From positions 1-30,287 of the IMG/VR virus record IMGVR_UViG_3300045051_001515: 30,287 nucleotides of DNA, one strand, 5' to 3'. The notes under the pieces are model-generated. The model was not told where the DNA came from, ran no database searches, and saw only the letters and a program-made list of their open reading frames with translations. The position numbers and the translations under genes are program-made. The stretch is from a virus. Positions 1-30,287 of this stretch are shown here, one piece after another (within the stretch, counting starts at the first letter, position 1; each line of letters opens with the position of its first letter).

Positions 1-474
1 TTATTTACCGCCCAGCCGGAGCGAGAACATCCCGCCCCACATCCACTTGTTGAAGCCGTAGGAGAGAAAAGGCCCTACTTCTACCGGCGGCAACTGCGCC
101 GTCTTGATGTTCGGCCATTTCCTGCCGGCCTTGGACACCATACTGTCCAGCCGGAAGCCCAGCGAGGCCATAAAGTCGGCCCGCTTCTTGTCCGAGCTGT
201 AGACAACGCCGGCGTTGAGGTTGATGTATTCGGCCCGGCTGGTCTTGCCGAGCAGGCTCACTATGGGGATATGCGCCCCGTAGAACGTGGCACCGTGGCT
301 GTTAACCAGCACGGAGGCCCGCATGGCCCCCACCACGCCCGCCAGATCCACCGCGCCCACGGCCGGCAGCTCCACCGAGGCCACGCCCGCCGCCGGTTCC
401 TCGGCCCGCACAGCCACCACGCCGGCCGCTATCACAGCCAGCCCCAGCACCACCATCACAATGCCTTTCTTCAT
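1..474 (-). CDS. Secreted/outer-membrane-type small protein at the end of the lysis cassette
   Basis: 157 residues. The ATG at 474 is preferred over an upstream in-frame start because GAGGAGG sits six bases before it. The N-terminus is a textbook Sec signal peptide: MKKG, then a hydrophobic stretch of about 18 residues, ending VRA before EEP (signal peptidase I type). The mature part has alternating hydrophobic/polar stretches, and its C-terminal third is rich in Gly and aromatic residues (GPFLSYGFNKWMWGG), which could form beta-strands, possibly an outer-membrane barrel. The stop codon is the first three bases of the window. It lies directly downstream of the endolysin and a 62-residue ORF, so a late lysis or envelope role is inferred. 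I do not recognise the family; it does not look like a standard Rz/Rz1 spanin. Confidence 0.75.
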   Translation of the reverse strand: MKKGIVMVVLGLAVIAAGVVAVRAEEPAAGVASVELPAVGAVDLAGVVGAMRASVLVNSHGATFYGAHIPIVSLLGKTSRAEYINLNAGVVYSSDKKRADFMASLGFRLDSMVSKAGRKWPNIKTAQLPPVEVGPFLSYGFNKWMWGGMFSLRLGGK

Positions 475-485
475 GTTGCCTCCTC

Positions 486-674
486 TCACTCTCTACCGAA
501 ATCTTTGAACGGTTTTTGCACCTTGTCGCTCTTGCCGAGGTGCTTGCGGTGCGCCTCCGCTATGCTCCGGGCCGCGCCTTTGATGATAGGCGTCACGGCC
601 GGCACGCGCTCCATCACCTTATCCCACTTGCCTTTAAGGTGCCACAGGAAGGCCCGGCGCTTTTCCTCGGTCAT
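486..674 (-). CDS. Small basic hypothetical protein, lysis cassette
   Basis: 62 residues, starting MTEEKRRAFLW. The ATG overlaps the endolysin stop codon (ATGA), which fixes the start; the longer in-frame extension upstream only shadows the endolysin gene. The protein is charged (many Lys/Arg/Glu), predicted mostly helical, and has no obvious membrane segment or cysteines. It is translationally coupled to the endolysin and followed 11 bases later by the signal-peptide protein. Function unknown; an accessory lysis role is only positional inference. Confidence 0.7.
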   Translation of the reverse strand: MTEEKRRAFLWHLKGKWDKVMERVPAVTPIIKGAARSIAEAHRKHLGKSDKVQKPFKDFGRE

Positions 675-1099
675 GCGGATTTGTTCTCCACGGGCCAGAG
701 CGTTTCGAAGTGCGGGTAGTCCCTGAAGCTCCACCACCCGCCCCAGCGTATGCGGCCCTCGTAGCCCAGCTCCTTGATAGCGCGGCCGAGCGGGATATAG
801 TAGACCTCCTGCCACACCACCACCGGCCCCTCGGGGCTGGCTCCCTTAATCCGCACGGCTACGTCAAAGGCGTGGGCGGGCTTGTAGTTGTGCTTGCTCT
901 TGACCTTTACGCCGTCCACGCGGGTCAGTATGCGGCCCGGCTTGTTCTGCGCGTAAATCTCCTGCTGTTCCTCAACGCTCCGGTGGGTACAGGTCAGGAA
1001 CAGCTCGCGCTGTGGGAACTTGGCCTCATACCAGCCTTTGAGCTTCGGCCAGAACTCTTGCAGGGCGGGGCACAGGTCGGCGGGATTGCGCGAGGGCAT
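671..1099 (-). CDS. Endolysin, peptidase M15 (D-Ala-D-Ala carboxypeptidase / L-Ala-D-Glu peptidase type)
   Basis: 142 residues, a usual length for single-domain phage M15 endolysins. The zinc site is visible as H70 in SKHN, D79 in HAFDVAV and H130 in DYPHFE, with WGGWW just before the last ligand as in the VanY/peptidase M15 fold. Residues 38-52 (THRSVEEQQEIYAQ) match the conserved helix of this family. The enzyme should cut peptidoglycan stem peptides at the end of infection. There is no signal peptide, so it would need a holin; the gene directly upstream (1101-1397) encodes a coiled-coil/TM protein that could serve. The stop overlaps the next start (ATGA). Confidence 0.9.
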   Translation of the reverse strand: MPSRNPADLCPALQEFWPKLKGWYEAKFPQRELFLTCTHRSVEEQQEIYAQNKPGRILTRVDGVKVKSKHNYKPAHAFDVAVRIKGASPEGPVVVWQEVYYIPLGRAIKELGYEGRIRWGGWWSFRDYPHFETLWPVENKSA

Positions 1100-1100
1100 A

Positions 1101-1397
1101 TCAATTCCACCCCGCCAGCTTCAGGAGCTTCGGCCCGAATATCTGGCCCACGAACACGGCCACAGAGGCCCACACGATAATCTTGATTTCAAGGCGGTCA
1201 AAGCGGCGGGCCAGGTCCTCGTGCTTTTGTTCAAGGCCCGGCTGGCCGTTGCCGGCAATCTTCTTATGGAGGCCATCCAGCCGCCCGTTGACTATGCCGT
1301 GGACGTTCTCGCACACAGTCTTGTCGGCGGCGCGCTGGGCCTTTAGCTCCATAACGGCGTCGTGGATTTCCCAAATGAGTTTTTCGGTGGTCTTCAT
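1101..1397 (-). CDS. Holin-like coiled-coil protein with C-terminal membrane segment
   Basis: 98 residues, with RBS GAGGAAATA before the ATG. Residues 1-70 are charged and helical, with a probable coiled coil around LEQKHEDLARRFDRLEIK. One hydrophobic segment at about residues 74-92 (IIVWASVAVFVGQIFG) is followed by a short basic tail. This layout resembles XhlA-like hemolysin/holin-associated proteins and other phage proteins found next to endolysins. It sits one base upstream of the endolysin gene and just after the fibre gene. The layout is seen in the sequence; the holin or pinholin role is inferred from topology and position. Confidence 0.65.
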   Translation of the reverse strand: MKTTEKLIWEIHDAVMELKAQRAADKTVCENVHGIVNGRLDGLHKKIAGNGQPGLEQKHEDLARRFDRLEIKIIVWASVAVFVGQIFGPKLLKLAGWN

Positions 1398-1407
1398 TAT
1401 TTCCTCG

Positions 1408-4400
1408 TTACGGACAAGTGCAATTACCGGAGCTGTCTATGGCCGACGTGCATTTGCTCATATTGCCGGAAGCGTTCAGGCAGAGAGCGCCGCCGGTGGT
1501 GGGCGCGCCTGTGCCCTCTACGCGAATTGTCCCCCCCGATACGTGCAACTTAGCCCCCGGAGCCGTAGTGCCTATGCCGACGTTGCCGCCGAGAGGGTTT
1601 AACTGTAATGCCACGGCAGAGGCATCCATTGACTGAATCCAAGACATACCGGCGGTCTGGTCGTGGCCCATATTGAGGCCGTAGGATTGTGCAGAAGACG
1701 AAGCTGGGTTGCTGTTTTTTGCCCTTGCTTTAAATATAGCCCCTGCATAAACTTCTGCCCCCGAAGTTACGACACCCGTCACCGTCACGCTAGAGGCAAA
1801 GGTGGCGGAGCCGGGAGAAGTTATGCCTCCGTCGGCCAGTATTAAAGTGCTGTCGGTATGCCCGTAACTGTGGTGGTATAGTTTGAAGATACCGGAGCCG
1901 TACCCCTGCTCAAGTTCCGTGTAATAGTTGGGGTCTGCGTAGTAACCATTTATTTTTATTTTGGCCGAGACGGGCGTGGTGTTCGTTACCAGCAAATCGT
2001 TGTTTATCGTCGCGCTGCTCGTCAAAGTGAAAGGGCCGGAGAGGTTCATGTCACCCGTTACGTCTAACTTGGCGAGGGGGGCGGTGTTGCCGAGGCCGAC
2101 GGAGCCTTCAACCAAAAGTCCGTTAGTGGGCGCAGTATTTGCGCCCGAATAGGTGGCCCCAATTACTGCCCCTCCTTCCACATCTAATCTGTTTTGGGGA
2201 GTATCTACTCCTACTCCAACCTTTCCATTGTTGTCTATGGATATTCTATTGTTACCTGTAGTCATCAAGGTCATGCCATTTGCCAAGGCATAATTGTAGG
2301 TTATCCCCGCAGTAGTATTAGAGGCTGGGGAACCAAAGAATATTGCTCTCGCATTAGCCGACGGAGACAATAGTGATAGATAAGTGTTCCCGTTGCTTTC
2401 AAAAGAGGCTATCGTGCCATTCACAGGGGCAACCGTTCCAGCAGAACCATTTACCACATTCAAAAAGGTTTCAGGAGCCGTAGTGCCTATACCGACAGAA
2501 CCCCCCGACACCACCAGCGTGGAACCTCCTACGGAGAAGGAGGAGCCCGTAACCACTAGCGTAGAGGCGGAGATGCCGTAGTTGGCCGTTACGGTCATTG
2601 TTGCGACATGAGAGCCGAGGTTGTCACCCGGAGCCGGAGTTACCGGCAGGTCCGTGCAGGTTAGAACCCCCATAGAGGAGATGTCTGTAACGTACTTGCT
2701 GGCCGCGCACCCGGCGGGCTCGTTGCTTAATGCGACGGCGGAATACGCCAATGAGGCCGTGGCGGCGGTTGTGGACGTGGCTGAATTGCCCGTTATGGAA
2801 AGCGGGTATATCCCGGTAGCGGTGGATTGGATTACCCCCGTCAGGTTGGACCCGTCGCCATAAAATCCATTATTGGCCGTGATAGAGGACGTGCCCATAA
2901 CAGGGCCGTCAAAATATCCGGCAAAGAATTTCTGCGAGGCCGCTATGCCGGACACGGAACCGTAGACGCCGATGGCCTCCTGATTTGCGGCAACGCTGGG
3001 AGCCGAGCCGATAACACCATACACCTTGACGTTGTTGGAGGCCGAGGCTTTACCGGAAACACCGACGTTTATGAGCCCGTTGGAGGCTTCGCCCCATACG
3101 CCATAACTGCCGATGGAGTTGCCGTCGGAGATGTTGGACTTCAGCGCATACGCAGGATTGAGCCCTGTCGCGGGGGTATAGGTGATACCTAACGCCCCCG
3201 TCATCGCGTCCCCGGCCTTTGCGACCTTGGCCGACAGGTCGGCGGCAGTCGCGACATAGAACGTCGCAGGAGCCGAGAGGTAGTCGGTGGGCTTCACGAT
3301 GTAAAACGTGGCCGGGTTTGATAGGTAGTCGGTGGGTTTTACGATATAGAAAGTTGCAGGGCCAGTAAGCACCCCGGCCAAGGTAGCGCCGTTGCCGTAG
3401 TAGGCTGAAGCCGTCATGCTCGACAAGGATGTAACCGGGCCGGCAAAATGGGACTGCGCGGAGCTTGGCGAGTAAATGGAGAAATTATTGGCCCCGGCGT
3501 CGGGGTATTCAATCACCACGGCCTTGTTTGAGGCCGCTCCCTGTGCCTCCACTTTCAGGCCGATATTGGAGGTGCCGCCTACGCCAATGGCGCCCACAAA
3601 TGCGCCGTAGTTGTCCCCGCCGGTCCTGCGGTTGTAAACGTTGAGGTTGGTGTGCGTCCCGGTGACGGCGCCGGAGATGTCTACGTGCAGATCACCGGAC
3701 ATCGTATCGCCGGCCTTAGCCACCTTGCCGTTTAACTCCGTGGTCATCGTGGATAGTTCCACCTGTATCGCCGCCAGTATGGCCTCCAGCGTGGCCGTGG
3801 TATGGACCACGCCGGTCAGGGCCGAGCCATCCAGCGCCGGCAGCGCCCCGGTGAGCTTGCTGGCCGAGAGGGCCGTCAGGGTGGCGTCCCCGTGGGTATG
3901 GCTGTCGTTGCCCACGGTCATAGAGTTATACTTGCCCGTCACGTCACCGCTGAAATCGGTGAGAGGGCCGAGGAAATCCCCGGGGCTCGTCGTGTTGGCC
4001 CGGAGCTTCAGGATTTGCTCGTAGAGGTAGTCGAAGTTGTCGGCGGTGCCTTTGTCCTCGATGATGGCGGGGAGTTCGTTCTGCGCGAGGAGCGGACCCG
4101 GCAAGGAAACCGCCAGCAACAGGGACCCGAGGCCGAGGAACGCGGCGGCGCTCTGTTTGGCCTTGCGGACACCGCCGGCCAGGTACTGCGCGGCGCTCAT
4201 CTTGCGCGGGGCCGCTACAGGGGCAGGCGCGGGGCCCGGCTGGGCCGCCACGGCCGCGGCAGGGGCTACGCGGGGCAATGCCGCGGCAGGGGCCAAAACA
4301 TCGGCCAGCGCGAGATTTAGGGCCTCCGTGAGCGCGGTCTGCGCCCCGGCCTTATTCTGTAAGGGCGGCGGCAGGGCGGCCACCAGCCCCCGGGAGTATT

Positions 4401-4539
4401 CTTCTATCCCGTCCCACTCCCCCGGCAGGGAGATGTAGCGCATAGCGGCCATAGGGTCTATGGCGGCCATTTGGAGCGCGGTCTGCGCCATCTTCGGGGT
4501 CAGGTCGGGGCGTATCGGGAAGTCCATAGCGGCCCTCAT
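1408..4539 (-). CDS. Large tail fibre / receptor-binding structural protein
   Basis: 1043 residues. The start overlaps the upstream stop (TAATG); a second ATG at 4527 with GAGGG before it is an alternative. Residues 1-113 form an Ala/Pro-rich N-terminal part, probably the virion anchor. Residues 125-153 look like a signal peptide or membrane segment (basic residues, then FLGLGSLLLAVSLPGPLLA). The rest is low-complexity beta-rich shaft: DGSALTGV, NGATLAGV, DGSNLTGV motifs, a tandem 15-residue PATFYIVKPTDYLS repeat, and repeated VGIGTTAP / VGVGVDTP / VGLGNTAP blocks each followed by a K/R-LDV or LHV strand. Such blocks are typical of large fibres and of repetitive surface proteins in some uncultured bacteria. 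The C-terminus has a Cys pair (NCTCP). The fibre role comes from repeats and position between ejection proteins and lysis genes. Confidence 0.75.
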   Translation of the reverse strand: MRAAMDFPIRPDLTPKMAQTALQMAAIDPMAAMRYISLPGEWDGIEEYSRGLVAALPPPLQNKAGAQTALTEALNLALADVLAPAAALPRVAPAAAVAAQPGPAPAPVAAPRKMSAAQYLAGGVRKAKQSAAAFLGLGSLLLAVSLPGPLLAQNELPAIIEDKGTADNFDYLYEQILKLRANTTSPGDFLGPLTDFSGDVTGKYNSMTVGNDSHTHGDATLTALSASKLTGALPALDGSALTGVVHTTATLEAILAAIQVELSTMTTELNGKVAKAGDTMSGDLHVDISGAVTGTHTNLNVYNRRTGGDNYGAFVGAIGVGGTSNIGLKVEAQGAASNKAVVIEYPDAGANNFSIYSPSSAQSHFAGPVTSLSSMTASAYYGNGATLAGVLTGPATFYIVKPTDYLSNPATFYIVKPTDYLSAPATFYVATAADLSAKVAKAGDAMTGALGITYTPATGLNPAYALKSNISDGNSIGSYGVWGEASNGLINVGVSGKASASNNVKVYGVIGSAPSVAANQEAIGVYGSVSGIAASQKFFAGYFDGPVMGTSSITANNGFYGDGSNLTGVIQSTATGIYPLSITGNSATSTTAATASLAYSAVALSNEPAGCAASKYVTDISSMGVLTCTDLPVTPAPGDNLGSHVATMTVTANYGISASTLVVTGSSFSVGGSTLVVSGGSVGIGTTAPETFLNVVNGSAGTVAPVNGTIASFESNGNTYLSLLSPSANARAIFFGSPASNTTAGITYNYALANGMTLMTTGNNRISIDNNGKVGVGVDTPQNRLDVEGGAVIGATYSGANTAPTNGLLVEGSVGLGNTAPLAKLDVTGDMNLSGPFTLTSSATINNDLLVTNTTPVSAKIKINGYYADPNYYTELEQGYGSGIFKLYHHSYGHTDSTLILADGGITSPGSATFASSVTVTGVVTSGAEVYAGAIFKARAKNSNPASSSAQSYGLNMGHDQTAGMSWIQSMDASAVALQLNPLGGNVGIGTTAPGAKLHVSGGTIRVEGTGAPTTGGALCLNASGNMSKCTSAIDSSGNCTCP
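3250..3360 (-). repeat. 45-nt tandem repeat inside the fibre gene
   Basis: Two nearly identical 45-base units (3316-3360 and 3271-3315) encode PATFYIVKPTDYLSN and PATFYIVKPTDYLSA. A third, diverged partial unit (about 3250-3270) begins PATFYV. The protein repeat is exact apart from the last residue, while several third codon positions differ, so the duplication is old enough to have drifted or is under protein-level selection. It probably adds strands to the fibre shaft. Confidence 0.85.
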
Positions 4540-6761
4540 TACTCGAAATGGTCGGGCCAGTTGGTCCGTAAAACGCCCATAGCCTGCTCGGGGGTTATCT
4601 CTCCCCGGTCATGCGCGGATTTCACTTCCTCGGGGCTCTGGAACAGGCCCGTCATCTCGCCTATGCCCTCTATACCGGAGCCTATGGCCCCCACCACGGG
4701 GGCGCGGACGGCCGGCTGGGCAAGCGCCGCCCCGGTGGCCCGGGAGGCCCGGACTACGCCGGACACGGCCTTGGCCGCCATCCGGGGGCTGGAAGCGGCC
4801 AGAAGCCCCGCGCCCATCATAGTGGGGCCATAGTTGCCCTGCGCGGCCTGATAGGTGCCATAGCCACCAGCGGCTCCGCCCATAACCGCTTGCACAAGGG
4901 GCGGGGTAAAGCCGGTTTGCGGCAGTTCGCGGAACCACGGCGTAAGCTTCCCGCCGTATACGCGCCGCTGAACGTCGAGTATCATATCCTTGACCATCGG
5001 GCTCTGCTCGGCCAGTTCCTTGAGCGCGTCGGCTTTATTGCCGCCCTCGCTCATAATGCGCTCTATGGCCGCCGCCGGGTTGTCGGCGTTGAGGATGGAC
5101 TGCAACCGGGCGTAGGTGTTCTCCTGCCCCGCCGAGCGTTTGAGAATATCGGCCATCACCGGGTCTTTCTCGGCCAGCAGTACAAGCCGGTCCTTGCCCT
5201 TGCCCAGCGCGTAGGTGGCCTTGAGGTCCCCGAATACGTCCGCCAGCTTTTTCGTCTCGGCGGCGCGCGCCCCGATGTCGGCGGCTTGGTGCTGGGCGGT
5301 GAGTATCTCGTTCAACAGCTCGGCGGCCTTGGGGTCCTGTTCGGAAAACTTAATGAGCGCGTCTTTCTGGTTGCCGCCGGTCTTGAAGTAGCCCTTTATC
5401 CGGCTGGCTACCACGTTGGCGTTGGCGTCTCCCGAGAGCGCGTCCAGTATCTCTTTTTTCTGGGCGTACCGCTTGGACATCTCCTTGATTTCCGGCGCGG
5501 CGTCGTCTATGGAACCTTTCACCGCGTCTTTGAGTTTGGAGAGCGCCGAGCCCAGCGGGGTCATGCCCGTCGGGGTGGCGTTGTTGCGGATGGCTAGATT
5601 CAACTGCGACAGGTATTGCCGCGCCTCGCCCACGCTGGCCTTGTTGAGCGACAGGGCCTTGTCGGCGTACCACTTGAACTCCTTGGCTACCGGGCCAAAG
5701 CCTGGCGGCAGCTCGGGGGCGCTGAACCCGTAGCCCCGGTTGATCTCGGCCACGGTCTTCTTGGCGTTCTTGGCCAGGTTCACCGTGTAGGGGTAGGCCG
5801 CGCCCGGGTCGAGGCCGTAGCGGGCCTCCAGCGCGTCCAGCCCCGCCTGATATTCCTTGGAGGCGGCGGCCTGTAACTCCGGTATGCGCTTCTGGAACGC
5901 CTGCCCGAGTTCCACGGACTTGGTGTCGAGGCTCTTGATGTAATCATCTGCCTCCTGCGCGGCCTTGGTCAGCTCCTCGTGGTGCTTGCCGAGTATTTTC
6001 TTGTAGCCGGCCTCCACCGCGTTCTTACCGCTCTGCATAAGGTTCTGGAGGCTCTGCGCACCGGCGGCCACGTCCTCGGGCTTTATGCCGACGTATTTCA
6101 TCACGCCTTTGGTGTCATCCACCAGCGCGTCTATGGCCCGGCGGCCAGCGCCTGTCAGGGTGGCCACTATCGGCGCCCCCACTTTGCGGCCTACGAATTT
6201 TGCTCCGGCGGCGGCCCCGCGTAATGCGCCTTCTCCGGCGGCGTACATTGCGCCCTCTTTCGCCGCGCCCAGCGCCACGTCAGCGGCGCCCTCGCGCCCC
6301 GCGTACTCGGGGGCCAGCGCCTGCGCGGCGGCTTTCTGGACGGCGCGGCCAGCGGCGGCCCCGGCCCCGGCGCCCACTATGGCGGCGGTGCCTCCGGACG
6401 GGAGCCACGCCGGCACGGAGGAGGCGGCGCCCACGATAGAGCCCGCCATCGGCAGGGCGTTCTCGGCTACCATATGGGCCATGTTCGCGCCGAAGCCGGA
6501 ACCCTCCGGCAGGTCGCGCTCGGCAAGGCCCATCTTGGCGGCATTTATAAGCCCCGGCCCCTCCGGCTCCTGGGGCGCGGCGGCGGGGATAACGGCGGGC
6601 GGCTGGCCCGGCACGGCGGCCCCGAAGTCCACGCGGTCAGCGTACTCGGGGAATTTATCCACCATGGAGCGGGCCAGCGTCAGGTTGTCCCGGTCAGCGT
6701 ACTCGGGGTGCTGTGCCTTTACTTTCAGGGCGAAGTCGTTGAAGTTTATTTTTTCGGCCAT
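4539..6761 (-). CDS. Large internal virion / DNA-ejection protein
   Basis: 740 residues. The ATG is two bases after the upstream stop. The N-terminus carries two copies of PEYADR within 40 residues, a motif I associate with N-termini of phage ejection or internal virion proteins. Residues about 85-190 are Ala/Gly-rich and partly hydrophobic (SIVGAASSVPAW, AAIVGAGAGAAAGRAV), able to enter membranes. About 200-600 is long helical, Lys/Glu/Ala-rich coiled coil. A second Ala/Gly-rich hydrophobic part lies near the C-terminus (GGAAGGYGTYQAAQ). Large helical proteins between nozzle and fibre in short-tailed phages are usually ejected to form the trans-envelope channel (P22 gp7/gp16/gp20-like role). 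No lytic transglycosylase motif is evident. Confidence 0.65.
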   Translation of the reverse strand: MAEKINFNDFALKVKAQHPEYADRDNLTLARSMVDKFPEYADRVDFGAAVPGQPPAVIPAAAPQEPEGPGLINAAKMGLAERDLPEGSGFGANMAHMVAENALPMAGSIVGAASSVPAWLPSGGTAAIVGAGAGAAAGRAVQKAAAQALAPEYAGREGAADVALGAAKEGAMYAAGEGALRGAAAGAKFVGRKVGAPIVATLTGAGRRAIDALVDDTKGVMKYVGIKPEDVAAGAQSLQNLMQSGKNAVEAGYKKILGKHHEELTKAAQEADDYIKSLDTKSVELGQAFQKRIPELQAAASKEYQAGLDALEARYGLDPGAAYPYTVNLAKNAKKTVAEINRGYGFSAPELPPGFGPVAKEFKWYADKALSLNKASVGEARQYLSQLNLAIRNNATPTGMTPLGSALSKLKDAVKGSIDDAAPEIKEMSKRYAQKKEILDALSGDANANVVASRIKGYFKTGGNQKDALIKFSEQDPKAAELLNEILTAQHQAADIGARAAETKKLADVFGDLKATYALGKGKDRLVLLAEKDPVMADILKRSAGQENTYARLQSILNADNPAAAIERIMSEGGNKADALKELAEQSPMVKDMILDVQRRVYGGKLTPWFRELPQTGFTPPLVQAVMGGAAGGYGTYQAAQGNYGPTMMGAGLLAASSPRMAAKAVSGVVRASRATGAALAQPAVRAPVVGAIGSGIEGIGEMTGLFQSPEEVKSAHDRGEITPEQAMGVLRTNWPDHFE

Positions 6762-6762
6762 G

Positions 6763-8049
6763 TTATATCCCCAGCCCCAGCGGGTCGTTATTCGGCATGG
6801 CCGAGGCCGGCATATCCGCCTCGACTATCTGCCCGTTTTTAAGGGTGTAGGTCTTTCCGGAGTAGCCCGCCATCGTCCCGTTTTTCTGGTAGTACCTGGC
6901 GGCTTCCTGTTTGGCCTTGGCCATCATTTCCAGTTCCCCCACGATGGTCGCTACCCGTTTGGCGTTTTCCTTTTCCGGCAGCCGGGGGTCAAAGGACCGC
7001 TTCATCAGGTTCTCGCCCTCCTGCGCGGTGAACTGCGCGCCGAGAGTTTCTTTAAGGGTGCTCTGGATGGTCTTCTCTATCTCCTGCTGGATGGCCACGG
7101 ACTTCATCCTCGCCCTTTCGGGAAGCGCGGAAATAACCGGGCCGGACAGGTTCTCTTTGCCGGCCTCAAGCCGGGCCTGCGCGTTTTTGAGCGTGCTTAT
7201 CTGCGTATTGGCCCGGGCGAATCCGCCGGTAATATAGGCCGCGTAGTCCTTGCCGTAGGCGCGGTCAACGGCTTTCTGCGCCTCGGTAGGTTTGGCCGAC
7301 GGGGTGGAGGAAGCCGCCTGCGCCTTGGCCTCTAAAGCCTTGGCGGAGGCCTGCGTGGCCTCGGCTTTGGCCTCATTGAGCGCCAGCGGGGCCTCGGTCA
7401 TGCGGTTGAGCGCGGCCACCTTGGCGCGCTGGCCGGGGGTAATGTTGATGGTGTCCGGGGTGGTGGAGCGGTTGAACCGCTGGCCTACATCGAAACCGGC
7501 CGCGAGGGTGTCGGGGGTCGGTATCGCGCCGAGGCCGCGCTTGAAGCCGGCGAACGAATCCTCGCGCGCGCCCAGCACGTTCTCGCGGAGGTTGAGCCCC
7601 GGGCCGACAGGGGCGGCCGGAGCCGGCGGCGCCGGGTTGCGGCTGGCGGCCATGACGTAGTTATCCGGGCTGGAGTTCACGCGGGCCGCAGCGTCCGCCA
7701 GCGGTCCGCCCGGAGCGGGGGCCGCGCCCTGCGGTTCACCCTCGGCCATAATGTTCTTGACCCGGTAGGCCTCCATGATGTCCTGCGGGCTCATTCCGTA
7801 GCGGGCCACAAAGGCGGCGTCGCTGGCGCGCTCGGCCTCAAAATTGCGTATCTGGCCCCGGTTCTGCGGGTTGAACCACGAAATACCGGCCCCGCCAGGC
7901 TCGCCGGCTCCGCCCACCGAGGGGAGGCTGTAGCGCATGGCCGCGGCGTCCCGCTCGGCGGCTATCCGCTCGCGGTCGTACTTGGCGCGCATGAGGCGCT
8001 GGAAAGGGTCGTTGCCTATCAGGTTCTGCGTTTCGTCATATCCGGGCAT
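6763..8049 (-). CDS. Internal virion / DNA-ejection protein
   Basis: 428 residues, RBS AGGAGCC before the ATG. The N-terminal half is Pro/Gly/Ala-rich and low complexity. The C-terminal half (about 260-410) is helical, with a segment reading LGAQFTAQEGENLMKRSFDP then a stretch ending YYQKNGTMAGYSG, a pattern I recall from phage internal core/ejection proteins. The extreme C-terminus is short and hydrophobic (PLGLGI). It is one of three consecutive Ala-rich helical proteins after the nozzle gene, matching the trio of ejection proteins in P22-like phages. The exact role of each is not determinable here. Confidence 0.6.
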   Translation of the reverse strand: MPGYDETQNLIGNDPFQRLMRAKYDRERIAAERDAAAMRYSLPSVGGAGEPGGAGISWFNPQNRGQIRNFEAERASDAAFVARYGMSPQDIMEAYRVKNIMAEGEPQGAAPAPGGPLADAAARVNSSPDNYVMAASRNPAPPAPAAPVGPGLNLRENVLGAREDSFAGFKRGLGAIPTPDTLAAGFDVGQRFNRSTTPDTINITPGQRAKVAALNRMTEAPLALNEAKAEATQASAKALEAKAQAASSTPSAKPTEAQKAVDRAYGKDYAAYITGGFARANTQISTLKNAQARLEAGKENLSGPVISALPERARMKSVAIQQEIEKTIQSTLKETLGAQFTAQEGENLMKRSFDPRLPEKENAKRVATIVGELEMMAKAKQEAARYYQKNGTMAGYSGKTYTLKNGQIVEADMPASAMPNNDPLGLGI

Positions 8050-8059
8050 GGTTGGCTCC

Positions 8060-8626
8060 TCAATAAACGGGGTTCTTGGTCAGCGAAATATAGAACGAAT
8101 CCAGCCCGCGCTTGCGGCGGTCCAGTAACGGGTTGGAGAACTGCCCGGGGTCATAGGCTTTTATCGGGCGGAATGTGCCCCCCGACACCTGCGCGCGCGG
8201 CGTACCGGACATGGGGGCCGCGTAGGCCACAGGCGCCGGGCCGGGGCCGCTCATAAGGCCGGAGGGCTGGATATCCGGGGAGGCGGGCAGATCCGCGCCG
8301 CCCGCGGCTTCCGTGCCGAGCAGCTGGTCCGGCTTCCAATCCCGCGCAAGGGCCGCGCTGATGGCGCGCTGGCGGGCCGCTTCCGCCGCGTTCATGCGGG
8401 CGTTGTTGGCCGCGTAGGCCGACAGGCTCCCGTCCCCGCGGAAAGCCTCCTGCCGGGCGTTGTTGATGTCCGTGACCGCCTGCGCCCGCTTAAGGGTAAA
8501 ATACGGGTCGTCGGCCTCGGAGCCGGTGGCCTGTATGTTCCGCATAGCGCCCTCGCCGGCCTGCGCCACGAGGCGGGAGTACCAGTTGTCGTTGCGGATA
8601 TCGTTATAGCCGTATCGGTTCGCCAT
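8060..8626 (-). CDS. Small internal virion protein candidate
   Basis: 188 residues, with GAGGG before the ATG. The N-terminal 100 residues are helical and Ala/Arg/Asn-rich (ARQEAFRGDGSLSAYAANNARM). Residues 100-150 are Pro/Gly/Ala-rich and unstructured. The C-terminus is basic (DRRKRGLD) and ends SLTKNPVY. It sits between the nozzle gene and the larger ejection candidate, so it is probably the first of three internal or ejection proteins, or a small tail-chaperone-like protein. No family recognised. Confidence 0.55.
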   Translation of the reverse strand: MANRYGYNDIRNDNWYSRLVAQAGEGAMRNIQATGSEADDPYFTLKRAQAVTDINNARQEAFRGDGSLSAYAANNARMNAAEAARQRAISAALARDWKPDQLLGTEAAGGADLPASPDIQPSGLMSGPGPAPVAYAAPMSGTPRAQVSGGTFRPIKAYDPGQFSNPLLDRRKRGLDSFYISLTKNPVY

Positions 8627-8632
8627 AGTCCC

Positions 8633-11236
8633 TCACTTTATAAGGTCGTTCACCCGGTAGTAGAGGCTGTAGTTTTTCAGCTTGAAATACTTGCCGAGGT
8701 CGGAGGATGAAAACTTAAACCGGAACTGCCTGCCGGGGTAGTCGGTTTCAAACAGGCCCTCTACCTCCTTGTCGGTGAAAGCCGTATTTGCCAGCGAGGT
8801 GGTGGTGCTGTTCCATACCCCGTCCCGGTCGGCCTGCCACGCCACGCCGAAGTTGTCGGCGGTGCTGTCGTAGCCGATAACCCAGAGGCGGTCTATAACC
8901 TTATGGTTATTTAGCGCGCCCAGCGAGTAGTCCTTGGTTATCCAGTAGGAGTTCATCGCCTCGCCGGAGTAGGTGTATATCCCGTCGCGCAAGATGTCGT
9001 ATATCTTGGAGCCGGAGGAGCCGTCCCCGGCCATCGGCGTGTCGTCGTGGACCATCAGCGAGGCGTAAGACGGCCCCACCATCGGCACCCATTTCTTATT
9101 GCGCTGCCAGAGCAGGCACAGGTCGTTCTGGGTCGTGGAGGTCGTGGACGTGCAGAGGAGATAGCGGCCGTCGTAGTAGAGCGAAGCCGGGCGCGGCGCC
9201 AGCGTGCCGTTGGTCCAGTTCACCACCGAGGACACAAAGGAGGCCGTCTGCGTGGAGGTCGTGATGTTCGGCAGTATGCGGTACTGCAGGTGCGCCCCCA
9301 GCGCGGCCGCCACGTTGGCGTTGTTGGTCTGGGTCAGCCACGCGGGCGAGGCGGCGTCCTCGTCAAAGACCGAGGCCGAGGAGCGCACCTGAACCGAGGA
9401 GAGCCCCACTTCGCTCTCGGAACCGGCCAGCGAGAATGTGCCCCACGCGGCGAGGTCCGCGCCCACGTTGTAGACCGGCGAGGTGTAGGTGGAGGTCGAG
9501 AACGCTGAAACCGACACCGACGTGAAGCTCGATATCGCCACACCGGAGGAGTAGGTGATATAGTATTTCCAGTACCGCTCCGTGGCCGCGGCCGGCAGCG
9601 TGCCGCCGGGGAGAATCTGCGCGATGGACCAGGTGTTGCTGTCGGCGGAATACTCGAAGTTCAGGATGACGTTGGTGCCCTTGAAGTCCACCGCATAGGG
9701 CGGGTCGGTCAGGCCGCTGTCGTAGGTCGCGGAGGTGGAAGACGTGACCTGCGCACGCAGTTCCTCGGTGTCGAAGTCCTCACGGTAGTGAGAATCGCTC
9801 CAATGTTTCCAGCAACGCCGATATACCCGAACCCCGTTAACGCGGTCAAAGGCCGAGCTGACGTGCGTGTTGCCGCCGGCGTCTATGAGCTTGACCTTGA
9901 TGTTGCCGGAGCCGGAAATGCCGGCGAACTCGCGCAGTTGCCAGGAGGACGTGGGAATGTCGTTGTCGAGGGTGGAGCAGGCCGTGGCCGTCCAGGTCGT
10001 CTGATTTATTACCGCGTTATCGGCGGCGTTGAGGACCTGTATGGTCGTGGATTCCAGCAGGGTAGCCGCCGCGTAGTCCATCCTGCCGTGATAAAGCCCG
10101 GCGTAAGGAGCCTCGCTGGCCACGGAGGTAAAGGCCCCGGTCCAGTTCGTGCCATCGGCGGCCTCAAAGCCGGAGTTGGCGAACATGATGACGTAGCCGG
10201 TGGAGCCGGTGGTCAACGCGCCGCTGTTATAGGTCCGGGCCTTGATGGAGCCGGCGGTGATGTCGTAGTCCCAGCCGGCGCCGTTGCCGAGCTGCCAGCC
10301 GTTCTTCGTGCTGACCGCCCACGTCTGCTCGGAGGAATCGGCCGCGAGGATATTCTTGGTCGTGTTGCGGATTTCCTCGGACACGATGGACGGCCGCCCG
10401 GAACCGGCCCACGCCGCCACGCCGCGCCGGGAGAGCCAGGTGATGGCCCCGTCCACCATCTGCACGGAGCGGTCATCTATACAGCCGATATCGAGCGACA
10501 GGTCGTACCACCAGAACGTATCGGCGTCCGAGCCTTTCAGGAGCCCGGCGGAGCCATCCTTGCCGATGAACAGGCCGTAGGGCGTGGTCTTCACGCACCG
10601 GATAGGCTGGCCGTCGTCCTTGTGGAAATACTTGAGCACCGCGCTGTCGGCGGTGGTGGTGACGGTCCAGTTCTCCGGCAGGTTGTAGGCCGAGAGCGCC
10701 ACGCGGGAGGTATCGGTGGACAGGTTCACGCATACGAGCCGGTTGGCGTAGAACTCCACATACCGGCAGGCGTCCATCCCGGCCGCGGTGGCCGTGGAGC
10801 CGCCGGTGTAGTAGAACGGCCGCGCGGTCCCGTCAACGATATAGTACCGCTTGAAAGCCTGCACGCCGTCTATGTCGCGCACGGCCGATAGCGTCTGGAT
10901 GGTCCCGAACGTGCCGCTGGTCGTGGAGGCCAGAACCTCGGCGCCGGACTGCGTGATGATGACCTTACGAGCGCTCTCGTCTACGAACGAGCCGAGGAAG
11001 GACACCGTGCTTTTGCCGAGGTTGTAGTGCTGTAGTGAGCCCGGCATGGGCCGCAGGTCGCCCTCGTCCGTGATGACGTTGGCCGCGTCCTGCGCGTCCT
11101 TGGCCGCTATCAGCATCGGGTCGGCGCTGTTGTTCACGCCGCCGAACTCAAAGGAATGGAGCTCGCCCGGGGTATCGCCCGCATAAAGGGCGCCGGGTAG
11201 CGCAAGGAAGGCCGAGAGGAGGGCTCTAAACAACAT
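8633..11236 (-). CDS. Tail nozzle / beta-propeller tail protein with an N-terminal signal peptide
   Basis: 867 residues. After an unusual leader, residues 27-65 carry the pattern FxxGGVNNSADP, then AxxAxNV, then DGDLRPMPG-like (here EGDLRPMPG), which marks the start of many phage tail stabilisation/nozzle proteins (P22 gp10-like role, SU10 nozzle). The rest is Ser/Thr-rich beta structure, consistent with a beta-propeller plus insert domains. The gene follows the adaptor gene with an 11-base overlap. The first 20 residues (MLFRALLSAFLALPGALYA) are a strong Sec signal peptide. No ATG, GTG or TTG occurs between that start and the conserved FxFGG region, so the leader must be translated. This is abnormal for a virion protein. 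Confidence 0.7.
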   Translation of the reverse strand: MLFRALLSAFLALPGALYAGDTPGELHSFEFGGVNNSADPMLIAAKDAQDAANVITDEGDLRPMPGSLQHYNLGKSTVSFLGSFVDESARKVIITQSGAEVLASTTSGTFGTIQTLSAVRDIDGVQAFKRYYIVDGTARPFYYTGGSTATAAGMDACRYVEFYANRLVCVNLSTDTSRVALSAYNLPENWTVTTTADSAVLKYFHKDDGQPIRCVKTTPYGLFIGKDGSAGLLKGSDADTFWWYDLSLDIGCIDDRSVQMVDGAITWLSRRGVAAWAGSGRPSIVSEEIRNTTKNILAADSSEQTWAVSTKNGWQLGNGAGWDYDITAGSIKARTYNSGALTTGSTGYVIMFANSGFEAADGTNWTGAFTSVASEAPYAGLYHGRMDYAAATLLESTTIQVLNAADNAVINQTTWTATACSTLDNDIPTSSWQLREFAGISGSGNIKVKLIDAGGNTHVSSAFDRVNGVRVYRRCWKHWSDSHYREDFDTEELRAQVTSSTSATYDSGLTDPPYAVDFKGTNVILNFEYSADSNTWSIAQILPGGTLPAAATERYWKYYITYSSGVAISSFTSVSVSAFSTSTYTSPVYNVGADLAAWGTFSLAGSESEVGLSSVQVRSSASVFDEDAASPAWLTQTNNANVAAALGAHLQYRILPNITTSTQTASFVSSVVNWTNGTLAPRPASLYYDGRYLLCTSTTSTTQNDLCLLWQRNKKWVPMVGPSYASLMVHDDTPMAGDGSSGSKIYDILRDGIYTYSGEAMNSYWITKDYSLGALNNHKVIDRLWVIGYDSTADNFGVAWQADRDGVWNSTTTSLANTAFTDKEVEGLFETDYPGRQFRFKFSSSDLGKYFKLKNYSLYYRVNDLIK

Positions 11237-11939
11237 ACCCGCCCCTCCGGGCCGCCATTTTACGGCGCAGATAGTCCGGTAATGCGGAGGTGGCGGTGTT
11301 GGCGGGTTCCGTGGCTTCCTCGCCGCGCCAGGCTTTCAGCTTGGCCTCGGCGGAGGCTTCCTGCGGAAAAATCAGCTCCTTTTTGCCCTGATAGCGGTAG
11401 ATGTCGGCCAGCACGAACGCGGCCAGCACGTCCTCCCCCTCCTCGGGGAAAGGGAGCAAGGATTTAGCCGTGCCGAGGTCGCTCTCGGAGAACCGGGTCA
11501 GCTTGAGCTTGCCGAATCCGGCCAGCGTGGTGCCGGAGGACGGGATATTGCCGATGCGTATCTTGCGCGCGCCGGAGGCGTCCCTGCCGATATAGAGATA
11601 CCAGCCCGGGTCTCCCTCGCCGCTCTCACCCAGAGAGCCGTCGGCCTTGGCGTACTTGTGGTATTCCTTGATGGAGATGTTCCGCAGCGAGGAATGGTTG
11701 CCCGCGTAGATGTCCACTATCTTGCGGATATCCGCGTCGAGCGTGTAGTCGGTAACTCCGGGCGAGAGGGTGATGGTTATAGGCTCATAGAGCCAGTCCC
11801 AGAGCCAGTTCTTTGCGATGCGGTCTAGGCCGCTGTTTATTGCCGCGAGCACGTCCTTGGCCGACTGGTCATTGACCGTAGCCGGATTTCCGTACTGCGT
11901 CTTGCGTTTTAAGTCCGCTATGAACTGGTCGAGGTTCAT
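11226..11939 (-). CDS. Head-tail adaptor (connector) protein
   Basis: 237 residues, RBS GGGAGGG before the ATG. The N-terminal helical part has the pattern LxxINSGLDRIAKNWLWDWL, followed by a beta section ITLSPGVTDYTL and IRKIVDIY, the order typical of phage adaptor proteins that bind the portal (gp4/gp6-like connectors). A charged helical part (DVLAAFVLADIYRYQGKKE) follows. The C-terminus is basic and ends RRKMAARRGGYVV. It lies directly upstream of, and overlaps, the nozzle gene, as expected for portal-adaptor-nozzle assembly. Confidence 0.65.
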   Translation of the reverse strand: MNLDQFIADLKRKTQYGNPATVNDQSAKDVLAAINSGLDRIAKNWLWDWLYEPITITLSPGVTDYTLDADIRKIVDIYAGNHSSLRNISIKEYHKYAKADGSLGESGEGDPGWYLYIGRDASGARKIRIGNIPSSGTTLAGFGKLKLTRFSESDLGTAKSLLPFPEEGEDVLAAFVLADIYRYQGKKELIFPQEASAEAKLKAWRGEEATEPANTATSALPDYLRRKMAARRGGYVV

Positions 11940-11961
11940 CCGTCACCCTCCCACCCGAAAT

Positions 11962-12294
11962 TTACTTTTTGCCCTTGCCCTTAACTTTCGGCTCGGAGGT
12001 GGCGGGGCCGGCGGCCTGCGTCTGCTCCGGGGCGTCGTTCTCGTGATCCGGGGCCGGCACCACGTTGTGCGCGCCCATGCATACGAGCTTGCCGGACTTC
12101 ATCCACGGATGATTGTCGAGCAGTTCCTGCACCTTTTCGTCGGAGGTGATGAGCTGGCCCTGGCCCTGATGGTTGGGGTAGAATTTGATGGCCTTGCGTT
12201 TGAGGCGCACACCCGTGGACTCGTTCTTGGCGCCCTTGGGGACCACCACCATCTCCGGCTCCCTCATGCCCGGCGTTATGTAAGTTTTCGTCAT
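11962..12294 (-). CDS. Hypothetical structural-module protein
   Basis: 110 residues. The ATG at 12294 (MTKTYITPG) has AAGG eight bases upstream and is preferred over an in-frame GTG at 12303. The N-terminal half is basic with beta character (MVVVPKGAKNE, IKFYPNHQGQG). The middle contains VQELLDNHPWMKSGKLVCMG. The C-terminal 35 residues are disordered, ending in a lysine-rich tail (KVKGKGKK). It sits between the capsid-adjacent gene and the adaptor, a place often filled by head-completion proteins, but no family is recognised. Confidence 0.65.
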   Translation of the reverse strand: MTKTYITPGMREPEMVVVPKGAKNESTGVRLKRKAIKFYPNHQGQGQLITSDEKVQELLDNHPWMKSGKLVCMGAHNVVPAPDHENDAPEQTQAAGPATSEPKVKGKGKK

Positions 12295-12320
12295 GTTTTG
12301 CACCTTTTCCTTGTGTAGTC

Positions 12321-12349
12321 CCCGGCGGCAGGGTTGGCCTGCCGCCGGG
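12321..12349 (-). other. Perfect 12-bp intergenic RNA hairpin without a U-tract
   Basis: CCCGGCGGCAGG (12321-12332) is the exact inverted repeat of 12338-12349, with a 5-base loop. It lies after the stop of the signal-peptide capsid-adjacent gene and before the RBS of the next gene. The transcribed strand has no T-run after it, so it is a poor intrinsic terminator. It may stabilise the upstream mRNA, be processed, or cause partial polarity. Confidence 0.8.
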
Positions 12350-12364
12350 TATTGGTTTTACGTC

Positions 12365-13144
12365 TTACTTCTCGTCCCAGAAGCACTCGATGAACGAGGT
12401 AGCGGTCTGCGCGGTGGAAGCGTTGCCCACCGAGATGACCACGTGCTCGTCCTTGGCGAACTCTATCCAGTTGCCGCCGTAGATGTTGCCATCAACTTCG
12501 GCGGTGTCGTCAGCGGTAGCCATGGAGGCCACCAGCGTGCTGTCGTTGCGGGTCACGCCGTCGGCCGAGCCGGCGAACTTGGCCAGCTTGCCGTATATCT
12601 TCAGCGTACCTATGGCGTCGGACTGCACGTTGCAGTACTTCAGCACGACGCGCTTGCCGGCCTCCGGGGTGATGCCGAGGCGGTTGATGTAGGTGTTGTC
12701 GGCCGACACGACTCCGGCGGTGTCTATCTCCACGGAGTAGCCGCCCGCCAGCTTGGCGTCGGTGGTCGAAGCCGCGGTCACGTCTATCAGCAGCGAGCTG
12801 TCGTCGTCGCGCTTGCCGCCGGTCAGGACGCAGTTGTAATCGTCCTCCAGGTTCAGCGCGTCGCAGAACTCGCCCAGCGTGTCGTAGGCCGCGTTGGACA
12901 GGTCGTAGGACAGGTCCGCGGTGCCTATCGGGGCCTGCGTGGTGAACGCGTCGGCCGCGATGTTGACGGCCGCCTGCGTGGAAGCACCCACGTAGGTTAT
13001 CTTCAGCAGGGTCGCGTTGCCGGGGAGGACGTACTCCGAGTTGGCTTTCTTGGTGTACTCGCGCACCATCGCGTCGTCCCCCGAGAGGGCGAAGGCATTG
13101 CCGCCTACCGCCAGCAGCATCATGGTTATCAGTATTTTCTTCAT
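12365..13144 (-). CDS. Capsid-adjacent protein with Sec signal peptide (possible decoration or secreted protein)
   Basis: 259 residues, RBS AAGGAA before the ATG. Residues 1-19 form a classic signal peptide: MKK, then hydrophobic ILITMMLLAVGG, then NAFA before LSGDD, with Ala at -3 and -1. The mature part is Asp/Ala/Thr-rich and acidic, predicted beta-rich, with scattered cysteines that could pair in the periplasm (FCDAL, YNCVL, KYCNV, IECFW). The gene lies immediately after the major capsid gene, the normal place of a head decoration protein, and is bracketed by two strong hairpins. Either it is a virion protein with a leader, or an exported late protein made in bulk. No family recognised. 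Confidence 0.7.
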   Translation of the reverse strand: MKKILITMMLLAVGGNAFALSGDDAMVREYTKKANSEYVLPGNATLLKITYVGASTQAAVNIAADAFTTQAPIGTADLSYDLSNAAYDTLGEFCDALNLEDDYNCVLTGGKRDDDSSLLIDVTAASTTDAKLAGGYSVEIDTAGVVSADNTYINRLGITPEAGKRVVLKYCNVQSDAIGTLKIYGKLAKFAGSADGVTRNDSTLVASMATADDTAEVDGNIYGGNWIEFAKDEHVVISVGNASTAQTATSFIECFWDEK

Positions 13145-13167
13145 CGTTTTATTCCTTGTTGCCCATT

Positions 13168-13193
13168 CCCCGCCGGCTTTTCAGCCGGCAGGG
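13168..13193 (-). other. Intergenic RNA hairpin after the major capsid gene
   Basis: CCCCGCCGGC (13168-13177) pairs with GCCGGCAGGG (13184-13193) as a 10-bp stem with one G-U pair and a 6-base loop. It lies between the capsid stop and the RBS of the next gene. The transcript shows no U-run after it, so it is unlikely to be an efficient rho-independent terminator. Confidence 0.75.
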
Positions 13194-13207
13194 TTCGAGG
13201 GCTTGGA

Positions 13208-14374
13208 TTATTCGGTCACCCCGTCGAAGTAACCGTGCATCTTCTCCTGGGGCACCTTAATGGTGCACTCGGAGAGGATTTCCTCGGACTTGCCGTCCAC
13301 GCCGGCCGTCTGGGTGTCCATCATGTGCATCATGTAGCGGTTCGGGAGGTGGTGGACTTCCAGGTTCGGGATGTCGAGGACGATGCCCGTGCCGGCCAGG
13401 CCGGTGAGGTCGTCGAGGCTGTCGTTCTCCAGCAGCGGGCTGTAGGCGATGTCGAGGTCACCGAAGGGGGTGATGTAGCTCGACAGCTTGAGGCCGTAGC
13501 TGGGGTTGAACGCGGCGGGCGTTATCTTGTTCTTGGCGAACCCGTTGATAACGTTGATGACCGTGCCCGAGCCGACCAGCAGCTTCTTGTTGGAGCCGAA
13601 GCGGAAGGACTTGCGGAGGAAGTTGTCGAACTCCTCGTTGGTCATCTCGCCGCCCATGTCGGTCACGTTCGTGGAGATCCAGCGCAGGACGCCGCGCATG
13701 GTGCGGTGCTCCTTGCTGTCCACGGGGCCGGAAGCGGTGAACGACCGCTGGCCGACGATGTACTTCTTCTCCAGCTCGCGGGCATGCTTGATGATGGCCT
13801 TGGCGCGGTCCTTCTCGGGGTCGCTCTGGCCGTACACCTCGGAGTTCATGGCGGTACCGGTCCATCCGATGTCCGTCTTGGTTATCTCCATGTAGTTGTA
13901 CGGGTTGCTCTTGAGGGTCATCAGTATCGGGGAGGCGCCGGCGCCTTCCTCCGAGCTGTCACCGATGATGAAGAGCTGGTCACCCACGGACGCGGCGGCG
14001 GCGGCCTCCTCGCCCACGGCGCGGCTGATGGCCACGGTGGTAGAGGTCGGCGTCGCGGTCACGCGGACGATTTCCTTCTTGTTGATCTGCACGAGCATGT
14101 TCTTGGCGAAGTAGCTGTAGTTCGTCACTATCATGCTGGTCGCGGCAGCGGTGAGGGCGGTGGCGAGAACGTCGAACTGCGCGGGCAGCGAATCCTCGAA
14201 CCACTCCACCTTCTTGTTGCCGGACGGAACGAGCCTGCCGGCCGCCTTGGTCATGATGACCGTGAGCGGGGCCTTGTCTATCTCGAGCTCGTGGATTATG
14301 GGGGCCACGGAGCGAACCGCGCGGCCTTCGGTGGCCTGGTTCGCGCTGGTCTGAACGCCTGAACGCATCGTCAT
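13208..14374 (-). CDS. Major capsid protein, SU10/DUF5309-like HK97 fold
   Basis: 388 residues. The RBS AAAGGAG seven bases before the ATG is one of the best in the window and fits high expression. The N-terminus (GRAVRSVAPIIHELEIDKAPL then WFEDSLPAQF) and the later PYNYMEITKTDIGWTGTA and KKYIVGQRS segments match the SU10-type/DUF5309 major capsid family as I recall it. A Gly-rich FNPSYGLKLSSYITPFGDLDI segment near the C-terminus fits an A-domain. It follows the scaffold gene directly. The product forms the icosahedral shell; no in-line protease gene is seen, and the scaffold is separate. Confidence 0.88.
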   Translation of the reverse strand: MTMRSGVQTSANQATEGRAVRSVAPIIHELEIDKAPLTVIMTKAAGRLVPSGNKKVEWFEDSLPAQFDVLATALTAAATSMIVTNYSYFAKNMLVQINKKEIVRVTATPTSTTVAISRAVGEEAAAAASVGDQLFIIGDSSEEGAGASPILMTLKSNPYNYMEITKTDIGWTGTAMNSEVYGQSDPEKDRAKAIIKHARELEKKYIVGQRSFTASGPVDSKEHRTMRGVLRWISTNVTDMGGEMTNEEFDNFLRKSFRFGSNKKLLVGSGTVINVINGFAKNKITPAAFNPSYGLKLSSYITPFGDLDIAYSPLLENDSLDDLTGLAGTGIVLDIPNLEVHHLPNRYMMHMMDTQTAGVDGKSEEILSECTIKVPQEKMHGYFDGVTE

Positions 14375-14405
14375 TGTGTATCTCCTTTAAGGGCTGTGGG
14401 GTGCG

Positions 14406-15446
14406 CTAGAAGTGGCCTTTAAGGCCCTTCGCAGCATTGACTAACCCTCTTAAGCCGTCGTTTTTCGGCGCAGAAGAACCCTTGGCACCCGCGGGCGCGC
14501 CTGCCCCTGCGGCTGCCGCGGCACCAGCGGCCTGCTTGCCGGCGTTAGCCCGGCTTTCGGCCTCTAACCGCGTTTTCTCCGCCCTCTCCCTGTCGGCCAT
14601 GATGCCCCGGGCAACGTAGTAAGCGATGTAGGGGGTGTCGGGCCGGTTGGCGAGGTGCGGGCTTTCCTTGAGTATCTCGGCGCGGAGCGGAGCCAGTTCC
14701 GTGAAGTCGGGATAGGAGGCGGTGTCCTGCGACATCGTGGTCTCCACCCGGGCTATCTCGGCCTTTATCTTCCCGGCGAGGGCTTCGCTTTCCGCTTTAG
14801 CGTTCATCATCTTGGTCTTGAACGCCTCCACCTTCTTGGACCATTCGCGCTTGTCGAGGCGGTACTCGAACCTCTCGTCCTCGGTCATGGCGGCCAGCAT
14901 TTCGGTCTCGGGCATGCCTTTGTACTTCTCGGGCACGTTCGGGGAGTAGGCGGAGTTGGCGATGTACTCCTGCATTTTCAGCAGGGAATCGCGGGTCTCC
15001 GCGAGCTGGCTTTCCAGGCCGCCTATGGTCAGGGTGAGGGTCTTATTCTCCCCCGCCAGGCGCTGTGCTTCCGGTGCGGAAGCGTCGTAGGTGGCGAGTA
15101 ACTCTGCGGCGTCCTTGAACGTTTTGCCGTTCTTGGCTTTCAGTACAGCCGTCTCCGCGGCGGGCTTCTCCTCGGTTCCTTCGGGTTGGCCGTCGGTGAC
15201 TTCGGTGGCCTCCTCGCCTTCGGGAGTGGCGGCGGGCTCGGCCGGGGGTTCCTGGCCGGGTTTCTGGACGGGCTTGAACTCGCCGTCCTTGATGTGGCCC
15301 ACTACCGGTATCTTCGACAGGGACACGATCTTGTCCCCGTAGGTGTCCCTGCCCTGCGCGGGCGTGGCCGGGGCGGAAGCCGGGGCCGCGGCGGGCGCGG
15401 GGGTGGCGGTGGCTGCGGGAGCTGCTGTCTGCTGTGCTGGTGTCAT
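14406..15446 (-). CDS. Head scaffolding protein
   Basis: 346 residues, RBS AAGGAG. The N-terminal 130 residues are Ala/Pro/Glu-rich and disordered. Residues about 135-300 are charged helix or coiled coil (LAGENKTLTLTIGGLESQLAE onward) with a conserved-looking MTEDERFEYRLDKREW segment. The C-terminus is Ala/Gly-rich and ends in a basic helix (LRGLVNAAKGLKGHF), as scaffold proteins use to bind coat. Position between portal and capsid genes supports the call. A small stem (GCCGG/CCGGC at 15463-15477) lies just upstream of the RBS. Confidence 0.8.
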   Translation of the reverse strand: MTPAQQTAAPAATATPAPAAAPASAPATPAQGRDTYGDKIVSLSKIPVVGHIKDGEFKPVQKPGQEPPAEPAATPEGEEATEVTDGQPEGTEEKPAAETAVLKAKNGKTFKDAAELLATYDASAPEAQRLAGENKTLTLTIGGLESQLAETRDSLLKMQEYIANSAYSPNVPEKYKGMPETEMLAAMTEDERFEYRLDKREWSKKVEAFKTKMMNAKAESEALAGKIKAEIARVETTMSQDTASYPDFTELAPLRAEILKESPHLANRPDTPYIAYYVARGIMADRERAEKTRLEAESRANAGKQAAGAAAAAGAGAPAGAKGSSAPKNDGLRGLVNAAKGLKGHF

Positions 15447-15498
15447 CTTGCTTTCTCCTTACGCCGGGTTGTCCGGCTTACTGCTATGAGGGTTGTCC

Positions 15499-15843
15499 TC
15501 AAATAGTCTTGGCCTTCTCGGCTTTGTGGCGCCGCTCCAGTTCCTTGGAGGCGTTCTCGCCTTTTACCATCAGCCGGCGGCAGGCGGTTTCTATGCCGGC
15601 CAGGCCCCGGCGCAGGCCGCTGTTGTAGGCGTTGAACAGGGCCACGGCCTCGGTGTCGGTGGTCTTGGTCGGGTTCCATTCCCCGTCCGCCTTGGCCTGT
15701 TCGCGCTGGGCGTCCAGCTCGGGCTTGAGCCGTCGCGTGTAAAATTCGTTGAGGCGCAGGAAGTTGTCGGCCTCTATGCCGGCGCCCTGTATCACTATCA
15801 GGCCCTGAATGGTCAGGTCTTTGAGTTCCGGGTTCTTAAGCAC
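15499..15843 (-). CDS. Hypothetical protein between portal and scaffold
   Basis: 114 residues from a GTG start with GGGAGG upstream; it overlaps the portal 3' end by eight bases. Predicted mostly helical, with KDLTIQGLIVIQGAGIEADN near the N-terminus and a charged C-terminus (ASKELERRHKAEKAK). No cysteines or membrane segment. Co-transcribed with head genes, so perhaps an assembly factor or minor head protein. Family not recognised. Confidence 0.7.
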   Translation of the reverse strand: MLKNPELKDLTIQGLIVIQGAGIEADNFLRLNEFYTRRLKPELDAQREQAKADGEWNPTKTTDTEAVALFNAYNSGLRRGLAGIETACRRLMVKGENASKELERRHKAEKAKTI

Positions 15844-17980
15844 TTGCGCCTCCCGTTCCCATCTGCGCGCCCATATTGGCCGGCAGGTTCTGGCCCATAT
15901 TCAGCGGAGCCGGGAGGGATTTCTGCCCCTGCGCGGAGCGCGTGGCCTCCTCCTGCATGAACTGCGCGGCAGCGGCGCGGGGGTCGCTGGTGATGTCCAT
16001 GATGTCGCGCCGGGTCTGCTCGATATGGTTGACCAGCCGGACCATCAGCTCGGGGTCGTTCTCGCGGTTGTTCTCCAGCATCTGCGCCTGGAGCGTGTGC
16101 TTTATAAGGTGCCAGCTCTTGTTTTCCTTGGGGTGCGTGTTGACCGGCACACCCTGCAACATGAGCTCGTATTCCTGCTCGGGGTCCATCGAGCCGTCGG
16201 GCGGGATGAGGAGCTTGGAGGAATCGCCCTTGCCGAAAGCCTCGTTAACAAGGCGCATATACTCGCCGCCGTCTATCTTGTCCCACTCGGGGTTGTTCTT
16301 CTGGGCGGCGGCGTAGTTGATGGCCTGCGAGAGAAGGACCAGCGCCTGGTTGCGCTGAACCTGCGTGTCACCGAAAGAGGGGTCATCCGAGGCCACATAC
16401 AGGAAGCCCTCGCCGTCTGTGTCTATGTCCTCGCGCTTGTAAGACACCGCGCCGATGCCGCCGGTGAACTTCTTGAACGGCATGGGGTCGAACATGAATT
16501 GTTCGTAGAGCCAGTACATCTCCTCCATCTGGTTCATGGTCTCGCATTGGTCGGTGTTGACCATGAGCTGAAAGCGGCGGGCCATCGTCTGCTGCACTTC
16601 CATCAGGCCGCCGTAGGTGGAATGGAACGGGCGGGTGCCCATGACGCCCGGGGTCATCTCGGCCACGCTGACCACGTTCTCTATGAGGCCCTGTACGCCG
16701 CTCTGGGCGGTCAGCATGGAGCCTATCTTGTCCTGCTTGGCCACCGGCATGATGGCGCGGGAAAGGTCCACCCCGGAAGCGGCGCGCAGGCCGCCGCCGC
16801 CCCGGCTGTCAAAGTCCTCGGGGTAGGGGAACGCGTCCTCGACATAGGCCACCATCTGATTGACGGTGCGGAACCAGTCCTGCATGGCGAGGCTGTGGAT
16901 ATCGGAGAACTCGTTGAGGCTGTCGAGGATAGGTTCCAGCGCGCCCATGCCGTAGATGCTATGATTGGAGGGCGTGTAGTAGCGGGCGCGGACCTTGAGG
17001 CCCGGCTTGTGGTAGATGTCCTTGACGTGCTGGATGAGGTAGGCGCCGTTGGCTACCACTATCTGCTCCCGGCTGGTCCGCATTATCATCAGGTGGACGG
17101 CCGGCACGTTGTCGTCCTTGTCCTTGGCGGTGTTGGAGGATATGCCCTCAAGCTGCTGGCGGAAGCTCTCCACGCTCTTGTTGTCCTCGGGGAAAGTGGG
17201 GCGCACGGAGATGCCGCGGGCTATAAGGGCCTCTATGGCCACCAGGTCATAGACCGGGACCTGGTTGCCTTCTCCGTCTATGTAGGTGGCTTTCTTGAGG
17301 TCCTCCACGGACTTGTAGTCCACGGTCTCGATTATCCACTTGAGGTCCTTGACCCGGAGTATGCCGGGCTGCGGGAACACGTTGAAGATGGACGGGAAGC
17401 GGGTCTGGTAGCCCACCTTGACCGGGAATTTATGCGCCACGAGCTTGTAGCCCTTAAAGGCTATCTTGCGGGCCACCCGCGCCACGGAGGACACCACGGG
17501 TATCTCCATGCTGGCCACCTGCTCCATCTTGGTAGTGACCCAGCGGAAGCCCTCCTCGTATTCGGAGGCCCACTCGTCGAACTCCCACTCGGTGCCGCAG
17601 ATCACGCGCTCCCGGGTGGCGTCGGTGTAGCCGAGCCGGTACTCCGGGGAGCCGAAGTACGAGCGGCACATGTTGTAGAAGTTGCCGGCCTTGCGGAGAT
17701 GGTCGTCGCGCTTGGGCTTCACCTCTATGGTGAGCTTGCCGAGCACGGTCTGGGAGATGCGGCTGACGATGTTCTCCACCAGGCCGTAGGCGAGGGCTAT
17801 CTTAATGGACCAGTCGGAGGAATCGGCGTCATCGCGCTGGGCGCGGTACTCTTTGTAGAGGCGCTTAAACAGCTCGTGCTTCTCGTGGTAGAAATCCCGG
17901 CTCAACAGGTACTTGGTGCGGACGTCCTTTATCAGTTCGTCCTTCTTGGCTTCGGAATGGGTGGAGAGCAGATTTTCCAT
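15836..17980 (-). CDS. Portal protein, P22/SU10-like
   Basis: 714 residues. The start is the ATG at 17980 (MENLLSTHSEAKK), one base after the upstream stop, with AAGG ahead of it; a longer in-frame extension merely shadows the upstream gene. The size and features match podovirus portals of the P22 type: helical N-terminus (LLSRDFYHEKHELFKRLYKEYR), clip/stem region with NVFPQPGILRVKDLKWIIE, a central YYTPSNHSIYGMGALEPI, and a Gln/Met-rich C-terminal barrel/crown-like tail (FMQEEATRSAQGQ). It forms the dodecameric DNA entry vertex that docks terminase and adaptor. It is separated from terL by about 2 kb of small genes. Confidence 0.9.
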   Translation of the reverse strand: MENLLSTHSEAKKDELIKDVRTKYLLSRDFYHEKHELFKRLYKEYRAQRDDADSSDWSIKIALAYGLVENIVSRISQTVLGKLTIEVKPKRDDHLRKAGNFYNMCRSYFGSPEYRLGYTDATRERVICGTEWEFDEWASEYEEGFRWVTTKMEQVASMEIPVVSSVARVARKIAFKGYKLVAHKFPVKVGYQTRFPSIFNVFPQPGILRVKDLKWIIETVDYKSVEDLKKATYIDGEGNQVPVYDLVAIEALIARGISVRPTFPEDNKSVESFRQQLEGISSNTAKDKDDNVPAVHLMIMRTSREQIVVANGAYLIQHVKDIYHKPGLKVRARYYTPSNHSIYGMGALEPILDSLNEFSDIHSLAMQDWFRTVNQMVAYVEDAFPYPEDFDSRGGGGLRAASGVDLSRAIMPVAKQDKIGSMLTAQSGVQGLIENVVSVAEMTPGVMGTRPFHSTYGGLMEVQQTMARRFQLMVNTDQCETMNQMEEMYWLYEQFMFDPMPFKKFTGGIGAVSYKREDIDTDGEGFLYVASDDPSFGDTQVQRNQALVLLSQAINYAAAQKNNPEWDKIDGGEYMRLVNEAFGKGDSSKLLIPPDGSMDPEQEYELMLQGVPVNTHPKENKSWHLIKHTLQAQMLENNRENDPELMVRLVNHIEQTRRDIMDITSDPRAAAAQFMQEEATRSAQGQKSLPAPLNMGQNLPANMGAQMGTGGASA

Positions 17981-17981
17981 G

Positions 17982-18341
17982 TTAAGCCTTGCTGGTGCCC
18001 TCCACGCCGCGGGCCTCCCGGTCCTGCCGGCGCAGGCGCAGGGCGTCAAGGGCGGCCTCCAGCGCATGTACGGCGGCCTCGTTGTTCGGGCAGGGCACCT
18101 TGCGGTTGAGGCCGGCTACCATCAGGCGGGCGGTCTCTATGAGCGTGTCCACCTGGCAGCCGTTCACGCCGGCTTCTTTGATGGGGCCGTCCTGAATTTT
18201 AAAGGCCACGATGTTGTGTTCGTGGTCTATGAGTATCGGGGAGCTCTTGAAGTCGTGCGGGGTGGTGGTGTCGTCGGTGGCGGTTATCTCGCCCACGCGG
18301 TAGCCGTCTATGATCGGCAGGTTGCGGAGGGTCTTTATCAT
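17982..18341 (-). CDS. Acb2/Tad1-domain-like protein, candidate cyclic-nucleotide sponge
   Basis: 119 residues; the ATG overlaps the upstream stop (TGATG) and the stop is one base before the portal start. Residues 52-61 read GPIKEAGVNG and residues 110-116 ARGVEGT, preceded by a helix (EAAVHALEAALDALRLRRQD). From memory these are the two hallmarks of phage proteins carrying the Acb2/Tad1 hairpin domain. Characterised members (Acb2 against CBASS, Tad1 against Thoeris) bind immune cyclic nucleotides or cyclic ADP-ribose isomers and act in the cytoplasm as oligomers. The residues before the hairpin differ from the usual FACREN-type sequence (here VPCPNNEAA). Family assignment is by motif only; ligand unknown. 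Confidence 0.7.
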   Translation of the reverse strand: MIKTLRNLPIIDGYRVGEITATDDTTTPHDFKSSPILIDHEHNIVAFKIQDGPIKEAGVNGCQVDTLIETARLMVAGLNRKVPCPNNEAAVHALEAALDALRLRRQDREARGVEGTSKA

Positions 18342-18721
18342 CAGGCCCGCCCGCCTTTGAGGTTGCGCTTGAGCCGGAAATCCTCGGTCATGCCGTGCTG
18401 GGAGGCCTTGTACTGTTCCTCCTGCAACTTCTCCTTGCCGCGGAACAGGTCAGCGAAATAGCGGCGGCTCTTGGCGGCCAGGATGTCGGTGATGGCGGGG
18501 CATTGGTGGCGGGCTTCAGCGCGCTTGAGTATCCACTCGCGCAGGCCCTGCTCGCTCATGGTGTCGGGGTTGCCGCGGAAGTGCATGTGCACGGTCCCGC
18601 CGCAGGTTTTGCATGTGAGCGTGGCCTCTACGGCGTTCTTGAAAGACTGGAAGGTCCCGCTGAAAAAGGCGCGGGGCGGGCGGTCAAACCCGAACTTCTT
18701 TGTGAAGGCATTGCTATCCAT
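18341..18721 (-). CDS. Hypothetical Cys-containing protein, terminase-portal island
   Basis: 126 residues, starting MDSNAFTKKFGFDRPPR. Residues 37-40 are CKTC followed by GG, with H45/H47 (VHMHF) nearby and C74 (HQCPA), a possible small zinc-binding site. The C-terminal half is strongly basic and helical (ILAAKSRRYFADLFRGKEK), suggesting nucleic-acid binding. There is no Shine-Dalgarno sequence before the ATG, and a G-rich tract lies 28-60 bases upstream. It is coupled to the Acb2/Tad1-like gene by a one-base overlap. Function unknown. Confidence 0.65.
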   Translation of the reverse strand: MDSNAFTKKFGFDRPPRAFFSGTFQSFKNAVEATLTCKTCGGTVHMHFRGNPDTMSEQGLREWILKRAEARHQCPAITDILAAKSRRYFADLFRGKEKLQEEQYKASQHGMTEDFRLKRNLKGGRA

Positions 18722-18832
18722 TAGGGATAGGATAGCGGGTTATGATTTCCCCCGGTTTCCCCGTCTTTCCCTTTGTTTCCCTGCCGATATTTAACGACGG
18801 GGGCAAGAAAAAGAGCGGGGCTGGAGGCGCTT
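18722..18832 (-). other. Intergenic spacer with potential G-quadruplex on the transcribed (mRNA-like) strand
   Basis: The 111-base gap is one of the longest in the window. On the minus strand, 18781 to 18749 reads GGG, 7 bases, GGG, 6 bases, GGGG, 5 bases, GGGGG, which fits the G3+N1-7 quadruplex rule. CCCCCGTC further upstream could also pair with GACGGGG within the tract. No promoter or clear terminator is visible. Confidence 0.5.
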
Positions 18833-19018
18833 CTATTTGTGGGCTTTTTTCGGCAGGGTGCGGCGCTTGTAGAGGATATTGTAGACGGTCTTATCTTCCA
18901 GCTTGTAGAGCTGGGCTACTTCCTTGGCGGACTTGCGGTCCTTGCGGCGGGTCAGCAGGCGGATGATCTCCATGTCCCGCTTAAGCGTTTCCTGTTTGGC
19001 TATGGCGCGCAGGGTCAT
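18833..19018 (-). CDS. Small helix-turn-helix DNA-binding protein
   Basis: 61 residues from the ATG at 19018 (MTLRAIAKQETLKR), which has GAGGTG upstream and overlaps the lipoprotein stop by ATGA. Residues 25-50 (KSAKEVAQLYKLEDKTVYNI) form a helix-turn-helix of the resolvase/Mor or sigma-region-4-like kind, flanked by Lys/Arg. With no other domain it could be a small regulator of late genes or of the adjacent island. It is more basic than the other small ORFs here. Confidence 0.7.
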   Translation of the reverse strand: MTLRAIAKQETLKRDMEIIRLLTRRKDRKSAKEVAQLYKLEDKTVYNILYKRRTLPKKAHK

Positions 19019-19428
19019 TTCTTCACCTCTTTTGAACACGCGCTCTCGCAGGGGAAGGCCGCTATGCCGTTGAGCGTATAGCCGGAGGGTTGCGCGGGTT
19101 TCTTCGCGGGAACTACTATACAAGGCCGAAGCTCTCCCTCAAACGTCCTTATTGAACAATCAGTAATGCCCGGCGTTTGAGCCACAAATACCGGGGGGCC
19201 TTGCTTTATTCCCCCTTTGCGCTCCTTTAAAGCCTGGCGCCGTGCCTTGGCCTCCTCAACCGCCGCCGCGTAGCCGTCCAGGTAGCCCTGTCCGTAGGCC
19301 ATCTGCTCAAAGGCGGGGGCCACAGCGGAGGAACGCCGGAACTGGACGGAGGCGCAACTCACAAGCGTGAACATGATAGGGAACACGATGCCGACCAGCA
19401 TAAACACGGATTTCATTCTCCAGGTCAT
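19015..19428 (-). CDS. Phage-encoded lipoprotein
   Basis: 137 residues. The ATG overlaps the upstream stop (ATGA). The N-terminus is MTWRMK, then a hydrophobic run (VFMLVGIVFPIMFTL), then lipobox LVSC with Cys at residue 25, so the mature protein should be diacylglyceryl-modified. The mature part has a helical YLDGYAAAVEEAKARRQALK segment and later four cysteines (TDCSI, RPCIV, FPCESACS) that could form disulfides. Phage lipoproteins in such non-structural spots often block superinfection at a receptor (Llp/Cor type) or serve as o-spanins. This is too large for a typical Rz1 and far from the lysis genes, so exclusion or envelope modification is a reasonable guess only. Confidence 0.7.
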   Translation of the reverse strand: MTWRMKSVFMLVGIVFPIMFTLVSCASVQFRRSSAVAPAFEQMAYGQGYLDGYAAAVEEAKARRQALKERKGGIKQGPPVFVAQTPGITDCSIRTFEGELRPCIVVPAKKPAQPSGYTLNGIAAFPCESACSKEVKK

Positions 19429-19895
19429 GCCCCGGCCTCATGGTCTATCACTATCCTGTTCTTCAGTTTGTCCACGGTGTTCTGGAAGGCTCGCTGGAGC
19501 AGCGCGTCCGGTAATTCCAGTTTGTAGACCGAGCCAGAGCGTGCCATGCCGGCCATCACGCAGTCGGCTATAAACTCCAGCACGTCTATCAGGTCCACGT
19601 CCGCCTTCACGCCGTCCTCCTGAAGCAGATGGTGGCGCTCTACCTTGCGGTGGTTGTCCCACCAGCTGGTTATCTTGAAGCCGGTCTTGAAGTCATCGTG
19701 GAACTGGTCTATGCCGTCCAGCTTGGTGTGGTCGTGCTCGCGGGCGGCCCGCGCCAGCTCCGCTTGGAACAGCGCCAGCGCCTGCCTCACGTCTGCTATG
19801 TGCGAATGGCTGGCCTTCTTAAGCTGCCCCTTGCTGACTTTTGTTACGTCGCACGTCCTGGTGTCTGCCGTCTCTGATTTGGTGATGATTATCAT
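19425..19895 (-). CDS. HD-like phage protein of unknown function (DUF5662-like)
   Basis: 156 residues from the ATG at 19895, chosen because AGGAGG lies six bases before it. The middle carries closely spaced histidines and acids: SHSHIADV, EHDHTKLDGIDQFHDDF, WWDNHRKVERHHL, then VDLIDVLEFIADCVMAGMARSG. I recall this pattern from a widespread phage family, possibly DUF5662, that looks like an HD-type helical metal-dependent phosphohydrolase. If so it could act on nucleotides, but no activity is established. It begins the small-gene island right after terL and is followed by the lipoprotein gene (ATGA overlap). Confidence 0.65.
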   Translation of the reverse strand: MIIITKSETADTRTCDVTKVSKGQLKKASHSHIADVRQALALFQAELARAAREHDHTKLDGIDQFHDDFKTGFKITSWWDNHRKVERHHLLQEDGVKADVDLIDVLEFIADCVMAGMARSGSVYKLELPDALLQRAFQNTVDKLKNRIVIDHEAGA

Positions 19896-19915
19896 GCCCT
19901 GCCTCCTATTTGCCC

Positions 19916-21349
19916 CTATTTTCTCCGCGCACAATGCGGGACGTAAATCTTGCGCTGGACCGCCGGAGCGTGGTTGACCATGCGCGGCTTGTCAGGTATG
20001 GCGAATGTCAGCGCGTAGGCGTCAACCTCGTCCGGGCTGCACTTGATGATGGCTTTAACCTGGTCTTTCTCGGTCACGCGCTTCTTGCCGTTCTGGAAAT
20101 AGTAGGTGTGGGCCAGCAGTTCCTTGCGGAGCTGGGGCGAGTTAGGCAGACACCCGCCGCGCTTAATGTGGTCCACGAACTCGCAGATTATCTCGCTGCG
20201 CTTGTTGAAGTACATGTCCTTGGTGGCGGCCGCGCTGAAGTTGACCGGGATGGGCTTGAACTTGGCGAGCTTAAGCGAATCCTCCGGGCTGGAGCCGTAG
20301 CCGCCAGTCACATCGAGGAATATCTCGTCAGCGCCGCCCCACGCCGAATATACCTCCGCCACCTTGGCGGCTATCTGGGGGCCGTCAGCGTTACGCAGGG
20401 ATTCGGCCGGGAAGTAGGCCAGGCCCTGCCGGCGGGCTATCACGGTCCTGTCATCACCGAAGCGCGCGCAGTCCGTGCCGATGCGTTTTTCGGCGTAGGA
20501 CACATCCGGAGCGTGGCGCATCATGGCCGCGTCTATCTCCTCCACGCTGATAAGCGAGTTAAGGCCCTGCGGCGGGAACTGGCCGAGGATGTAGGCCATT
20601 ACCCAGGGGTCGGTGCGGCCGTAGGCGGCTATCTGCTCCTTGGCCCACGCAAGGTCTATACGGGGTGAGCGGTTGGGGTCGTCCGGATCTCCGGTAATCG
20701 TGATGGAGGCCCATTTGTCGGCCAGGGTGGAAACGGCGGCGTAGAGCATCCCTATCATGCTGGTGGGGTTGCCGGCCTGCACTATGCGGCCCCATTTGCA
20801 ATTGGAGAGGGCCTGCTCGGCGCTCTTTAGCACGGCAACAGGGATATCACCGCTTTCGTCTATTAGGAACAGGACATACTCGCTATGGATGCCGGACAGC
20901 GTGCGGCCCTGCTCCTCCTCATTGGCCGTCTTGGGCCAGCTGCGGGCCGCAAGGAACCAGGTCTCGGGATGGTCTACTGCGAATATACGGGTATTGGTCC
21001 AGGTGAACTTCTTGAGCAGAACGGGGGAACGCTGTTGCCACTTGTTGAACTCGGCCCAGAGATTATCGCGGAGGTTGTCGGCGGTTACGCTCACCACGGC
21101 GCCCTTGGGATGCTCTCCCTGCCCGCCCAGGCACATCAGGAACCACCAGCCACACCACGCCAGCAGGGCGCTCTTGCCGGGGCCGGCGCAGGCCTTGAGG
21201 GCCAACCGGAAGCGCGCTACGCTCCGGTCAGCGAACGCCACGAGTCCGCGGCGCTGCCATTCATCGGGTTCTGTGTGGAAATTGTCGCGAACGAACTTAA
21301 CCGGGTCACGGCGCCATTCAAGAATAGTGTTGACGGCGGCTTGGCTCAC
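19916..21349 (-). CDS. terL: Terminase large subunit (DNA-packaging ATPase/nuclease)
   Basis: 477 residues from a GTG start that overlaps the terS stop (GTGA). ATPase domain: Walker A-like CAGPGKS at 54-60, Walker B FLIDESGD at 161-168 with D164/E165. Nuclease domain (RNase H-like): D293 in GTDCARFGDD, D346 in FLDVTGG, and the late acidic motif SPDEVDAYALTFA at about 445-456. Length is usual for TerL. With TerS it cuts concatemers and pumps DNA through the portal. The C-terminus is short and basic (HCARRK). Confidence 0.95.
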   Translation of the reverse strand: MSQAAVNTILEWRRDPVKFVRDNFHTEPDEWQRRGLVAFADRSVARFRLALKACAGPGKSALLAWCGWWFLMCLGGQGEHPKGAVVSVTADNLRDNLWAEFNKWQQRSPVLLKKFTWTNTRIFAVDHPETWFLAARSWPKTANEEEQGRTLSGIHSEYVLFLIDESGDIPVAVLKSAEQALSNCKWGRIVQAGNPTSMIGMLYAAVSTLADKWASITITGDPDDPNRSPRIDLAWAKEQIAAYGRTDPWVMAYILGQFPPQGLNSLISVEEIDAAMMRHAPDVSYAEKRIGTDCARFGDDRTVIARRQGLAYFPAESLRNADGPQIAAKVAEVYSAWGGADEIFLDVTGGYGSSPEDSLKLAKFKPIPVNFSAAATKDMYFNKRSEIICEFVDHIKRGGCLPNSPQLRKELLAHTYYFQNGKKRVTEKDQVKAIIKCSPDEVDAYALTFAIPDKPRMVNHAPAVQRKIYVPHCARRK

Positions 21350-21816
21350 TTGCTCGTGCCCTCGCCCTCTTTCTTGTTGGCCTCCTCAAGCAGTTGCTCA
21401 AGGGTCTTGGAGTTCACGTCCATCTCGCTCTTGGTGGCGAACTCGTGGCGGCGTTTGCGTTCCAGGTATTTGAGGGCCAGGTCGGGGGATTTAGGGGAAT
21501 CGCTTTCTATCTCGTTGCCTTTCTCGTCCTTGGACTTCACCTTGTGTCCGTCGAACGATTCTATCACCGCACGACGGGCGAGAAGCACGGGGCGCTCCTT
21601 AAGCGCGGCTTTCCGTTCCGCTACAGCCGGGTGCGCGTCGAGGTACCGGGAAAGAGAGGCCGTAGAAATCCCGGCGAAAAAAGCGGCCTCGGCGTCCGTG
21701 CCGTCTATCCCCCACACTTCTTCCAGTTTCGTAATGACCAAATCCTCGTTTTGGCCGTCAAACCACTTCCGGCCGCCCTTGGATTTCCCGCTCTCTTTTT
21801 TGCGTGGTGTAGCCAT
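21346..21816 (-). CDS. terS: Terminase small subunit
   Basis: 156 residues. A basic N-terminus (ATPRKKESGKSKGGRK) precedes a helix-turn-helix at about 41-60 (DAEAAFFAGISTASLSRYL). Then come an acidic/charged linker and a C-terminal helix (MDVNSKTLEQLLEEANKK) suited to oligomerisation and TerL contact, the usual TerS plan. It recognises the packaging site. It directly precedes terL with a GTGA overlap. No Shine-Dalgarno is present: the bases before the ATG are a T-rich tract that is also the tail of a terminator hairpin, and no other start codon lies nearby. Confidence 0.85.
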   Translation of the reverse strand: MATPRKKESGKSKGGRKWFDGQNEDLVITKLEEVWGIDGTDAEAAFFAGISTASLSRYLDAHPAVAERKAALKERPVLLARRAVIESFDGHKVKSKDEKGNEIESDSPKSPDLALKYLERKRRHEFATKSEMDVNSKTLEQLLEEANKKEGEGTSK

Positions 21817-21821
21817 AAAAT

Positions 21822-21851
21822 AAAAACCCCGGGAGCTTTCCGCGTCCCGGG
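21822..21851 (-). terminator. Intrinsic terminator 2, just upstream of terS
   Basis: On the minus strand CCCGGGA (21851-21845 side) and TCCCGGG (21834-21828 side) form a 7-bp GC-rich stem with a roughly 10-base loop. It is followed by GTTTTTATTTT, which runs to the terS ATG at 21816. It may limit read-through into the late genes. Confidence 0.75.
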
Positions 21852-21853
21852 AT

Positions 21854-21885
21854 AAAAAATGACTTGAGGCGCAGACCCCAAGTCA
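21854..21885 (-). terminator. Intrinsic terminator 1, tandem with terminator 2
   Basis: On the minus strand TGACTTG at 21885-21879 pairs with CAAGTCA at 21866-21860 (7 bp, extended by an internal GG/CC). It is followed at once by TTTTTT (21859-21854), a canonical rho-independent terminator for transcripts coming from the early module or from the possible promoter just upstream. Confidence 0.8.
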
Positions 21886-21917
21886 GTTTCTTAAAGCTAG
21901 ATTTTTACAGCAAGCAT

Positions 21918-21947
21918 AGTCTATGTTATGCGGTCCCGGTTTGTCAA
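21918..21947 (-). promoter_or_regulatory. Possible sigma70 promoter ahead of the tandem terminators
   Basis: On the minus strand a consensus -35 TTGACA (21947-21942) is followed after 18 bases by TAGACT (21923-21918), a 4/6 match to the -10 box. The -35 overlaps the last codon and stop of the nuclease gene. The predicted transcript would begin near 21911 and meet terminators 1 and 2 before terS. The -35 is convincing, the -10 weak. Confidence 0.4.
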
Positions 21948-22339
21948 GGTGTGATTTCCGGGGCTATATTAATACACAGAGAACTGCATTTACTATCCCC
22001 CCTATATCCCCCCAAAAAATTCTGGTAGAAGTCAAAGACCCCTTTGAAGTCAGATTCGCTTATCAGTAGGAATACCGGAAGGCCAAAACTTCTATACTTG
22101 GCCGCCTGTTTGGTTTTGCCCCATAACCTGCGCCGGCGCTGCGGGTATAGCGTGGGGGCTTTGATCTCCACGATGGCTATTATCCGACTGCGGTGGTGAA
22201 TAACGGCGTCAAAACGGCACCCGCGCATCTCATTCCAGATACTACGATATTCCAGAAACACCGGTATACTGCGGAGTTTGCATTGGTGGTAGAACTCGGC
22301 CTGTAGGTTGGCCTCGGCACGTTGAGGGAGAAAATACAT
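21944..22339 (-). CDS. PD-(D/E)XK nuclease-like protein
   Basis: 131 residues; the ATG overlaps the upstream stop (TAATG). The layout of a restriction-endonuclease-like fold is visible: E9 in the first helix (QRAEANLQAEFYHQC), D44 in RFDAVIHH, E58 and K60 in IVEIKAP, and a following helix with Q78 (KTKQAAKYRSFGLPVFLLIS), as in VRR-NUC/Hjc-like small nucleases. All residues of the metal site appear intact. The codons are more AT-rich than in the flanking genes. It is the last gene of the early module. Possible roles are recombination, DNA processing before packaging, or host DNA breakdown. Confidence 0.7.
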   Translation of the reverse strand: MYFLPQRAEANLQAEFYHQCKLRSIPVFLEYRSIWNEMRGCRFDAVIHHRSRIIAIVEIKAPTLYPQRRRRLWGKTKQAAKYRSFGLPVFLLISESDFKGVFDFYQNFLGGYRGDSKCSSLCINIAPEITP

Positions 22340-22587
22340 TACTTCTCATCCTCCGCCCAGCCTACCCTTGTTTGCCCCGTCAGCCTCACCCGAAGCAAGG
22401 CATGGAAGCTGGCCTGGTATGCCTCCTCGCTTATATGGAACGCCGCGGCAAGGGCGTTGAACTTCCCGAACTCCCACACCCGCCCGAACACCCACACCCG
22501 CAGCCAGCACCACGGCTGGAGCGTGAGCGTGAACCGACGCCCGCCCTCGTTGATGATGAGTAATCCTGTGATGTTGAGGAGTTTCAT
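22339..22587 (-). CDS. Hypothetical small protein
   Basis: 82 residues from the ATG at 22587, with GGAGG upstream and ATGA overlap with the preceding gene. The sequence is Trp/Phe-rich (PWCWLRVWVFGRVWEFGKF) followed by an amphipathic helix (FNALAAAFHISEEAYQ). It could be a membrane-associated or beta-sheet protein. Unrecognised; alternative frames in this high-GC stretch are also open, so confidence rests on coupling and the RBS. Confidence 0.55.
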   Translation of the reverse strand: MKLLNITGLLIINEGGRRFTLTLQPWCWLRVWVFGRVWEFGKFNALAAAFHISEEAYQASFHALLRVRLTGQTRVGWAEDEK

Positions 22588-22781
22588 TTCTTCCCGCCTC
22601 CTTCCACAATGCCACACGCCGCAGATATCACTCGGTTGGCCATCTCTTTGCTCCTCGCCTCGAACTCGGCCAGCAGAGCCGCCCGGAAGCGCGGCGCGTT
22701 CAGCAGGTCCTCGAACACCTGCGCTTGGGCCTGATGTTCTACGTCTTTAGCGTGGACGCGGAATATCTTGTCGGGATTCAT
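22584..22781 (-). CDS. Hypothetical small protein
   Basis: 65 residues, MNPDKIFRVHAKDVEHQ at the start. Its ATG overlaps the stop of the Gp37/Gp68-like gene (ATGA); the longer in-frame ORF upstream is only a shadow of that gene. Predicted all-helical and charged (VFEDLLNAPRFRAALLAEFE), with no membrane segment. Function unknown. Confidence 0.6.
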   Translation of the reverse strand: MNPDKIFRVHAKDVEHQAQAQVFEDLLNAPRFRAALLAEFEARSKEMANRVISAACGIVEGGGKK

Positions 22782-23677
22782 GCCGGCACCCCGTTGTGTT
22801 CCACGCCGTCCAGCAGACGGCCGGTATTGGCTTTCCCGTAGCGGGCAGGGCTGTAGTCTATAACCGTTCCGCCAGCTCCCTGCACCGGGCCCACGCTCTG
22901 CGCATACTCCAGAAATTCCAGGCCAGGCTCGCATTGGTCAGGCGGCGCGTACTCCCCCCATTGCTTGAACATGAACGGCACAACCGAGGCGGCGCACTGG
23001 TCGCGCAGAGCGCGGGGCCAGGATGGGTGCATGGGGCGGGCGTGAGGGCCGCTCTCGCCTCCGGCTATGACCCAATCAAGGCCAGAACCAAAGTCTTCCG
23101 CGCGGTGTATGCTGGACATGCAGGTTTCGAACTCGCTACGCAGATGTACACGGCAAACCTGGCCGCCCATCCACCACGTTAAATCCACCGGCCCCAGCAG
23201 CGGCTCACAGCTCACGAAGAGCACCCTGGCCGGCACCTGCAGCAGGAGCGGTATCCGTTTGTTGGCCTGCTCCTGGTTCTCCACGGTCACGCCCAGCCAC
23301 ACGTTGTCCGGCAGACCCAAAGCCCAGGACGTGCCCGCCAGCATGGGCTTGATGTTCTCCGGGCGCTTCGTCAGCAGCAGATAAGTATGCTGCGGCGCGT
23401 GGCGCATCGTGCGGATAGCGTCGTGCCTGTCCGCCCGCAGAATATCCGCGTGGAAGAAGTCGGACAGGGAGCACACGAAGATGCGCTTCGGCTCCTTCCA
23501 GGTGAGCGGCGCGTGGAACGTGCCAGTTGCGGCCCGCACTACCTTGCTGAAATCCCGGCCGCAGCGCTTCGCCCAGCCCTCGGCGTAGCAGTTGTCGCAC
23601 GCCGGCGAGACCTTGGTGCAGCCTATAAACGGATTCCACGTCGCGTCAGCCCATTGTATTTTCGTCGTCTTAGCCAT
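22778..23677 (-). CDS. Phage Gp37/Gp68-family protein (DUF5131, three-Cys motif)
   Basis: 299 residues from the ATG at 23677 (MAKTTKIQWADATWN), with GGGAG upstream and a TGA/ATG overlap with the previous gene. The family signature is clear: IQWADATWNPFIGC, then cysteines C20, C27 and C30 (CTKVSPACDNCYAE). Further conserved blocks are FVCSLSDFFH, LLLTKRPENI, LGVTVENQEQ, FVSCEPLLGP, VIAGGESGPHARP and FMFKQWGEY. The C-x6-C-x2-C cluster recalls a radical-SAM-like iron-sulfur site, and the family is known as a partner of TcmP three-Cys proteins, but its chemistry is undefined. No TcmP partner is visible in this window. Confidence 0.88.
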   Translation of the reverse strand: MAKTTKIQWADATWNPFIGCTKVSPACDNCYAEGWAKRCGRDFSKVVRAATGTFHAPLTWKEPKRIFVCSLSDFFHADILRADRHDAIRTMRHAPQHTYLLLTKRPENIKPMLAGTSWALGLPDNVWLGVTVENQEQANKRIPLLLQVPARVLFVSCEPLLGPVDLTWWMGGQVCRVHLRSEFETCMSSIHRAEDFGSGLDWVIAGGESGPHARPMHPSWPRALRDQCAASVVPFMFKQWGEYAPPDQCEPGLEFLEYAQSVGPVQGAGGTVIDYSPARYGKANTGRLLDGVEHNGVPA

Positions 23678-24060
23678 CAGTTTCTCCCTTTTGCGTTCAC
23701 CGCTTTTATTTCCTCGTTCAGCCATGCGACCACCTGGACCGCGGAGATCTGCGTGTACGGCCCGGCCTCGCGGCGGACCTTCCGGCGTACCCGGCGCAGC
23801 GCATCCTTGGCCTCGGCCCGCTCGTGCCACTTCACCAGTTGCACGGCGCCGCGCTCCACCTTGGCGCGGTAGCCCGGCTGCTTTGCGTCCATCTCGGCCA
23901 GAAACTGGTCGTAGGAATAGTGTTTTCTTGGCAGCCGAGGCTTTGGGTCATAACCCCTATATGCATGACACTTTGACTTGTTGCGCGACATGCACTTTTT
24001 AGCCTCACAATACACGCCATCCCCCAGAACTAAATCCAGTTTTAAATGCTTGCACTTCAT
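23677..24060 (-). CDS. Cys-rich hypothetical protein preceding the Gp37/Gp68-like gene
   Basis: 127 residues from the ATG at 24060, with AGGAGG six bases upstream and ATGA overlap. N-terminal cysteines C3, C18, C23 and C31 (MKCKH, VYCEAKKCMSR, SKCHAY) could form one zinc or metal site. The rest is highly basic and helical (ALRRVRRKVRREAGPY, then AVQVVAWLNEEIK), suggesting DNA or RNA binding. It is coupled to the three-Cys protein downstream, so the two may work together; no family recognised. Confidence 0.65.
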   Translation of the reverse strand: MKCKHLKLDLVLGDGVYCEAKKCMSRNKSKCHAYRGYDPKPRLPRKHYSYDQFLAEMDAKQPGYRAKVERGAVQLVKWHERAEAKDALRRVRRKVRREAGPYTQISAVQVVAWLNEEIKAVNAKGRN

Positions 24061-24296
24061 ACGTTTCCTCCTTTTTTCTCCGCTTCCAGACACGCCCCGC
24101 ACCGCAGCGGCCCACCGCCCAGGCAGCGCTCTATCGGCGCATCGAACAGGGCGCAGCGGTAAGGCCCGAGCACCAGCCGGCGCAGGGCCGTGTAGCTGAT
24201 GGTCTCGCGCTCTCCGCGTAGCTGCATGCACCACTCGTCGCAATACTTGTCGTCGGTCACGATAGTGACGGGCACGGTGATCTTGATGGTGCTCAT
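24057..24296 (-). CDS. Small Cys-rich hypothetical protein
   Basis: 79 residues. The start overlaps the 28-residue ORF stop and the end overlaps the next start, both ATGA. Six cysteines (KYCDEWCMQL, YRCALF, ERCLGG, RCGACLE) suggest metal binding. The N-terminus reads IKITVPVTIVTDD, a beta-hairpin-like opening. Function unknown. Confidence 0.6.
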   Translation of the reverse strand: MSTIKITVPVTIVTDDKYCDEWCMQLRGERETISYTALRRLVLGPYRCALFDAPIERCLGGGPLRCGACLEAEKKGGNV

Positions 24297-24379
24297 GGGC
24301 GGGCCTCCCGCTTGACCAGGAGCGTGCCGGCCACGATGACCCCGATGGTGAATAACGCGGTCAGAAAAGCCTCCATCAT
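24293..24379 (-). CDS. 28-residue single-span membrane microprotein
   Basis: MMEAFLTALFTIG at the start, one hydrophobic span of about 18 residues, and a basic tail (LLVKREARP). Both ends overlap neighbouring genes by ATGA, the same coupling used across this operon, which argues that it is translated. Too short to assign. Confidence 0.5.
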   Translation of the reverse strand: MMEAFLTALFTIGVIVAGTLLVKREARP

Positions 24380-24663
24380 TTCAGTACCCCCGCCTTTACC
24401 ATGCGCTCGGCTATGTCCTTCACCCAGCCGGGGCCGATGTGGTCCGACAGCTGCCCGTCCGGGTCCAGCATCTTCCAGATGCGGCCGTAGGCTATCTCGC
24501 TGGCGTCCCCCAGCTTCTCGGCCGGCTTGCGCACCGCGGCCAGCAGGACCTCCATCATGTCGTCCGCGTCCATCTCCACGGCCTCCACACCATCGGCGGC
24601 CTCGAAATACACCGGCGCGTTATCCGGCACGGTAAACTCCACGTTGTTGAACCTGATTTTCAC
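24376..24663 (-). CDS. Hypothetical protein
   Basis: 95 residues from a GTG start with GGGAGG upstream; GTGA overlap with the upstream gene and ATGA with the downstream one. The protein is acidic in its N-terminal half (VEAVEMDADDMMEVL) and has a C-terminal DIAERMVKAGVLK helix. No cysteine or membrane segment. Unrecognised. Confidence 0.6.
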   Translation of the reverse strand: MKIRFNNVEFTVPDNAPVYFEAADGVEAVEMDADDMMEVLLAAVRKPAEKLGDASEIAYGRIWKMLDPDGQLSDHIGPGWVKDIAERMVKAGVLK

Positions 24664-24872
24664 GATTTCCTCCCATAGCTCTCATCCGCTGAAAGACCGC
24701 CTAGCAGCTGGTCCTCATTGCGCCGCGCTTTATTGCGGCGGTATGCTTCTCCGGCCCTGTCGTCGGCCTCGCTGGACATCTGGAACACCCCGGCGACAAT
24801 TAACCCCACGGACACCCATAACGGCGCGCCCACAAAGAACGCCACCCACCTGTAGCCTGTTTCCGTCATCAT
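24660..24872 (-). CDS. Small membrane protein
   Basis: 70 residues; two adjacent ATGs (24872 and 24869) follow GGGAGG, the second better spaced. One hydrophobic segment at about 8-30 (RWVAFFVGAPLWVSVGLIVAG) is followed by a charged cytoplasmic-type tail (DDRAGEAYRRNKARRNEDQ). Function unknown; phage early operons often carry such inner-membrane peptides. Confidence 0.6.
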   Translation of the reverse strand: MMTETGYRWVAFFVGAPLWVSVGLIVAGVFQMSSEADDRAGEAYRRNKARRNEDQLLGGLSADESYGRKS

Positions 24873-25177
24873 TTCCTCCCCACCTTGTAGATGGTGGACT
24901 TGCTCACCCCGAACCGCAGGGCCAGCTCCTTGTCCTTGAGGCCCGAAGCCTTAAGCCGCACCACTTCCTCCACCTGTACCCCAGTCAGGGCCGCGGGTCG
25001 GCCGCGGCGGGGCCTCTTGGCGGCGCGTAAGGCCTGCCCGGAGGGGTCCTGCGCGTGGCGGCGGCCGTACTGGCGCTCCTGCCCGCAGGTCGAGCAAATC
25101 ATCTTCTGCTCCATCCTGATATGCCGGGTAATTTCCTCCTCCCTCCGGCAGAACAATTCCTGGTATTGGTCCATCAT
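24869..25177 (-). CDS. Zinc-finger plus helix-turn-helix DNA-binding protein
   Basis: 102 residues (starts at 25177 or 25174, after AGGAGG). Residues 28-31 are CSTC with an earlier Cys at 9. The C-terminal half contains RGRPAALTGVQVEEVVRLK, then GLKDKELALRFGVSKSTIYKV, which matches the HTH of serine resolvase C-termini (Hin-type) preceded by a GRP minor-groove arm. There is no catalytic resolvase domain, so this is probably a regulator of the phage operon. It lies between the replication genes and the microprotein cluster. Confidence 0.75.
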   Translation of the reverse strand: MMDQYQELFCRREEEITRHIRMEQKMICSTCGQERQYGRRHAQDPSGQALRAAKRPRRGRPAALTGVQVEEVVRLKASGLKDKELALRFGVSKSTIYKVGRK

Positions 25178-25183
25178 CTCCTC

Positions 25184-25621
25184 CTAAAACGTCATCTCGG
25201 TTTCTTCTTCGGGGCTCGGCTGGTACGCGCCGAACCGGGGCTTATCCGGAGCTGGGGCCATATCCTTGACCGACACCGCCTTCCGCCAGTTGGGGGCGTA
25301 CTGAAAATCAAAGGACCGGCTGCGGATCATGGCCGAAATCCATTCCCGGGCCTCGGCCTTGGTGATTTTCGTCCGGGTGAAGTCTATGCTGATGTCCTTG
25401 CGGAAGCTCGTCAGTTCTTTCACGCAGGCTTTGCACTCCGGCAGGCTATAGGACATGGCCTGCAACGGGTCGGTGATAAAATGCGGCTTCTCCCGGTTGA
25501 ACCGGCGGGCGCACATGGTCATGTGGCCTATGGTTTCCACCACCCCTTTCTGCCGCTCCTTGATGGGCTGGCATATCAGGTAGTTGGTGTAGCAATGCAG
25601 CGCGTTGTTGTTTTCTTCCAT
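25184..25621 (-). CDS. Hypothetical Cys-containing protein
   Basis: 145 residues, RBS AAAGGAG before the ATG. Cysteines at C10, C17, C37, C63 and C66 (ALHCYTNYLICQ, MCARRF, ECKACVKE) suggest a possible zinc site. The C-terminal 40 residues are Pro-rich and acidic. It follows the replication initiator by 11 bases, so it may belong to the replication module (for example a loader or accessory), but no helicase-loader motif is visible. Confidence 0.6.
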   Translation of the reverse strand: MEENNNALHCYTNYLICQPIKERQKGVVETIGHMTMCARRFNREKPHFITDPLQAMSYSLPECKACVKELTSFRKDISIDFTRTKITKAEAREWISAMIRSRSFDFQYAPNWRKAVSVKDMAPAPDKPRFGAYQPSPEEETEMTF

Positions 25622-25632
25622 TTAGCTCTCCT

Positions 25633-26379
25633 TTAGCTTTCGGCAGGGGTAAGGTACTTGTACCGCCTGGCCGGTTTGGACGCAATAGCGGCCCCGCCGC
25701 GCTCCAAATTGGCGGCTTCCCATGTGCGGACGGCGGCTTTCCAGTCTTTCATGGGGTTCCGGCCCACTTTCCAGCCGTTAGCCTCATAATGGGCCAGCCA
25801 CTTCTCGGGGTTGACCGAGCCCCCCCGCTCCGCGCAGTATTCCCTCACTTCATCCAAAGTGGGGCGCTGGAACGCGACAGCGTTCCTCCCCACACCCCTC
25901 TTATTCCCCTTCTTATCTTCTCTACTCTTATCTACTCTTATCTGGGGTGTGGTACGCACAGGGCTACCCTGTGGTAACCCTGTGGCTACCACGTGGCTAC
26001 CCTGTGGTAACCCTGTGGTAACCTCGCTATAACTCTTTTGAATACCGCGCAGGAGCTCGGGTTTTGAGGCCAGTTTATACCGCAGGAACTCCCCAGCATG
26101 CTCCCACCAGTTACGCAGGCGTAGCTCGGGTTTTTCCTCCACGAACCGGGCCTCTATCAGCGCCGCCATGAGCCGGGGGCCATCCTCGGTGTCGCAGGCC
26201 GCGCCTATTTGTGAGGCCGTGAAGGAGCACAGCCGCCCGTCTATGGCGTAATCCAGGCACCACCACCACAGGCGGTGCAACTTGCCGAGCGTGGTGTCTA
26301 AATCCCACCCCATCGCCTTCATTAGCGACAAGGTTTTAGGGTGGCGCTCTAATTCTTGATATGACTTAATCCAGGCCAT
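25633..26379 (-). CDS. Phage replication initiator / replisome organiser
   Basis: 248 residues; TAATG overlap with the methyltransferase. N-terminal part (1-115): WIKSYQELERHPKTLSLM, then a Trp-rich LHRLWWWCLDYA, and a winged-helix-like section (CSFTASQIGAACD), as in phage replication proteins. A low-complexity polar linker (about 119-165) follows. The C-terminal part (168-245) has RPTLDEVREYCAERG, VNPEKWLAHYEANGW, then KDWKAAVRTWEA, a tail common in phage initiators of the lambda O/DnaD-related kind. The linker DNA contains tandem 11-bp repeats, a likely origin. It should bind the origin and recruit replicative helicase, probably the host's since no DnaB or DnaC is seen. Confidence 0.8.
   Translation of the reverse strand: MAWIKSYQELERHPKTLSLMKAMGWDLDTTLGKLHRLWWWCLDYAIDGRLCSFTASQIGAACDTEDGPRLMAALIEARFVEEKPELRLRNWWEHAGEFLRYKLASKPELLRGIQKSYSEVTTGLPQGSHVVATGLPQGSPVRTTPQIRVDKSREDKKGNKRGVGRNAVAFQRPTLDEVREYCAERGGSVNPEKWLAHYEANGWKVGRNPMKDWKAAVRTWEAANLERGGAAIASKPARRYKYLTPAES
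25899..25943. promoter_or_regulatory. Pyrimidine/AT-rich tract next to the iterons, candidate unwinding element
   Basis: The plus strand here is almost purely C/T with regular TTA steps, including two direct 10-base copies of TCTACTCTTA (25921-25940) and related CTTATC repeats (25909-25919). It borders the 11-bp iteron array and contrasts with the GC-rich surroundings, as expected for a DNA-unwinding element. It also codes for the polar Lys/Arg/Asp linker of the initiator. Confidence 0.5.
25964..26023. repeat. Tandem 11-bp iteron array, candidate replication origin
   Basis: Five contiguous 11-base units start at 25964, 25975, 25986, 25997 and 26008: CTACCCTGTGG, TAACCCTGTGG, CTACCACGTGG, CTACCCTGTGG, TAACCCTGTGG, then a partial TAACC. 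At a larger scale this is a 33-base direct repeat encoding TGLPQGS twice. An 11-bp period places each unit on nearly the same face of the helix, as in iteron origins. It lies in the linker-coding part of the initiator gene. Confidence 0.75.
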
Positions 26380-27266
26380 TATTTAACCTCCGCGTATAAA
26401 AATCCATCCGCAAGTTTATGGCTGGCTTCTATCAGATTTTTCTCTGCCTGCGCGTAGTAGCTGTCTTTTAACTCTATCCCCACAAAGCGCCTGCCTTGCT
26501 CTATAGCTGCATACCCCTCCGAGCCTATGCCGGCGAAAGGGGATAACACTATATCGTTAGGGTTGGTCCAAAGTTTAAGCGCCCGGTGGATCACCTCTAA
26601 TTGAAGCGGGCATATGTGTTTTTCGTCTTTTTCGTCGCGGGCAGATATTCGTTGGAGCGTATCGGACGGGTTAATATCCATCCATATCGGGCTGGCATAC
26701 TGCTGCCAGAGTTTTACCGAGAATGTCTCATTGGTGTGGGTCACGCGCTCCGGATTGTCTCCCGGCTTCCGCATTGTTACCAGATAGTCGGGGATTCCCT
26801 GCCTGCTCATGCAGCTGTCTTTTTTTATCTGCTTATGCAGAAGCCCGAGAGCTTTAGTTCGCTGCATGGCGACTACCGGGTCTTTCCAAATGCAGACCTC
26901 GCTATGGTAAATCCAGCCCGCATCCGTGAACATCCGTATCAACTCTCCGCGGAAGTCGCGAATCCCTATAATTCCGTCGGTCTGTTTGCTGGTGGGCAGG
27001 TTCATACAGTGGAAGGACAACAGCCGTCCAGGGATGGTAACGCGCAATAGTTCCCCCACCAGATAGCGGAAATGGTCGTAGAACTCCGAGTGGGTCTTGC
27101 AGTTGCCCATGTCCCTCTCGCTGTTGCTGTAAACGTAGAGGCTGGCAAACGGCGGGCTGAACACGGAAAAGTGGATGGAGCTGTCGGGAATGCCCTTTAT
27201 CACCTCGCAACAGTCCCCCTGGTACAGACTGAATTTGTCGGTTATCTTCTGGTTGAGTATCTTCAT
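26379..27266 (-). CDS. Site-specific DNA methyltransferase, beta class (probable N4-cytosine or N6-adenine)
   Basis: 295 residues from the ATG at 27266 (MKILNQKITDKF), chosen for AAAGGAG upstream; an in-frame start 39 bases earlier lies within the helicase gene. Motif IV is SPPF at 37-40, motif I FAGIGSE at 244-250, followed by FVGIELKDSYYAQAEKNL. Order IV, target domain, I defines the beta class. SPPF rather than DPPY favours N4-cytosine, though adenine enzymes with SPP also exist. It acts on phage or host DNA in the cytoplasm, perhaps to evade restriction. It is tightly linked to the helicase upstream; no cognate restriction enzyme is adjacent. Composition is more AT-rich than the head genes. 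Confidence 0.88.
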   Translation of the reverse strand: MKILNQKITDKFSLYQGDCCEVIKGIPDSSIHFSVFSPPFASLYVYSNSERDMGNCKTHSEFYDHFRYLVGELLRVTIPGRLLSFHCMNLPTSKQTDGIIGIRDFRGELIRMFTDAGWIYHSEVCIWKDPVVAMQRTKALGLLHKQIKKDSCMSRQGIPDYLVTMRKPGDNPERVTHTNETFSVKLWQQYASPIWMDINPSDTLQRISARDEKDEKHICPLQLEVIHRALKLWTNPNDIVLSPFAGIGSEGYAAIEQGRRFVGIELKDSYYAQAEKNLIEASHKLADGFLYAEVK

Positions 27267-27267
27267 G

Positions 27268-28650
27268 TCATTCTCCTTTTTCGGTCTTAATCCACGCTGG
27301 GACAATCATGCTCTTATCCGGGCAGTAGGATTTATCCATCACCACAGCGGATGCGATGTTCTCTTTAACGTGCTTGCTGGTGTGGTCCACCATTGCGGCC
27401 AGCATCTTCAAGGCATCTTCCTCTTTGCGCTTGATATTCGCCACCACCGCCCCCTCGGCCTCGCTGGTGATGACATAGACATCAACAGGGTATTTCTGCC
27501 CGAATCGCCAACATCGCCTCACGGCCTGAAAGTATTGCTCGAAGCTGTCGGAAAGGCCCACAAAAGCCATCTTGTTGCAGTTCTGCCAGTTCATGCCAAA
27601 GCCAGCGATGGATGGCTTGGTGATGAGAACCCGGACATCCCCGCTTGAGAATCCGAGCATGGAAGATTCCTTGAACTCGTTATCATCCGCGCCCTTTACC
27701 TCCACGGCTCCGGGTATGGCCTTCCGTAGAGCCTCGCTCTCGGAGTTGAGGTCGCACCAGACAAGGAACTGACCCTCGGAGGATATGACCTTTTCCGCGC
27801 ACAGGTTCACCCGCTCGTCAAGACTGTCGCGCCTGGCCCCACGCCGCTCTTCAAGGGTCTGCGCTTCCATCGCGAAAAGGAACTCGCCAGATGATCTGCT
27901 TGGCACTACTACGCTATGGATGTTGAGCGGCGGCAGGTTGAACCTATCATCAGAATATCCGAGGTCAGAGGGCTTGTTTAGGATAGCGGCCCAGCTGGCG
28001 CACCATTGCCAGAATTTATCCTCGGCGTGTCCCTTCAACCGCCACTTGGAAGTGTCTCCCCCGTCGTGGACAAAGAACATGGACAGCATCTCCGTCCGGG
28101 TCATAACATTCAGGAACTCGGCGTGATTCCCTAATTCCATAAAGTCATTGGGGGCAGGGGTCGCGGAACACGCCAACTTATAAGGGGTGTGTCTGAAACT
28201 GTTCACCAGCATATCCCTTGTTGAGCTGGAAAACGATTTAAGAATACTGCTCTCGTCAAGAACTATGCCCACCCATCCCCCTGGCGAGAACTTCTCTAGT
28301 CGCTCATAGTTGGTGATGGAGATGCCGGGCTTCACATCCTCCTGTGACTTGCAGTAGTGTATGTCCAGCCCCAACTTCTTGCCCTCGCGTATGGTCTGGG
28401 CAGAGACGGCCAGGGGGGCGGCGATTAACACATCGCCCCCGGTCTTTTCGTTCACTCGGTGCGCCCATTCCAACTGCATAAGAGTTTTCCCCGTGCCTGT
28501 CATAGTGAACAGGGCGCACTTCCCCATCTTCAACGCCCAGCGCACAAGATCCCGCTGGTAGTCAAAAAGAATAGGAGACAGTTCTCCGCAAGTGAACCCA
28601 CTAGCAGCGGTGGTGAACTGTTTGGCTTTTATAAAGTCCTGATATCTCAC
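27268..28650 (-). CDS. SNF2-like superfamily 2 helicase/ATPase
   Basis: 460 residues from a GTG at 28650, chosen over a TTG six bases earlier because AGGAGG lies seven bases ahead of the GTG; GTGA overlap with the upstream gene. Motifs in order: a Q-like FDYQRDLVRWAL, Walker A TMTGTGKT (about 49-56), DESS in place of DEAH (132-135), CSATPAP (161-167), GFGMNWQN, and motif VI QAVRRCWRFGQ. The arrangement is that of phage SNF2-type helicases. The gene just downstream is a methyltransferase, a pairing common in phages. It might remodel nucleoprotein for methylation, replication or recombination. Confidence 0.9.
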   Translation of the reverse strand: MRYQDFIKAKQFTTAASGFTCGELSPILFDYQRDLVRWALKMGKCALFTMTGTGKTLMQLEWAHRVNEKTGGDVLIAAPLAVSAQTIREGKKLGLDIHYCKSQEDVKPGISITNYERLEKFSPGGWVGIVLDESSILKSFSSSTRDMLVNSFRHTPYKLACSATPAPNDFMELGNHAEFLNVMTRTEMLSMFFVHDGGDTSKWRLKGHAEDKFWQWCASWAAILNKPSDLGYSDDRFNLPPLNIHSVVVPSRSSGEFLFAMEAQTLEERRGARRDSLDERVNLCAEKVISSEGQFLVWCDLNSESEALRKAIPGAVEVKGADDNEFKESSMLGFSSGDVRVLITKPSIAGFGMNWQNCNKMAFVGLSDSFEQYFQAVRRCWRFGQKYPVDVYVITSEAEGAVVANIKRKEEDALKMLAAMVDHTSKHVKENIASAVVMDKSYCPDKSMIVPAWIKTEKGE

Positions 28651-29150
28651 TCGCAATCCTCCTCAAAAAGCATTAATTGTCCATCTTCAATAAAATCTTC
28701 CGTCTCTATCGCTTCCGCCGGCGTCTCCCACAGGTGGACGCCGTACACCGCGGCAAAGGCCTCGTTGACCTCGCGCACGTTCCTGAACTCCAACGCCTTT
28801 ATCGCTTCCGGGTTTATCTGCAGCGCCTCTCCGGAAAGAATGGCGTCCATTATCATCTCACGCCACGCCTGGCCGATGCTTATAAAACACGCATATCTAT
28901 CCTGCCACGTCACGAACAAAACGAACTCATCCTCCGACAACTCCCACGGCTTCTCCCCGGTGACTTTCTGCACCATCTCCGACGTGATGTCCTCCAAAGG
29001 GAACCGCTCGGCCTGGTCATAGTGGAACGGGGCTAAAGTCTGATTTTGCGCCGACGCGGCCATGACCCGGCGCAGAAGCTCCGCGCCTCGCTCCGTGGGG
29101 TCATTTGGAAGCGGTGTATGATGGAGAGCGCACATCCTGCTTTTATTCAT
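28647..29150 (-). CDS. Hypothetical protein upstream of the helicase
   Basis: 167 residues, acidic toward the C-terminus (ETEDFIEDGQLMLFEEDCE). Residues 50-110 contain GEKPWELSEDEFVLFVTWQDR and a helical AWREMIMDAILSGEAL. The gene overlaps the helicase start by GTGA and lies four bases after the small membrane gene. No known motif is recognised. The acidic C-terminus could indicate a protein partner of the helicase or a DNA mimic, but nothing stronger. Confidence 0.65.
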   Translation of the reverse strand: MNKSRMCALHHTPLPNDPTERGAELLRRVMAASAQNQTLAPFHYDQAERFPLEDITSEMVQKVTGEKPWELSEDEFVLFVTWQDRYACFISIGQAWREMIMDAILSGEALQINPEAIKALEFRNVREVNEAFAAVYGVHLWETPAEAIETEDFIEDGQLMLFEEDCE

Positions 29151-29154
29151 CGAG

Positions 29155-29301
29155 TTACAACTCCCCCGCCATCAACTTCCGTTCGATCTCGTCCATCTTG
29201 TCGTGGGTGAACGTCTTGGGCGCGAGCTTCATGCGGTAGCGCACCGCCATGAACGCCGCGCCGACTACGGCTCCGAATATGACCGCGAGAATGTAGCCCA
29301 T
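29155..29301 (-). CDS. 48-residue single-pass membrane protein
   Basis: MGYILAVIFGAVVGAAFMAV forms one N-terminal membrane span, followed by a basic/charged tail (RYRMKLAPKTF, KMDEIERKLMAGEL). The ATG overlaps the previous stop by one base (TAATG). Small, coupled and compositionally normal, so probably translated. Function unknown. Confidence 0.55.
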   Translation of the reverse strand: MGYILAVIFGAVVGAAFMAVRYRMKLAPKTFTHDKMDEIERKLMAGEL

Positions 29302-29480
29302 TAGTGAGCATCCCCCCCGAGATATTCAGCCCGGTGCTCCTTGATGTGGTCCGTCTCGCACTCCGGGCAGAAACCATGCGGCTGAAGGCCCCACGGACAC
29401 GAGCGCAGCCTGGCGCCGCACTTGCAGAAGCCGGGCTTCGCCTCGGCCTCCTCTATTTTGTCGTTGGGCTTATTCGCCAT
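29301..29480 (-). CDS. Small zinc-ribbon-like protein
   Basis: 59 residues, starting MANKPNDKIEEAEAKPG. Four main cysteines form two pairs, FCKCG (about 18-20) and FCPEC (about 38-41), with a further Cys and His between and after them (SCPWG, ETDHIKEH): a plausible zinc ribbon. Its start overlaps the rusA 3' end by 11 bases. Likely a nucleic-acid-binding or protein-adaptor peptide; no specific role can be given. Confidence 0.6.
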   Translation of the reverse strand: MANKPNDKIEEAEAKPGFCKCGARLRSCPWGLQPHGFCPECETDHIKEHRAEYLGGDAH

Positions 29481-29901
29481 GCGCGGCCTCCAGTTCCAGG
29501 ATCTCCACCATGCAGCCGGTGTCCGGGTGTTCCTTCTGGTAGACCTTGTTGGCAGAGAGCTGGCAGATGAGGCCGTCGTCCTTCCACATGCCGGCCTGCG
29601 TGAACGCGTCCATGACGGCCTTGATGTAGTTGTCTATGTCCGGCCTCACAGCGGGCCAGATAACGCGCTTGGGTGCGCTTTTGGGCCTCGGCAGGACAAA
29701 CGTCAGGGAGATGCCCAGCGGCCCCATGTAGGCCTGCCTGCGGTTCTGCAGCGCCGCTCCGTAGCAGATGCCGTACCAGTCGGTCTTGGGGCTGTACGTC
29801 CTCACGAACTTGCCCATCCTGGCGAACTTGGGCCGGGCCTGCGGTTTCGGAACCCCCACGATGAAGAAGCTCAACACGTTGGCGTTGGGGGTATTGGTCA
29901 T
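29470..29901 (-). CDS. rusA: RusA-family Holliday-junction resolvase
   Basis: 143 residues, RBS GGAGG before the ATG and ATGA overlap with the upstream gene. Catalytic residues can be placed by spacing: D88 and D90 in RPDIDN, K94 in YIKAVMD, and D109 in WKDDG, the same distances as D70, D72, K76 and D91 of E. coli RusA. N-terminal GVPKPQARPKF also fits. It cuts four-way DNA junctions during phage recombination, replication or before packaging. Length is normal. Confidence 0.92.
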   Translation of the reverse strand: MTNTPNANVLSFFIVGVPKPQARPKFARMGKFVRTYSPKTDWYGICYGAALQNRRQAYMGPLGISLTFVLPRPKSAPKRVIWPAVRPDIDNYIKAVMDAFTQAGMWKDDGLICQLSANKVYQKEHPDTGCMVEILELEAAHGE

Positions 29902-30287
29902 TCCTTGACCTCCACGAATTTGCCACCTTTGAGCGAATACCAGGTATCAGCCTTTATCTTTTTGCCGTCCACTTTGGCGGTCTTCATGTCCACGCGGTGC
30001 CACTCGTATGATTTGTCTTCTTTCCACTCGCAGACGGTAATCCAGCCTCCGAGCGAACACTTCGCTTTTCCGCCTATCCCCATAGCGACAGCGCATCCTT
30101 CCTTGCCGCTGTTGCTGGCCGCGCCATAATCGCCGCTGTTGCTGGCCGCGCCCTTATAGCCGCTGTTGCTGGCCGCGCCATGAGAGCCGCTGTTGCTGGC
30201 CGCGCCCTGAGAGCCGCTGTTGCTGGCCGCGCCCTTATAGCCGCTGTTGCTGGCCGCGCCATAATCGCCGCTGTTGCTGGCCGCGCC
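29898..30287 (-). CDS. C-terminal part of a nonapeptide-repeat protein (DUF7666-like), cut by the window end
   Basis: At least 129 codons read open to the right edge in the frame of the 61-residue C-terminal piece. From the edge inward there are seven GAASNSG units with variable pairs between them (DY, YK, SQ, SH, YK, DY), then KEGCAVAMGIGGKAKCSLGG, and a C-terminal domain with WITVCEWKED and IKADTWYSLKGGKFVEV. This matches from memory the C-terminus of DUF7666-type proteins found in many phages, where GxxSAATNTG-like repeats precede the same IKPDTWY ending. The repeat part probably forms a beta-solenoid. The N-terminus lies outside the window. Function unknown. Confidence 0.8.
   Translation of the reverse strand, partial: GAASNSGDYGAASNSGYKGAASNSGSQGAASNSGSHGAASNSGYKGAASNSGDYGAASNSGKEGCAVAMGIGGKAKCSLGGWITVCEWKEDKSYEWHRVDMKTAKVDGKKIKADTWYSLKGGKFVEVKE
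30105..30287 (-). repeat. 27-bp tandem repeat, seven copies, running off the window edge
   Basis: A 21-base core (GCCGCTGTTGCTGGCCGCGCC on the plus strand, one base over the usual quoting length if extended) recurs exactly at 30105, 30132, 30159, 30186, 30213, 30240 and 30267. The cores are separated by six variable bases: ataatc, cttata, atgaga, ctgaga, cttata, ataatc. Only the two spacer codons vary. The array codes for the GAASNSGxx repeats and probably explains why the sequence ends here. Confidence 0.95.

Follow-up and report, generated by a model that had tools for sequence, protein, structure and literature searches.

Background

Tad1 sponges sequester gcADPR, CDNs and CTNs (PMC12043709, PMC11025887). 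The pocket that takes CDNs is the gcADPR pocket; it is lined by conserved loops and includes the C-terminal tail, and cyclic trinucleotides are held at the trimer interface (PMC12043709). Tad1 consists of strands followed by two long helices, Acb2 of a short helix plus a hairpin (PMC12043709). CmTad1 has been employed for gcADPR capture (PMC11025887), and the Tad1 of phiKZ blocks both CBASS and Thoeris (PMC13282480).

The DNA analysed here is a virus record of 30,287 bases, designated 'the window' over its whole length. An earlier note had proposed that one of its small genes encodes an Acb2/Tad1-type sponge. Profile searches, profile-profile comparison and predicted fold back this proposal and narrow the family down to Tad1, of which the protein is a new member that carries a recurrent variant of helix 2.

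A divergent member of the Tad1 family

The tad1-like gene lies at 17982..18341 on the minus strand (stop codon included) and encodes 119 aa from an ATG start. It was identified as an ORF and characterised by PHROG and PDB matches, a family profile, an AlphaFold2 model and profile-profile comparison. Both motifs attributed to the product by the earlier note, GPIKEAGVNG and ARGVEGT, are found in it. Residues 51 to 63 read DGPIKEAGVNGCQ and contain the GPIKEAGVNG loop (residues 52 to 61; 18159..18188, minus strand) ahead of helix 1, and residues 110 to 116 form the ARGVEGT C-terminal tail (17994..18014, minus strand). Both were delimited from the sequence and the family alignment.

A phmmer search of the PDB with this protein returned Tad1 (8kbb, E 1.6e-7) and phiKZ gp184 (E 1.5e-5), and PHROG 2428, whose function is unknown, was matched at E 2.2e-18. 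In a scan of viral contigs, relatives were found to be encoded by 57 contigs; the peptide GVNGCQVD was one of the search patterns, and its invariance is therefore partly an artefact. Taken together, these matches and relatives put the resemblance above chance level. An alignment of 43 sequences (A1) was built from these relatives, and its profile matched CmTad1 (E 2.8e-17), phiKZ gp184 (E 1.6e-10) and CbTad1 (E 1e-7) in the PDB. In profile-profile comparison, the family scored 99.7% (E 3e-25) against a small Tad1 set made up of SBSphiJ7 Tad1 and two uncharacterised phage homologues. A family member used as query also retrieved the annotated, experimentally identified Tad1 gene of SBSphiJ7. Outside viral contigs, a search of plasmids gave no match, and among 35 candidate stretches of genome contigs two encoded relatives, both on short MAG contigs (3.4 and 4.1 kb).

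The hairpin profile itself gave a divided answer. Searched singly against Pfam and NCBIfam, the window sequence matched no family and did not reach the gathering cut-off of PF24729, which a CmTad1 fragment, used as positive control, does match. At the level of the family, 20 of the 43 relatives matched PF24729 at E up to 1; of two relatives examined for the cut-off, one (L035) was above and the other (L036) just below it. The window's row forms a long branch on the family tree, which indicates that it is divergent.

The predicted structure bears out the helical hairpin that had been expected. The AlphaFold2 model (pLDDT 85.7, pTM 0.78) shows a short helix, strands at residues 14-18, 36-39 and 44-47, and helices at 61-81 and 85-111, which make up a long hairpin. 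This is the Tad1 architecture, with antiparallel strands at the N-terminus and then two long helices, although three rather than four strands of at least three residues are predicted. As modelled, the fold thus fits the description of Tad1 and not that of Acb2. Foldseek alone found no significant match in the PDB, and Tad1 surfaced only in a second look with VIA-align. There, the top five rows were all CbTad1 or CmTad1 (Z 7.9-8.3, 29-30% identity over 57-66 residues), unrelated helical hairpins came next (Z 7-8), and coverage was mainly of residues 49-119. In BFVD, several of the top matches were named Acb2/Tad1 hairpin proteins. The family match is convincing because the fold match is combined with sequence; the fold taken alone is weak.

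Membership of Acb2 was considered and rejected. T4 Vs.4, which we take to be the Acb2 of T4, itself matches PF24729 but scored 2.9% against the family in profile-profile comparison, and N-terminal strands are predicted in the window protein, unlike Acb2. Assignment to Tad1 rather than to Acb2 is therefore supported.

Conserved residues of the presumed pocket and proposed action

An alignment anchored on CxxN places N87, R104 and R108 of the window protein opposite N92, R109 and R113 of CbTad1, and L78 opposite F82. These four CbTad1 residues presumably contact gcADPR, and are reportedly given as such contacts in the 2022 Tad1 paper. N87 is present in all but one of 48 relatives (47), and no relative lacks either arginine; more broadly, N87, R104, R108, R111, E114 and G115 are each retained by all or nearly all of the 48. 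The position of F82 is occupied by leucine in the window and in 43 of the 48 family members.

The protein very probably mops up nucleotide signals that trigger bacterial anti-phage immunity. It would act as a Tad1-family sponge with a small N-terminal beta-sheet and a C-terminal helical hairpin, and would assemble, like known Tad1, into a hexamer. Pockets between subunits would hold glycocyclic ADP-ribose produced by Thoeris TIR proteins, and the same pockets might take CBASS cyclic nucleotides. Held without being cleaved, the signals would be kept from the immune effectors. We have good confidence that the gene encodes a Tad1-family sponge as proposed, homology, fold and the conservation of the presumed gcADPR contacts being drawn from sequence and model, and the hexamer, the ligand binding and the action during infection being inferred.

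A helix-2 variant that recurs in the family

The earlier note had singled out residues 82 to 90 (VPCPNNEAA) as unusual in lacking a FACREN-like stretch. The remark was correct, and the variant proved to be recurrent. The variable block at the start of helix 2 (residues 84 to 103, CPNNEAAVHALEAALDALRL; 18033..18092, minus strand) replaces the canonical CRENxxAITKLxEALMWLxx. The arginine of CREN is present in 22 of 48 family members and absent in 26, including the window. A T-K pair, seven and eight residues past this arginine, occurs in 21 of the 22 proteins that have it, and in none of the 26 that do not (Fisher p 1e-12, without correction for descent). Mean identity over residues 88-103 is 63% in the class with the arginine, versus 32% in the class without, and the two classes are conserved to a similar degree in the flanking segments (36-82 and 104-116).

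Changes of class were counted on a tree built without the variable block, most branches of which were poorly supported: at least 12 changes were needed on the best tree, and the well-supported branches left four independent pairs (p 0.125), too few for significance. In nearly all tree pairings the T-K pair tracked the CREN class. The block thus has the appearance of a unit whose parts are linked and which has been altered repeatedly.

Individual genes illustrate this diversity. Two relatives, at L018:7995-8363 and L030:3162-3530, are near-identical over their first half, up to the hairpin, differ in the helix-2 block and share their last residues, as if the block alone had been exchanged or had diverged. 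One phage, L037, has a canonical copy at 7848-8255 and, at 3968-4306, a second, divergent Tad1-like ORF of 112 aa (QPGPRSIFGDQG), with LPCEQN and REVEGT.

By its position, the variable block could be part of the trimer interface at which cyclic trinucleotides are held. Replacement of the first half of helix 2 may change which signals the protein binds; we tentatively infer that it would probably alter a second site, or the range of ligands, more than the gcADPR pocket. A loss of CBASS binding cannot be deduced from the block, because phiKZ Tad1, which is also without the canonical form, blocks CBASS and Thoeris. Proteins in which the CREN arginine and the T-K pair have changed together are natural variants that could be used to find the role of this segment.

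Genomic context

The tad1-like gene is located between the terminase genes and the gene for an SU10-type major capsid protein (13208..14374, minus strand), on the same strand as the structural genes; the terminase large subunit gene (terL) is at 19916..21349, minus strand, and both landmarks were taken as context. The upstream ORF (18341..18721, minus strand) encodes 126 aa and overlaps the tad1-like gene as TGATG; its product is basic, with a CxxC and a third cysteine, and no relatives were detected among phages or viral contigs. Downstream, the TAA of the tad1-like gene is separated by 1 nt from the ATG of a 714-aa ORF (15836..17980, minus strand). The coupling to a basic, cysteine-containing partner and to the ORF below was thus as previously described, but the identification of the latter as a portal gene found no backing by similarity. 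Pfam gave nothing at E 0.1, PHROG a single weak match of unknown function, and no convincing match was obtained in the PDB, in the phage collection or with hhalign against the portals of relatives. Relatives of the ORF were not found in viral contigs or phages, and a single-sequence AlphaFold2 model (pLDDT 35) neither supported nor refuted the identity. It is presumed to be, probably, the portal on the grounds of size and gene order, with terL on one side and the major capsid protein gene on the other.

Other genes of the window include, in the interval from tad1 to terL, two overlapping small ORFs (18833-19428; 96 and 137 aa), and elsewhere a 350-aa ORF at 22778-23830 matching DUF5131 (PF07505, E 2.8e-87) and PHROG 2045, and an N6/N4 DNA methylase ORF adjoining an SNF2-type helicase ORF (26379-28656).

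Among 32 relatives with a detectable terL, 15 had the tad1-like gene within 5 kb of it on one strand, a count biased by short fragments. In two relatives (L002 and L007) the tad1-like gene comes directly before terL, and in the six relatives examined terL is succeeded by genes for a portal or head-tail adaptor. From the position of the window gene in the packaging module, late expression or virion carriage of the tad1-like protein is plausible.

Alternative interpretations

The leucine at the F82 position, common to the window and 43 of 48 family members, could point to a sponge specialised for CBASS, whose gcADPR pocket, deprived of its aromatic residue, would mainly take cyclic di- or trinucleotides. 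The range of CDNs does differ between Tad1 homologues (PMC12043709), and phiKZ Tad1, likewise without the CREN arginine and the T-K pair, blocks CBASS as well as Thoeris. We nevertheless consider such a specialisation rather unlikely. The presumed polar gcADPR contacts are conserved, and as CDNs and gcADPR share one pocket in Tad1 (PMC12043709), sequence cannot separate a CBASS-specialised protein from one that takes gcADPR.

The gene order raises another matter, that of delivery, which is compatible with a Tad1 sponge: the protein might be made late from a packaging and portal operon, packed into the virion and injected, to act before phage genes are expressed. In phiKZ, Tad1 (gp184) is carried in the virion and injected (PMC10449902, PMC13282480), and it is a chain of the solved structure entry 8y6v; the gene in the window lies downstream of terL and ends 1 nt before the portal-like ORF, and the arrangement in relatives described above points the same way. 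Packaging cannot be read from gene position, however; gp184, of 230 aa, has a long N-terminal extension without counterpart in the window protein, many of the related genes are far from terL, and some other phage Tad1-type genes adjoin recombination genes. On balance, carriage in the virion appears unlikely here. Still more doubtful is a broader scheme, in which small podovirus-like phages would have two interchanging forms of Tad1, the helix-2 half tuning the choice of signal and the copies in the packaging module being virion-carried and injected. The same position, together with two Tad1-type genes of Bacillus phages annotated as putative structural protein, might instead indicate a head structural or assembly protein derived from the Tad1 fold that has lost nucleotide binding. 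This seems very improbable: those annotations carry no stated evidence, and conservation is strictest in the presumed ligand pocket and the tail, not in the general hairpin core.

A Tad1-family sponge thus remains the reading we prefer. With it, a large set of proteins from environmental phages joins the Tad1 sponges; in its divergent form, this set mostly escapes the Pfam hairpin model. Because the gene is next to terL and the presumed portal gene, it can be tested whether Tad1 is delivered by the virion more widely than in phiKZ, where this is known.

Comparison with described sponges

T4 Acb2 (Vs.4) shares the helical hairpin and the Pfam family PF24729 with the window protein, but has neither GPIKExGVNG nor the RGVEGT tail, is too short for a strand domain, and differs by the low profile-profile score given above (2.9%). 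CmTad1 (PDB 8kbb, 8kbc, 8kbd), solved with cAAA in 8kbc, is much closer, at about 30% identity: its hairpin has GPIKExGxNG, the N, R and R residues and an EGTS tail. Unlike the window protein, it keeps the CREN and ITK block and has phenylalanine at the F82 position.

The top structural match of the window model was CbTad1 (PDB 7uav, 7uaw, 8smd, 8kbf), which also combines beta-strands with the hairpin and whose N92, R109 and R113 have equivalents in the window. It differs by an SREN block with TH, and by a loop that reads KGARKEEKS where the window has DGPIKEAGV. The Tad1 of Bacillus phage SBSphiJ7 is the experimentally identified member of the set that scored 99.7%, and has, like the window protein, a PH.F stretch ahead of the strands. 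Its CREN/ITK block, an insertion between strands and its origin in a large Herelleviridae phage set it apart.

Finally, phiKZ Tad1 (gp184) is a 230-aa protein of a jumbo phage, with a long N-terminal region, and its injection has been demonstrated (PMC10449902). It is similar to the window protein in its C-terminal domain, where it has tyrosine, not phenylalanine, at the F82 position, and it too is without the CREN arginine and TK (CEEN...NS).
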